The notes under the pieces were generated by a model. That model searched no databases, was not told the origin of the DNA, and worked only from the letters and a program-made list of their open reading frames with translations. 52,140 bases of DNA from Lachnospiraceae bacterium (GTDB lineage: Bacteria > Bacillota > Clostridia > Lachnospirales > Lachnospiraceae), in assembly GCA_017437785.1 (NCBI GenBank), contig JAFRXH010000081.1, positions 1-52,140 on the forward strand, given 5' to 3'. The stretch's first letter is position 1, and each line of letters opens with the position of its first letter. Shown one piece after another: positions 1 to 52,140 of this stretch. Both the position numbers and the translations under genes were made by a program.

Positions 1-65
1 GTTGTAAGAAATGCTGCTGCCAGAGGTTTGATTATGTTTGCTGCGCTCTTTTTTTTCGTTGACAT
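1..65 (-). CDS. N-terminus of a membrane or exported protein (partial)
   Basis: Only the first 21 codons lie in the window. They begin MSTKKKSAAN and continue into a hydrophobic stretch (IIKPLAAAFLT), which fits a positively charged N-terminus followed by a signal peptide or membrane anchor. The start codon at 65 is preceded by GGAG with a 7-nt spacer, and a near-perfect sigma-A promoter lies at 106-134. The gene continues beyond the left edge, so its function cannot be named. The call rests on start, ribosome site and promoter agreeing with each other. Confidence 0.55.
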   Translation of the reverse strand, partial: MSTKKKSAANIIKPLAAAFLT

Positions 66-105
66 GACAATTCTCCATGCTGATGAATATACTACACCAA
101 ATTCC

Positions 106-134
106 ATTGTATCGCACCGGCGCGGAATTGTCAA
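106..134 (-). promoter_or_regulatory. Sigma-A promoter for the partial gene at 1-65
   Basis: Read on the minus strand, TTGACA (134-129) and TACAAT (111-106) are separated by exactly 17 nt. The -35 matches consensus completely and the -10 in five of six positions. It begins only a few bases after the stop codon of the Hfq-like gene and points at the start codon at 65. Confidence 0.7.
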
Positions 135-138
135 ATTT

Positions 139-393
139 TCAGAAGATCCTTACCCCCATCCCGGGAGGCGGTGTCAGACCATCCGGCGACTGCTGGATCT
201 TCTTTTCCACATTCAGTATATGAGTCACATGCTTCTTATATACTATCCTTTTATGGAAAAATCCACCGACATCTTCTTTAATATAGAAGGCATCCTGATC
301 GGCCCCTTCAAGTATCCCGTCCACTGTGGTACCGGTCGTAAGCTCGATCACCACTCTCTTTTCCAGGAAGTTAAAATCCATGGGATCCATCAT
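139..393 (-). CDS. Small Hfq/LSm-like protein (84 aa)
   Basis: The central part reads like an Sm fold. RVVIELTTGTTVDGILEGAD resembles the Sm1 strand-turn-strand pattern (hydrophobic strand, NG-type turn, G-x-I/L, then D near the strand end). RIVYKKHVTHI resembles the Hfq Sm2 signature VYKHAIST. The C-terminus is Pro/Gly-rich. The start codon overlaps the aminotransferase stop (ATGA), with AGGAGG about 10 nt upstream, so the two genes are translationally coupled. If it is an LSm protein it would bind RNA; this is inference from motif shape, and it could instead be an unrelated small beta-barrel protein. Confidence 0.6.
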   Translation of the reverse strand: MMDPMDFNFLEKRVVIELTTGTTVDGILEGADQDAFYIKEDVGGFFHKRIVYKKHVTHILNVEKKIQQSPDGLTPPPGMGVRIF

Positions 394-1580
394 CTGCCGT
401 ATTCCTCCTTGACAAATTTCCTTAAAGCGGTAAGGCTGCGCTCTACTTTTTCGGTATCTATACAGTATGCCATGCGGAAATATCCCTTAACCCCGAAGGA
501 ATCCGAGGGTACGAGTATCAGATCATACTTCTTTGCTTTTTCGCAGAATGCGTTTGCATCTTCTTCCAGCGCCTTGGGGAAGATATAGAAGGTTCCGCCC
601 GGACGCACTACCGTGAATCCAAGATTTTTAAGCTCATCATAAAGGATGTTCATGTTCTTCTCGTATACGGAAAGGTCGCTGGTCATATCGATGCAGCGTG
701 CCATGGCCATCTGTATCAGGGATGACGGGCAGTTATGACCTATGCCTCTTGAGATCTGGACACACATGGGCACTATCATCTCTGCATCTTTTGCCTTGGG
801 GTTGACCGCCACGTAACCGATACGCTCACCCGGTATGGACAGGGACTTGGAGAATGAATAACAGGATATGCTGTTATCATAAAACTTCGACACATAAGGC
901 GCGTCTGCTCCGTCAAATACTATCTCCCTGTAAGGCTCATCCGAGATAAGGAATATCTCATGTCCGTATTCGTCCTGGGCATCGCGGAGTATATCCGCGA
1001 GTTTTTTCAGGGTCTCAGATGAATATGCTATACCCGAAGGATTGTTGGGGGTATTTATAAGTACTGCCTGCACCTTGGGATTAAGCATCTCTTTGAATGC
1101 ATCAAAATTTATCTGGAAACTTTCGGTATCCGCAGGTACCACCTTAAGGCATGCCCCGGTCTGGTTCACATACGGATTATACTCCGGGAAGAACGGTGCA
1201 AAGGTGATAACCTCATCACCGGGCTGCGTCACGCAGCGAAGGGCATGAGCGATAGCAGATGCTGCCGCACTGGTCATAAAGATATGCTCCGGACCGTAAT
1301 CCATGCCAAAACGCCTCTTTAACGAATCGGCCACTATCTTCCTCACCTCGGGATTACCGGGATTGGGACTGTATCCATGCAGCTGGGAAGATGTCTTTTC
1401 CTTTACCAGATCGCATATGGCCTTATTGAATTCATCGGGAACGGGAACAGAGGGATTACCCAGGCTGTAATCAAATACATTCTCATAGCCTATCTCTTTT
1501 CCCCTCTCCGTAGCATATACCGAAAGTGCCCTTATCACAGACGGCGTATTACACATATCCTTATACTGTTGTGACAACAT
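390..1580 (-). CDS. Class I/II pyridoxal-phosphate aminotransferase
   Basis: A 396-aa fold-type I aminotransferase of the AspC family. Visible landmarks are the substrate-side NTPNNPSG (about 176-183), the PLP-binding SDEPYRE (about 213), and the Schiff-base lysine K245 in SFSKSLSIPGERIG. The reaction is transfer of an amino group between an amino acid and a 2-oxo acid in the cytosol; the substrate (aspartate, aromatic or alanine type) cannot be told from these motifs. Length is normal for the family. The start has GGAGG about 9 nt upstream. It lies 32 bp after pyrK and overlaps the downstream Hfq-like gene by 4 nt, so the three probably form one operon. Confidence 0.9.
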   Translation of the reverse strand: MLSQQYKDMCNTPSVIRALSVYATERGKEIGYENVFDYSLGNPSVPVPDEFNKAICDLVKEKTSSQLHGYSPNPGNPEVRKIVADSLKRRFGMDYGPEHIFMTSAAASAIAHALRCVTQPGDEVITFAPFFPEYNPYVNQTGACLKVVPADTESFQINFDAFKEMLNPKVQAVLINTPNNPSGIAYSSETLKKLADILRDAQDEYGHEIFLISDEPYREIVFDGADAPYVSKFYDNSISCYSFSKSLSIPGERIGYVAVNPKAKDAEMIVPMCVQISRGIGHNCPSSLIQMAMARCIDMTSDLSVYEKNMNILYDELKNLGFTVVRPGGTFYIFPKALEEDANAFCEKAKKYDLILVPSDSFGVKGYFRMAYCIDTEKVERSLTALRKFVKEEYGR

Positions 1581-1612
1581 GATCGTTTTCCTCCGTATTT
1601 ATCATAAGATCC

Positions 1613-2392
1613 TTATATCAAAACATCCTCCGCATCAAATACCGGTCCTTCGGTACAGATCCTGGTATTGTTGACGTGAGTGTGATGATCCTCTTTTGCT
1701 GTCTTGACCACACATCCCAGGCAGGCCCCTACTCCGCAGGCCATGCGCTCCTCTAAAGAGATATAAGCCTTCATCCCCGTATCCTTTGCCAGCTGCTTTA
1801 CCGCCCTGAGCATGGGCATGGGTCCACAGGCACAGACTATATCCGCAAATATCATATTTTCGTTAATGGCATCGATAACGGTTCCCTTTGTACCTATACT
1901 GCCATCCATGCTGGCTGTATAGGTGTGACACACATCGTCAAACTCTTTGCGCAAAAAGTCTTTTGAATCCGCGTATCCCAGGATGCTCACACATCCGATC
2001 CCGGCAGCACTTAAGCTCTTTGCCAGATACAGCATGGGAGGTATGCCTATACCGCCGCCCAGAAGCAGGACTTTCTTTCCCTTCATGGCATCGATGTCAT
2101 AACCGTTACCCAATACTCCCAGCAGTTTGAGCTCATCACCGGGGGCCCTGCGGCTTATCAGCTTTGTGCCTTCACCGCCCGCCCTGAAGACTAGCCGAAG
2201 CTGCGATCTGTCATCGCTGACATCGCAGATACTGATGGGTCTCATCAGCAGGTGGGCTCCGTCTCCGGGATAAACCCCGACAAACTGTCCCGGCAAGGCT
2301 TCCTTTGCCATACTGCTCTTAAGCCACAGTGAATAGATCCCCGGGGCCAGTTCGCTTATTCCGCTTACCTCTGCAATTTCCTTACGTTTCAT
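1613..2392 (-). CDS. pyrK: Dihydroorotate dehydrogenase electron-transfer subunit PyrK
   Basis: A 259-aa FAD/[2Fe-2S] ferredoxin-reductase-type protein. It passes electrons from PyrD to NAD+ in pyrimidine synthesis. The FAD domain holds MRPISI (RxxS type); the NAD domain starts at LLLGGGIGIPPM. Four cysteines near the end (about C219, C224, C227 in CGVGACLGC, and C246 in CTEGPVF) match the PyrK cluster. The usual partner pyrD is not next to it: the downstream neighbour is an aminotransferase and the upstream side is the divergent plsC. A homologous NADH-dependent reductase role is therefore possible, but the sequence is typical PyrK. Confidence 0.85.
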   Translation of the reverse strand: MKRKEIAEVSGISELAPGIYSLWLKSSMAKEALPGQFVGVYPGDGAHLLMRPISICDVSDDRSQLRLVFRAGGEGTKLISRRAPGDELKLLGVLGNGYDIDAMKGKKVLLLGGGIGIPPMLYLAKSLSAAGIGCVSILGYADSKDFLRKEFDDVCHTYTASMDGSIGTKGTVIDAINENMIFADIVCACGPMPMLRAVKQLAKDTGMKAYISLEERMACGVGACLGCVVKTAKEDHHTHVNNTRICTEGPVFDAEDVLI

Positions 2393-2424
2393 ATCTTTAT
2401 CTCTCCAAAGGTCATTTACGAATG

Positions 2425-2453
2425 ATTGTAAAGCTTTTTAACTCTTTTTTCAA
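2425..2453 (-). promoter_or_regulatory. Sigma-A promoter for pyrK
   Basis: On the minus strand TTGAAA (2453-2448) and TACAAT (2430-2425) are separated by 17 nt, about 35 nt upstream of the pyrK start. Confidence 0.65.
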
Positions 2454-2465
2454 TAAAAAGCGCGG

Positions 2466-2494
2466 TTGATTTGCCTTTTTTTACCATTTATGTT
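2466..2494 (+). promoter_or_regulatory. Promoter for plsC with a short GC hairpin in the leader
   Basis: TTGATT (2466-2471), a 17-nt spacer and TATGTT (2489-2494) form a fair sigma-A promoter. Downstream, AGGGGG-CGT-CCCCCT (2512-2526) makes a compact hairpin in the untranslated leader about 30 nt before the plsC start. Its role is unknown. Confidence 0.5.
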
Positions 2495-2556
2495 AATCTA
2501 AAGCCCGCAGGAGGGGGCGTCCCCCTGTTTATCAGGTATAGTTAGGAGAATGCTTC

Positions 2557-3285
2557 ATGATACGCTTAATAATTGTGCTGATCTTTGTACTGATCTTTCT
2601 GCTGTTATCCTTTATTATACAGCCCATCATGTTATTTATAGGGCTCTTCAGCCGCCATGCACGCGACGTCGCAAGCCTGGCCATCGTTAACTGGGCCTTT
2701 CGCGTGGTGCTGTTTTTCTGCGGGACAAAGGCGGAAGTTACAGGCGAGGAAAACGTTCCAAAAGACGAGCCCGTACTCTATATACTCAACCACAGAAGCT
2801 TTTTTGATATTATTTTTACCTACCCCAGGGTTCCCCGTCTTACCGGATACATCGCAAAAAAAGAAATGCTTAAATTCCTGACGCTTACCTGGTGGATGAA
2901 ACTGCTGCACTGTGAATTCTTAGACCGCAAAGATCTGCGTAAAGGTATGAAGACGATCAACGATGCCGCCGATCAGATAAAGAACGGTGTCTCCATGGCG
3001 ATATTTCCGGAAGGCACCAGAAACAAAGGCGAAGAGGCGCTGCTGCCTTTTCATGCCGGCAGCTTTAAGATAGCAGAGAAAAGTGACTGCAAGATAGTTC
3101 CGGTGGTGCTTTACAACACCTCCGCCATATTCGAAGATCACCTTCCTTTTCTTAAGAAGGCCAGGATCAAAGTCGAATATCTTCCCGCAATAGACGTTGC
3201 ACCATTAGACCGCGACGAGCGCAAAGCCCTGCCGGACAAGGTGCACGATATGATGCTCGAATGCTACAAGCGCTTAAGCGCTTAA
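2557..3285 (+). CDS. plsC: 1-acyl-sn-glycerol-3-phosphate acyltransferase (PlsC family)
   Basis: 242 aa. It transfers an acyl group to lysophosphatidic acid to give phosphatidic acid at the inner face of the membrane. An N-terminal hydrophobic segment (about residues 2-31) anchors it. The catalytic HX4D motif is NHRSFFD (H79-D84) and the glycerophosphate-binding motif is FPEGTR (about 150-155), both intact. The start has TAGGAG 7 nt upstream. It stands alone, divergent from pyrK and convergent with the fumarase gene. Other lysophospholipid acyltransferases share these motifs, so the exact acceptor is inferred. Confidence 0.88.
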   Translation: MIRLIIVLIFVLIFLLLSFIIQPIMLFIGLFSRHARDVASLAIVNWAFRVVLFFCGTKAEVTGEENVPKDEPVLYILNHRSFFDIIFTYPRVPRLTGYIAKKEMLKFLTLTWWMKLLHCEFLDRKDLRKGMKTINDAADQIKNGVSMAIFPEGTRNKGEEALLPFHAGSFKIAEKSDCKIVPVVLYNTSAIFEDHLPFLKKARIKVEYLPAIDVAPLDRDERKALPDKVHDMMLECYKRLSA

Positions 3286-3320
3286 GATGGGTACAGGGGA
3301 CTGTACCAATTACAGTTCCC
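3286..3320. repeat. GGTACAGGGGAC hairpin element between convergent genes
   Basis: GATGGGTACAGGGGAC (3286-3301) repeats part of the arm of the large inverted repeat at 6227-6304. Here it forms GGTACA-GGGGAC-TGTACC (3290-3307) or, alternatively, GGGGACTGT paired with ACAGTTCCC. The stop codon of the fumarase gene (3310-3312) sits inside the element. It probably acts as a two-way terminator for plsC and the fumarase gene. Confidence 0.5.
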
Positions 3321-4152
3321 TCACGGCATGACGGTTTACATGACAGCAGATGTTTACACCTACAGGCAGGCCGGCGATATGTGTAGCGTAGGTTTCTATA
3401 TTTACGGCAAATGCGGTAGTGCTGCCGCCCAGTCCACCGGGGCCTATATTACTCTCATTTATTTCTTTTAAGATCTCTTCTTCCAGAGCACGTACATGAG
3501 GTAATTCCGAATGCACTTCGATATTCCGGGTCAGAGCCTTTTTAGCTAATAGAGCACACTTTTCGAAGGTTCCTCCGATACCCACGCCCACTACCATCGG
3601 CGGGCATGCGTTGGGCCCGGCATCTTTGACTGCCGTAAGCACCGCATTTTTAATGCCTTCAACTCCGTCGGCAGGTTTTAACATGAACACCCTGCTCATG
3701 TTCTCGCTGCCAAATCCCTTGGGTGCTATCGTTATCTTAAGCTTATCGCCTTCTTTAACAAAATAGTGGATCACGGCAGGAGTATTGTCTTTGGTATTGA
3801 CTCTTTCTATGGGATCGCCTACGACCGACTTTCGCAGATATCCTTCGGTATAGCCGCGGCGCACGCCTTCATTTATCGCATCTTCCAGACTGCCGCCCGT
3901 TATATGCACATCCTGCCCAAGCTCGACAAATACCACAGCCATACCTGTATCCTGACAGATGGGGATCTGATCCTCTCCGGCAATCTTCAGATTCTTCTGA
4001 AGCTGGCTCAATATGCTCCTGCCCAGTTCGGAATTGTCCGTTTCCGCAGCTTTATCAAGCGCAGAACGCATATCATCCGATAAGCCGTAATTGGCTTCGA
4101 TACACATATCCCTGACTGCATTTATTACTTCCCGGGTATTTATCTCTCTCAT
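3310..4152 (-). CDS. Class I fumarate hydratase / tartrate dehydratase, alpha subunit
   Basis: 280 aa, matching the N-terminal half of iron-sulfur fumarases. It would hydrate fumarate to malate (or dehydrate tartrate) together with a beta subunit. The three expected [4Fe-4S] ligands are visible: C66 in PICQDTG, C183 in NACPP, and C269 or C270 in NICCH, with spacing close to known class I enzymes. I chose the start at 4152 because GGAGG lies 6 nt upstream and the protein then begins MREINTREV as in the family. A longer reading frame to 4227 runs into repeat DNA. No beta subunit gene is adjacent, which is unusual. Confidence 0.85.
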   Translation of the reverse strand: MREINTREVINAVRDMCIEANYGLSDDMRSALDKAAETDNSELGRSILSQLQKNLKIAGEDQIPICQDTGMAVVFVELGQDVHITGGSLEDAINEGVRRGYTEGYLRKSVVGDPIERVNTKDNTPAVIHYFVKEGDKLKITIAPKGFGSENMSRVFMLKPADGVEGIKNAVLTAVKDAGPNACPPMVVGVGIGGTFEKCALLAKKALTRNIEVHSELPHVRALEEEILKEINESNIGPGGLGGSTTAFAVNIETYATHIAGLPVGVNICCHVNRHAVREL

Positions 4153-4177
4153 ACTTATCCTCCAATATGCTTTATGA

Positions 4178-4294
4178 CATTCCCTACTTGCGCGCCTCGC
4201 GGACTGCCGGTCAGCTTTAGCTGACATCTTCCTTTCGGCATTCCCTGCTCGCGCGCGCCTCGCCGGTTGCCGTCAGGCAACGTTTTCCTTTCGG
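4178..4294. repeat. Two tandem 56-61-bp units, each with its own hairpin
   Basis: Unit A (4178-4238) and unit B (4239-4294) both start CATTCCCT and end TCCTTTCGG with GC-rich sequence between. At the same place each carries a hairpin of different sequence: GTCAGCT-TT-AGCTGAC (4210-4225) in A and GTTGCC-GTCA-GGCAAC (4266-4281) in B. Base pairing is kept while the bases differ. It lies between the fumarase gene and the next gene upstream. Confidence 0.6.
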
Positions 4295-4310
4295 AGACCC
4301 TGTGCATAAA

Positions 4311-4335
4311 AAGGGACGGTCATTCCCGTCCCCTT
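4311..4335 (-). terminator. Rho-independent terminator after the DUF4177-like gene
   Basis: Read on the minus strand, GGGACGG (4332-4326), a 6-nt loop and CCGTCCC (4319-4313) are followed by TTTTTATG. The stem sequence is related to the GGGGACGG arm of the repeat at 6227-6304. Confidence 0.75.
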
Positions 4336-4358
4336 AAAATACATGACTTAAACAGTTA

Positions 4359-4973
4359 TTAAGCTTCTATGCGGCGTTCGAATACAATGATCGTCTGCTT
4401 CTTAACAGATGAAAATCCCGCCATCATCAGCTTTCCGCCACTGCCCATCTCTCTGGTGGTAACAGCTACCACGCGGAATCCCTGAGCCGCATATCTGTTG
4501 AGCAGAGTCTGCAGGGAAACATATTCCAGAAGGCTTCCGCCGCCGCTCTTCTCATTGTCCAGCAGTATCTCATCGACTGCTTCCACAGCATACTCATAAC
4601 GGCTGCCTGCATAATTATCAAGCTTATCGTTTACCTTCAGCAGATTATCAAGAAGGCAGGCATTCATAAGCTTTTCGATATCATCGCTTTCGGCATCCTG
4701 GAGCAGGTCCTCCACCATGCGGCGGGTCTTGCGGAAACATACAGTATCGGAATACTGGCTCACATCTTCTATATGCTTCTTAGCCTTATCCATATTCTGG
4801 ACCGAACGGGCATATCCCTTGTTATCCAGATATTCAAAAGCGATCTGCTGGATATTATCCTCGGTCTTCTCAAGACCGGTATCCACTATCTCTTCAATCT
4901 CATTAACGCTTGACGTAGCAACCGAATTGCTCTTTCTGATCATATCCAGCATGATCTGATTAACGTCTATCAT
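4359..4973 (-). CDS. Unknown protein with a DUF4177-like C-terminus (204 aa)
   Basis: No signal peptide or membrane segment is visible, so it is probably cytosolic. Residues 1-150 are charged and helical. The last 50 residues, from EYVSLQTLLNRYAAQGFRVVAV to TIIVFERR, follow the DUF4177 pattern (a helix with 'L..yaaqGfrvV', then a strand ending in 'iivfeR'). I chose the start at 4973 (MIDVNQIM) because AAGG is about 8 nt upstream; the in-frame extension to 5042 has no ribosome site. It has its own promoter and terminator, so it is a single-gene unit. Function unknown. Confidence 0.7.
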   Translation of the reverse strand: MIDVNQIMLDMIRKSNSVATSSVNEIEEIVDTGLEKTEDNIQQIAFEYLDNKGYARSVQNMDKAKKHIEDVSQYSDTVCFRKTRRMVEDLLQDAESDDIEKLMNACLLDNLLKVNDKLDNYAGSRYEYAVEAVDEILLDNEKSGGGSLLEYVSLQTLLNRYAAQGFRVVAVTTREMGSGGKLMMAGFSSVKKQTIIVFERRIEA

Positions 4974-5045
4974 GGCCTCTACCTTCCCTTTTCGATTTGT
5001 CCGAATGCCCCCAAAACTCCGGGTAAGAATACACCCGCACATAAT

Positions 5046-5074
5046 ATCCTAACACAGTAAAGGGCCTTTTTCAA
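5046..5074 (-). promoter_or_regulatory. Promoter for the DUF4177-like gene
   Basis: On the minus strand TTGAAA (5074-5069), a 17-nt spacer and TAGGAT (5051-5046). The leader to the start at 4973 would be about 65 nt. Confidence 0.5.
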
Positions 5075-5089
5075 GTTTTTATTTTGTGC

Positions 5090-6139
5090 TCAGGACTGCG
5101 CCGGAGCTCCTTTTTCAGCTGCAGCGACGTCGTTTTTCTTCTGCTTTGCCGCTTCAAATTTTGCCCTGATCTTCTTTATCGTTTTCTTTATTATAGCCTT
5201 GCCGATAAAGAATCCTGCTATCAGTACTGCTGCCCATACCAGGATATAAGGCAGGTTCATCACCACACCTATACCGAAGTTCTGAAGTCCGCGGCCTATA
5301 TTATGCAGGCTGGATACAAATCCGCTGCTCATCTTTTCCCATGCGGTCTGCTCAACTACCGGTGTCAGCTCCTCGACCTCGCTTACGGTTACTGTAAGTG
5401 TCGCATAATCCACCAGGTTGTCATATGTACGCAGCTGGCTCTCCATACTCTCTATCTGATAACGCACATCGGCAAGCCTGTTCTCGATGGTGATCAGATC
5501 CTCGACAGTCTCGGCCTTTGCCAGCATATTGATAAGGCTCTGCTCTTCGGTACGGAGTGCATTTTTGTGGCTCTCCATATCAACATAAGTAAGCGTAACA
5601 TCCTGAACATTCTGGTTGCGGCTGATGACATTGGACCTGCCGCTCACATCGTTTAAGAACCGGTCTAGTTTATCGGCCGGAATGCGCAAGGTGAAGTTGG
5701 CGCTTCTGCGGGATCCCCTTCCGTTATAACTGCTGCCGTTATAACTGTAGCTGTTCTCCACATATCCGCCCACTGCTGCCGCGCTGCTTTCAAGGAATGC
5801 TACCAGGTCGTCAAACTCCTGTGTCTCAACCTCCAAGTTTACATTTCTTATCAGCTTGCGGCTGCTGGCAGTCTGAGCGCTTTCCTCTACATCAGGCTTA
5901 CCTGACAGTTCGGAAAAACCTGCCTCTGCGGCAGATCCATAATCCGCCATTTCCTCATCCCAGTCCATCTCAGGTGCTTCTGCCACAGCTGCTGCGCCAT
6001 TGGTGGCATAAGTCATCGTAGTATAAGCCGCATCACCTTTTAAATCATATGCCTCTTTAGAAGCAGCTTGTCTTCCGCCGCAAGCGGTAAGTAACATGAT
6101 ACCGGTAAGTACAGGTGCTAATAAAAATCTTTTCTTCAT
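5090..6139 (-). CDS. DUF4349 lipoprotein
   Basis: 349 aa. A signal peptide ends in the lipobox LLTAC, so C20 should be lipid-modified on the outer face of the membrane. A low-complexity acidic stretch (about 21-90) leads to the DUF4349 domain (RKLIRNVNLEVETQEFDDLV to the beta-rich region near residue 250), which includes a long coiled coil (about 190-245). A transmembrane helix lies near 295-320 and a Lys-rich cytosolic tail follows, so the protein is anchored at both ends. Other DUF4349 proteins are cell-envelope proteins of unknown role. The start has GGAGGG about 8 nt upstream, with a small hairpin (ATCCCG/CGGGAT, 6161-6176) in the leader. Confidence 0.85.
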   Translation of the reverse strand: MKKRFLLAPVLTGIMLLTACGGRQAASKEAYDLKGDAAYTTMTYATNGAAAVAEAPEMDWDEEMADYGSAAEAGFSELSGKPDVEESAQTASSRKLIRNVNLEVETQEFDDLVAFLESSAAAVGGYVENSYSYNGSSYNGRGSRRSANFTLRIPADKLDRFLNDVSGRSNVISRNQNVQDVTLTYVDMESHKNALRTEEQSLINMLAKAETVEDLITIENRLADVRYQIESMESQLRTYDNLVDYATLTVTVSEVEELTPVVEQTAWEKMSSGFVSSLHNIGRGLQNFGIGVVMNLPYILVWAAVLIAGFFIGKAIIKKTIKKIRAKFEAAKQKKNDVAAAEKGAPAQS

Positions 6140-6226
6140 AATTATCTCCCTCCGTTTATGATCCCGTCACCGGGATTATGATCTTGTTTTTATGATCTAT
6201 ATACGGATGGGAGAATGTATTTTTAT

Positions 6227-6304
6227 GGGGATGGGTACAGGGGACGGTTCTCTGTGTTCATGAACCCCAATGAACACAGAGAACCGTCCCCTGTACCCAT
6301 CCCC
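6227..6304. repeat. Perfect 35-bp inverted repeat
   Basis: The arm 6227-6261 (beginning GGGGATGGGTACAGGGGACG) is exactly complementary to 6270-6304, with an 8-nt loop (6262-6269). The long stem contains GGGGACGGTTCTCTGTGTTC, a word type I associate with dispersed REP-like or MITE-like hairpins in Firmicutes. It lies just after the chemoreceptor stop and before the DUF4349 gene, so it can also end transcription of the chemoreceptor operon. Related shorter copies lie at 3286-3320 and 4311-4335. Confidence 0.9.
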
Positions 6305-6309
6305 AGCTA

Positions 6310-8058
6310 TTACAGTCTAGCGAACCGGTCCACTTCGCGGTTGAGTGCATCACTGATGCTCTGGTTGGTGTCCACCAGGGTATTAACGTCCACGATATTA
6401 TCGCTTATCTCGCCGGCGCTGCTCTCTGCCGCACGTATGGCATCCGCAGATACGCTCACCGAATCACTTATAGCATTCACTGCCCTGTTCATAGTGATCA
6501 TTGCCGCATCCAGCTCTGTTGTACTGTTTAACAGTCCGGTAAGCACCTCATTAAAATGCTTCGCGCTCTGCTCGTATTTATCGCCGGTCTGCACATACGC
6601 ATCATAATCCGCCAGGACCACTTCATTTATAAACTCTATTACTGCCGTCGCATTTTCGGAAAGTTCCTTTACCGCAGTTGTTACATTATTGCTTATACCC
6701 TGGATATCAGCGGCGATCTTACTGCTGTCTTCTGCCAGCTTGCTTATCTCTCCGGCCACTACCGCGAATCCCCGTCCTGCTTCTCCGGCTCTGGCAGCTT
6801 CTATGCTCGCATTAAGCGAAAGCAGGTTTGTCTCGGATGCGATATCCAGGATGTTTTCCGTAAGCTCACCGATACGGCTTACCTGTGCGGAATTCTCTAC
6901 CGAACGTTTAAGTACTCCGCCCAGTTCTTCGATACGCTTGCCGGTCTTATTCTTCTTTTCGCCGGCCTCACGCTGTATCGCGTCTGCCTGTTTCATCACA
7001 TCTGAAGCAAAACTGCTGCCCTCTTTTGTCTGCCTGCCCATAGTGCTCACGCTGTCACGCACTCCGCCCAGCTTTTTCGAAATATCATCCGTAGCCTTGG
7101 TAACGCTTAGCATGGATGAACTGACCTGTTCCATCGCATCGTTCGATCTCTCAACACTGCTGTTGGCCTCGTTCATCCTCATGCTTATAGCGCCCGATGT
7201 TTCCTTTAAGCTGTTTGCATTATCTTTAAGCTGCTGCATGATAGTCTGCAGGGTCTCGACAAATTCATTGATACCCTTTACCACACTGCCTATCTCATTG
7301 TCCGACTTAACGTTTATGCGCCTGCTCAGATCTCCCTGTTTAGAGTGGATATCATCGATCATAGCATCCAGCTCTACCGCTGTCCTGCGCAGAGGCGCTG
7401 TTACAAGCTTCATGATCAATACTATGGTTACAATCATTACGATCATAAAGCTGACTATGCCCATGATCGTAACATTTCTGTTACCCTTTATCAGATCATC
7501 GGATCGCTCCATAGCCTGTTGCTGGATATTGTTGATCAGATTGCTTAAATCTTTATTGGTCTTTTCAAGCTTTGCCTTGGGTTCTGCGAGATTTTCTACA
7601 GACATGTTAAACGCCAGCTGCCTGTTGATCTCCGATGCCACGATGCACTCATCGCAGACATCCGTATAGCTTAAAAGAGCTGCTTCCATATTATTAATGA
7701 TATCTTCATAGCCTTCAGCGTCTTCAGCTTCCATGGCTTTGCGCAGATCTTCCAGGAGATTACCGATCTCATTTTTGAGTTTATTATATTGATCCAGGGA
7801 ATCCTGACGCACTGCGTCGTCAGCTGCCAGAATGGCGGTGACCAGATGCCTCTGCATCTCCGAAGTAGACACTTTGATCGCAGCCTGTTTATCCGCATAA
7901 GATACCAGGGACTGCGCTATCTGTGAATTTGTCTTTTGCATATTGTGGCTGCCGGCGATACTGTATATGCCGTTAGCAAGATAAACAAACAGCAACAGAA
8001 GGAAACAGACACCGGTGACAAAATTGATACGTTTAACAAAAGTAACCTTATTCTTCAT
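6310..8058 (-). CDS. Methyl-accepting chemotaxis protein
   Basis: 582 aa, full length. Transmembrane helix 1 (about 11-32), an extracellular helical sensor (about 33-195, four-helix-bundle type), transmembrane helix 2 (about 199-220), a HAMP domain (about 220-275, with VTAPLRR and DNEIGSVV), and a long cytoplasmic coiled coil. The hairpin tip carries the conserved ETNLLSLNASIEAARAGEAGRGFAVVA, which binds CheA/CheW. It is the last gene of the sugar ABC operon (42 nt after the YesL-like gene, AAGGAGG 9 nt before the start), suggesting a role in movement toward the imported sugar. The ligand is inferred only. Confidence 0.93.
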   Translation of the reverse strand: MKNKVTFVKRINFVTGVCFLLLLFVYLANGIYSIAGSHNMQKTNSQIAQSLVSYADKQAAIKVSTSEMQRHLVTAILAADDAVRQDSLDQYNKLKNEIGNLLEDLRKAMEAEDAEGYEDIINNMEAALLSYTDVCDECIVASEINRQLAFNMSVENLAEPKAKLEKTNKDLSNLINNIQQQAMERSDDLIKGNRNVTIMGIVSFMIVMIVTIVLIMKLVTAPLRRTAVELDAMIDDIHSKQGDLSRRINVKSDNEIGSVVKGINEFVETLQTIMQQLKDNANSLKETSGAISMRMNEANSSVERSNDAMEQVSSSMLSVTKATDDISKKLGGVRDSVSTMGRQTKEGSSFASDVMKQADAIQREAGEKKNKTGKRIEELGGVLKRSVENSAQVSRIGELTENILDIASETNLLSLNASIEAARAGEAGRGFAVVAGEISKLAEDSSKIAADIQGISNNVTTAVKELSENATAVIEFINEVVLADYDAYVQTGDKYEQSAKHFNEVLTGLLNSTTELDAAMITMNRAVNAISDSVSVSADAIRAAESSAGEISDNIVDVNTLVDTNQSISDALNREVDRFARL

Positions 8059-8099
8059 AACTCTGATACCTCCTTATTCTGTTTAGTTTTTTTGTGATC

Positions 8100-8789
8100 C
8101 TAAAGCCTCATCCACCATGCATCCACATCAGAATCCGGATCAGGCTCGGGGGTGTATTTTCGAAATGCCTTTTCAAGCAGAAAAGATGATAGGAACGCCC
8201 ACAGTCCGGGGGCAAACATTATCCCCAGCGGAAGGCGGATGACCATATACACCAATGCTACAAGTATGACCAGAACAGATATACTGTAATAGAAGAAACG
8301 TATCGTCATAACAAAAGCCATTAAAAGCGACTTTACAGTACTCTGGTCAAAACGTGATACCAGCGGAAACACGTAGCAGAACAGCCCTCCAAGCAGGATC
8401 AGTATGCCGGCTGATACAAAATACATCCCAAGCACCGCACCTTTATTATCAAGCTTAGCCTGCCTGATGGCCTCAACCGAAATATCGTTAAGCTTTATCC
8501 CCATCATCTGCAGCGCTGTCCACAATCCCAAAAGGCATACAATAAAAAACAGAGTGATCCCGGTCGATCGCAGAAAATTATCTTTCCAGGCCTTAAAATA
8601 TTCCTTGATAAAGTATCCCCTGTCCATACGCACGCTCTTTACCATCGCATAATACAGTGCTGTGGTCGAAACGCCTATGGTTATTACCGGAAGTGATGTA
8701 ACAAACCAGAGTATACTTAATATGACCAGCTCTCCTATCTTTGTAAGTGCCTTTCCTATTCCGCTGTCTGCCGAAAATAAGCCTTTCAT
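8100..8789 (-). CDS. DUF624/YesL-like membrane protein
   Basis: 229 aa with about five membrane helices. The N-terminal pattern (LTKIGELVILSILWFVTSLPVITIGVSTTALYYAM) is the hallmark of the DUF624 (YesL) family, whose members sit beside sugar ABC importers in Firmicutes. It lies downstream of the two permeases, after a hairpin at 8819-8847, and just before the chemoreceptor. The biochemical role of the family is unknown; the genomic link to oligosaccharide uptake is known. The start at 8789 has AGGGA 8 nt upstream. Confidence 0.85.
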   Translation of the reverse strand: MKGLFSADSGIGKALTKIGELVILSILWFVTSLPVITIGVSTTALYYAMVKSVRMDRGYFIKEYFKAWKDNFLRSTGITLFFIVCLLGLWTALQMMGIKLNDISVEAIRQAKLDNKGAVLGMYFVSAGILILLGGLFCYVFPLVSRFDQSTVKSLLMAFVMTIRFFYYSISVLVILVALVYMVIRLPLGIMFAPGLWAFLSSFLLEKAFRKYTPEPDPDSDVDAWWMRL

Positions 8790-8814
8790 ATGCCGGATCC
8801 CTTAACATCATGTT

Positions 8815-8847
8815 TATAAAAAGAGGCAGAGAAAAACCCTGCCTCTC
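8815..8847 (-). terminator. Hairpin terminator or attenuator within the ABC operon
   Basis: Minus strand: AGAGGCAG (8846-8839), a 9-nt loop, CTGCCTCT (8829-8822), then TTTTTATAAA. It lies between permease 2 and the YesL-like gene and would lower expression of the last two genes. Confidence 0.75.
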
Positions 8848-8880
8848 ATATTGTCATTATACAGTTTTAAGCCTTTTAAA

Positions 8881-9762
8881 TCAACCCTTTACGGATCCGG
8901 CTGCCAGACCGCCCACAATGAATTTGGACAGGATCAGATATACAACCACAACAGGGAAGATCGAGAATGCGATGGTCGCATAAACGACACCCATATCAAA
9001 CTTAAGGAAGTCCGCGCTACGTAACTGAGCGATCAATATAGGCAGGGTCTTCTTTGTATCGGTAGAAAGAACCAATGCGGGAGTGAAGTAGTTATTCCAG
9101 CTTGATACAAAGGAGAATATCGCCTGTACTGCCATAGCGGGTACCATAAGCGGTAATACTATGGTGTTGAATATCCTTATCTCTCCGGCACCGTCTATCC
9201 TGGCCGCTTCCAGCAGTTCCAGAGGGAGTGTGCTCTCCATATACTGCTTCATATAGAAGAATACGATCGGTGACGCTATGGCCGGTACGATCAACGGGAT
9301 AAAGTTATCCATCAGATGCATCTTGTCGATAAGCTGCAGGAAACCAAGGGCGGTAACCTGTGTGGGGATCATCATGATCGCCAGTATCGTAGTGAATATA
9401 GCCTTCTTAAGTTTGAAATCATATGCATGTATGGCATACGCCGTCATGCATGAGAAATATACACAAAGTGCAGCTGTACAAACGGAAATGATAATGCTGT
9501 TCACCATACCGTTAAGTATAGGCTGCGTACCTGTCAGAGCGTTACGCAGATTCTCGATCAGGTGTGTACTGGGGATGGGCGTAAAGCCTCTGGTCAGCTC
9601 ACCCTTCGACCTGGTGGCATTTACTATCAGTATATAGAACCATATCAGGCAGAAGAAGCAGGCAATACTCAGAACTACGTAAGCAACTACACGTCTGCTT
9701 TTAACTCCACCCTTTACTTTTCCTTCAACCATATCGATCTTTATCATATTATTATCCGCCAT
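8881..9762 (-). CDS. Carbohydrate ABC transporter permease (MalG/AraQ type)
   Basis: 293 aa with six membrane helices. The cytoplasmic EAA loop is readable as EAARIDGAGEIRIFNTIVLP (about 196-215), the site that contacts the ATPase. The N-terminal region (FCLIWFYILIVNATRSKGEL) is typical of the MalG side. Together with the upstream permease and the binding protein it forms a type I sugar importer. No ATPase gene is present; Firmicutes often use one shared MsmX-type ATPase for several importers. The gene starts 14 nt after the previous stop with AAAGGAGGG upstream. Confidence 0.92.
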   Translation of the reverse strand: MADNNMIKIDMVEGKVKGGVKSRRVVAYVVLSIACFFCLIWFYILIVNATRSKGELTRGFTPIPSTHLIENLRNALTGTQPILNGMVNSIIISVCTAALCVYFSCMTAYAIHAYDFKLKKAIFTTILAIMMIPTQVTALGFLQLIDKMHLMDNFIPLIVPAIASPIVFFYMKQYMESTLPLELLEAARIDGAGEIRIFNTIVLPLMVPAMAVQAIFSFVSSWNNYFTPALVLSTDTKKTLPILIAQLRSADFLKFDMGVVYATIAFSIFPVVVVYLILSKFIVGGLAAGSVKG

Positions 9763-9776
9763 TTTCTCACCCTCCT

Positions 9777-10694
9777 TTAAGCTTTGCCGTACTTATCTTC
9801 TGTACCGTTGAACTTAAATACTATCACGCTCAATATACCGGTGATGACGAAGAGGACTACTGATAACGCGCCGCCCATACCGTAGTTTTTACTGTACAGA
9901 TGGTTGTTTAAGCACATGATAAGCGTTGTGGATGTGTTGTTGGGCGATCCTTTACCATTTGTCAGGATCTGCGGAACATCGAACATCTGCAGACCGCCTA
10001 TAAGGGAAGTGATCATAACGTAGATGAGTATAGGCTTAAGTATGGGAAGCGTTATCTTCCAGAATACCTGGTTAGCCGTAGCTCCATCCACCTCAGCCGC
10101 CTCAAACAATGATGTATCGATACCCATCATACCTGCCAGAAGCAGTATGGTTGTATTACCGAACCACATAAGGCAATTCATCAAGGCTACCAGGAAACGC
10201 ACGCTGCCGGTATGTGCCATGAAGTCATACGCTTCTTTAAAGATACCTATCTTCATCAGGATATCATTAACAGGGCCTACAGTAGAGAATAATGTGAAGA
10301 ATAACATTGAGAATGCCGATGCCATTATCAGGTTCGGCAGATATATAACTGTCTTGAAAAACCTCTGGCACTTAAGCCGCAGGCTGGGATCCGAAAACCA
10401 TGCCGCGAACAGAAGTGAGAGGATTATTTGCGGAACAAAGCCCATGATCCACATGATCATGGTATTTTTAAAATACTTTAATATATTCCCTTCGGAAAAT
10501 AACTTGAAATAATTCTTAAGCCCAACCCAATTGGGACCTATTATCGTAAGACCGTCACGATAACTTTCAAAAAAGCTGTTCTTAACGGTATTGATCAGGG
10601 GGATCAATTGAAAGATCACAAATACTACCGCAAAAGGTATAAGAAATATATAACCCCATTTATTATAAGAAACAACTGATTTCTTTTTGTTCAT
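9777..10694 (-). CDS. Carbohydrate ABC transporter permease (MalF/AraP type)
   Basis: 305 aa with six membrane helices. The EAA loop reads EAAEVDGATANQVFWKITLP. The start was set at 10694 (MNKKKSVVSYNK) because GGAGGG lies 8 nt upstream. A longer frame to 10772 would run through the hairpin at 10743-10773, which marks it as untranslated. It is the partner of the downstream MalG-type permease and probably imports arabinose-containing oligosaccharides, judged by the neighbouring GH51, kinase and AraD genes. Confidence 0.92.
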   Translation of the reverse strand: MNKKKSVVSYNKWGYIFLIPFAVVFVIFQLIPLINTVKNSFFESYRDGLTIIGPNWVGLKNYFKLFSEGNILKYFKNTMIMWIMGFVPQIILSLLFAAWFSDPSLRLKCQRFFKTVIYLPNLIMASAFSMLFFTLFSTVGPVNDILMKIGIFKEAYDFMAHTGSVRFLVALMNCLMWFGNTTILLLAGMMGIDTSLFEAAEVDGATANQVFWKITLPILKPILIYVMITSLIGGLQMFDVPQILTNGKGSPNNTSTTLIMCLNNHLYSKNYGMGGALSVVLFVITGILSVIVFKFNGTEDKYGKA

Positions 10695-10742
10695 GCTATC
10701 AACCCTCCGGATTATTTTCTCTTCAAAATCCTTTTTCCGACT

Positions 10743-10773
10743 AAAAACGTGCCTGCCCGGATGGACAGGCACG
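10743..10773 (-). terminator. Intercistronic hairpin after the solute-binding protein gene
   Basis: Minus strand: ACGTGCCTG, a short loop, CAGGCACGT, then TTTTTAG. A partial terminator between the binding protein gene and its permeases is common in Firmicutes, where more binding protein than permease is needed. Confidence 0.8.
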
Positions 10774-10817
10774 TCATGATTACTGTGTAATCTGCGCTGA
10801 TACTGCAGATCCTTTAC

Positions 10818-12266
10818 TTATTTGCTAAGTGCGGGATACTTTGTAGTGATCTTGTCATAGAAGTTGTTCAGTGCAGTATCGTAATCTACGGTGCCATCGA
10901 AGTAATCCTTCATAGCATTCTGGAACTCTTCGTTGCAGCCCTGATCATAAGAGGTGATCTTGTCAAGGCTGATAGCCTTAGCGCCGTTAGCAAACATTGC
11001 AAGAGGGTTCTGGCCGCCAAGTACTGCGAATGCGTAATCATCATTGGTAGCTGCCTCTTCCATAGCGGGCTGGTTGTTTACGAAGTCGCTGTCTGCCTTA
11101 ACGATATCCATCATGATATCCTTGTCAACAGTAAGCTTTCTCATGATATCAGCTACAGTAGCCTTGTTGTCGGTTCCGTTAGCTGCGCAGATCCAGGTAC
11201 CGCCCCAGAAGAAGCCCTGAGGTCCTTCGGTTGCGCCCCACTGACCAAGGTTAGCGATAGAACCTTCGGTATCAGCAGCCATTGAGAAGTTGATCATCCA
11301 AGCAGGCCCGAAGTAGCAGAATACCTTACCATCGGGATAGAAGCCTGAGCTCCATGCATCTGACCAGAGCGCATCGCTGGACTTGATGTAACCTGCATCG
11401 AACATTTCCTTGGTATCATCAACCCACTTCTTGATGTTGTCATCGATCTGGATCTTCTTGTCAGCGCTTACCCAAGGGGTAGAAACGTTATTGGAGAAGG
11501 TACGGAAAGTGTCGTTAACGGTGGCGGTCATGTAGTAACCTGCCTTCTTAACATCAGCTGCGGTAGCCTTGTAGGTATCCCAGTCCTTAACAGCTTCCTG
11601 TACGGTTGCAGGATCATCGGAACCAAGAACAGCCTTTGCAGCCTCACGGCTGTAGATCAGAACACCGGGGCAGCCCTGCCATGAAAGACCCTTAAGCTTT
11701 CCATCGCTGCTGGTCATAACATCCTGAGTGTACTTGTACTGTGTGCTCAGCTCGCTGAGAGAAATACCCAGATCGGTAACAGGCAGAGTGTAATCGGTAT
11801 CTACATACTTAAGTGCGTAGTCAGCCTCAACCAGGAACAGGTCGATCTTGTCATCAGCTGCTGCGCTGTCCTGCTTAAGCAGTGTCTGATCCAGATTATC
11901 CTGATATGCGTTGTTCTCATTAGGAGTGATGTTCCAAACAACATCGATATCACCGATCTTACCGTGGGTAGCATCTACCTCGGTGTATCCGGGATAATGA
12001 TCTGTCAGACGGCTCTTGAACTCCTCATTCCAGCAGTAGATGTTAAGAACCTTTCCTTCTTCCTCAGTGCTGATATCCTCTGCCTCAACAGTGGTATCAA
12101 GCTCGGGAGCCTTGGTAGGCTCAGCTTCGGTAGTAGTAGATCCGCTGCCACTTTCAGTAGTAGTTGTTTCGGTGGTAGTAGAAGCACCTGTGTTGCCTTC
12201 GCAGCCTGCCAGAGTGCCTGCTGCCATGATCATTGCCATGCTTAATGCCAATAATCTCTTTTTCAT
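10818..12266 (-). CDS. Extracellular sugar-binding lipoprotein of the ABC importer
   Basis: 482 aa. The signal peptide ends in the lipobox LAGC, so C22 is the lipid anchor. A Thr/Ser/Glu-rich linker (about 26-70) is followed by a family 1-type binding domain (e.g. VLNIYCWNEEF near 80, and Trp-rich sugar-contact regions such as FWGGTWICAANG). It delivers sugar to the two permeases downstream. The arabinose or arabino-oligosaccharide substrate is inferred from the adjacent arabinan genes. The start has GGGAGG 11 nt upstream, and a promoter lies at 12327-12355. Confidence 0.92.
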   Translation of the reverse strand: MKKRLLALSMAMIMAAGTLAGCEGNTGASTTTETTTTESGSGSTTTEAEPTKAPELDTTVEAEDISTEEEGKVLNIYCWNEEFKSRLTDHYPGYTEVDATHGKIGDIDVVWNITPNENNAYQDNLDQTLLKQDSAAADDKIDLFLVEADYALKYVDTDYTLPVTDLGISLSELSTQYKYTQDVMTSSDGKLKGLSWQGCPGVLIYSREAAKAVLGSDDPATVQEAVKDWDTYKATAADVKKAGYYMTATVNDTFRTFSNNVSTPWVSADKKIQIDDNIKKWVDDTKEMFDAGYIKSSDALWSDAWSSGFYPDGKVFCYFGPAWMINFSMAADTEGSIANLGQWGATEGPQGFFWGGTWICAANGTDNKATVADIMRKLTVDKDIMMDIVKADSDFVNNQPAMEEAATNDDYAFAVLGGQNPLAMFANGAKAISLDKITSYDQGCNEEFQNAMKDYFDGTVDYDTALNNFYDKITTKYPALSK

Positions 12267-12326
12267 TACATTTTACCTCCCATGTGATTTGATTTTGCGG
12301 GTGGCCCTTTGCCGCTCGCTTTTTGA

Positions 12327-12355
12327 AGTTTAGCACAGCAAAAAATGTTATGCAA
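12327..12355 (-). promoter_or_regulatory. Promoter of the sugar ABC operon
   Basis: On the minus strand TTGCAT (12355-12350), a 17-nt spacer and TAAACT (12332-12327). About 33 nt upstream, ATTGTTGACAAT (12388-12399) is a perfect palindrome that could be an operator or activator site. The rest of 12400-12510 is AT-rich with nothing further that I recognise. Confidence 0.55.
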
Positions 12356-12513
12356 GGACTTTTATTATTCATGTCATAATTTTGTTAATTGTTGACAATC
12401 TGGAAGTGCTTACATTAAAACTTTTAACAGTTAGTTCATAGTTTATTCACACTTATCAAAGTTTTTTCGGGGAGATATGTGAATTTAGTCGGTGGAAATG
12501 GTGTTTAAAGATC

Positions 12514-12545
12514 AACAAAAGGGCTCCGGAATGAAGCCCTTTCAC
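12514..12545 (-). terminator. Terminator after araD
   Basis: Minus strand: AGGGCT, an 8-nt loop, AGCCCT and then TTTGTTG. It separates the araD operon from the ABC operon, which has its own promoter. Confidence 0.75.
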
Positions 12546-12564
12546 TGTAATATATACCCTCTTT

Positions 12565-13263
12565 TCAGTTCTGTCCGTAATACGCGTTTGCGCCGTGTTT
12601 ACGGTAATAATGCTTATCCTGCAGCTCCTGGGGAGCAGGCTTGACATCGGGTTTGATCATCTCTGTACGCAGTGCCATTTTGGCCACTTCCTCAAGTACC
12701 ACTGCGTTATGCACCGCCTCATGGGTGCTCTTTCCCCAGGCAAAAGGGCCATGATTTTTACACAGACATGCGGGTACCGCCGTATGATCCAGTCTCTTGG
12801 CCTTAAATTCGTTCACTATCAGGCAGCCTGTATTCTCCTCATAGGCATCTTCTATCTCTTCCTTTGTCAGTACGCGCAGACAGGGGATCGAACCGTAGAA
12901 ATAATCGGCATGTGTAGTGCCGTAGCAGGGGATATCCCTTCCTGCCTGTGCCCAGCTGGTCGCATAGGGCGAATGCGTATGTACCACTCCCCCTATATCC
13001 GGGAACGAACGGTACAGCTCAAGGTGGGTAGGTGTATCCGATGAAGGATTGAGCTTTCCTTCCACCCTCTCGCCGGTCTTTAAGTCCAGCACTACCATAT
13101 CATCCGGTTTCATTATCTCATAATCGACACCGGAGGGCTTGATCACCATCAGGCCCTTCTCCCTGTCTATACCGCTCACATTGCCCCAGGTAAAAGTTAC
13201 CAGGTTATATCTGGGCAGTAACATATTCGCTTCGTATACTTCTTTCTTTAATTCTTCCAGCAT
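12565..13263 (-). CDS. araD: L-ribulose-5-phosphate 4-epimerase
   Basis: 232 aa, class II aldolase/AraD family. It converts L-ribulose 5-phosphate to D-xylulose 5-phosphate, the last arabinose-specific step. Zinc-binding and active-site features are visible: the HTHS motif ([14 protein letters not shown]), GTTHADYF typical of AraD, and the later [10 protein letters not shown] with a metal-ligand histidine. The gene starts 4 nt after the kinase stop. Length is normal. araA (isomerase) is not in the window. Confidence 0.95.
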
Positions 13264-13267
13264 CTTC

Positions 13268-14866
13268 TCAACCTACGCTTTCTACCGCTGCCTTCTCAAC
13301 AGCCAGTGCTTTTTTGTAATCTTCAAGGAATGCGCCAAAGCCTTCGATATCGGCCTTATCCGCCTTCAGTGTCTCTATCTTTGCGGATGCGAATACCTTC
13401 TTGTCAAGGTAATCTTCCAGTGTCTCATCAGCTTTCTTATTGATGAGATATGCTGCTAACAGCGCCATTCCGTAAGGTCCGCCTTCTCCGGCGCTCTCCA
13501 TTACTGATACCGCAGTGCCTGTAGCGGCAGAGAGTATCTTCTGTCCTACACCGGGTGTCTTAAAGTACCCGCCATGTCCCATAAGCGATGCTATCTGTAC
13601 CTTCTCCTGTTTGGTAAGTATCTCCATGCCGATAGCAAGGGTAGCCATTGCGGACATGAGATTTGCGCGCATAAAGTTTGCCAGCGAAAGCTTCGCATCC
13701 TGCTTTCTGATAAAGATGGGACGTCCGCTGTCCAACTTGGTCACGCCTTCCCCGGAAATATAGTTAAAAGGTATCAGACCGCCTGCATCCTTATCGCCCT
13801 CAAGCGCCGACGTAAACAGTGTGGTATACAGATCGTTTGTCGAGATCTCCACACCTGCTGCCTTTGCAAAATCCTTAAAGAGTCCTGCCCAGGCATTGAT
13901 ATCGGAGGTACAGTTATTGCAATGTACCATGGCTACGGGAAGGCCCGAAGGCGTAGTCACCATATCCAGCTCTTCGTGCAGACCCACAGGCTTCTCAAGT
14001 ACCACCATCGCAAAGTCGGAGGTACCGGCAGAAACATTACCCGTCTTTACGCGCACTGCATTTGTAGCGACCATACCGGTGCCCGCATCACCCTCACAGG
14101 GTGCACAGGGAATACCGCTCTTTAACTTTCCGGAAGGATCAAGGAACTTAGCGCCTTCATCGGTAAGCTTACCGGCGTCCTCTCCGGCTACGAGCACCTT
14201 AGGCAGTACGTCCCTAAGTCTCCAGTCATAATAATCGTCGATAAGCGCGTCAAACTTATCCGCCATATCCTTGTCATAATCCATCTTGAAGGAATCGATG
14301 GGGAACATACCCGATGCTTCACCTATACCCATCACATTCTCGCCCGTTAAGCGGTAATGGATATAACCTGCCAGCGTGGTCAGATGTGCCAGCTTAGGCA
14401 GATGCTCCTCTTTATTAAGGGCAGCCTGATACAGATGCGCTATGCTCCAGCGCTGCGGTATGTTAAATCCAAAGAGGCCTGTAAGCTTTTCGGCAGCTTC
14501 ACCGGTAATGGTATTTCTCCATGTGCGGAACTCAGCCAGCTGCTTCCAGTCCTTGTCAAAAGGCAGGTAGCCGTGCATCATCGCAGACACACCTATAGCA
14601 CCCACAGTGGTAAGCTCGGTCCCATATTCCTTCTTTACATTATCAGCCAGATCTGCATAGCAGCTCTGTATGCCTTTTATAATGTCATCATCCATATGGT
14701 AAGTCCAGACTCCGTTCTCCAGTCTGTTCTCCCAGGTAAACTCACCTGCAGCTATGGGAAGATGCTCATCATTGATAAGACATGCCTTGATACGTGTACT
14801 TCCCAGCTCTATGCCTAAAGCGGTACGTCCGCTTTCGATAGCGCTCTTTATCTGTTCTTTGTCCAT
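13268..14866 (-). CDS. FGGY-family sugar kinase, probable L-ribulokinase
   Basis: 532 aa, two ribonuclease-H-like kinase lobes. The N-terminal phosphate loop reads [14 protein letters not shown] and the ATP-side motifs are [12 protein letters not shown] and [12 protein letters not shown]. Family members are often labelled xylulokinase. A kinase of this type from Clostridium acetobutylicum was shown to be a ribulokinase unrelated in subfamily to AraB, and its place directly before araD supports L-ribulose as substrate here. GGGAGG precedes the start. Substrate is inferred from context; the kinase fold is certain. Confidence 0.85.
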
Positions 14867-14927
14867 CTCATTCCTCCCGGATCATATACTATATTTTAAG
14901 TTTAGTGTTTCAAAGGCTTTACTTCTA

Positions 14928-14966
14928 TCAGGATCCTTCGGGTCAAGGCCCTCAGAATGACCGCGT
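14928..14966. repeat. GTCATTCTGAGG / CCGAAGGATCC intergenic element
   Basis: On the minus strand this stretch holds GTCATTCTGAGGGCC followed by CCCGAAGGATCC. The word pair GTCATTCTGAG...CGAAGGATCC recalls a widespread short intergenic repeat in many bacterial genomes. It lies in the 126-nt gap between the DUF6171 gene and the kinase gene. Weak -10-like sequences (TATAGT) lie closer to the kinase start, so a second promoter here is possible. Confidence 0.4.
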
Positions 14967-14992
14967 CACAAGAAGGGGCCCGTCTTTGCCCT

Positions 14993-15244
14993 CTACCAGC
15001 GTTTATAAGGGCATGAGGATCTGCGTCCCGCTGCCCTCAGCTCCACATAACAGCCGCAGGCAGCGCATGTGCCCTGATTCAGCTTATCGCAATCGCCGCA
15101 TATCTCAAGCCGCCGGGCATACATATCGTCCGGCGCTTTCATTTCATCGTCCATCCAGTCCAGCTCTTTTTTTATAAGGCTGCGATACTGTTCCTCATCA
15201 AAGTCCTTAAGCAGACATTTCCTGCAGTATCTCTTATCTTCCAT
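14993..15244 (-). CDS. DUF6171 family cysteine-rich protein
   Basis: 83 aa with eight cysteines arranged in pairs: CRKC near the start, CGDC, CAACGC and a final CPYK. This matches the DUF6171 pattern (acidic helical middle with EMKAPDDMYARRLEIC, then an 'ACGCYVELRAA' end). The pairs suggest one or two zinc knuckles. It sits between GH51 and the sugar kinase, 19 nt after the GH51 stop, with only a weak ribosome site, so it may be co-translated. Function unknown. Confidence 0.8.
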   Translation of the reverse strand: MEDKRYCRKCLLKDFDEEQYRSLIKKELDWMDDEMKAPDDMYARRLEICGDCDKLNQGTCAACGCYVELRAAGRRSSCPYKRW

Positions 15245-15263
15245 CGCTAAAGACCGGCTGATC

Positions 15264-16766
15264 TCAGATCTCCACTGCCAGATGCATTACGCTGCATCTT
15301 GGAATGGTAAAGCTTACCTTGCCACCGTCTGCCTTGACACCGTCAAAGCTCTTCTTTGTGACTTTTTCGGGATCGTCAAAGGTATTGTGATCGTGCATTT
15401 CGCCGCCGACTATCTCCGCACATACACTCTTGACCGCGCTGTCCGCGAGCAATGCTTCGATATCGTAATCCTTCTCTGCCGACAGATTGGCAAGAGTGAC
15501 ATGGAGCTTTCCGTCCTTGCCAAGGGATACGCTTTCGCAGAGTGCGCAGACCTTGTTATCATCTTCAATGCCTATAGTCTCGTTTTCTATATAACTCTCG
15601 ACCAGCTCGGCATCCTGATGATCCTTGTACATATCAAACACATGATAGGTAGGTGTCTTGATCATCTTAGAGCCTTCGGTAAGGATCACCGACTGGAGCA
15701 CATTGCAGAGCTGTGCGATGTTCGCCATCTTTACACGGTCGCAATGCTTGTTGAAGATGTTTAAGTTGATGCCGGCTACCAGCGCATCACGTATGGTATT
15801 CTGCTGGTAAAGGAATCCGGGATTGGTACCGGGCTCCACATCATACCAGGTACCCCACTCATCAACGATAAGGCCTACCTTATGACCCTTATCATACTTA
15901 TCCATGATGGCTGTTGTACGGCTGATCAGCTCATCCATAAAGAGAGTCTTCTTAAGGGTCTTGTACCAGAATTTCTCATCAAAATCGACTGCACTTCCTT
16001 TTGTCTCCCAGGTATCGGGAACGGTATAATAGTGCAGGGACAGACCGTCCATAAAACCGTGGAACTGCTCGGGCGATCTAAAGCAGGTCTTCATCACCGT
16101 ATCGGTCCACTCATAATCATCCGCATTCGATCCGCATGCGATCTTAAATACAGGCTTCTTGGGATCATAATTACGCACATAGGTCTGATAGCGTCTGTAA
16201 AGATTGCCGTAATATTCAGGCGTCATATTACCGCCACAGCCCCAGTTTTCATTACCTACACCGAAGTAATCCACGCGCCATGCTTCTTCCCGGCCGTTTG
16301 CCTTACGCATATCAGCCATGGGAGATACGCCTTCCATGGTCATATATTCAACCCATTCGCTCATTTCCTGTACGGTGCCGCTGCCTACGTTTCCGTTAAC
16401 ATAGGTCTTACAGCCCAGCTGGGAGCACAGTTCCATGAATTCATGTGTACCGAAGCTGTTATCTTCGACCACGCCGCCCCAATGCGTATTGATCATCTTC
16501 TTGCGGCTTTCCTTGGGACCTATTCCATCCTTCCAGTGATATTCATCCGCAAAACAGCCGCCCGGCCAGCGCAGTACCGGTATCTTAATGGCCTTAAGCG
16601 CCTCTACCACGTCGCTTCGCATGCCGTTAACATTGGGGATATCTTTATTATCCTCTCCGACATATAGTCCTTCATAAATACAACGTCCAAGGTGTTCTGA
16701 AAAGTGTCCCTGCAATTCGGGATTGATGTGACCGCACAGATGCTTTGGATTGATAAAAAGCTTCAT
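15264..16766 (-). CDS. abfA: Alpha-L-arabinofuranosidase, glycoside hydrolase family 51
   Basis: 500 aa, a typical bacterial GH51 (TIM barrel plus C-terminal beta domain). It releases terminal L-arabinofuranose from arabino- and arabinoxylo-oligosaccharides. The acid/base Glu is in [13 protein letters not shown] and the nucleophile Glu in [23 protein letters not shown] is another family landmark. No signal peptide is present, so it acts in the cytosol on imported oligosaccharides, which fits the neighbouring ABC importer. It is first gene of the operon with DUF6171, kinase and araD. GGAGG lies 7 nt before the start. Confidence 0.95.
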
Positions 16767-16802
16767 TTGTAACCTCCGATCATAAAGAAATTGAATACCA
16801 TA

Positions 16803-16831
16803 AATTTACAACAAAACCGCTGTTTTGGCAA
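16803..16831 (-). promoter_or_regulatory. Promoter of the GH51-kinase-araD operon
   Basis: Minus strand: TTGCCA (16831-16826), 17 nt, TAAATT (16808-16803), leaving a leader of about 30 nt. Confidence 0.55.
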
Positions 16832-16939
16832 GGAAAAAGCACCGGCCGTAACAGGGCGGGGACGGCGAAAAATTATCGCTGTTATTTTTGTTTGATATAC
16901 CTATAGGATTTTATCCGGCTTTGATGTAAAATCTTTTAT

Positions 16940-17581
16940 ATGGTAGATTACAGACTTCTCGAAAAAACTATAAAGGACAGCTCAAAAAACGAGAAACAAT
17001 ACCTCCCCGTGCTTTCAAACACGGTATCTTCGATAATGGATCACATACCCGGTATCAACTGGGTCGGTTTCTATTTAAAAGATGAAGATGGCCTGTATCT
17101 GGGACCGTTTCAGGGCAAGTCCGTTACTGTTACGCGCCTGCCGGAAGGAAAGGGGCTTTGTGCTTCTGCGATGAAGAAGAACGATATGGTCTATGTTCCC
17201 GATGTGAACAGCTTTCCGGATTATGTATGTGATGATGCATCTACAGACTGCGCACTGGTGTTTCCTCTCCATGCAAATAATATGGTCATAGGAGTCCTTC
17301 TTATCTGCAGTCCCATATTAAACCGTTTTTCCGTCAGCGACAGGGATAATCTCCGCAGGCTGGTCACTCTGCTTGAAAAAAACACCGATTTTAGCCAGAT
17401 CGCAGGCAGCATGCCCGCTGCCACGACAGAACAGCCCGCAAAGAATCACAATATGCCTTTTGAGTTATGGCTGTATGCCATAAAAGGCCTGGCCCAGACT
17501 TACGAGATGGTCGAGCCGATCTATTCGCAGCTTTCCGATCAGGAAAAGAAAGCTCTCCAGGAAGAATACGAAAAGCTATAA
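16940..17581 (+). CDS. GAF-domain protein of the free methionine-R-sulfoxide reductase type
   Basis: 213 aa. Residues 1-150 match fRMsr proteins (INWVGFYLKDEDGLYLGPFQGK, GKGLC, VPDVNSFPDYVCDD, VIGVLLICSP). Those enzymes reduce free methionine-R-sulfoxide using cysteines. Here C74 and C97 correspond to two of the three known cysteines; the third, expected in 'GKxxCxRI', is replaced (GKSVTVTRL), although C104 is nearby. A 60-residue C-terminal extension follows a Pro/Ala linker. It could be a weak reductase or a GAF sensor. The start codon has no ribosome site and lies 7 nt after TAAAAT, so the mRNA may be leaderless. The family alignment supports this start. Confidence 0.75.
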   Translation: MVDYRLLEKTIKDSSKNEKQYLPVLSNTVSSIMDHIPGINWVGFYLKDEDGLYLGPFQGKSVTVTRLPEGKGLCASAMKKNDMVYVPDVNSFPDYVCDDASTDCALVFPLHANNMVIGVLLICSPILNRFSVSDRDNLRRLVTLLEKNTDFSQIAGSMPAATTEQPAKNHNMPFELWLYAIKGLAQTYEMVEPIYSQLSDQEKKALQEEYEKL

Positions 17582-17608
17582 AAAAAGGGGCCCGGCCCCT
17601 TTTTTATT
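17582..17608. terminator. Two-way terminator
   Basis: AAAAAA-GGGGCC-C-GGCCCC-TTTTTT is symmetric and serves the GAF gene (plus) and the PAP2 gene (minus), whose stop codon starts at 17604. Confidence 0.9.
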
Positions 17609-18203
17609 TTTCCTTTGTCTCGATCCCCGGGAAGTTGAAGATAAACTTCATCAGCTTCTTAGGTGCTTTTTTCTCTATCACCCTGGTGTAGAGCATAAAG
17701 CCCGCAAATCCTGCCATTCCTCCCAGCACCGCTCCGCAGATAACATCCGTGGGATAATGCACACACACATAGATACGTGATAATGCTATAAGCAGCGCCA
17801 GTACCAGTGCGGGAATACTGTACCTCTTCTTCATCTTCATATACGGCAATACGCTGGATACCGAAAATGATGCCGCCGTATGTCCCGAAGGGAAGGAGTA
17901 ATCCCACTGGGGTTTGACTATACAGACTATATGCTGATACAGATCATACGGTCTTGGTCTTGCCACAAGGGGCTTTATGATCCCGTTGCAGAGTATAACG
18001 TTAAGTACCAGTGCCACTCCGCAGGCCAGTCCTACGCGCCTTGTCTTTTTAAACAGCAGAAGTACCAGTATAAGAAGTATCCACGCTATACCGGCCTTGC
18101 CCAGGTGGGTGATAAATATCACGATGGGATCTAACCATTCCTTACGGATATTGTTCATCACATACTCAAGTATCGAAATATCAAAACTGTCTACCGCGCT
18201 CAT
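17604..18203 (-). CDS. PAP2-family membrane phosphatase
   Basis: About 199 aa with five or six membrane helices. The three PAP2 active-site motifs are present: KPLVARPRP (about 77-85), PSGHT (about 103-107), and SRIYVCVHYPTDV (about 141-153, with the histidine nucleophile). Family members remove phosphate from lipid phosphates such as undecaprenyl pyrophosphate or phosphatidic acid at the outer face of the membrane. I start it at the ATG overlapping the GH9 stop by one base (TGATG), with AGGGGG upstream; an upstream GTG at 18206 is possible. It is the last gene of the TIGR01440-GH9-PAP2 operon. Confidence 0.9.
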   Translation of the reverse strand: MSAVDSFDISILEYVMNNIRKEWLDPIVIFITHLGKAGIAWILLILVLLLFKKTRRVGLACGVALVLNVILCNGIIKPLVARPRPYDLYQHIVCIVKPQWDYSFPSGHTAASFSVSSVLPYMKMKKRYSIPALVLALLIALSRIYVCVHYPTDVICGAVLGGMAGFAGFMLYTRVIEKKAPKKLMKFIFNFPGIETKEK

Positions 18204-19801
18204 CACTTTCCCCCTGTCAGATATGCCAGCACATATACGAGCGGTGAATTCCAGTATATGGTTATCTCATTGGTACTGTAGGATTTCCAGTCATCCACGA
18301 ACCATTTCATCGGGGGACGACCTTTTAATATATCCGGATTTGCAGCGGTATCGCAGGCACGGTAATTGGGTCCGCCCGAAACATAGCCGGGTATCGGCTC
18401 ATCGATACCGTCCGCAACGGTAGGCCTGTTGTGGGGATCCTTAAATGCTTTCTCGCCATAGCCCGTCACATAGGACATATCCATTGCGTTGCGTCCCAGT
18501 ATGTAATCCAGCTGGCTGGCGGCATACTCCAGATAAATATCTTCGCCGCTCAGTCTGTTCGCAAAGCAGAATACCATTGCATTACACAGCACCTGCATAT
18601 TGCTTCCCCAGTTAAAGTTATAAGGATGGAAAGCCAGCTCGTAGGGATTTGATGCAGAAATCTTGCGCAGTCTCTCCGCCTCTTCAAGCCAGCTGCCTTT
18701 GAGCTTGTCCACCAGATCCTGAGGGAATGTTCCCTTCTTTGCCATAAGCAGGCTCATGGATGCCAGACCGCCTACGTCAGCCCAGCCCAGCGCTACGGTG
18801 TTTATGCGAAGCTCAAGTATCTGGCGTATCACCCATATCCACTTTTCATCACCGCTCAGCTGATAGAGCTCGACTGCAGCCCACATCCTCTCATCGGCAT
18901 CACACATATCCTCATAGGTCCCGGTATGGATCTCCGACGGATTCTTAAAGATGAACTCACGGTTATTCATAAGCCACTTGCCTGCTGCCAGGGCAGATTT
19001 CTTATAGGCTTTCGCTCTCTTCTCATCATACTGTTCGTACAGGCGCGCAGCCAGTGCCATTATCGCTGCCTGATCTGCTGTAGCCAGTGAAGATACGGGA
19101 GTCACTACCGGCTCCAGCTTATCATCTTCGGGCATCACAAAGTCCACAAAGCTTTCGGAAGTAGCCTTATGGTGTACGCCGCCGTCCTTTTCCTGCATCT
19201 TCAGCATCCAGTCCAGCTCCCATGCACACTCGTTTAAGATATCGGGAATACCGTTTCCGCTCTCGGGTATATCGTGAGACAGCTTAAAAGCCTTGGGCTT
19301 TAATGCATATGCATAGAGCAGATGAGCCAGTGCCACCGCACCCGCGGTAACATATCTGCCGTAATCGCCGGCATCATGCCAGCCGCCTTTTAACTTAACG
19401 TGTCTTTCGGGATCGCTGTAGAGTATCCTTGCGTTCATGCAATGGCATGCTTTATGTGCGAATCTTCCCGCATATTTTTCTTCAAGCGCCATGCCGCAGC
19501 GCTGGAAATAATACATGCGCAGTGCGTCTTTAAACAGAGACGCATACACTTTCTTTCCTATAGTAAAGCCGCAGCTGCGCTGTCCCTTTTCATCGACAAA
19601 ATAATATTTTCCCGGAATATCCACTTCGGAAAAATCTATGCATCCCGCTTCCTCTGCGCTGTTCTCATCGTATATAAGCTGTGCATCGCCTTCCAGTATA
19701 CGTTCACCCTTGCTGTTATACAGCTTATAATGCCTGCCGCCGCTGATGGTAGCATGCTTAACGGATCCTGCAGCGTATCCTACCTGGTTTACAGCTATCA
19801 T
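18203..19801 (-). CDS. Glycoside hydrolase family 9, no signal peptide
   Basis: 532 aa. An N-terminal Ig-like domain (about 1-85, starting MIAVNQVGYAAGS, typical CelD_N) precedes an (alpha/alpha)6 GH9 barrel. The catalytic Asp pair lies in GGWHDAGDYGRYV and the acid Glu in STNEITIYWNSPLVY. GH9 enzymes cut beta-1,4-glucans; without export signal this one should act on imported cello- or mixed-linkage oligosaccharides in the cytosol. GGGAGG lies 8 nt before the chosen start; a longer frame to 19849 has no ribosome site and crosses a small hairpin (CCCTGC-AA-GCAGGG, 19833-19846). Confidence 0.92.
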   Translation of the reverse strand: MIAVNQVGYAAGSVKHATISGGRHYKLYNSKGERILEGDAQLIYDENSAEEAGCIDFSEVDIPGKYYFVDEKGQRSCGFTIGKKVYASLFKDALRMYYFQRCGMALEEKYAGRFAHKACHCMNARILYSDPERHVKLKGGWHDAGDYGRYVTAGAVALAHLLYAYALKPKAFKLSHDIPESGNGIPDILNECAWELDWMLKMQEKDGGVHHKATSESFVDFVMPEDDKLEPVVTPVSSLATADQAAIMALAARLYEQYDEKRAKAYKKSALAAGKWLMNNREFIFKNPSEIHTGTYEDMCDADERMWAAVELYQLSGDEKWIWVIRQILELRINTVALGWADVGGLASMSLLMAKKGTFPQDLVDKLKGSWLEEAERLRKISASNPYELAFHPYNFNWGSNMQVLCNAMVFCFANRLSGEDIYLEYAASQLDYILGRNAMDMSYVTGYGEKAFKDPHNRPTVADGIDEPIPGYVSGGPNYRACDTAANPDILKGRPPMKWFVDDWKSYSTNEITIYWNSPLVYVLAYLTGGK

Positions 19802-19858
19802 GATAGTTCCTCCCTCATTAATAACCTGCCCCCCCTGCAAGCAGGGCACAGTTTTACC

Positions 19859-20410
19859 TCACTCTATCGCTTCATTATATACGGCACGTGAACCGCCCAC
19901 AAAACGGGGACGATATCTTGCTGCTATGATACGCGCCTTACCCACCGTATCCTGTTTAAGTTTAATGGGTACCACTACAGGCTTTACATGCATGCCGATG
20001 AGCACACCGCCTATATCTATGCCCGCAAGCGCGCTCTGTCTGATATCTCCCACTAAAACAGGATCTTCAAAATGCTGATAAGCCTGGGTAGCAAAAGATC
20101 CGCCTGCCTTGGGCTGCGGTATCGCATTTACCTGTTCAAAACCGTATTTATCCATTACACTGCGTTCAGTGACCAGCGCCCTGTTTAAATGCTCGCAGCA
20201 CTGTACGGCCAGCTTAAGCTTAAGCTCCCTTACAGTATCCCATACGCCCTGCCACAGCTGTGCTCCCACATCCACACTTGAATGCGTACCTATAAGCTCA
20301 CCCTGCACGGCACTCGTAGAGCAGCCTATCACCAGCAGATCGCCTTCTTTCAGACCTGCACTCTGCGCCACTTCGCGTACCAGGACACTTACTTCTTCAG
20401 TTATACTCAT
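19859..20410 (-). CDS. TIGR01440 / UPF0340 family protein (YwlG-like)
   Basis: 183 aa, nearly full length for the family. Recognised from GDLLVIGCSTSAVQGELIGTHSS, VQCCEHLNRALV, and IDIGGVLIGMHVKPVVVP. The fold resembles thiolase/aminoacyl-type alpha-beta proteins and conserved Cys and His residues are retained, but no reaction is established. First gene of an operon with GH9 and PAP2; in other Firmicutes the family is found near glyA or rpiB-type genes. The start at 20410 has AGAGGTGA upstream. Confidence 0.88.
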   Translation of the reverse strand: MSITEEVSVLVREVAQSAGLKEGDLLVIGCSTSAVQGELIGTHSSVDVGAQLWQGVWDTVRELKLKLAVQCCEHLNRALVTERSVMDKYGFEQVNAIPQPKAGGSFATQAYQHFEDPVLVGDIRQSALAGIDIGGVLIGMHVKPVVVPIKLKQDTVGKARIIAARYRPRFVGGSRAVYNEAIE

Positions 20411-20448
20411 GAGATATCACCTCTGGATCTTTTATGTAATCTCGGATT

Positions 20449-20477
20449 ATATTAGCAAATAATCCCTGTCTTCGCAA
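20449..20477 (-). promoter_or_regulatory. Promoter of the TIGR01440-GH9-PAP2 operon
   Basis: Minus strand: TTGCGA (20477-20472), 17 nt, TAATAT (20454-20449) with an extended-10 TGC just upstream. Confidence 0.6.
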
Positions 20478-20506
20478 TATGCTCTTACAGCCGCCGGATA
20501 TACATA

Positions 20507-21190
20507 TCACCACAGCTGCTCAAGGAACAGCTTCGCCAGTTCAGTGTGTTTTCCGTAAGTGTATGCCGCATATATATGATCAACTTTTACTCCCGAATAC
20601 TGGTAGTATTTATTCAGGGTCCGGGCATCATCCATGCATAATGCAACCGGGACCTCATCAAGATACTTGACAAGTCCCTGTTCATCAAACGCCTTAAGTT
20701 CGTCTTCAGTGTATACATCGCTCAGCGGTTTTACATATCCGCTGCCGGTGAACCTGTCGATGACATCCTCTCCGCTGATCATCAGATCCATCTGGCCCAC
20801 CATCAGGACCATGGCTACCTTCTGGTCATCTTCGTACGGATAAAGCGCCGCTATATCAGGATCCGAAAGTGCCTCCGTATCTCCCAGGATAAAACATGAA
20901 GAGTCTACGGTTATATCCTGCTTTTTGGGGTTTTCAAGATATTGCTGTATAAATGGCTCTAACAGTTCTTTATCGACTGTCGGCATCTGCGTGAAGTTCG
21001 GCATGCTCACATACAGCATCTCATCCTTGTGCGTCAGCGTGGTAACCACTACGGCAATGATTATCGCCAGCGTTATACCTATGCCTATCACCCATTTAAG
21101 ATAATAATCTACAAAGTATTTCCATTTAACTTTAAAGGGCGCTGTTTTGATCTTATCGCGCTCTTCCTGAAACTCATCCATTAACGGCAT
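20507..21190 (-). CDS. Single-pass membrane protein of unknown function
   Basis: 227 aa. A charged cytosolic N-terminus (1-32) leads to one membrane helix (about 34-52, VIGIGITLAIIIAVVVTTL). The remaining 175 residues face outward, with alternating acidic and hydrophobic segments that suggest a small alpha-beta domain. I do not recognise the family. It follows the DUF3298-type lipoprotein by 28 nt and is the last gene in the REC-GGDEF operon. The start has AGGCGG 4 nt upstream, with GGAGG a little further off. Confidence 0.65.
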   Translation of the reverse strand: MPLMDEFQEERDKIKTAPFKVKWKYFVDYYLKWVIGIGITLAIIIAVVVTTLTHKDEMLYVSMPNFTQMPTVDKELLEPFIQQYLENPKKQDITVDSSCFILGDTEALSDPDIAALYPYEDDQKVAMVLMVGQMDLMISGEDVIDRFTGSGYVKPLSDVYTEDELKAFDEQGLVKYLDEVPVALCMDDARTLNKYYQYSGVKVDHIYAAYTYGKHTELAKLFLEQLW

Positions 21191-21218
21191 CTTACCGCCT
21201 ACCTCCAGTCAGAAAATT

Positions 21219-22844
21219 TTAGCCGGCGAACATCACACCGTCAAAGATATCTTCGATATCCTCACCGTCTATGGTCTGGGGCCACTCTGTTTTATCAAGA
21301 CTCAGGTGCACAAATCTTCCGTCATCCAGCTTAAAATCTACCCACTGCTTTTTATCGGTGGAGTAGAAATAAAGCTTCTCTCCCTTCTTAAGCGTCTCTT
21401 CATAAGATGCAGAGTCGTAATCGTCCCTTACCTGCGCTGTGATATCCTTCTTAAGGGTAAGACTGCCGTCGTGTCCCCAGAATGATATCAGATAATCGTC
21501 ATCCGTACTTGCCGCCTCTCCGTCTCTTGCGATGTAATAATCCTTATAAACCAGATATGTGGACATCACATCACCTACCTCAAAGATGCAGAACGATAAA
21601 GGATCCGCAGGTATGTATCCGTAGAAACCACCGAAGAACTCGGATTTCCTCTCTATCCTGTGATTGTCTTCGTCGATCAGGTAGATATTGAGAGTTTCGT
21701 AATCATCCTCGTGGGTCAGATCCACTAAGAGATAATTCACTCCGCCTATAGAAGCCACCCAGAAGTCCGCTTCATATGCGGTAAGGGTTTCCTTGTAGCT
21801 TATACCTTTATACTCGATATTAAGGCTATTATACATACCGTAATCATCTTTATCCATCAAGTATGCGTACAGCGTTTCTTCATCTGCGGAATGCGGCAGA
21901 TACGAGCATACACTTGTGTTTATACAGTAATTAAAACTGCACTCTTTGTACTCGTCTTTGACCAGGCCTGGGTATTCATCATATCTTAAGAATACTTCCT
22001 GATGCCCCGCCACATAAGGAGCCAGCTCATATATCTGGAAATAAAAAGTCAGGCCTTCATAACCGATAGAAAAATTCAGATCGCCATTCATATAAATGCT
22101 CTCTTCTATCGTCTCCGAAAGCGTGTCCGCGTTAAAAAATAACTCACTGTCGTATGATGCGAGCAGCTTAGTCTCAAGTATGTCCGGAAGATCCGCTATC
22201 ATATCGGCATCCATGACATCTTCCAGATGGAGCTCTTTACCTGTCAGGGAATCAAAATTCACGGGATTGAAAGAATATACGCCATGGGCTCCTCCCATGA
22301 AATCTTCATAATATGTAAGAAGACTGGTCACTACCGTATCGGCTCTTACAACATCAGTCCGGTATTTTTCATATACGGGAAGTACAAAGCCCGAATCCTT
22401 ATTATCCCAGTATATCTGCGCCAGATCATTGATACCTTCATCCGTAAGCAACTTTTCTTTCTCAGTACTGTAATCTTCTATCGCCTTTTTAAGCTGCGGC
22501 AGATCGTCATCCATAAGTTCTATATGGGTAGCGTATCCCGATGCACAGGGCTCGTCGAGATCCGGATCACGGACAAAATTAGCACCCTGATATGAATAAA
22601 GCTGAAGCAGTCTGTAATCCGGCTTTTCTGCTTCAGGCTCTTCTTCGGGTGTAGGTGTCGGCGCCTGTGTCGGTGTCACCTCTTCTTCCGGTGCGGGCGT
22701 GGGTGCCTTGGTCGGCTCTTCTTCAACCTCTTTATCACCTATGCTGCCGCGGCTTTCATGGTTATCATTTCCGATGCATCCGCCAAGCAGCGATAAAGAA
22801 AGCGCCGCTGCCGTAAACAGCTTTGCAAAACTTTTTCTTTTCAT
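21219..22844 (-). CDS. Lipoprotein with a DUF3298-like domain
   Basis: 541 aa. The signal peptide ends in LLGGC (C23 lipid anchor). A Pro/Thr/Glu-rich linker (about 40-75) with repeated PTxAPTP holds the body away from the membrane. Residues about 130-310 resemble the DUF4163/DUF3298 pair found in RsiV and PdaC (the stretch FMGGAHGVYSFNPVNFDSLTG is diagnostic). The C-terminal 200 residues are beta-rich with no family I recognise. RsiV-type domains bind lysozyme; whether this one does is unknown. It follows the REC-GGDEF gene by 34 nt, so surface protein and c-di-GMP regulator are likely co-expressed. Confidence 0.75.
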   Translation of the reverse strand: MKRKSFAKLFTAAALSLSLLGGCIGNDNHESRGSIGDKEVEEEPTKAPTPAPEEEVTPTQAPTPTPEEEPEAEKPDYRLLQLYSYQGANFVRDPDLDEPCASGYATHIELMDDDLPQLKKAIEDYSTEKEKLLTDEGINDLAQIYWDNKDSGFVLPVYEKYRTDVVRADTVVTSLLTYYEDFMGGAHGVYSFNPVNFDSLTGKELHLEDVMDADMIADLPDILETKLLASYDSELFFNADTLSETIEESIYMNGDLNFSIGYEGLTFYFQIYELAPYVAGHQEVFLRYDEYPGLVKDEYKECSFNYCINTSVCSYLPHSADEETLYAYLMDKDDYGMYNSLNIEYKGISYKETLTAYEADFWVASIGGVNYLLVDLTHEDDYETLNIYLIDEDNHRIERKSEFFGGFYGYIPADPLSFCIFEVGDVMSTYLVYKDYYIARDGEAASTDDDYLISFWGHDGSLTLKKDITAQVRDDYDSASYEETLKKGEKLYFYSTDKKQWVDFKLDDGRFVHLSLDKTEWPQTIDGEDIEDIFDGVMFAG

Positions 22845-22878
22845 AAATTTATTTCCTCCCGTTCAAAACACTGCAAGC

Positions 22879-24216
22879 TTACATCTCTTCGTTCTTCATA
22901 AGTTCCATTTCGTAACTTATCGTTATCACATCACTGTTTCCTTTTATCCATTTGTCAATGATATGATCGGTGATATGCTGTATAGCTTCTTCCTTAACAT
23001 CCGTAAGCATTATAAAATACTGGCTGTCGTTATACCGCATTATCAGATCGCTCTTCCTCAATATATCTTCAAGATGTACGCCGAAATCCTCGCAGGCGGT
23101 CACATATTCGCTGTCGGTCGTGTTGGTCCCCTTATCCAGCGTAAACAATAGCTTGCATGCAAGCTTCGAATATCTCATGATATATCTGGTAACGAAGCGG
23201 TATACTGCTACGAAGTCGTCCTTCGAAAGCCGCAGTGCGGTGTTCGATATATTGCGCTCCGAAAACAGCATGCTCAGCGAGCGCAGATCTATCCTGTCGC
23301 TTAAGGATATCTTAGCTTCGGAGCCCGCCACATAAAGCTCGCAACCGTGTTTTCCGTTCTGCTTTACATTATACAGGGCTTTATCGGCCAGCTTGATCAT
23401 GTCCGGATATTCCTGGGCATTTCCTGATACTTTCACCGCTCCGATCGAAGCTCCCAGCGGTATATCCATCTGCTCGCCCATCAGTTCCTTTGCACGCCCG
23501 ACCAGGCTTTTGTTTATTTCCTCAGTTACAGCCTTTAACTCTTCTTCGCTCTGTACCGATACCGAAAATGCACTGAACTCATCTCCGCCCATCCTGCCGA
23601 TCACATCATTTTCGCCCAGTGCTTTAGTGATGATCTTTGAAAAAGATATCAGCACTTCATCACCCATATCGTGACCGTACAGATCATTCACCAGCTTAAA
23701 AGAATCCAGATCTATCATCATCAGCATGCCGCTCTTATCTCTCACCAGCTGTGTAAACTTTTCGATAGCGGCGCCTTTATTAAGAAGCCCCGTCAGTTTG
23801 TCGGTAGTGGCTTCCTTATGGTATTTATTTATCTGTGCCTGTTTTTCCAGCACTTTCGTGACACGCTTTACCAGCACATCCGGATCGAAGGGCTTACGCA
23901 CAAAGTCGTCGACTCCCAGATCAAAGCCTCTGGCCTCGGTCTGTTTGTCGGAATCGGCAGTCAGAAACACCACGGGTATCTCATCGATCCCCGACTCGGC
24001 TTCGTACGCCTTGAGCTTCTCATAAGTCTCAAAGCCGTCCATCTCCGGCATAAGTATATCCAAGAGGATCAGATCCGGTCTGTTACTTTTGACAAAAGAA
24101 AGCAGAGCCTTACCCGAAGGTATGCAGCTGACTTTCATTTCGTGCTTTGCCAGCATTTTTCCGGCTATCTTTAAATTGATCGGGTCATCATCTACGATGG
24201 CTATATGTCTTCCCAT
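22879..24216 (-). CDS. Response regulator with GGDEF domain (diguanylate cyclase) and a degenerate second GGDEF
   Basis: 445 aa. REC domain 1-120 with D9, D10, phosphoacceptor D53 (LILLDILMPEMDG) and the switch lysine K108. GGDEF domain about 137-305 with intact GGDEF (210-214) and LDSFKLVND, so it should make c-di-GMP from GTP. The RxxD inhibitory site is absent (GEND). Residues about 320-445 end in RKSDLIMRYNDSQYFIML, which lines up with 'RxSDLxxRYGGDEFxxLL' and reads as a second, inactive GGDEF. The start at 24216 has AGGAGG 9 nt upstream and the family N-terminus; the frame upstream crosses the divergent promoter region. Confidence 0.9.
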   Translation of the reverse strand: MGRHIAIVDDDPINLKIAGKMLAKHEMKVSCIPSGKALLSFVKSNRPDLILLDILMPEMDGFETYEKLKAYEAESGIDEIPVVFLTADSDKQTEARGFDLGVDDFVRKPFDPDVLVKRVTKVLEKQAQINKYHKEATTDKLTGLLNKGAAIEKFTQLVRDKSGMLMMIDLDSFKLVNDLYGHDMGDEVLISFSKIITKALGENDVIGRMGGDEFSAFSVSVQSEEELKAVTEEINKSLVGRAKELMGEQMDIPLGASIGAVKVSGNAQEYPDMIKLADKALYNVKQNGKHGCELYVAGSEAKISLSDRIDLRSLSMLFSERNISNTALRLSKDDFVAVYRFVTRYIMRYSKLACKLLFTLDKGTNTTDSEYVTACEDFGVHLEDILRKSDLIMRYNDSQYFIMLTDVKEEAIQHITDHIIDKWIKGNSDVITISYEMELMKNEEM

Positions 24217-24237
24217 GCATACTATCCTCCTGGCGGG

Positions 24238-24246
24238 ATTATAGCA
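24238..24246 (-). promoter_or_regulatory. Extended -10 promoter of the REC-GGDEF operon
   Basis: Minus strand TGCTATAAT (24246-24238): a consensus -10 with the extended TGn element. No good -35 is seen, as is usual for this class. The leader is only about 15 nt. Confidence 0.6.
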
Positions 24247-24286
24247 TAAAACCGCTGACAGAAAAAGGGGTCCGGCAAAGATAAAC

Positions 24287-24315
24287 TTGCGCCGGATGCC
24301 GCCACAGAATATAAT
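24287..24315 (+). promoter_or_regulatory. Promoter of the DUF218 lipoprotein gene
   Basis: TTGCGC (24287-24292), 17 nt, TATAAT (24310-24315). Downstream an eight-codon frame (24334-24360, MKGMTVKQ) ends in TGA overlapping the gene's ATG. It could couple translation, since the gene's own AAAGGA lies 14 nt from its start. Confidence 0.6.
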
Positions 24316-24356
24316 GGTCTGCGTATCTATCCGATGAAAGGAATGACTGTTAAGCA

Positions 24357-25376
24357 ATGAAGAGAACTGTCTGTCATGCAGCTTTGATATTGATACTGGC
24401 AGCTTTGATAAGCGGCTGCGGAAAAAAAGCCCTGCCTGATGAGCGCCAAAAAGCGGCCACTCTGGCCGATCTGGTAAGCGATACACAGAGGGCGACGCCC
24501 ACTCCTTATGCGGATGTATCCGCTCCCGCAGGTGATGAAACTGCTGCCGCCGATCCCACTCCGGCCGAACCCACACCCACTCCCATGACCATCCCCCCAA
24601 GCATCCGGGATGATATGGCTCCCGCCCTTATCAGGGCCAAGCGCGCCGGCAATATCGAACAGATCGATATTAACTTAAGCAGTATCTGGGAAACCGACGC
24701 ATACTGGGCCGGCAGACTGGACGAAGTGTTAAAATACTGGGACGTCGCTAACAGTGACGGCTTTGTAAATCTCTTTCCCTATGTGGAAAACATACGCGAA
24801 GATGTCATCGCAAACGGGATGAAAACCACTGCCTTTGCGGATAAGACCCTCTTCCCCGACGGTCTTCCCGAAGATAACAGCTTATGTTTTGTAGTGGCAG
24901 GTTTTGAGCTTCAGAACAACGGCTCTCCGAAAAAAGAAATGATAGACCGTCTGGTTATGGCCATAGGCTGCGCCCAGCGATATCCCGACTCATACATACT
25001 GCTTACCGGCGGTCCTACCGCAATGGGTAATCCATCCGCGACCGAAGCGGATGTTATGGCAGACTGGCTTTGCGATCACGGCGTGGAGCGCGAGCGGCTC
25101 ATTGTCGAAAACCACTCCATGATAACCTACGAAAACGCTGCCTTCTCTTACGCTATCCTGACCCGCAGCTACCCCCAGATAAAAGAACTGGTGGTAGTCA
25201 GCAGTGATTATCATCTGCCCATGGCCTGCCTTTTATTTGAATCGCAGTGTCTCTTAAATTACCGTACCGACCCGGATCTTCATGTCATCGCCAATATCGG
25301 CTGCCTCACCACCGGCTACACCTTCGGTCTTGACGAGCAGGCCAAACAGCTGATCTTCATGCTTTCCTACCAATAA
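24357..25376 (+). CDS. DUF218 (YdcF/SanA/ElyC-type) lipoprotein
   Basis: 339 aa. The signal peptide ends in LISGC (C21 lipid anchor). A Pro/Thr/Ala linker (about 45-80) is followed by a region of unknown type (85-170). The DUF218 domain (about 178-335) then shows LCFVVAGFELQNNG, ILLTGG (about 217-222), SATEADVMADWL, ENHSMITYENAAFS and VVVSSDYHLPMA, the usual landmarks. DUF218 proteins act in cell-envelope or sugar-phosphate metabolism, with poorly known substrates. It stands alone on the plus strand, divergent from the REC-GGDEF operon. Confidence 0.85.
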   Translation: MKRTVCHAALILILAALISGCGKKALPDERQKAATLADLVSDTQRATPTPYADVSAPAGDETAAADPTPAEPTPTPMTIPPSIRDDMAPALIRAKRAGNIEQIDINLSSIWETDAYWAGRLDEVLKYWDVANSDGFVNLFPYVENIREDVIANGMKTTAFADKTLFPDGLPEDNSLCFVVAGFELQNNGSPKKEMIDRLVMAIGCAQRYPDSYILLTGGPTAMGNPSATEADVMADWLCDHGVERERLIVENHSMITYENAAFSYAILTRSYPQIKELVVVSSDYHLPMACLLFESQCLLNYRTDPDLHVIANIGCLTTGYTFGLDEQAKQLIFMLSYQ

Positions 25377-25410
25377 TCCCTGCCGCACCTCAAGGGGAAG
25401 GCTTTTTAGA

Positions 25411-27360
25411 TCATTCTTTCAGTATACCGCTGCGGTAGGCCTCCAGCAGGTCTTCAAGGTCAGCGATGCTCTCCCTGAGTTCCACACCTATGTCGGTGTC
25501 AGCCACAAAGTGACGTCTGGCATATTGTTCCACCGGGATATTGTCGGAGATTATATCCGTTCCTTTGAGTACCGACGCTTCTTTTGATTCGAACAGTTCG
25601 TGCGCCATCAGCCACATGCCGTGGGAATTGACGATCAGCGTGTATCCGGCTATACCGGTCTTTGAGTGATATGCTTTTGAGAAGCCTCCGTCGATAACTA
25701 AGAGCTTGCCGCCGCATTTGAGAGGCGTATCACCCTTCTTTACCTGCACGGGTACATGCCCGTTTATTATGTGAGCTCCCGCATCGGTAAGACCGAATTC
25801 CGCAAGGATCTTATCGAGTACTTCTTCTTTTTCGTACAGACGGTAATAGCTGTTCTTTTTTTCGGTAGCTGCTGCCTTATCTTCGATAAAATAGGACTCG
25901 AATGTGGCCATCTTATCTTTTCCGAATACCGGTGAACCGGGTCCGGCCCATATGTACCACATGATATCCTGGCCGCGCCTGCGCTCCTCACGGTCCTCGG
26001 ACGCATAGTATCCTTTACGCACATAGGTTTCCAGTTCATCATACAATGCACGTCCGGAGTATTCTTTTCCGAACAGGTCCACGCTCTTAAAGCTGCCGTC
26101 GGAATTGAGCGGCACACAGCCGTGATAGAGAAGGTTTCCGTTATGTACTTTATACAGGCCGCCTTTAGTGAGCAGGAAACGCACATGCTTCTGCAGTTTC
26201 TCGCTGTGAAGGAAAGCCTGTTTTAATTTGCCTATGACCATATATTCCTCGGCAGACAGATCATAAGGATCCTTTGGATCTATGGTCGGGAAGTTATTAT
26301 CCTTAAGCGGATAGGTTTTTGAGCCTATCGTTACGGTGCCGTTCTTGTAATCTATCTTATCGAGAAGAAGACGGTCCTCCATCTTAAAGCAGGGACAGCG
26401 CTTTATGAGCTGCCCTTCCAGCTTAAGCTGCAGTATCGTCACAGCCTTATGCATCTTCATATCCAGAGCCATATCGCGCGTATCATAATCCGCTCCGCCC
26501 CTGATAGCAAAGGCTTCGCAGGGATCATCCGCGTATGTTTCCAGTGCAAATTTGGCCAGCGGTACCAGGTTGATACCGTAACCTTCTTCAAGGATATTGA
26601 GATTGCCGTAGCGCGCCGATATGCGAAGCACCGTGGCTATGCAGGCTGCAGAACCTGCTGCCGCACCTATCCAGCTGATATCATGATTACCCCATTGTAT
26701 ATCAACGGAATGATAATTCATCAGCGTATCCATGATGATATGAGGTCCGGGACCGCGGTCGTAGATATCTCCCACGATATGCAGATGATCCACTACCAGT
26801 CTCTGTATCAGACCTGAAAGCGCAATGATGAAATCCTTTGCGCGGCCTATGCGGATTATGGTATGGATTATCTCGTTATAATAGCGCTCTTTATCTTCTA
26901 TCTCTTCCTTTTCGGTGATGAGCTCTTCTATAACGTATGCAAAGTCCTTCGGCAGGGCCTTGCGTACCTTTGATCTGGTGTATTTGGATGCGGCTCTCTT
27001 GGTCACCTGTACCAGCCGGTGCAGCATTATCCTGTACCAGTCATCAAGATTTTCTTCTTCTTCGATGATAAGCGACAGTCTCTCTTCCGGATAATAGATC
27101 AGCGCAGCCAGATCACGTTTATCCTTTTGTGTGAGCGTGTTGCCGAAGCCTTCGTCTATCTTCCTCCGTATCGCACCCGATCCGTTACGCAGCACATGAT
27201 TGAACTGTTCGTATTCACCATGCACATCGGAAATAAAATGTTCTGTCGCAGCAGGCAGGTTAAGGATAGACTGAAGATTAACTATCTCGGTTGATGCAGC
27301 AGCTATTGTCGGATACTGCCTCGATAACAGTTTTAATGTTTTGATATCTGCGTGATCCAT
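25411..27360 (-). CDS. fbp: Fructose-1,6-bisphosphatase class III
   Basis: 649 aa, normal for the Firmicutes class III enzyme. It removes the 1-phosphate of fructose 1,6-bisphosphate in gluconeogenesis. Metallophosphatase motifs are clear: FISDVHGEYEQF (about 43-54), GDIYDRGPGPH (about 197), WGNHDISWIG (about 218-228) and the late INGHVPV. GGGAGAG precedes the start. It begins one base after the stop of the upstream FAD protein gene, so the two are co-transcribed. A partial 'AAGCCTTCCCCTTGAGG' word after the stop resembles a common clostridial intergenic repeat. Confidence 0.96.
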   Translation of the reverse strand: MDHADIKTLKLLSRQYPTIAAASTEIVNLQSILNLPAATEHFISDVHGEYEQFNHVLRNGSGAIRRKIDEGFGNTLTQKDKRDLAALIYYPEERLSLIIEEEENLDDWYRIMLHRLVQVTKRAASKYTRSKVRKALPKDFAYVIEELITEKEEIEDKERYYNEIIHTIIRIGRAKDFIIALSGLIQRLVVDHLHIVGDIYDRGPGPHIIMDTLMNYHSVDIQWGNHDISWIGAAAGSAACIATVLRISARYGNLNILEEGYGINLVPLAKFALETYADDPCEAFAIRGGADYDTRDMALDMKMHKAVTILQLKLEGQLIKRCPCFKMEDRLLLDKIDYKNGTVTIGSKTYPLKDNNFPTIDPKDPYDLSAEEYMVIGKLKQAFLHSEKLQKHVRFLLTKGGLYKVHNGNLLYHGCVPLNSDGSFKSVDLFGKEYSGRALYDELETYVRKGYYASEDREERRRGQDIMWYIWAGPGSPVFGKDKMATFESYFIEDKAAATEKKNSYYRLYEKEEVLDKILAEFGLTDAGAHIINGHVPVQVKKGDTPLKCGGKLLVIDGGFSKAYHSKTGIAGYTLIVNSHGMWLMAHELFESKEASVLKGTDIISDNIPVEQYARRHFVADTDIGVELRESIADLEDLLEAYRSGILKE

Positions 27361-27361
27361 C

Positions 27362-28993
27362 CTACATCTCTCCCATCGCGTGTTTTGCTGCTATCATGCC
27401 AAAGGTATAGCATCTGCCCAGTGACAGTCCCGTCTGATGGAAAGGATAATCGGCACCGCCGTAGAAAGGTCCGCCCAGATTTCCCGCGCAGTAAAGACCC
27501 GGTATCACTTCGCCGTTTTCATCAAGCGCCTGTGCATTTTCATTAGTCACTATGCCCGATACTTCCGCCGATACACGTATATGCTTACGGGCTCCCCAGA
27601 AAGGCGCTTTCTCTATCTTATGCATATATTTTGCAGGCTTTCCGAAATCCGTATCGCAGCCTTTATCACACAGCTCATTATATCTGTCTACGGAAGCTTT
27701 GAGTTTATCATAAGGTATGCCCAGTTCTTCTGCCAGCTGCTTTAGCGTATCGCATCTGTGCAGGTCTATCAGATTCTTAAACACACCCTTGGGATCCTCT
27801 ACCGCGCCCGGGATAAACTTCTCCATCACTGCAGGCGGCACTTTTCCGCTCACAAATTCATCATCCGGCCAGCTCATATAACTGTCATCATAGATCGTGC
27901 AGTACCATCCCTTCGAACCGCTCTCTTTATGTTCTTCATCCAGCATGCTGCCTTTAAAAGACGGCTGGAACTTAAGGATGTTGCCCATATATACAAAGCC
28001 GGTGTATTCGTTTGTAAAACGCTCACCCTCCATATTTACATACAAAAAAGGCTCTTCCCACATAAGCGCGGAATCGAAATCATGCATCATCTTTGTGTGG
28101 CCAAGATTCTCCATCTTCGCTCCGGCGCTGATCGCCAGTACATGCCCGTCGCCTGTCTTGCCAAACTGCTTTTTATCAAACTCCGCTATATCGGGGCACC
28201 ACCTTGCGACCATAGCCGCATTATTGGTATAATCACCGGTCGCCAGTATAACGGCCTTTTTGGCATTAAACTGAACAAAGCTGCCGTCAGCTCTTTTTCC
28301 GATCACACCGCTCACTCTCTTACCGTCCATAATAAGCTTCACCGCAGGCGTTGAGTAAAAGGTCTCAAGATTGGGACATTTTTCCTTTACATTATCCACT
28401 ACCTTGCGCAGGGCGTTTCCCACGTTAAGCGGCTTGGGTCCCACCCAGGGTGCCCAGAAGTAACAGTGATCGTCACCGTATTCATAGCTGTTTTCCCTGT
28501 CTTTCCAGGTGCCCGTGAAATCCCCGCTGGTACTTATAAAAGCGCAAAGCTTATCTCCGTCGTTCAAAAGCTTCGCGCTCTGGGTATTACTGTCTACCTT
28601 GCTGCCGTCTCCATACTCTGTTTCCTTTGTAAGTCCGGCTCTGTTTAAAAACCACATCATGGCTTCCTCGGAATGATCCGCATAAGCCCTTAACTGCTTA
28701 ACGTCCGCACGCCAATCGCACAGACCGTTGGTATGGTGTATCCATTTCTTTATGCCGGCCTCGGTGGATCTGGACTTGATTATCGCCGATCCGCAGTTAC
28801 CCTGGGATACCACATTTATCTCCTTCTGAAGAAGCGCTGTCTTAGCTCCCAGTTCTGCTGCCCATCCTGCCGCGGGTACGCCGGCTGCTCCGGCACCCAC
28901 TACCACCACATCAAACTCCAGCACCTCCGACGGCTGTATGTCTCCAGTCTCACATACCGAAGCGCTTATCTCTTCTTTACTTAACTGCTGCAT
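27362..28993 (-). CDS. FAD-dependent oxidoreductase of the fumarate reductase flavoprotein type
   Basis: 543 aa. After a 27-residue N-terminal tail, FDVVVVGAGAAGVPAAGWAAELGAK is the dinucleotide-binding motif. Later landmarks are QGNCGSAIIKSR, a capping domain (about 240-400), and the second FAD contact GLYCAGNLGGPFYGGADYP near the end. This is the FAD_binding_2 group (fumarate, urocanate or related enoate reductases and ketosteroid dehydrogenases). There is no signal peptide and no FMN-binding domain, so it is cytosolic and needs a separate electron donor. The substrate cannot be told. Co-transcribed with fbp (1-nt gap); AGGAGGGG precedes the start. Confidence 0.85.
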   Translation of the reverse strand: MQQLSKEEISASVCETGDIQPSEVLEFDVVVVGAGAAGVPAAGWAAELGAKTALLQKEINVVSQGNCGSAIIKSRSTEAGIKKWIHHTNGLCDWRADVKQLRAYADHSEEAMMWFLNRAGLTKETEYGDGSKVDSNTQSAKLLNDGDKLCAFISTSGDFTGTWKDRENSYEYGDDHCYFWAPWVGPKPLNVGNALRKVVDNVKEKCPNLETFYSTPAVKLIMDGKRVSGVIGKRADGSFVQFNAKKAVILATGDYTNNAAMVARWCPDIAEFDKKQFGKTGDGHVLAISAGAKMENLGHTKMMHDFDSALMWEEPFLYVNMEGERFTNEYTGFVYMGNILKFQPSFKGSMLDEEHKESGSKGWYCTIYDDSYMSWPDDEFVSGKVPPAVMEKFIPGAVEDPKGVFKNLIDLHRCDTLKQLAEELGIPYDKLKASVDRYNELCDKGCDTDFGKPAKYMHKIEKAPFWGARKHIRVSAEVSGIVTNENAQALDENGEVIPGLYCAGNLGGPFYGGADYPFHQTGLSLGRCYTFGMIAAKHAMGEM

Positions 28994-29031
28994 TTAAGTC
29001 TCCCCTCCTGTGTTTGTTGTATTATCAGGTC

Positions 29032-30138
29032 TTATTGCATCGACCGGTATTTCATGGTAGAGAAATACTGTTTCTTTTCTATCATCTGTTCTTTAGAATC
29101 CAGACATTCTTTTATCACATTGCTTATGTTTAAGAACTCTTCCACAAGGTCCGGATCAAACTGTGTCCCGCTGTTGGCCGCAATGAAGGTCATGGTCTTT
29201 TCGTGGCTGACCGGTTCTTTATACGGCCGCTCGGATGTCATCGCATCATATACGTCAACGATAGACATGATACGTGCAAGAAGAGGTATCTCCTCTCCCT
29301 TCAGTCCGTTGGGATATCCGCGGCCGTCCCATCTTTCATGATGCGATTTGGCTATCTGCGAAGCAATGGTTGCAAATTCCTTATCAGGTATACGCTCCTT
29401 AAGATAATCAAACAGATCACCGCCTATCACCGCATGGAGCTTCATGTTCTCGTACTCCTCATTCGATAATGATGCGGGCTTCTGAAGTACGCTGTCCTTT
29501 ATCGCGATCTTGCCCACATCATGCAGCGGCGCACTCCTGCATGCCTTCCTTACCACCGACGCCGGCAGGTAATCCTTATATTTCGGCAAGGTCTTTAAAT
29601 GACTTATAAATACGGAAAAATAGAAAGATGTATTCTTAAGATGGACTCCGGTAACTCCGTCCCTGGATTCGACCAGTCCTGCAAAGGAAACTGTCATCAG
29701 ATCATACATCTGCTCCATTTCCTTTATCTTCTCTTTTACACTGTCTTCAAGATGCTTCTGATACTGGGCCAGCTCTATCTGTGTCTCGATACGCTTCTTC
29801 ATGACCATAGGCACAAAAGGTTTGACGATATAATCGACTATACCCAGCTGAAAGCCTTCGACCTCAGCCTCGGGGCTGGTATCGGCTGTAAGGAAGATCA
29901 CCGGGATCTCCTTATACGCAGGGATCGATTTAAGCTTTTTAAGGACTTCCATACCGTTCATCTCGGGCATGACTACATCCAGAAGTATCAGATCGGGTAT
30001 GATCTTTTTCAGGATCCCGAATCCTTCTTCACCGGAAATTGCTTCATACAGCTCATAATTATCCTCCAGCACGGAACGTGCCATTGCATGGTTAAGAGCC
30101 ACATCATCGATCATCAGTATCTTCTTCTTATCCCCCAT
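29032..30138 (-). CDS. Response regulator with HD-GYP domain (c-di-GMP phosphodiesterase)
   Basis: 368 aa. REC domain 1-122 with D11, D12, phosphoacceptor D54 (LILLDVVMPEMNG) and K106. A coiled linker (125-150) joins it to an HD-GYP domain with APLHDVGKIAI (H206, D207), HHERWDGRGYPNGL (266-279, the GYP motif intact) and SIVDVYDAMTSERPYK. All signature residues for c-di-GMP hydrolysis are present. It would oppose the REC-GGDEF protein encoded 5 kb away. GGGAGG lies 5 nt before the start. A histidine kinase is not visible nearby. Confidence 0.93.
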   Translation of the reverse strand: MGDKKKILMIDDVALNHAMARSVLEDNYELYEAISGEEGFGILKKIIPDLILLDVVMPEMNGMEVLKKLKSIPAYKEIPVIFLTADTSPEAEVEGFQLGIVDYIVKPFVPMVMKKRIETQIELAQYQKHLEDSVKEKIKEMEQMYDLMTVSFAGLVESRDGVTGVHLKNTSFYFSVFISHLKTLPKYKDYLPASVVRKACRSAPLHDVGKIAIKDSVLQKPASLSNEEYENMKLHAVIGGDLFDYLKERIPDKEFATIASQIAKSHHERWDGRGYPNGLKGEEIPLLARIMSIVDVYDAMTSERPYKEPVSHEKTMTFIAANSGTQFDPDLVEEFLNISNVIKECLDSKEQMIEKKQYFSTMKYRSMQ

Positions 30139-30207
30139 ACAACCTCCCGCATTATTCAGTACGTGTAACCCCAGAATACATCTTCATGATTATACCACAA
30201 AATGCCG

Positions 30208-30236
30208 TTGACATAAACGGGTATAAATGCTATTGT
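30208..30236 (+). promoter_or_regulatory. Promoter of the tandem MutS-like genes
   Basis: TTGACA (30208-30213), 17 nt, TATTGT (30231-30236). Bases around both boxes (TTGACAT and GCTATTxTC) are shared with the promoter at 33438-33466. The leader is about 80 nt. Confidence 0.65.
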
Positions 30237-30322
30237 CGCCTTATCGTTATCACAATGGTCAGAGGCCGGCTTTCTGCACATATCAGACCAGACACATGTA
30301 TAAGAATTGAGAGGTAGAGAGA

Positions 30323-31825
30323 ATGTTTTCTCTTTTGGATAAAACGGGATCCGGAAAAGACAAAACAGTCGCAGCAACGGAGACTCCCGTATTTTTCGCA
30401 GATCTGAATCTTGATCAGATCTTAGACCGTATCTGTGAGGGCTGGGGCGAAAACGTCCGTAAGCTCTATGAAGTATTTCCCGCCACTAAAGAAGATGAAG
30501 ATTACAGAAGAGAGATATACGCCGATATCAGGAAAGAAGATATACTTTCTTTTCTGATGGAATACTACCGCAGCATACGTGAGAGAAGTACATATACACA
30601 GCGTAAGGAAAACGCTTCCGAACCTCTGCAGAAGCAGGTATGGTATCTGAGGGAAGCGGTCACATACATCTATTCGATGGGAACACTGCATGAAGAATTA
30701 TCTTCCGCACCCATACGCTCGGAGGGAATGAAAGCTTTCGCTGCCTTTATCTCGGAATGTGTTACCGATGATAATTATATTAAGCTTAAAGAAAGCGCAC
30801 TGAAACTGTGGCAGGAACTGTGTTCTTTCCGCGTGGTCTTAACTTATGAAAAAGAGCGTTTTACCATATCTGAAGGAAAGGGTGCGGGAGAGTACGAACA
30901 GTTCTTAACCGAATGTTTCCCCGGGCAGAAAAGAGATTTCTTAAGTCCCTTTACGGATACCGGAGCATATTCAAAGTTAGAGCAGGAGATAGTCAAACTG
31001 TTTAAGAAAAAACATAAGAACTTCTTTAAGGATCTGGACATATTCTGCAAAGAACACCCGGGATATATTCACGACGGTGTAAGCATAGTTGAGAGTGAGA
31101 TAGTATATTATCTTGCTTTTGCGGTGTTTGAAGACAATATGATAAAAAAAGGCTTAAGCATGTGTGCGCCCAAACCTTCCGAAGATAAACTCACGGCTAC
31201 GGCTTTATATGATCTGGCCCTGGCTCTTACAAACATGGGCAGCGGTAAAACAGTGGTACCGAACGAACTCTATCTGGCAGGCGATGAAAATTTCTTCGTA
31301 CTGACCGGACCCAACCAGGGTGGAAAAACCACCTACGGAAGGAGTTTAGGACAGCTTATCTATTTTACAAAGATGGGACTTGATGTTCCGGCAGAAGCCG
31401 CATCGGTACCGTATTACGGCAATCTCTGGACACACTTCTCGGTAGAAGAGAGTGTAGAGACCGGACGCGGCAAGCTGATGGATGAACTGGTACGTTTAAA
31501 ACCCATAATGGAAGATGAGCAGACCGGCGCCTTCATCGTGATAAACGAATTATTTACCACCGCAGCAAATTATGATGCAATAGAAATGGGCAAACGTGTC
31601 CTTAAGTTCCTGAGCGGGAAGAAATGCAAAGGCATATATGTAACACATCTTGGCGAACTGTCAAAATCCTGCGACGGCGTGGTAAGCCTGCGGGCAACCG
31701 TTGATAAAGATAATGTGCAGACCTTTGTGATAGAACGCAGCGAAGCAAAAGAAGCAGGCGGGACTAACCGTCAGGTACTTAAATATAAGCTGACCTACGA
31801 GCAGTTAAAGGAGCGATTCTCATGA
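30323..31825 (+). CDS. MutS-like ATPase, first of a pair
   Basis: 500 aa. The C-terminal third is a MutS-type ABC ATPase: Walker A GPNQGGKT (329-336), a signature-like region (HFSVEESVETGRGKLMDEL), Walker B with FIVINELFTT, and the H-loop YVTHLGELS. Residues 1-310 are helical and would form the lever/clamp part. The mismatch-recognition N-terminal domain (Phe-x-Glu) of true MutS is missing, and there is no Smr nuclease domain as in MutS2. Note TGPNQGGKT rather than the usual TGPNMAGKS. The last 4 nt overlap the next gene. A role in DNA or other nucleoprotein handling is inferred; partners and substrate unknown. Confidence 0.85.
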   Translation: MFSLLDKTGSGKDKTVAATETPVFFADLNLDQILDRICEGWGENVRKLYEVFPATKEDEDYRREIYADIRKEDILSFLMEYYRSIRERSTYTQRKENASEPLQKQVWYLREAVTYIYSMGTLHEELSSAPIRSEGMKAFAAFISECVTDDNYIKLKESALKLWQELCSFRVVLTYEKERFTISEGKGAGEYEQFLTECFPGQKRDFLSPFTDTGAYSKLEQEIVKLFKKKHKNFFKDLDIFCKEHPGYIHDGVSIVESEIVYYLAFAVFEDNMIKKGLSMCAPKPSEDKLTATALYDLALALTNMGSGKTVVPNELYLAGDENFFVLTGPNQGGKTTYGRSLGQLIYFTKMGLDVPAEAASVPYYGNLWTHFSVEESVETGRGKLMDELVRLKPIMEDEQTGAFIVINELFTTAANYDAIEMGKRVLKFLSGKKCKGIYVTHLGELSKSCDGVVSLRATVDKDNVQTFVIERSEAKEAGGTNRQVLKYKLTYEQLKERFS

Positions 31826-33441
31826 ACGTTAATCTTTTATATGCGGATAAAGAATGGTATTCCTCAAACCCGTATTATGACTGGAGCAGCATAAGCAAGG
31901 ATCTGGGACTTAATGCGCTTTTTAAAGCCGCATCACTTGATTCGATATTCAGAAACACCAGGACCGTCTATGCCGAAAAGGAAGATCCTTATCTGGGACA
32001 GACCTTAAGAAAGGTAATGCGCCAGCCCCTTAAAAATGCGGAAGAGATAAAATACCGGCAGGAGATACTTAAAGACTGTTTTAAAAAACAGGCCTTTATC
32101 GACAGTCTTTACCAGATATCCTGCAAAGTCTTAAGCGACTGGGAAAAGCTCGGAAGAAAAAGCAGCACGGCAGGAGAGCGCGATTCAAAAGCAAAGCTCA
32201 TCACCGATCTGAAAGTACTGCGTCTTCTGGTAGACGCTGTCTCGAAAGTGCAGACTCTTTTTATAGAAAATCTCGACGGTATCAATTCACAGGGTCTGTT
32301 GAATCTTTTTGACCGCCTGCAGAACGAACTGACGGAAGAGAAGTTAGAAAACCTCGATACACTGATGAAGAGCATGTCTTTCTATGCAAACATAGCAGGC
32401 GACTCATCCGCACCGGAATACTATGTATCAAGGCTTCCGCGCATCAGGATCGACTGCGGTCTGACCGACGGTCTTAAGATCTGCGACTTAAAACTCGAGA
32501 CCATGGAGACCATAATAAAACCTTTCAGCAAACCAAACGGTATCAAGGCAAAGATACACGGTACGATCACATCATTAGCACCCGGTGTTATCTCGCTCTA
32601 TAAAGACCAGGCCATGCAGGATGACGCCGCACAGCTGGAATTCCAGACGATAAACTATGTATATTCATATTGCAACAGCCTGGTGGACTCCTACGGAACG
32701 TTTTTTGACCAGCTGCATTTCCAGCTGGCATTCTACCTGGGTGCGATAAATATAAGATCACAGCTGCAGCGTTTTAAGATAGAATACTGTTTCCCGCAGG
32801 TATCAGAAAAAAAAGATCTGCTTAGATACGACGATCTCAAAGAAATGGTAATGACCCTGGACAAAGAAGGCAAGACCGTCGGAAACAGCGGTACCTTAGA
32901 TGGCAAACAACTGGTGGTGATAACCGGCGCCAATCAGGGCGGTAAATCAACATTCCTGCGAAGCATAGGGATAGCGCAGATCATGATGCAGTGCGGTCTC
33001 ATCGTTTCCGCAAAAAGTTATCAGAGCGGGATCTATACTTCACTCTTTACACATTTTACAAGACGTGAAGACAGTGCTATGAACAGCGGACGTCTTGATG
33101 AAGAGCTGCGCAGGATGGATCAGATAATCAATAATATGGGAGAGGATCCTCTGATATTATTAAACGAATCCTTTGCGACCACTACGGAAAAAGAAGGTTC
33201 GGAGATCGCTTACGGTATCGTAAGAGCACTGAAAGAAGAGGGTGTACGTATCTTTTCCGTAACTCACCTTCTTTCGTTCGCACAGCGTATATATGAAGAA
33301 TCAAAGACTGATGAGAAAGTCTGCTTTTTATGCGCCGAACATCTTGATGACGGAAAGCGTACATACAAGATGATCGATCATGCTCCGGAGCTTACCAGCT
33401 TTGGCCTTGAACTTTATGATGAAGTATTGGGAAGTGCTTGA
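31822..33441 (+). CDS. MutS-like ATPase, second of a pair
   Basis: 539 aa, a distant paralogue of the preceding protein. Walker A is GANQGGKS (369-376), followed by HFTRREDSAMNSGRLDEEL (signature region), Walker B DPLILLNESFATT and H-loop SVTHLLSF. A helical N-terminal part (1-360) again lacks the mismatch-binding domain. The start ATG overlaps the stop of the first gene (ATGA) with AAAGGAG 9 nt upstream, so the two are made in fixed ratio and may form a heterodimer, as MutS ATPases work as dimers. Its stop codon lies inside the next promoter's -35 box. Confidence 0.85.
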   Translation: MNVNLLYADKEWYSSNPYYDWSSISKDLGLNALFKAASLDSIFRNTRTVYAEKEDPYLGQTLRKVMRQPLKNAEEIKYRQEILKDCFKKQAFIDSLYQISCKVLSDWEKLGRKSSTAGERDSKAKLITDLKVLRLLVDAVSKVQTLFIENLDGINSQGLLNLFDRLQNELTEEKLENLDTLMKSMSFYANIAGDSSAPEYYVSRLPRIRIDCGLTDGLKICDLKLETMETIIKPFSKPNGIKAKIHGTITSLAPGVISLYKDQAMQDDAAQLEFQTINYVYSYCNSLVDSYGTFFDQLHFQLAFYLGAINIRSQLQRFKIEYCFPQVSEKKDLLRYDDLKEMVMTLDKEGKTVGNSGTLDGKQLVVITGANQGGKSTFLRSIGIAQIMMQCGLIVSAKSYQSGIYTSLFTHFTRREDSAMNSGRLDEELRRMDQIINNMGEDPLILLNESFATTTEKEGSEIAYGIVRALKEEGVRIFSVTHLLSFAQRIYEESKTDEKVCFLCAEHLDDGKRTYKMIDHAPELTSFGLELYDEVLGSA

Positions 33442-33466
33442 CATTTATATACATAGGTGCTATTAT
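33438..33466 (+). promoter_or_regulatory. Near-consensus promoter of the leader RNA / ClpP / VirD4-like operon
   Basis: TTGACA (33438-33443), 17 nt, TATTAT (33461-33466). The -35 overlaps the stop codon of the second MutS-like gene. Transcription would start near 33473. Confidence 0.75.
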
Positions 33467-33471
33467 CATCA

Positions 33472-33858
33472 GCACCCGAAAAAAATTTATTAAGGGTGTT
33501 AAGTTTTAAAGGCAGTATGCCGAAATTATCTAAGCAAGGCTGAAAGAGCCGACAATTATTCTAAAGTGGCGAAAGCCCGCATAATTTATTTAGGGCGTCA
33601 GGCCCATCATACAATTAAGAGCGAAAGCTCATCTAGGATTTAAAGAATACCCAAAATTTAACAAAGAATGGTGAACAGTTCCAAGGGGAAGTCCGGCCTT
33701 TTTTCGCTGCCGATCTGTCCACAGGAGCTGTTGTGACCCTTAAAATCTTCATGTCACTAATGAAGATCACGGGGAGTTTGCGCTGTTTGCGCAGCCCGTT
33801 CTTTGACAACTGAATGAGGAACTGATAACCATCTGACAAAGTAAGGAGGTAATACTTT
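33472..33858 (+). ncRNA. Long structured leader with a regular array of small hairpins
   Basis: This 390-nt stretch has no convincing gene. It opens with CACCC/GGGTG (33473-33498). Five hairpins follow, centred near 33516, 33544, 33572, 33599 and 33624: GGC-agtat-GCC, GGCT-gaaag-AGCC, GGC-gaaa-GCC, GGGC-gtcag-GCCC and GAGC-gaaa-GCTC. They are separated by AU linkers resembling AATTATTCTAA. Then come a terminator-like AAGGGG..CCTT with six T (33683-33704), a perfect 8-bp stem ATCTTCAT/ATGAAGAT (33746-33769), ACGGG/CCCGT around GCGC pairs, and a boxA-like GTTCTTTGACAACTGAAT. It ends at a strong ribosome site. It may be a riboregulator, an antitermination leader or a free RNA. Confidence 0.6.
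33683..33704 (+). terminator. Terminator-like attenuator inside the leader
   Basis: AAGG-GG-aagt-CC-gg-CCTT with a small bulge, running into TTTTTT. If used, it would stop transcription before the 146-aa gene, making expression depend on read-through. Confidence 0.45.
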
Positions 33859-34299
33859 ATGTACAGTTACAGGTACACAAATCCCAATACGACTCTGTAT
33901 CAGGCTGAATACACTATGTATCAGGCCGTATCAAAACTTTTTGCAAAGGTTAGCTGCAGGTCTTTGACCTTAGAGAGGCTTAAGCTCTATCACGCCGAAC
34001 TTTCCGAAAAAGGAAAGCAGGAACTGGATAAAAAGATAAGACTTTTAGTTGATAAATACGTGGCCGATAAGGTCTGTTTTCCCGCTATGAATGTATGCCA
34101 TGCGGAAGTAAGGATCCTGAACAACGCAGACGGCACACACAGATTTTTATTCAGTGACGGGGTGTATGGCTTCTTAGTAAGCATAAAGCATGCAAAAGGC
34201 GGAAAGATCATGCTCAGTATAGAGGAGCGGAATAAGACCGGCTTAAAGCCGCCTGAAAAAACTGAAATAGTAACCGTTAACGCACAGCGTTGTGCATAG
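33859..34299 (+). CDS. Unknown 146-aa protein
   Basis: No family is recognised. It is soluble, with a helical, Tyr/Lys/Leu-rich N-terminal half (1-75, including SLTLERLKLYHAELSEKGKQEL) and a beta-rich second half (about 78-130, CHAEVRILNNADGTHRFLFSDGVYGFLVSI). The start has a textbook AAGGAGGT 8 nt upstream, so it is clearly translated. It is the first gene after the structured leader and lies 21 nt before the ClpP-like gene. Its place suggests it works with the protease or with the VirD4-like ATPase, for example as adaptor or regulator, but that is inference. Confidence 0.75.
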   Translation: MYSYRYTNPNTTLYQAEYTMYQAVSKLFAKVSCRSLTLERLKLYHAELSEKGKQELDKKIRLLVDKYVADKVCFPAMNVCHAEVRILNNADGTHRFLFSDGVYGFLVSIKHAKGGKIMLSIEERNKTGLKPPEKTEIVTVNAQRCA

Positions 34300-34320
34300 A
34301 TCATAAGGGAGGACAAGCAG

Positions 34321-34902
34321 ATGAACGCAATGATCTTACACGAATCATCAAGAGGAATCGACACTTACACACCCGAAAGCAGTCTTTTAAAAAAGAGGAT
34401 CCTCTTCTTTACGGAAGAGGTGAATGCAGAATCTTCCAACCGCATGATAGAGTATCTGCTCTATCTTGATACGGATGCTCCAGGGGAAGAGATAACCATA
34501 TGTATCAACAGTCCCGGAGGTGAAGTGATCTCCGGGCTGGCAGTATACGATACCATCATGGGTTTAAAAAGCCCAGTGCGTACGATATGCATAGGAACTG
34601 CAGCCAGCATGGGATCGATCCTCTTCTTATCGGGTGAAAAGCGTGAGATGCTTCCACACACTAAGATAATGATACACGATCCGCTGATCAGCGGCCTTTC
34701 GGGCAGCAAGAAGGCGCTGGAACTGGAAAAGGAGGCAGCGCAGCTGATGGAGATCCGTGCCGTGACAGCACAGATCATTGCAGACAGGAGCGGCCATTCT
34801 CTTGAAGAAGTCTATGCCAAAACAAAGGAAGACTGTTATTTAACTTCCGCCGAAGCGATAGACTTTGGCATTGCAACCGGCATAGCAAGATCGATACTGT
34901 AA
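34321..34902 (+). CDS. Accessory ClpP-family serine protease
   Basis: 193 aa, full-length ClpP. The catalytic triad is readable: Ser in GTAASMGS, His in IMIHDP, and Asp in KEDCYLTSAEA. INSPGGEVISGLAVYDTI is the usual substrate-cleft region. ClpP normally forms a 14-subunit chamber fed by ClpX or ClpA/C. No Clp ATPase is nearby, so it would use the cell's own or associate with the VirD4-like ATPase. It is not next to clpX or tig, where a housekeeping clpP usually lies, which makes it an accessory copy. GGGAGG precedes the start. Confidence 0.9.
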   Translation: MNAMILHESSRGIDTYTPESSLLKKRILFFTEEVNAESSNRMIEYLLYLDTDAPGEEITICINSPGGEVISGLAVYDTIMGLKSPVRTICIGTAASMGSILFLSGEKREMLPHTKIMIHDPLISGLSGSKKALELEKEAAQLMEIRAVTAQIIADRSGHSLEEVYAKTKEDCYLTSAEAIDFGIATGIARSIL

Positions 34903-34982
34903 CAAAAAAAAGCAGCAACATAATAGATCCGCCCGTTCCCGGCGAAGTGAGGAACGGGCGGCCAAACAGAAAGGAGAATACC

Positions 34983-36365
34983 ATGGGAAATATACATGCA
35001 GCAGAAAACATTAGCAATACGGCTTCTTACCGAATACTTGGTAAAAATGTAAAGATATCCGAAGACAGCCGTGTCACGGGACTCAATAATAATACACTGG
35101 TCACGGGCATCTCCGGCTGCGGAAAGACCGGTTCCTATGTGACACCCAATCTTTTCAGTACGCGCGGCAGTATCGTGGTAGTCGACACTAAAGGTCTGCT
35201 GTACAGGCAGAACGCCGCTGCACTCAAGCGAAGAGGATATAAGGTAATTTTATTGGACTTTGTTCATCCCGAAAGATCGGCTCCTTTCAATCCTCTTGAT
35301 ACCATAAAATGTTATAAGAAAAAGTGTGTTAGGGTCATATGTCCCGCAATATGGGATGATGACGGGGAACTGCTGCTTGAGGAAGAACTGGGTGAGGTTG
35401 AAGTAGAAAAATACCGCCAGCAGGATCTGCAGCGTATCGCGGCAATGCTGCAGCCTGTTAACAAATGCGAAAAGGATCCTTTCTGGCCGGAAGCCGCACA
35501 GATAGTGATCTCCAGTCTTATGGCATACGTTCTTGAAGTAATGCCGAAAAAAGACCGGCACTTCGGGACTGTGGCAGAGCTCTTCCGCAGGATGTGTAAT
35601 GAAATACCCAGAAAGGGTTTTAGAGATGTGTCGTTCTTTAAGGAACTGGAGGACGAGGATCCGGATAGTTTTGCGGTAAAAAGATACCGTATGTACTCTC
35701 CCACTTTCCAGACCGAAAGGACCTGGGCGTCGATCACACAGTTTGTAAACAATGCACTGCAGATATTCGATTATGAAGAGTCCAGGGAAATGTTCTGCAG
35801 ACAGGGGATAGACCTTGCCGAATGCGGACGTGTAAAGACAGCATTGTTTGTGAATGTTAGTGATACCGACCGTTCCATGGACAGTATCATAAACATCTTT
35901 TATACACAGCTTTTCCAGATGCTGTGTAATGAAGCCGACGCAAATATCGACGGACGCCTTAAGGTACCTGTACACATCATACTTGATGACTTTGCCGCAA
36001 ACGTACAGATCCCGGATTTTGATAAGATAATATCCGTGATACGCTCCCGTGAGATAAGCGTGAGCATAATGCTGCAGTCGATATCCCAGCTTAAGGGACT
36101 GTATGATGAAGCCCAGGCTTCGACGATAATCAATAACTGCGACAATATGGTCTATATGGGTGGCCAGGATATCGAGACCGCAAGGTTCTTTGCCGATAAA
36201 GCAGGCAAGCTTCCCGAAAGCATACTGCAGCTGGATCTTGATCATGAATGGCTCTTTACCCGCGGAAGATCTGCGCAGCTTCTGGAAAAGATACCGCCCT
36301 ATTCTTTCTGCGCGGATGAACACGATATGGAAAAGAATATGAGATTTAAGGTAAAAGGATCATAA
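34983..36365 (+). CDS. VirD4/TraG-like coupling ATPase lacking a membrane anchor
   Basis: 460 aa. Walker A GISGCGKT (42-49), DTKG (68-71), DPFWPEAAQIVISSLMAYVLE (about 165-185), Walker B HIILDDF (331-337) and QSISQLKGLYDEAQASTIINNC (365-386) mark the type IV coupling protein family, hexameric motors that feed DNA or protein into secretion channels. The family's N-terminal membrane helices are absent: the start at 34983 has AAGGAG 7 nt upstream and sequence goes straight to the ATPase. No relaxase, mating-pore gene or integrase is near. It may be a domesticated motor. It follows the ClpP gene by 80 nt. Confidence 0.85.
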   Translation: MGNIHAAENISNTASYRILGKNVKISEDSRVTGLNNNTLVTGISGCGKTGSYVTPNLFSTRGSIVVVDTKGLLYRQNAAALKRRGYKVILLDFVHPERSAPFNPLDTIKCYKKKCVRVICPAIWDDDGELLLEEELGEVEVEKYRQQDLQRIAAMLQPVNKCEKDPFWPEAAQIVISSLMAYVLEVMPKKDRHFGTVAELFRRMCNEIPRKGFRDVSFFKELEDEDPDSFAVKRYRMYSPTFQTERTWASITQFVNNALQIFDYEESREMFCRQGIDLAECGRVKTALFVNVSDTDRSMDSIINIFYTQLFQMLCNEADANIDGRLKVPVHIILDDFAANVQIPDFDKIISVIRSREISVSIMLQSISQLKGLYDEAQASTIINNCDNMVYMGGQDIETARFFADKAGKLPESILQLDLDHEWLFTRGRSAQLLEKIPPYSFCADEHDMEKNMRFKVKGS

Positions 36366-36396
36366 GAAGCCGGTCATAAAAGCACCTGACGGTTGC

Positions 36397-36425
36397 TTGA
36401 GAAAGCGGTGATTTAGCAGTAGTAT
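36397..36425 (+). promoter_or_regulatory. Promoter for the small membrane protein gene
   Basis: TTGAGA (36397-36402), 17 nt, TAGTAT (36420-36425), about 43 nt before the start at 36468. Confidence 0.45.
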
Positions 36426-36467
36426 TATATTGAGATAAGAGGTTTCGCAAAGAAGAAAGGAGGCCGT

Positions 36468-36908
36468 ATGGAACAAACCGGTGATCTTGATACTGCTGCT
36501 AAGATCCGCTTAACGGTCTTTTCTCTTGTAATGCTCTGGGGAGCAGCCCTGTCGGTTTATTTCTCCCGCAGGATATTTGATCTGCGCTTTGGCGATCATC
36601 CGCTTAAATTTTTGCCGTCGGGGATATCTTATATCATGGTCGCAGTATATGCATTTATTATCCTGGTACTTACGATGATCCCGATGTATCTTTTCCAGAT
36701 GATCGCATTGAAAAAAGGTGTTGAGACTTATCCAAAAGAAGCACGTTACGGAAAACTGATCATGGGCATAGCTTTTCTGATCGTTTTGTTTTTAGGTGTG
36801 ATCGTTACGGAAGGAACGGTCTATATACCGCTTTTAATATTCAGTCTTATGTGGTTTGCATCGGGACAGCTCTGCTATATCTTCCAGATAAAAGGAGAGA
36901 AGTTATAA
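36468..36908 (+). CDS. Four-helix membrane protein of unknown function
   Basis: 146 aa. Membrane helices at about 13-30, 50-78, 98-116 and 121-140; N- and C-termini are predicted inside. No motif or family is recognised. AAGGAGG lies 5 nt before the start. It is separated from the VirD4-like gene by 102 nt with a possible promoter of its own and ends in a strong terminator. It could belong to the ClpP/VirD4-like locus, supplying the membrane part that the ATPase lacks, or be independent. Confidence 0.7.
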   Translation: MEQTGDLDTAAKIRLTVFSLVMLWGAALSVYFSRRIFDLRFGDHPLKFLPSGISYIMVAVYAFIILVLTMIPMYLFQMIALKKGVETYPKEARYGKLIMGIAFLIVLFLGVIVTEGTVYIPLLIFSLMWFASGQLCYIFQIKGEKL

Positions 36909-36921
36909 CATCCGTAGTGGT

Positions 36922-36958
36922 GGCAAGGGTCAATGTTCAGAGGACCCTTGCCTTTTTT
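36922..36958 (+). terminator. Strong terminator, overlapping the end of the convergent gene
   Basis: GGCAAGGGT (36922-36930), loop, ACCCTTGCC (36944-36952), TTTTTT. The last codons and stop of the minus-strand gene (36937-36939) lie within the hairpin. Confidence 0.85.
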
Positions 36959-37299
36959 GCTAAATAGAGGCGCTGGGATTTGGAAAGAAGTATTGTAGTC
37001 TGACTTCCATGTATTTCTGAATGATATTTATTTGATTTTGAAGGAAGATATCTGACTACGGCACCGGTATCATAACAATGTTTTACATAAAGATATATGA
37101 TACGTCCCGTGAATTTTTTTTGCATATAAACAACAACGTCCTGATCGGAGCGATGGTTGCCGCGGTCAACCGATAGACCTTTAGGATCTGCAAAAGCAGC
37201 GGAGGACAAGGAACCGTCTTTACGCCAGAACATTGCCAGATACTCCGGAGGATAAACTGCACGGTATAGTTTTTCTTTGATGTCGAAATTGTCATCCAT
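36937..37299 (-). CDS. Second gene of a toxin-antitoxin-like pair
   Basis: 120 aa from the preferred start at 37299, which overlaps the upstream stop (ATGGATGA); a start at 37320 has no ribosome site. The protein carries LYRAVYPPEYLAMFW and SLSSAAFADPKGLSVDRG, a pattern I associate with uncharacterised small bacterial proteins encoded after Phd-like genes. The middle (DVVVYMQKKFTGRIIYLYVKHCYDTGA) is beta-rich. It has no catalytic motif I can name. Gene order (regulator first, partner overlapping) and autoregulation signals fit a toxin or effector role, which is inference. Confidence 0.65.
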   Translation of the reverse strand: MDDNFDIKEKLYRAVYPPEYLAMFWRKDGSLSSAAFADPKGLSVDRGNHRSDQDVVVYMQKKFTGRIIYLYVKHCYDTGAVVRYLPSKSNKYHSEIHGSQTTILLSKSQRLYLAKKARVL

Positions 37300-37867
37300 A
37301 AAAAGCCAGGATCCTTTCATTTAATACAGAAGCATTTGAAGAGATCTGTTCAAGTATCTCGTTTCCCTGATATGTTACAATAAATACTTCAGCAATTGTG
37401 TCTGTTCCTATTTCTATCTCCATATGGTCATGTCTGGAGTTGTCGTATTCCAATTGGATCGTTTGTAAGGCAGTAGGAAAAATCTCAGGTTGTATCTGCA
37501 GATCCCTTAACAGCCCTGTTACTTTAGCTATAAGTTTTGACGGAAAAGGAGAAGCACCATTTCCGTTCCAGTTTTTCTTAAGTCCTGCGATCATTTTTAA
37601 TTTTGCCAGATTTTCGTTCAAGACATCAGAAGATCCGTTTGAGTGTATTGCAGAACCTGATGATCTTCCATGTTCTATAACCTTTGAAAGTTTTGTTTCA
37701 TATGCGTAAAGACGTGTTAACTGATTTAAACGCTCATATTCATTTTCAGAGATTATTACAACATTTTTGTTTTCTTTTCTGGGAACCAGGATCACTTCCC
37801 CATCATAAGCAGCATCAAAGTATTTTTTGATATTGCTGCGGATTTCCATTTGTTTGACTATAGCCAT
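37292..37867 (-). CDS. Phd/YefM-like antitoxin-type regulator with extra C-terminal domain
   Basis: 191 aa. Residues 1-60 look like a Phd/YefM fold (EIRSNIKKYFDAAYDGEVILVPRKENKNVVIISENEYERL: small DNA-binding domain with 'nVViiSeneYe'). A linker with Ser/Gly (about 65-85) leads to a second domain (about 95-175) containing LKKNWNGNGASPFP and IFPTALQTIQLEYDNSRHDHMEIEIG. Phd-type proteins bind their own promoter and neutralise the partner protein. Here the protein is about twice the usual antitoxin length, so the C-terminal domain may do more than bind a toxin. GGAG lies 7 nt before the start. Confidence 0.75.
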   Translation of the reverse strand: MAIVKQMEIRSNIKKYFDAAYDGEVILVPRKENKNVVIISENEYERLNQLTRLYAYETKLSKVIEHGRSSGSAIHSNGSSDVLNENLAKLKMIAGLKKNWNGNGASPFPSKLIAKVTGLLRDLQIQPEIFPTALQTIQLEYDNSRHDHMEIEIGTDTIAEVFIVTYQGNEILEQISSNASVLNERILAFYG

Positions 37868-37894
37868 AGCATATCTCCATAATTATACGTACTT

Positions 37895-37951
37895 AAAAGC
37901 GTACTGTTAACTGTACGCTTTTATATTATCATCGATTTGGCGATATGTCAA
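37895..37951 (-). promoter_or_regulatory. Promoter and operator of the toxin-antitoxin-like pair
   Basis: Minus strand: TTGACA (37951-37946), 17 nt, TAATAT (37928-37923). Directly after the -10 lies a 10-bp inverted repeat, AAAAGCGTAC (37922-37913) and GTACGCTTTT (37904-37895), placed over the transcription start. This is the expected layout for repression by the first gene product. Confidence 0.75.
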
Positions 37952-38007
37952 AATAGCAAGTGTTAGAATAATGCCTTTTTTCCTGCAAAAATTTTTTAAA
38001 AAACATA

Positions 38008-38116
38008 TTGACATCCTACGACAGTCGTAGTACGATTAGCATACTACGACAGACATAGCAACGGCTAACATAGTAACGACTATCGTAGGAACGGCTGTCG
38101 GAGTAACATTGAAAAC
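38008..38116 (+). promoter_or_regulatory. PadR operon promoter with a 14-15-nt repeated operator array
   Basis: TTGACA (38008-38013), 17 nt, TACGAT (38031-38036). From 38014 to about 38116 the DNA is a run of degenerate 14-15-nt units, e.g. TCCTACGACAGTCGT, TACTACGACAGACAT, AGCAACGGCTAACAT, AGTAACGACTATCGT, AGGAACGGCTGTCGG. Each holds a version of the palindrome ACGACnGTCGT; the first is perfect and sits between the -35 and -10. A likely multi-site operator for PadR. Confidence 0.7.
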
Positions 38117-38142
38117 AAAAATACACAGAAGGGAGTATAAGG

Positions 38143-38529
38143 ATGGCAGAGATAAATGCCGGGATCAGCAGCGATGTGATCCGCGGATACAACGACACGA
38201 TGATCCTGTACATCTTAAAACAGGAACCCTCCTATGGCTATGAGATATCCAAGCGGATACGCAGCATTTCGGAGGATAAGTACATCATCAAAGAAACGAC
38301 CCTGTATTCCGCCTTCTCACGCATGGAAAAAAACGGCTATATTGAATCCTACGAAGCGGCCGGCGATGGGAGCGGAAAGAAACGGACCTACTACAGGATA
38401 AGCGAAGCTGGTCTGAATTATTACAGGGAAAAATGTAACGAATGGGAACTTACCAAGGACGTAGTACAAAGGTTTATCGATGGCAGTTCTTATTTGATCA
38501 TGAAGGGAGATAAAAATGGAAACGATTAA
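38143..38529 (+). CDS. PadR-family transcriptional regulator
   Basis: 128 aa. The winged-helix region (about 15-85) shows MILYILKQEPSYGYEISKRI and KETTLYSAFSRMEKNGYIES, classic for PadR, followed by the wing GSGKKRTYYRISEAG and a short dimerisation helix. These repressors sense small molecules or envelope stress and often regulate the membrane protein gene beside them. It overlaps the next gene by 14 nt. AAGGGAG precedes the start. The operator array upstream suggests self-control of the whole operon. Confidence 0.93.
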   Translation: MAEINAGISSDVIRGYNDTMILYILKQEPSYGYEISKRIRSISEDKYIIKETTLYSAFSRMEKNGYIESYEAAGDGSGKKRTYYRISEAGLNYYREKCNEWELTKDVVQRFIDGSSYLIMKGDKNGND

Positions 38530-39529
38530 AAACTATCTTGAAGCCATGTTTGCAAATATGCCCCGCACGGCAGATGTGGAAAAGGCAAAGGCCGAACTTC
38601 TTCAGATGATGGAAGATAAGTACAATGAGCTGATGGATGAGGGCAAGACCGAAAATGAAGCGGTAGGTACAGTCATCTCCGAGTTCGGAAACCTTGATGA
38701 ACTGGCAGAAGCTCTTGGCCTTGAAAAGGAAGTAAAGCAGGAGCATGAAGAAAGCGAAGCCAATCCCCGCAGGGCATTAAATCTTGAAGAGATAAGGGAT
38801 TATCTGCAGTATTCATCGGTACGTGCACTTTGCATCGCACTCGGCGTTGCACTTTGCATCATTAGTGTGACAGGCCCGATATTATTAAGCGGTATCCATC
38901 TTGAGGGAGTAGGTGTACTGATAATGTTCCTTCTGATCGCCGGCGGTGTACTGCTCTTCGTATTCTCCGGTATCACTTCAAACAAATGGTCGTATATCAC
39001 TAAGGGCGGCTGTTTCCTTGATTATGCCGGATCCAATTATACGATGGAAGAGAAGACCCGCTTCCGCAGATCCTTCGCATCAAGACTTACACTGGGTATC
39101 ATCCTCTGCGCGATCTGCTGGCTGCCTCTTGTATTAGCTGAAGCGATGAGCTCACTTGCCGGACTTGGCGAACTGTTCATGATAACGGTACTCTTCGGAA
39201 TGGTAGCCTGCGGCGTCTTCCTGATAATACACAGCGCAATGATAATGGGAAGCATAAACGACCTGCTCAAGATCAACGACGGTAAGACAATGAGCAGCAA
39301 ATATACCGAAGCAGAAGTACCTCATTATAAAGATGCCAAGGCAGAAGGCGTAATGAGCATATACTGGCCCACTGTACGGAGCATCTACCTGATCTGGAGC
39401 TTTCTGACCTTCCAGTGGTGGAAAACCTGGATCATCTGGCCTATAGCAGCTATTGCTTACTCAATAATAAAGAGCCTGTTCAGATCAGATTATCCCGGAT
39501 CATCCGCAAACAATAATAATCAGATATAA
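38516..39529 (+). CDS. HAAS/DUF1700-type membrane protein
   Basis: 337 aa. Residues 1-75 form the helical HAAS-like or permease-prefix domain (YLEAMFANMPRTADVEKAKAELLQMMEDKYNELMDEGKTENEAVGTVISEFG), known to occur with PadR regulators and to contact them or related proteins. Five membrane helices follow (about 103-125, 131-153, 190-210, 218-245, 285-320). No transport motif is seen. The gene starts inside padR with AAGGGAG upstream, so it is tightly coupled. A role in sensing envelope state with PadR is inferred from family context. Confidence 0.85.
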   Translation: METIKNYLEAMFANMPRTADVEKAKAELLQMMEDKYNELMDEGKTENEAVGTVISEFGNLDELAEALGLEKEVKQEHEESEANPRRALNLEEIRDYLQYSSVRALCIALGVALCIISVTGPILLSGIHLEGVGVLIMFLLIAGGVLLFVFSGITSNKWSYITKGGCFLDYAGSNYTMEEKTRFRRSFASRLTLGIILCAICWLPLVLAEAMSSLAGLGELFMITVLFGMVACGVFLIIHSAMIMGSINDLLKINDGKTMSSKYTEAEVPHYKDAKAEGVMSIYWPTVRSIYLIWSFLTFQWWKTWIIWPIAAIAYSIIKSLFRSDYPGSSANNNNQI

Positions 39530-39543
39530 GGGAGGAAAAGAAA

Positions 39544-40353
39544 ATGTGGAGACATAAATATCTCAGAGTTTTAAATACGATAACTGTAGTTTGCATAGTT
39601 GTGGGACTTATGGTCAATGTGATGAAATTTACCGCATTCGGAATATTCAGTTTCATGAAAAGCAGCAGCGGACCTGTAGAAGAAGCAGAAGGTGACGGCC
39701 AGATCGGTCGGTTCAACTCTGTAGAAGCTAAGCTTTCTTTCGGAACGGTGAAAGTTGAATACGGAGATGATTACGGCTACTACTACAAAAATTTCACCAC
39801 AGAAACAGAACCTGAGTTCAAGATCAAAAACGATAAACTGGTCATAAGCCAGAAGAACAATATAAATTTTAATCTTTTTAAAGATAAAGCAGTCGACGGT
39901 ACCGTAACCGTGACTATACCCAGGGATGCAGTGATAGATATGGATATATCTCTTAACATGGGTTCCTTTAATCTGACGGATATCAACCTGGGAGATCTGA
40001 GCGTTGATGCGGATATGGGATCGATAACTCTTAATAACTGCGAAATGAAAAATATAGGCATTCAGGCGGATATGGGTGGCATCACATTTACGGATTGCAG
40101 ATTTAATAATGGTGATTTCGATGCAAACATGGGCGGTATCACATTAACCGCTTGTAATTTCAGCTCAGCTTCCTGCGATGCAGATATGGGAAGCATAGAA
40201 GTGAGCGGAACTTATGATTCTCTTACCGCTGATTGCGATATGGGTTCCATCAGAGCAGATAACACAAATAAAGATGCAAAATATGATCTGGACTGTGATA
40301 TGGGTAATATAAAGATAAACGGTGATAATAAAGGTAACGAATACAAGAACTAA
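39544..40353 (+). CDS. DUF4097-type beta-repeat protein, membrane-anchored
   Basis: 269 aa. One membrane helix (about 13-38) is followed by an outward region and then a beta-solenoid-like DUF4097 domain (about 100-260). At least seven turns carry the motif (D/N)MG(S/G/N)I or a variant: LNMGSF, ADMGSI, ADMGGI, ANMGGI, ADMGSI, CDMGSI, CDMGNI. Spacing is about 15-22 residues. DUF4097 proteins are adhesin-like surface proteins often paired with PadR and HAAS proteins, as here. GGGAGG precedes the start; the terminator follows directly. Confidence 0.85.
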   Translation: MWRHKYLRVLNTITVVCIVVGLMVNVMKFTAFGIFSFMKSSSGPVEEAEGDGQIGRFNSVEAKLSFGTVKVEYGDDYGYYYKNFTTETEPEFKIKNDKLVISQKNNINFNLFKDKAVDGTVTVTIPRDAVIDMDISLNMGSFNLTDINLGDLSVDADMGSITLNNCEMKNIGIQADMGGITFTDCRFNNGDFDANMGGITLTACNFSSASCDADMGSIEVSGTYDSLTADCDMGSIRADNTNKDAKYDLDCDMGNIKINGDNKGNEYKN

Positions 40354-40412
40354 AAAAACCGGGGAGACGGAAACCGTCGTCCCCCCGGTTTCGCCCCCCC
40401 AGTTTTCTTTTT
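40352..40412. terminator. Two-way terminator between DUF4097 gene and glnA
   Basis: AAACCGGGG-a-GACGG-aaa-CCGTC-gt-CCCCCCGGTTT, with A-rich and T-rich flanks (TTTTCTTTTTTTT toward glnA). Serves both convergent genes. Confidence 0.85.
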
Positions 40413-40413
40413 T

Positions 40414-41844
40414 TTACAGATCGTAATACATTGCAAATTCCATCGGATGAGGCAGCTTCGATATAGCGGAAGCTGCTTTTTTATTGCGGGCGATTATCTG
40501 ATCGATAAGCCTTTTCGGGAATACTCCGCCGGCAGTCAGATAATCATGATCCTTCTCAAGCTCTGCTATAGCTTCATCCAAAGATGAAGGAAGTCCTGTA
40601 AGCTTTGCCTTTTCTTCATCTGAAAGTTTGTAGAGATTAAAGTCGTAAGGACCCCAGCCTTTCTCATGAGGATCTATCTTGTTCTTTATTCCGTCAAGAC
40701 CTGCCATCAGTATTGCAGCATATGCGTAATAAGGATTACAGGTAGCATCGGGATTACGCAGCTCAAAGCGCTTGGTCTCGGGTGTCTTTGCATAAGCGGG
40801 GATACGGATCACGGCGCTTCTGTTACTCATTGCATAACCGATCGTAACGGGAGCTTCAAAGCCCGGCACCAGTCTCTTATAGGAGTTGGTGGAAGGATTG
40901 GTTATCGCACACAGTGATCGTGCATGACTTAACAGACCGCCCATAAAGTAATGAGCTTCCTGTGAAAGCTGAGCATATCCGTCGGGCCCGTAGAATACAG
41001 GCTTTCCATCCTTAAAGAGCAGCATATGTACATGCATGCCGTTACCTGCTTCCTGTGCAAGAGGCTTGGGCATGAATGTTGCGGTAACACCGTCAAGTAC
41101 TGCTTCATTCTTGATAACATATTTCGCAGACATCGTATCATCGGCAAGCTTGAGCATATCACCAAGCTCTACCTCTATCTCCATCTGTCCGCTGCCGCCC
41201 ACTTCCGGATGATGATACTTAACCTTAACACCCCAGTCTTCCATAGCCAGGCACATACGGCTGCGCAGATCGTTACGGATATCGGTAGGCAGTGAATTGT
41301 GATAACCTGCTCCGGGAAGTACCTGATATCCGTTATTGTTATCATCTTCACCGGATGCATAAGCAGCCTGTGATGTATAGATCTCGGTAAACATATTGTA
41401 GTAATCGGTATTATATTTTACCTGATCAAAAATATAGAATTCGTACTCGGGACCGATTATCATCTGATCGGCTACCCCGGTCTCCTTCATATATTCCAGT
41501 GCACGGATGGCTACGTTTCTGGGATACTGGTCGAAAGGCATGTTATTGGGCAGGTCTATCACCCTTACATCACCTATCATCGAAAGCGTAGGTATTTCAG
41601 CGTACTTATCTATAACAGCAGAATCAAGTACGGGTATGAATACCATGTCACTGTTTTCGACAGGAGCATAACCGTAATTGCTGCCGTCAAAACCTATACC
41701 GTGTTCCATTGTGCTTTCGGTCAGTCTCTGTGCGGGGATACTTAAGTGTCTCCAGCGTCCGTCAATATCGGTCAGCTTAAAATCCACCATCTTGATCCCT
41801 TCATCCTTGATCATTTTCTGGATGTCCTGTAATGTTTTTGCCAT
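40414..41844 (-). CDS. glnA: Glutamine synthetase type I
   Basis: 476 aa. Makes glutamine from glutamate, ammonia and ATP. Family landmarks: VDFKLTDIDGRWRHLSIP, GIGFDGSNYGYAPVENSDM, GPEYEFYIFD (metal-binding Glu), and NPSTNSYKRLVPGFEAPV (ATP/glutamate site). The start at 41844 was chosen because AAGGAGGGG lies 2-8 nt upstream and MAKTLQDIQKMI fits the family; a longer frame to 41943 runs through the gyrA terminator hairpin. No GlnR-type site (TGTnAn7TnACA) is seen upstream. It follows gyrA with its own leader of about 45 nt. Confidence 0.96.
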   Translation of the reverse strand: MAKTLQDIQKMIKDEGIKMVDFKLTDIDGRWRHLSIPAQRLTESTMEHGIGFDGSNYGYAPVENSDMVFIPVLDSAVIDKYAEIPTLSMIGDVRVIDLPNNMPFDQYPRNVAIRALEYMKETGVADQMIIGPEYEFYIFDQVKYNTDYYNMFTEIYTSQAAYASGEDDNNNGYQVLPGAGYHNSLPTDIRNDLRSRMCLAMEDWGVKVKYHHPEVGGSGQMEIEVELGDMLKLADDTMSAKYVIKNEAVLDGVTATFMPKPLAQEAGNGMHVHMLLFKDGKPVFYGPDGYAQLSQEAHYFMGGLLSHARSLCAITNPSTNSYKRLVPGFEAPVTIGYAMSNRSAVIRIPAYAKTPETKRFELRNPDATCNPYYAYAAILMAGLDGIKNKIDPHEKGWGPYDFNLYKLSDEEKAKLTGLPSSLDEAIAELEKDHDYLTAGGVFPKRLIDQIIARNKKAASAISKLPHPMEFAMYYDL

Positions 41845-41890
41845 AACCCCTCCTTCTCTTTTATTGTGTGTAGTGTGTGTGTTGATGCAT

Positions 41891-41953
41891 AAAAAACTCT
41901 CCGCCATGCTTAAGGATGATCTTATGATCTGATCCTTAAGCATATTGGAGAGG
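41891..41953 (-). terminator. Large terminator after gyrA
   Basis: Minus strand: CTCTCC-aat-ATGCTTAAGGAT, an inner loop, ATCCTTAAGCAT-ggc-GGAGAG, then TTTTTTAT. The two stems stack around small internal loops. Located 5 nt after the gyrA stop. Confidence 0.85.
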
Positions 41954-41957
41954 ATCT

Positions 41958-44567
41958 TTATTCTTCATCCTCCTCTTTAGGCATTATCAGCTTATCATCA
42001 TCTTCGTCGTAATCTTCATCATCAAAAGCAGCAGTATGAGGCATGTTTGCTTTTTCTTCCTCCATCTTCTGTTCTGCACTGTCGATGTCGTCGAATTCCT
42101 TATCGCCGTCACTTATCTTTTCACGTACCTTTGCAATACGCGCTATCTTTACACCTTCATCGAGGTTCATCATCTTAACGCCGCTGGTGATACGTCCGTG
42201 TACGGGTATCTCGCTCATGCGTACCTGGATTATGATACCTGCAGTAGTGATCATCATTATCTCATGTTCATCGGTAACAGCCTTTACACCTACCAGATCA
42301 CCGGTACGCTCTGTTATCTTATAACACCTAAGTCCCTTACCGCCGCGGTTCTGCAGACGGAATTCATCAAGTGAGGAACGTTTTCCGATACCGTTTTCGG
42401 AAACTACTAAGAGCGAATCACCCTGATGATCAAGCTGCATACCGATTATCTCATCATCATAGTTTAAGTTCATACCGATAACGCCCATAGCGCCACGGCC
42501 CATAGCACGTACATCGGTCTCCTTAAATCTTATGCACATACCGTACTTGGTAACAAGGAAGATATGTGTATCTTTATCTGTCTGCTTTACCTCTATCAGT
42601 TCGTCTTCATCACGAAGGTTTATGGCATTAAGTCCGTTCTTCTTTATATTGGCAAATTCCATTATGCTCGTCTTCTTTATGATACCCTTCTTTGTAACCA
42701 TAAAGAGATTCTTGCCTTCGAGATAATCATTTACGGGTATAACCGCCGATATCTTTTCATCCGGCTGCAGCTGCAGCAGATTAACGATAGCAGTACCTCT
42801 TGCTGTGCGGCTCGCTTCCGGTATCTCGTATGCCTTAAGCCTGTAAACACGTCCCCTGCTGGTAAAGAACATAATATAATGGTGTGTGGTGGTCATGAGC
42901 AGATCTTCGATATAATCATCTTCGATCGTGGTCATACCTTTTATTCCCTTACCGCCGCGGCCCTGTGCCTTAAAGTTATCAACCGTCATACGTTTGATAT
43001 ATCCTAAGCTTGTCATGGCAACAACAGTATTTTCAAGGGGAACCATATCCTCTATGGATATCTCCGATGTATCAAAGCTTATCATTGTACGGCGGTCATC
43101 ACCAAAGCGGTCCGCTGTTTCCTTAAGCTCCGTACGTATCACACCAAGCAGTAATTTCTCATCCGCAAGTATAGCCTTCCATTCTGCGATCTTTCTTAAA
43201 AGCTCTGCATGTTCATCTTCGAGCTTCTGTCTTTCCAGACCTGTAAGAGCTCTCAGACGCATCTCCACTATAGCTGAAGACTGCAGTTCCGAAAGACCGA
43301 AACGTTCCTGCAGTCTTTCCTTTGCTTCCTGCGTAGTCTGACTGCTTCTTATTATGCTTATCACTTCATCGATATTATCAAGAGCGATCAGCAGACCCTG
43401 GATTATATGATCACGTTCTTCGGCTTTATTCAGATCATATTTTGTACGGCGTGTTACCACATCTTCCTGATGCTTTAAATATTCCTTTAGCATATCAAGA
43501 AGATTGAGTACCTTGGGCTGGTTATTTACCAGTGCCAGCATTATTACACCAAAGGTATCCTGCAGCTGTGTATGCTTATACAGCTGGTTTAAGATTATAT
43601 TAGCGTTTGCATCTCTTCTTACTTCGATAACAACACGCATACCTTCGCGGTTTGATTCATCACGGATATCCGTAATACCGTCTATCTTTTTATTCTTTAC
43701 CAGATCGGCCATCTTAAGTATCATGTTGGCCTTGTTCACCATATAAGGAAGCTCGGTGATAACGATCTGTGATTTACCGTTTGGCAGTGTCTCTATATTT
43801 GTTACACCGCGCATGCGTATCTTTCCGCGTCCGGTACGGTAGCTTTCCTGTATACCTCTGGTTCCAAGTATCTGTGCACCGGTAGGAAAGTCGGGACCCT
43901 TTACTATATCGAGCAGTTCCTCTATATCCGTATCGCGGTCTTCCTCAACACGGTTATCTATTATCTTTACTACCGCATCGGTAACCTCCCTTAAATTGTG
44001 AGGAGGTATATTTGTCGCCATACCTACGGCTATACCTGTTGTACCGTTTACTAAAAGATTAGGGAAACGGCTGGGCAGGACAGTAGGTTCCTGTTCGGTC
44101 TCATCAAAGTTAGGAATAAAGTCTACGGTATCTTTATTGATATCTTCGAGCAGTTCCATGGATATCTTTGATAATCTGGCCTCTGTATATCGCATTGCTG
44201 CAGCGCCGTCACCGTCGACAGATCCAAAGTTTCCGTGACCGTCAACCAAAGGATAACGAAGGTTCCAGTCCTGAGCCATATTTACCAGCGAACCGTATAT
44301 TGATGAATCACCGTGGGGATGATATTTACCCATGGTATCACCGACGATACGTGCACATTTACGGTGCGGTTTATCGGGCTCATTATGCAGCTCTATCATC
44401 GAGAACAATATCCTTCGCTGCACAGGCTTTAAGCCGTCACGCACATCCGGTAAAGCTCTTGATGCGATAACGCTCATGGCATAATCTATATAAGATTTTT
44501 CCATGGTGTGTTTTAAATCGACCTCATGTATCTTATCAAATACCTTGTCGTCCAACTGCTCACTCAT
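41958..44567 (-). CDS. gyrA: DNA gyrase subunit A
   Basis: 869 aa. Cuts and reseals DNA as part of gyrase. Catalytic Tyr127 lies in [25 protein letters not shown] (80-92) is the quinolone-binding region: S88 equals E. coli Ser83, but the acidic residue at E. coli position 87 is Gly92. The C-terminal domain has six beta-pinwheel blades, including the GyrA box QGRGGKG. A very acidic tail follows ([10 protein letters not shown]). The start overlaps the upstream membrane protein stop by 4 nt, with AGAGG 8 nt before it. Confidence 0.97.
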
Positions 44568-44968
44568 TTATCTGACCTCTCTTCTTCAGATTTCTTTCCT
44601 AATACGTACAAAATTATAAATACAACTATTATCGCAGGCTGCAGGTAAAAGAGCATCATTTCCGCAGATGATCCTTTAAAGCCTTTTTCGGTAAATATCG
44701 TAACAATACCAAAGATGGTATTTGCTATAAACAGAATAACTGTCATGACTTTATAACTTAAAAGCCCCGGAATATAAGGTTTACTAAACAGATAAAGTAT
44801 AAAGTCAATAAATGTTAACAGCCAGCTGGCTGCCGCAAACTCAAATGCACCAAAACAGTACATGATCAGAATATCATAATCTTTTTTAAGCACCATGCCC
44901 AGAGCTACCAAAGCTATCATAGCCAGCGTGAGCAAAAAAGATATCAAAAGAAATTTTTTAACTTTCAT
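44564..44968 (-). CDS. Small four-helix membrane protein between gyrB and gyrA
   Basis: 134 aa. Four hydrophobic helices (about 4-25, 32-55, 72-92, 105-125) and a short charged tail ([10 protein letters not shown]). No family recognised. It overlaps gyrA downstream and the next membrane protein gene upstream, each by an ATGA, so all are translationally linked. Its own ribosome site is weak, consistent with coupling. Function unknown; its place in the gyrase operon makes co-expression nearly certain. Confidence 0.75.
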   Translation of the reverse strand: MKVKKFLLISFLLTLAMIALVALGMVLKKDYDILIMYCFGAFEFAAASWLLTFIDFILYLFSKPYIPGLLSYKVMTVILFIANTIFGIVTIFTEKGFKGSSAEMMLFYLQPAIIVVFIILYVLGKKSEEERSDK

Positions 44969-45498
44969 TTTTTCTTATTATCAGGACGGGCATTAGCTGC
45001 ACCATCCTTACCGGATCCGAATCTCTTCATCAGTCTCTTAAATATAAAGGGCTGAAATATAAATATCAGGATATAACCTACAATAAAGCATGCTATCAGT
45101 GAAGGTATCAGCATCATGATGAATGAAGGTCCTCCTGCTTCCTGTTTCTGGTTTGACATATATGCAAAAGATACCATTACTACGGAAATAACGGGAGTAT
45201 ATATCAAATCGGATATAAGACTTTCAACACATTTTTTTGCCAGACCCGCATCCATCTTTTTGGTAGCAGACTGCGTAAGCTTATGCATGGGAACCATAAA
45301 ACCTATCAGCAGGCTTATACAGAAACTTACGAAAAAGCCGGATATCATACTAAGCAACATTGCATGCGGAGGGATCTTGCCTTGTATAACACCGGGCAGC
45401 ATACCGACACATACACCGGTGATTGTCATAAAGATACTCATGACCAGACCCATATATATACTCATAAATATCCCAATCTTTCTCATATTACGTTCCAT
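44965..45498 (-). CDS. Membrane protein (possibly DUF2798-like) between gyrB and gyrA
   Basis: 177 aa with four membrane helices (about 8-33, 45-68, 97-112, 125-150) and a basic Lys/Arg-rich tail. The pattern of a first helix ending in 'G.....GVCVGMLPGVI' and a last one with FIVGYILIFIFQPFIFK recalls DUF2798 proteins, a weak resemblance only. AAGGAG lies 7 nt before the start. It follows gyrB by 12 nt and overlaps the next membrane protein gene (ATGA). Confidence 0.75.
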   Translation of the reverse strand: MERNMRKIGIFMSIYMGLVMSIFMTITGVCVGMLPGVIQGKIPPHAMLLSMISGFFVSFCISLLIGFMVPMHKLTQSATKKMDAGLAKKCVESLISDLIYTPVISVVMVSFAYMSNQKQEAGGPSFIMMLIPSLIACFIVGYILIFIFQPFIFKRLMKRFGSGKDGAANARPDNKKK

Positions 45499-45510
45499 AT
45501 GCGTATCTCC

Positions 45511-47538
<2,028 letters not shown>

Positions 47539-47577
47539 TTATGCCTCACATTCGGGATCCTCCGGGCGAAGGATTTT

Positions 47578-48663
47578 TTAATTTTCACTTACCACATTAC
47601 CGTTACTTACTTTGAATACCTTATCATATTCAAAACGGTTATTTACAAAATCATCAAGTCCGGTACAGGTTATTATAGTCTGTATGCCGCCTATATTATT
47701 CAAAAGATAAGTCTGTCTGTTTGAATCAAGCTCCGACAGTACATCATCAAGCAAAAGTACCGGATTATCTTTTGTTATCTGTTTTACCAGCTCTATCTCT
47801 GAAAGCTTAAGCGAAAGAGCGGCGGTACGCTGCTGGCCCTGCGATCCGAAAACCCTTATATCTATATCATTTGCATAGAATATAAAATCATCACGGTGAG
47901 GACCGGTACCTGTCATCTTAAGTTTTATATCCCTGTCAAGTGAGTTTTTAAGTTTATTTTCAAACTCATCTATACCCACATGAGGAACATATTTTATCTT
48001 AAGCTTTTCTCTTTCACCGGACAGCTTTGAATGTATGCCTTCTATAATATCATTTAACTGTCCTATAAATTTCTCTCGTCTTTCTATTATCTTTTTTCCG
48101 TAAGTCAGCAGCTGGTTATCCCATATCTTTATCATGTCCCTGTATTCGGGATTAAAAGCCGCATCTTTTAATAATTTATTCCGCTGGTTTATTATCTTAT
48201 TATAATTATTCAGATCATAAAGATATATCTGATCCAGCTGGCACAGCTCCATATCAACGAAATGTCTTCTTTCCGAAGGAGCATTTTTTATTATCGAAAG
48301 ATCTTCGGGAGAAAAGAGTACTATATTCAAAATACCAAGGAGCTCAACTGCTTTTTTTAATCTTACTTTATCAACAGCTATACCTTTAGATTTGGCACGG
48401 CGCAGATGCATATCTATCCTGCGTTCAAGACCTTCTTTATCAATAATGGTCTTTATATGTGCCTCCTGCGCATCGAAGTTTATTACATCTTTATCCTTGC
48501 TGCCCTTATGCGATCTGGTAGTAGCCGTATAATATACGGCTTCCAGTATATTTGTCTTACCCTGAGCATTTTCTCCGTAAAGTATATTTACTCCGCTGTC
48601 AAGGTCGATCTTTAACTCTTTGTAATTTCTGAAATCTTTTAATTCAAGACTCTTTATTATCAT
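47578..48663 (-). CDS. recF: Recombination mediator RecF
   Basis: 361 aa. Loads RecA at gaps. LKDFRNYKELKIDLDSGVN and Walker A GENAQGKTN (about 31-39) at the N-terminus; signature GSQGQQRTAALSLKLSE and Walker B PVLLLDDVLSELD in the C-terminal part; the SMC-like coiled arm lies between. Its start overlaps the yaaA stop by 4 nt (ATGA), so it depends on upstream translation. Confidence 0.95.
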   Translation of the reverse strand: MIIKSLELKDFRNYKELKIDLDSGVNILYGENAQGKTNILEAVYYTATTRSHKGSKDKDVINFDAQEAHIKTIIDKEGLERRIDMHLRRAKSKGIAVDKVRLKKAVELLGILNIVLFSPEDLSIIKNAPSERRHFVDMELCQLDQIYLYDLNNYNKIINQRNKLLKDAAFNPEYRDMIKIWDNQLLTYGKKIIERREKFIGQLNDIIEGIHSKLSGEREKLKIKYVPHVGIDEFENKLKNSLDRDIKLKMTGTGPHRDDFIFYANDIDIRVFGSQGQQRTAALSLKLSEIELVKQITKDNPVLLLDDVLSELDSNRQTYLLNNIGGIQTIITCTGLDDFVNNRFEYDKVFKVSNGNVVSEN

Positions 48664-48869
48664 ACATCTATCAGGGCAGTATCTCCCTTATAGCTAAACT
48701 CATCACCCTTATAAAGTTTCTTACCTCTCTGGGTGCATACCTCTTTGTTTACTTTTACTTCTTCGTTTAAAATAGCATACTTGGCCTCCACACCGTCACT
48801 CACCATATTGGCAAGTTTCATGGCCTGGCCAAGCTTTATGTATTCATCTTTTATCTTTATTATCTTCAT
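48660..48869 (-). CDS. yaaA: S4-domain RNA-binding protein YaaA
   Basis: 69 aa, the small S4 protein found between dnaN and recF in Firmicutes. The pattern IKLGQAMKLANMVSDGVEAKYAILNEEVKVNKEV followed by RGKKLYKGD is the S4 RNA-binding fold. It overlaps the dnaN stop by one base (TGATG) and recF by four. Function in vivo is not established; ribosome binding has been proposed for relatives. Confidence 0.92.
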   Translation of the reverse strand: MKIIKIKDEYIKLGQAMKLANMVSDGVEAKYAILNEEVKVNKEVCTQRGKKLYKGDEFSYKGDTALIDV

Positions 48870-49969
48870 CAGCTTAAGTTTATGGGAAGTATCATATATA
48901 CATATCTCTCGTTTTCATCCTTCATATAAAGAGGAGAACGGGGATTTACCAGATACATATCTATATCTTCTTCATCTATAACTTTAAGGGCATCAAGGAT
49001 AAACCTGGGATTGAAACCTATCGTTATATCTTTTCCCTGTTTTTCTATATCTATTTCTTCATCATAACTTCCAAGTGAAGAAGCAACATGAAGCTTAAGC
49101 ACTCCATCCTTAACATCAAGAACTATAGGCTTCTTGTTTCCTTCTTTTGAGAAAAGCATCGATCTGTCTATACATTCAAAGATACGTTTTTTATTAACCT
49201 TTATCTTTGTCTCATAATCCGAGCTCATCATACGGTCTACGCTTATATAATTACCTTCTATCAGTCTTGATACTATTGTAGTCTTATCAAATTCAAAGAT
49301 TACATGGGCATCAGAAAAATAGATATCTACATCCTTTTCACCTTCGGAAGGAAGGATCTTGCTTATCTCATTGAGAGCCTTTCCGGGAATTATAACTTCC
49401 TGCTCCGCATAAATATTCTTAAGCTGTACTTTTCTGATGGATACCCTGTGACCGTCAAGGGTAGTAACACGCAGCTGGTCATTCTTTATTATAATATCAA
49501 CTCCGCCCATAACTTTATTTGTATCACTGTTTCCTATGGAAAATATAGTCTGACGTATTATATCCCTTAAAGTAAAGGTAGATATCTGGATAGAATCCTT
49601 TCTTTCAACTTTGGGAAGGAAAGTAAATTCGTCGCCGTTCTTTCCGTTTATACCAAACTGCAGAGTACCGCAGGTGATCATCACATGATCATTATCATCA
49701 CTTTCTATGGTAATTTCACCGTCAGGAAGCTTTCTTACCGAATCCTGGAGCATCCTTGCATCAATGGCTATCATTCCGGCTATCTCTATCATTCCGCCTA
49801 TAACCGTTTCTATACCAAGCTCCATATCATTAGCTGTCAGTCTTATCTCACCGTTACCGGCCTGCATGAGTATACATTCAAGTAAAGACATTGTTGTATT
49901 GGTAGGTACAGCTTTTGAAACAATATTAACAGCATTTAAAAGATCCTGTTTTGAACAAACAACTTTCAT
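48869..49969 (-). CDS. dnaN: DNA polymerase III sliding clamp (beta subunit)
   Basis: 366 aa, three similar clamp domains. N-terminal MKVVCSKQDLLNAVNIVSKAVP and C-terminal YVYMILPINLS (the conserved M-P-x-x-L ending that forms the peptide-binding pocket) are clear. Forms the ring that holds replicative polymerase on DNA. AAGG lies 4 nt before the start. A 292-nt spacer with DnaA-box-like sites separates it from dnaA. Confidence 0.96.
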   Translation of the reverse strand: MKVVCSKQDLLNAVNIVSKAVPTNTTMSLLECILMQAGNGEIRLTANDMELGIETVIGGMIEIAGMIAIDARMLQDSVRKLPDGEITIESDDNDHVMITCGTLQFGINGKNGDEFTFLPKVERKDSIQISTFTLRDIIRQTIFSIGNSDTNKVMGGVDIIIKNDQLRVTTLDGHRVSIRKVQLKNIYAEQEVIIPGKALNEISKILPSEGEKDVDIYFSDAHVIFEFDKTTIVSRLIEGNYISVDRMMSSDYETKIKVNKKRIFECIDRSMLFSKEGNKKPIVLDVKDGVLKLHVASSLGSYDEEIDIEKQGKDITIGFNPRFILDALKVIDEEDIDMYLVNPRSPLYMKDENERYVYMILPINLS

Positions 49970-50261
49970 TTTCCTTAAGCCCCTCCGTTTCGAAAAAAGG
50001 ATATAATACTATATTTAATTAATAGTAGTACAAGTAGTAGAGCACGTTGATATGTGCACAACCTTTATTATTATACTAAATTTAAGTCAAAATGGGAAGA
50101 AAAACTTGTGGATGTAGGGGAGATTTATTGAGGTATAATTTTACGTCTGTGGGCCTTACAGAGTGCAAATAAGGAATGCTGATATCTCTTATCCCCATAT
50201 TTGCACATCCTATCCCAAGAAAATCCACATAATTATAAAACAATGATCATCTGTTCTATAA
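49970..50261 (-). promoter_or_regulatory. dnaA-dnaN spacer with DnaA-box-like sites and a long hairpin
   Basis: No gene fits here. DnaA-box-like words are TGTGGATGT (50107-50115) and AAATCCACA (50222-50230). GTGCAAATA (50163-50171) pairs exactly with TATTTGCAC (50198-50206) around a loop that holds GATATC and GGATAAGAG-like sequence. TATAAT/TATTAT -10-like boxes occur on the minus strand for dnaN (near 50003 and 50071) but without a convincing -35. It may be the second half of a two-part oriC as well as the dnaN promoter. Confidence 0.55.
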
Positions 50262-51617
50262 TTAGTAGGTTTTAATTATATTTTTGATAGCTTCTATGCT
50301 TTCCTTAAGTTCTGTATTGATGTTTATTTCCTTACTTATCTTATTATAACCGTGCAGAACGGTAGAATGATCCTTCTTATCGAGAAGAGCTGCTACACCC
50401 TGAAGGGTAGTATCGGTCATTTCACGGCAGAGATACATAAAGATCTGCCTGGGAAGCACTATTTCTGCGTTACGTTTTTTAGATGTTATATCATCTGCAT
50501 CAATATTATAATATTCGGAAACTCCCTTAAGTATAAGAGAAGGAGTAACTACCGAAGGATTATCCGGAGATATAATATCCTTTAAGATATCTTTTGCCTT
50601 TTCAAGGGTCATATCACCGTCCAGCTGTCCAAGAGCATAAACCTGTTTGTAGGCACCTTCAAGTTCACGGACATTAGACCTTATATGATTGGCTATGTAA
50701 TCGATTATATTGTCAGATACTTTGAAATCAAAGTTTTCGGCATATTTACGGAGTATGGCTACCCTGGTCTCATATGCCGGTGGTGCTATATCAACTATCA
50801 TACCGTTAAGGAAACGGGTACGCATACGCTCATCCAGTTCCTTGATGTGCTTAGGATGCTTATCTGAAGTTATAACTATCTGTTTTTCGTTCTGTACAAG
50901 GGAATTGAAAGTATTGAAAAATTCCTCCTGTGTTGCAGTCTTTCCTATTATAAATTGTATATCGTCTATGAGCAGTACATCTATATTACGATATTTTTCA
51001 CGCAGCCTGCTCATGGAAGATCCGTTTACATTCTTCCTTATAGATTCTATCACTTCATTAAGGAAGTCTTCCGATGTAACATACAATACCTTAAGGTTTG
51101 AATTTTCGGTAATATAATGTCCTATCGCGGTCATAAGATGGGTCTTTCCAAGACCGGATCCTCCATGGATGAAAAGGGGATTGAGTTCGGTACCCGGAGT
51201 TTCCGCAACTCTTAAGCATACGGAGTGAGCCATCCTGTTATTTGAACCTACGACGAAGTTTTCAAAATGATACTTCGGATTAAGGCTGGATGAAGAGTTT
51301 GCTTCATTTATATCATTGTCGGATCTAACGTCATCAACGTTAATATCATCGGATTTTTCTTCCTCAAGGGTAAATTCGACAGTGAATTTGTTCTGAAGGG
51401 CCTGACTGATGGCCTCCTGGAAATAATTGGTATAATTGATCTTTACATAATCAAGCATTTCCGGATTCCCGCCGGGAACCAGGATACTTACTACATTATT
51501 CTCACATTTAAGGTACTGGAGGGGTTTTACCCATATATTAAAAGCTATACCTGTTAATTCATACTCGTCCTTTATCGCCAGCTTGATATTGTCCCACTGT
51601 TGTCTTAAAAGTTCCAT
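50262..51617 (-). CDS. dnaA: Chromosomal replication initiator DnaA
   Basis: 451 aa from the start at 51617, where AAAGGG lies 8 nt upstream and MELLRQQWDNIKLAI matches domain I; a longer frame to 51683 has no ribosome site. Domain II is a short Asn/Asp/Ser linker (about 90-115). The AAA+ domain III starts at YHFENFVVGSNNRMAHSV, with Walker A GGSGLGKTHLM and Walker B VLLIDDIQFI. Domain IV ends in KKDHSTVLHGYNKI, the DnaA-box reading helix. It opens the origin located just upstream. Confidence 0.96.
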   Translation of the reverse strand: MELLRQQWDNIKLAIKDEYELTGIAFNIWVKPLQYLKCENNVVSILVPGGNPEMLDYVKINYTNYFQEAISQALQNKFTVEFTLEEEKSDDINVDDVRSDNDINEANSSSSLNPKYHFENFVVGSNNRMAHSVCLRVAETPGTELNPLFIHGGSGLGKTHLMTAIGHYITENSNLKVLYVTSEDFLNEVIESIRKNVNGSSMSRLREKYRNIDVLLIDDIQFIIGKTATQEEFFNTFNSLVQNEKQIVITSDKHPKHIKELDERMRTRFLNGMIVDIAPPAYETRVAILRKYAENFDFKVSDNIIDYIANHIRSNVRELEGAYKQVYALGQLDGDMTLEKAKDILKDIISPDNPSVVTPSLILKGVSEYYNIDADDITSKKRNAEIVLPRQIFMYLCREMTDTTLQGVAALLDKKDHSTVLHGYNKISKEININTELKESIEAIKNIIKTY

Positions 51618-51683
51618 AAAAAAAATCCCTTTGAAAACTATTAATTTATCGCATATATTACAACGAAACGTTAAAAAATTCAA

Positions 51684-52030
51684 ATGTGGAAAACTTTTTT
51701 TTATTTATCACAAATGTTTATAATTAGTTTACATAGTATTTGTGATATAATTTTTTGACAACATTATTGTGTATAAAATATTCACATTAAAAAACCCTGT
51801 ATTTTAAAGGAAAAATCATATTTTTTGTTATAAGGGTGATTATTTATAAACAATTTTTCCACAAAAAGTGGATAAAATTATGTAAATGAAAAATTAAAAA
51901 ACAAACGTCTGTTTGTTTCCACATATTGTGGACAGAAGTTTTATAACTCCACCACATGTTGAAATATAAAAAAAATATAAAATTTTCAAAATGTTGATAT
52001 TTGTTACTATTCACAGCTGATTTAGGATAA
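51684..52030. other. Replication origin (oriC) region upstream of dnaA
   Basis: Very AT-rich, without a gene. DnaA-box-like 9-mers cluster here: TGTGGAAAA (51685), TTTATCACA (51704), TGTGTATAA (51768, matching TTATnCACA in reverse), ATATTCACA (51778), TTTTCCACA (51855) facing AGTGGATAA (51867), and GTTTCCACA (51915) facing TGTGGACAG (51927). The last two are back-to-back pairs. AAACAAAC-GTCT-GTTTGTTT (51899-51918) is a hairpin. Long A/T runs at 51960-51990 and near 51780-51860 could be the unwinding element. Box spacing and dnaA adjacency support oriC. Confidence 0.8.
51733..51761 (-). promoter_or_regulatory. dnaA promoter within oriC
   Basis: Minus strand: TTGTCA (51761-51756), 17 nt, TACTAT (51738-51733). 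The spacer contains a DnaA-box-like TATATCACA, so DnaA could repress its own gene. The leader is about 110 nt. Confidence 0.6.
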
Positions 52031-52033
52031 AAA

Positions 52034-52064
52034 GGAAAGCCACGGCGGATGCCGTGGCTTTTGC
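52034..52064 (-). terminator. Terminator separating the upstream gene from oriC
   Basis: AAAGCCACGGC (52036-52046), GGAT loop, GCCGTGGCTTT (52051-52061): an 11-bp perfect stem flanked by A/T runs. It ends transcription of the partial gene at 52082 before oriC. A further repeat, TCAGGCGAAG/CTTCGCCTGA (52072-52096), overlaps that gene's stop. Confidence 0.75.
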
Positions 52065-52081
52065 ATTCTAATCAGGCGAAG

Positions 52082-52140
52082 TTAAGCTTCGCCTGATAAT
52101 TCCTCAAGGGTATATGGATTGCCGGCTGTAAGGCGGCTGA
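52082..52140 (-). CDS. C-terminus of an unidentified protein (partial)
   Basis: On the minus strand an open frame enters from the right edge and ends at TAA (52084-52082) with 18 codons, reading ...LTAGNPYTLEELSGEA. Composition looks like real coding sequence, and a terminator follows 20 nt later, as expected for a gene end. The family cannot be told from so little. Another frame also stays open for a similar length, so the reading frame is not certain. Confidence 0.4.
   Translation of the reverse strand, partial: SRLTAGNPYTLEELSGEA

Follow-up and report, generated by a model that had tools for sequence, protein, structure and literature searches.

A row of regularly spaced GC hairpins in the leader of a small operon for a ClpP-like protease and a coupling protein in Lachnospiraceae

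The sponge RNAs of CsrA/RsmA consist of rows of short hairpins with GGA motifs in their loops. ANTAR targets, as outlined in passages of PMC3369931, are made of paired stems whose hexaloops carry A at position 1 and G at position 4, and conAn2 (of pLS20) and canT (of Tn916) are presented in parts of PMC8955417 and PMC11658703 as RNAs for processive antitermination in conjugative elements of Gram-positive bacteria. Here we analyze a leader from a 52,140-nt stretch of Lachnospiraceae DNA (the whole of which is called the window), in which a row of short hairpins precedes a small operon encoding a ClpP-like protease and a VirD4-like coupling protein. A sequence-only reading of this DNA had matched the row to no RNA family that it could name, and Rfam 15 agrees: the window contains no matches at the gathering score, and the leader, searched at E ≤5, matched only a nematode snoRNA (E 3.3), on the opposite strand and outside the array. 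No matching hairpin array was found among the open-licence titles and abstract openings listed in the literature search.

Layout of the leader and its operon

The leader was taken as the stretch between a MutS-like gene, which ends at 33441, and a 146-aa open reading frame that starts at 33859. The near-consensus promoter proposed earlier was found at its start, where a plus-strand sigma-70-type promoter, TTGACA-17-TATTAT (33438..33466), has 11 of 12 matches and a TG preceding the -10 element. It is followed by a first hairpin (H0, 33473..33498, plus strand), in which a CACCC/GGGTG stem encloses an A-rich loop and precedes a T-rich stretch. By reading, H0 looks terminator-like in the related genomes G028 and G032, is weak in the window, and makes a poor terminator in the window and in G016.

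Downstream of H0 lies the array of five short 4-bp GC hairpins (33511-33630, plus strand), all of which were obtained both by hairpin detection and in the consensus fold: H1 (33511..33521, centre 33516), H2 (33538..33550, centre 33544), H3 (33566..33580, centre 33573, with a GGC-GAAA-GCC core at 33568-33577 centred at 33572.5), H4 (33593..33605, centre 33599), and H5 (GAGC-GAAA-GCTC, 33619..33630, centre 33624.5). The centres are 25.5-29 nt apart and agree with those claimed in the sequence-only reading, which was also right about the GAAA-type loops (three of the five are GAAA or GAAAG) and the AU linkers (once the hairpins are masked, A or T stands at 47 of 56 bases and C at 6).

A chain of five hairpins appeared in none of 4000 dinucleotide shuffles, the best of which reached three; the leader and the array were each shuffled 4000 times for two spacing ranges. 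The array is the sole locus with a chain of five in the 52-kb window, and it is detected on both strands. The detector, run on 97 loci that together hold 561,549 bases with redundancy, found 27 chains of at least five hairpins; 24 of them are these arrays again, seen via overlapping loci or the opposite strand, and the other three, in L051 and L058, have GC-rich linkers (AT 0.30-0.48). The 17 hairpin units have 68 arm positions, of which 67 pair, a score that none of 5000 arm shuffles equalled; as the units were preselected as hairpins, this score shows the variety of the stems and is not independent proof of pairing.

The folding energy of 33473-33640 is modestly better than that of its shuffles (z -1.66; 18 of 200 fold as well), and that of the whole leader gives z -2.60. 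In longer folds of the window some stems lose to rival pairings, with pair probabilities of 0.08-0.12 for H1 and 0.20 for H2, and in longer folds of G028 two hairpins have pair probabilities of 0.01-0.02. The consensus fold of three sequences (window, G016, and G028) consists of H0 and the five hairpins.

Beyond the array, a post-array motif, AAAGAATACCCAAAATTTAAC (33642..33662, plus strand), aligns in G016, G028, and G032. Base pairing of its AATACCC with the GGGTGTT of H0 (33494-33500) is possible in the window and in G016; this pairing occurs only in the consensus fold of these two sequences and is not kept in G028. The T-run hairpin of the earlier reading stood in part: the T6 run exists (33699-33704), but it sits within the loop of a plus-strand hairpin (33694..33709) that is missing from the terminator scan list. 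This T-loop hairpin has a pair probability of 0.0 in a 240-nt fold. The eight bases TTTTTTCG (33699-33706) are complementary to CGAAAAAA (33477-33484) of the H0 loop, and an A-run/T-run (A6/T6) pairing between H0 and the T-loop hairpin appears in the consensus fold of the window and G016. In both G016 and G028, shorter pairings can be read at these positions. We do not claim an RNA switch based on the A6/T6 and GGGTGTT/AATACCC pairings, because the latter is not kept in G028. Farther downstream, an 8-bp perfect stem, ATCTTCAT/ATGAAGAT, can be read at 33745..33767 (arms 33745-33752 and 33760-33767, plus strand), and a boxA-like site, GTTCTTTGACAACTGAAT, is present by pattern match at 33798..33815 on the plus strand, both as previously described. 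A leader peptide starting from the ATG at 33518 was discarded as short and, by reading, absent in G028.

The first gene of the operon encodes a 146-aa protein (33859..34299), for which no convincing family was found in Pfam, NCBIfam, or PHROGs. It is followed by genes for a ClpP-like serine protease (34321..34902; Pfam CLP_protease, E 3.2e-48), a VirD4-like coupling protein of the CD1115 family (34983..36365; NCBIfam NF045973, 309.8 bits with a cut-off of 250), and, as a putative operon member, a second 146-aa protein (36468..36908), which matches Pfam DUF898 only below the curated cut-off and has a 74% identical homologue beside the coupling-protein gene in G028. These four genes are on the plus strand, and minus-strand genes follow from 36937. 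At 36937-37867, a minus-strand gene resembles Phd/YefM-type antitoxins (E 5.8e-7; 29.6 bits, narrowly missing the cut-off of 29.8) and overlaps a 127-aa gene, with which it possibly forms a toxin-antitoxin pair.

Distribution and conservation among relatives

A homologous leader before the same genes in relatives had been named as a check on the array, and two relatives, G016 and G028, have one. Counting the window's own, arrays occur in three of 35 genus genomes and only ahead of this operon, with five hairpins in the window, five in G016, and seven in G028. The 146-aa protein of G032 is 43% identical to that of the window; in this genome the promoter, H0, and the post-array motif are readable and alignable, and the array is missing. 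Among the 35 genus genomes, the DNA search with the leader matched two (the window's own and G016), and the protein search detected the 146-aa gene in seven, the own genome included. The covariance model R1 matches the window, G016, and G028 at 135-173 bits in this set; these are the sequences from which it was built, and G016 and G028 had first been recognised without it, by DNA match and by protein. The only other R1 matches at E ≤1, both in G009 (E 0.034 and 0.79), were judged to be chance; the former precedes a gene that we take to be for a flagellin, and the latter presumably lies inside a coding sequence.

In 397 sampled family genomes, searched with stricter filters, R1 returned only the window's own leader at E ≤0.1. 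In 37 sources, most of which carry the operon or a relative of its first gene, it gave three strong matches, the next one scoring 16.1 bits (E 0.62). A blastn search with the leader matched 12 of 397 family genomes at E ≤0.01, the own included, and the other 11, which are short, were judged to be chance because no operon gene was found in their loci. Viral contigs contained no relative of the 146-aa protein, their 18 matches to a 16-base pattern are close to the chance estimate, and R1 found nothing strong in the pattern-matched contigs (best 16.2 bits, E 0.27). Neither the 146-aa protein nor the leader was matched in plasmids. Within the 700-nt leaders of 27 other loci of the 146-aa family, chains of at least five hairpins occur only in L030 (G016) and L031 (G028); the leader of L037 has four chained hairpins, with linkers of mixed composition. 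Before the coupling-protein gene of L095 (G015:C149), irregular, weak, A-rich array-like hairpins follow a boxA-like site; we did not count them as an array because R1 has no match there and no chain of at least four is formed.

The upstream neighbours of the operon differ between the array-bearing genomes, being a MutS pair in the window, an ABC transporter in G016, and a 942-aa protein in G028. The operon genes were not found in six stretches around MutS relatives from genomes other than the window's, G028 among them. Both observations indicate that the leader goes with the operon and not with the site.

The array is 75% identical to that of G016 (90/120) and 66% identical to that of G028 (79/120). 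Counted on MAFFT columns, in which some hairpins are misregistered so that the stem values are probably low, stems are kept at 32 of 38 positions in G016 (0.84) and 34 of 38 in G028 (0.89), loops at 15 of 21 (0.71) and 9 of 21 (0.43), and linkers at 43 of 61 (0.70) and 36 of 61 (0.59), respectively. Loops and linkers are thus alike in the comparison with G016, and loops are clearly worst in that with G028. At fourfold sites, the identity between the window and G016 is 0.39 for clpP, 0.33 for traG, and 0.46 for p146 (24 sites), and that between the window and G028 is 0.40 for clpP and 0.60 for p146 (only 20 sites). The promoter hexamers are identical at 6/6 and 5/6 positions in G016 and at 6/6 and 6/6 in G028, and the 17-base spacer between them, an internal control, at 9/17 and 7/17. 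H0 and the region 33631-33692 are conserved too (0.51-0.81), which suggests selection on the whole leader and not on the array alone.

Covariation and constant spacing had been expected to support the array, and the two fared differently. Spacing is conserved, at 26-27 nt in G016 and 23-30 nt in G028, but compensatory changes were not seen: none of 19 pairs has both sides changed in strict columns of three rows, some of them misregistered in H2-H4, a count that has little power with three sequences and near-invariant stems. The array is very probably a real, selected RNA element.

Structured leaders usually evolve by base changes within a fixed fold. Here the stems and their spacing are kept, and the number of hairpins varies by whole units between related species, from none in G032 to five, five, and seven in the window, G016, and G028. 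Aligned to the window, the G028 array has two cleanly inserted segments, one of 30 nt and one of 21 nt, each made of a hairpin and a linker, and the 30-nt unit is identical to its neighbouring unit at 21 of 30 positions, an apparent tandem duplication of one unit as judged from the alignment.

Leaders of the 146-aa family and a second RNA element

A scan of genome contigs for the 146-aa family yielded 32 loci, from Lachnospiraceae, Butyrivibrio, one Eubacterium sp., and one uncultured Firmicutes. Five of these (L033, L042, L047, L060, and L061) were dropped as duplicate, odd, broken, or cut, and the 28 leaders examined are those of 27 loci and the window. BoxA-like sites, matched to the generally known boxA consensus, are present in 22 of the 28 leaders versus 175 of 1339 length-matched control windows; the pattern occurs in the window and G016 and is absent in G028. 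By reading, the promoter of many family leaders is directly followed by a long hairpin that runs out into a series of T. A palindrome like TAAACCACAGGTTTA was read in or near the promoter region of L035, L036, L043, L046, L050, L053, L055, and L056, upstream of the 146-aa gene, and is possibly a common operator. A DUF3800-XI RNA (RF02975) lies near the 146-aa family gene of L045 (6229-6276, minus strand).

Many of the family leaders share a 65-nt element around GGGGAAGC, located 3' of boxA, of the form GGGGAAGCA..CGC..GACC hairpin GGCG AGCGTGCCAAGG and often preceded by a boxA-like CCTTGAAAACTGAAT. It was located at L049:4817-4881, L037:700-767, L043:4797-4865 and 637-705, L154:1501-1556, and L158:1501-1584, among others. 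The element sits upstream of 146-aa family genes and, in single loci, before genes whose starts match HTH_17 (L154), Cys_rich_VLP (L158), and DUF3847 (L152). In a MAFFT alignment of 16 sequences, 7 of its 14 predicted pairs are changed on both sides, and in 36 rows fitted to the model, a procedure that leans towards the model structure, this applies to 11 of 15 pairs (75 cells); neither count was reached by any of 500 shuffles. Rfam gave no gathering-score match for the element in 16 loci, and none over it at E ≤10 in one locus. The model of this element, R2, matches 10 of 35 genus genomes (E ≤0.01), 16 of 299 family genomes (E ≤0.001), and 3 of 398 phylum genomes (E ≤0.0001); its weak matches in L161 and L163 look like chance by reading, and other weak matches need not all be real. 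R2 does not match the window, G016, or G028. The 65-nt element may be a leader RNA in its own right, one that is more widespread and belongs to integrative elements. The operon family has in this way led to a second, wider-spread RNA element beside boxA-like sites, in loci that partly resemble integrative elements, and elongation control becomes testable there.

Possible roles of the array and comparison with known RNAs

We tentatively regard the array-bearing leader as a structured, untranslated region that acts in cis on its small operon, perhaps by an antitermination-type mechanism that helps RNA polymerase through. The strong promoter would start the RNA about 386 nt ahead of the first gene. 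The RNA would form the terminator-like H0 and then 4-bp GC hairpins every ~27 nt, able to form as it emerges, followed by the T-loop hairpin and the boxA-like site. By holding the growing transcript in folded form with little free C, the row of hairpins might prevent Rho or the early terminator from halting polymerase within the leader or shortly beyond it; boxA-bound Nus factors would assist where boxA is present, and hairpin number and spacing would outweigh loop sequence. An effect on elongation or termination is our best guess in view of the array, the boxA-like sites of the family, and the early terminator-like hairpins, and the even spacing and whole-unit differences favour the view that many local hairpins act physically on the RNA as it emerges. 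Against this mechanism stand the absence of boxA in G028, the weak H0 in the window, the competing folds, and the short operon (33.5-36.9 kb), for which a processive antiterminator is not obviously needed. The lack of strict covariation and the conservation that extends beyond the array also count against it. A further, doubtful step would be a number-counting leader RNA, in which interchangeable hairpins of ~27 nt, gained and lost whole, set polymerase passage through the leader, so that unit number would tune the ClpP/coupling-protein operon without a ligand or a loop-reading protein. If number does set output, this would be a simple tunable RNA device.

Among the three roles offered by the sequence-only reading, the antitermination leader is thus the best, unproven guess; the other two were a binding platform and a stable RNA. 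Several hairpins could be bound by a protein, most simply the 146-aa first product, which would thereby regulate its own mRNA, given that the stems are similar and regularly spaced and that the array adjoins the 146-aa gene in all three array-bearing genomes. However, R1 matches none of the 34 other sources strongly, most of which have 146-aa relatives (best 16.1 bits, E 0.62), no RNA-binding family was found for the 146-aa protein, and the loops vary (0.43 identity to G028), so that a platform read through its loops is not favoured and binding of this kind seems unlikely. Release of a stable small RNA from the leader, with its site of action elsewhere, would suit the strong promoter and the compact structure, but we consider it improbable: the terminator scan lists no site directly after the array, and the array is tied to the same operon in three genomes.

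Fast-evolving hairpin repeats, whose units would duplicate readily, could instead merely protect or space the mRNA without any part in regulation, being kept since a leader lacking structure would be cleaved. The apparent duplication of a unit in G028 and the missing array in G032 would fit such repeats, whereas the conservation of the whole array, linkers included, above the level of fourfold sites would not, and we give this explanation a low probability. It is very unlikely that the array is a single-stranded DNA structure serving DNA transfer, an idea suggested by the VirD4-like gene in the operon: the promoter hexamers are conserved on the same strand, no relaxase is among the eight window proteins scanned, and 11 other coupling-protein upstream regions, and also that of G015, have no chain of at least four hairpins. 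The one chain of four in G030 has GC-rich linkers and lies on the strand opposite to the coupling-protein gene.

The leader resembles the CsrA/RsmA sponges in its row of short hairpins, but the array hairpins lack GGA. The GGA positions of the leader are 33636 (the first), 33687, 33724, 33773, 33818, and 33845, with none in 33511-33630, which speaks against a CsrA sponge. With rRNA-type boxA antitermination it has in common a boxA-like site (a pattern match) in a long untranslated leader; it differs in that the leader is not one of rRNA and that the site is missing in G028. Its small tandem stem-loops recall the ANTAR dual hairpins, but there are five to seven of them, and none of the five array loops fits the hexaloop with A at position 1 and G at position 4 as given in passages of PMC3369931 for ANTAR target RNAs. 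Compared by description with conAn2 and canT, as far as these are set out in parts of PMC8955417 and PMC11658703, the likeness is that in each case a structured RNA is encoded early in an operon that has to do with DNA transfer. Those RNAs, according to the same parts, serve long conjugation operons with several terminators (over 30 kb in pLS20), whereas the operon here is ~3.4 kb and, with four plus-strand genes and minus-strand genes from 36937, is not the start of a long conjugation operon. The leader RNA is of a known kind; its expandable row of like hairpins would be a new form of it.
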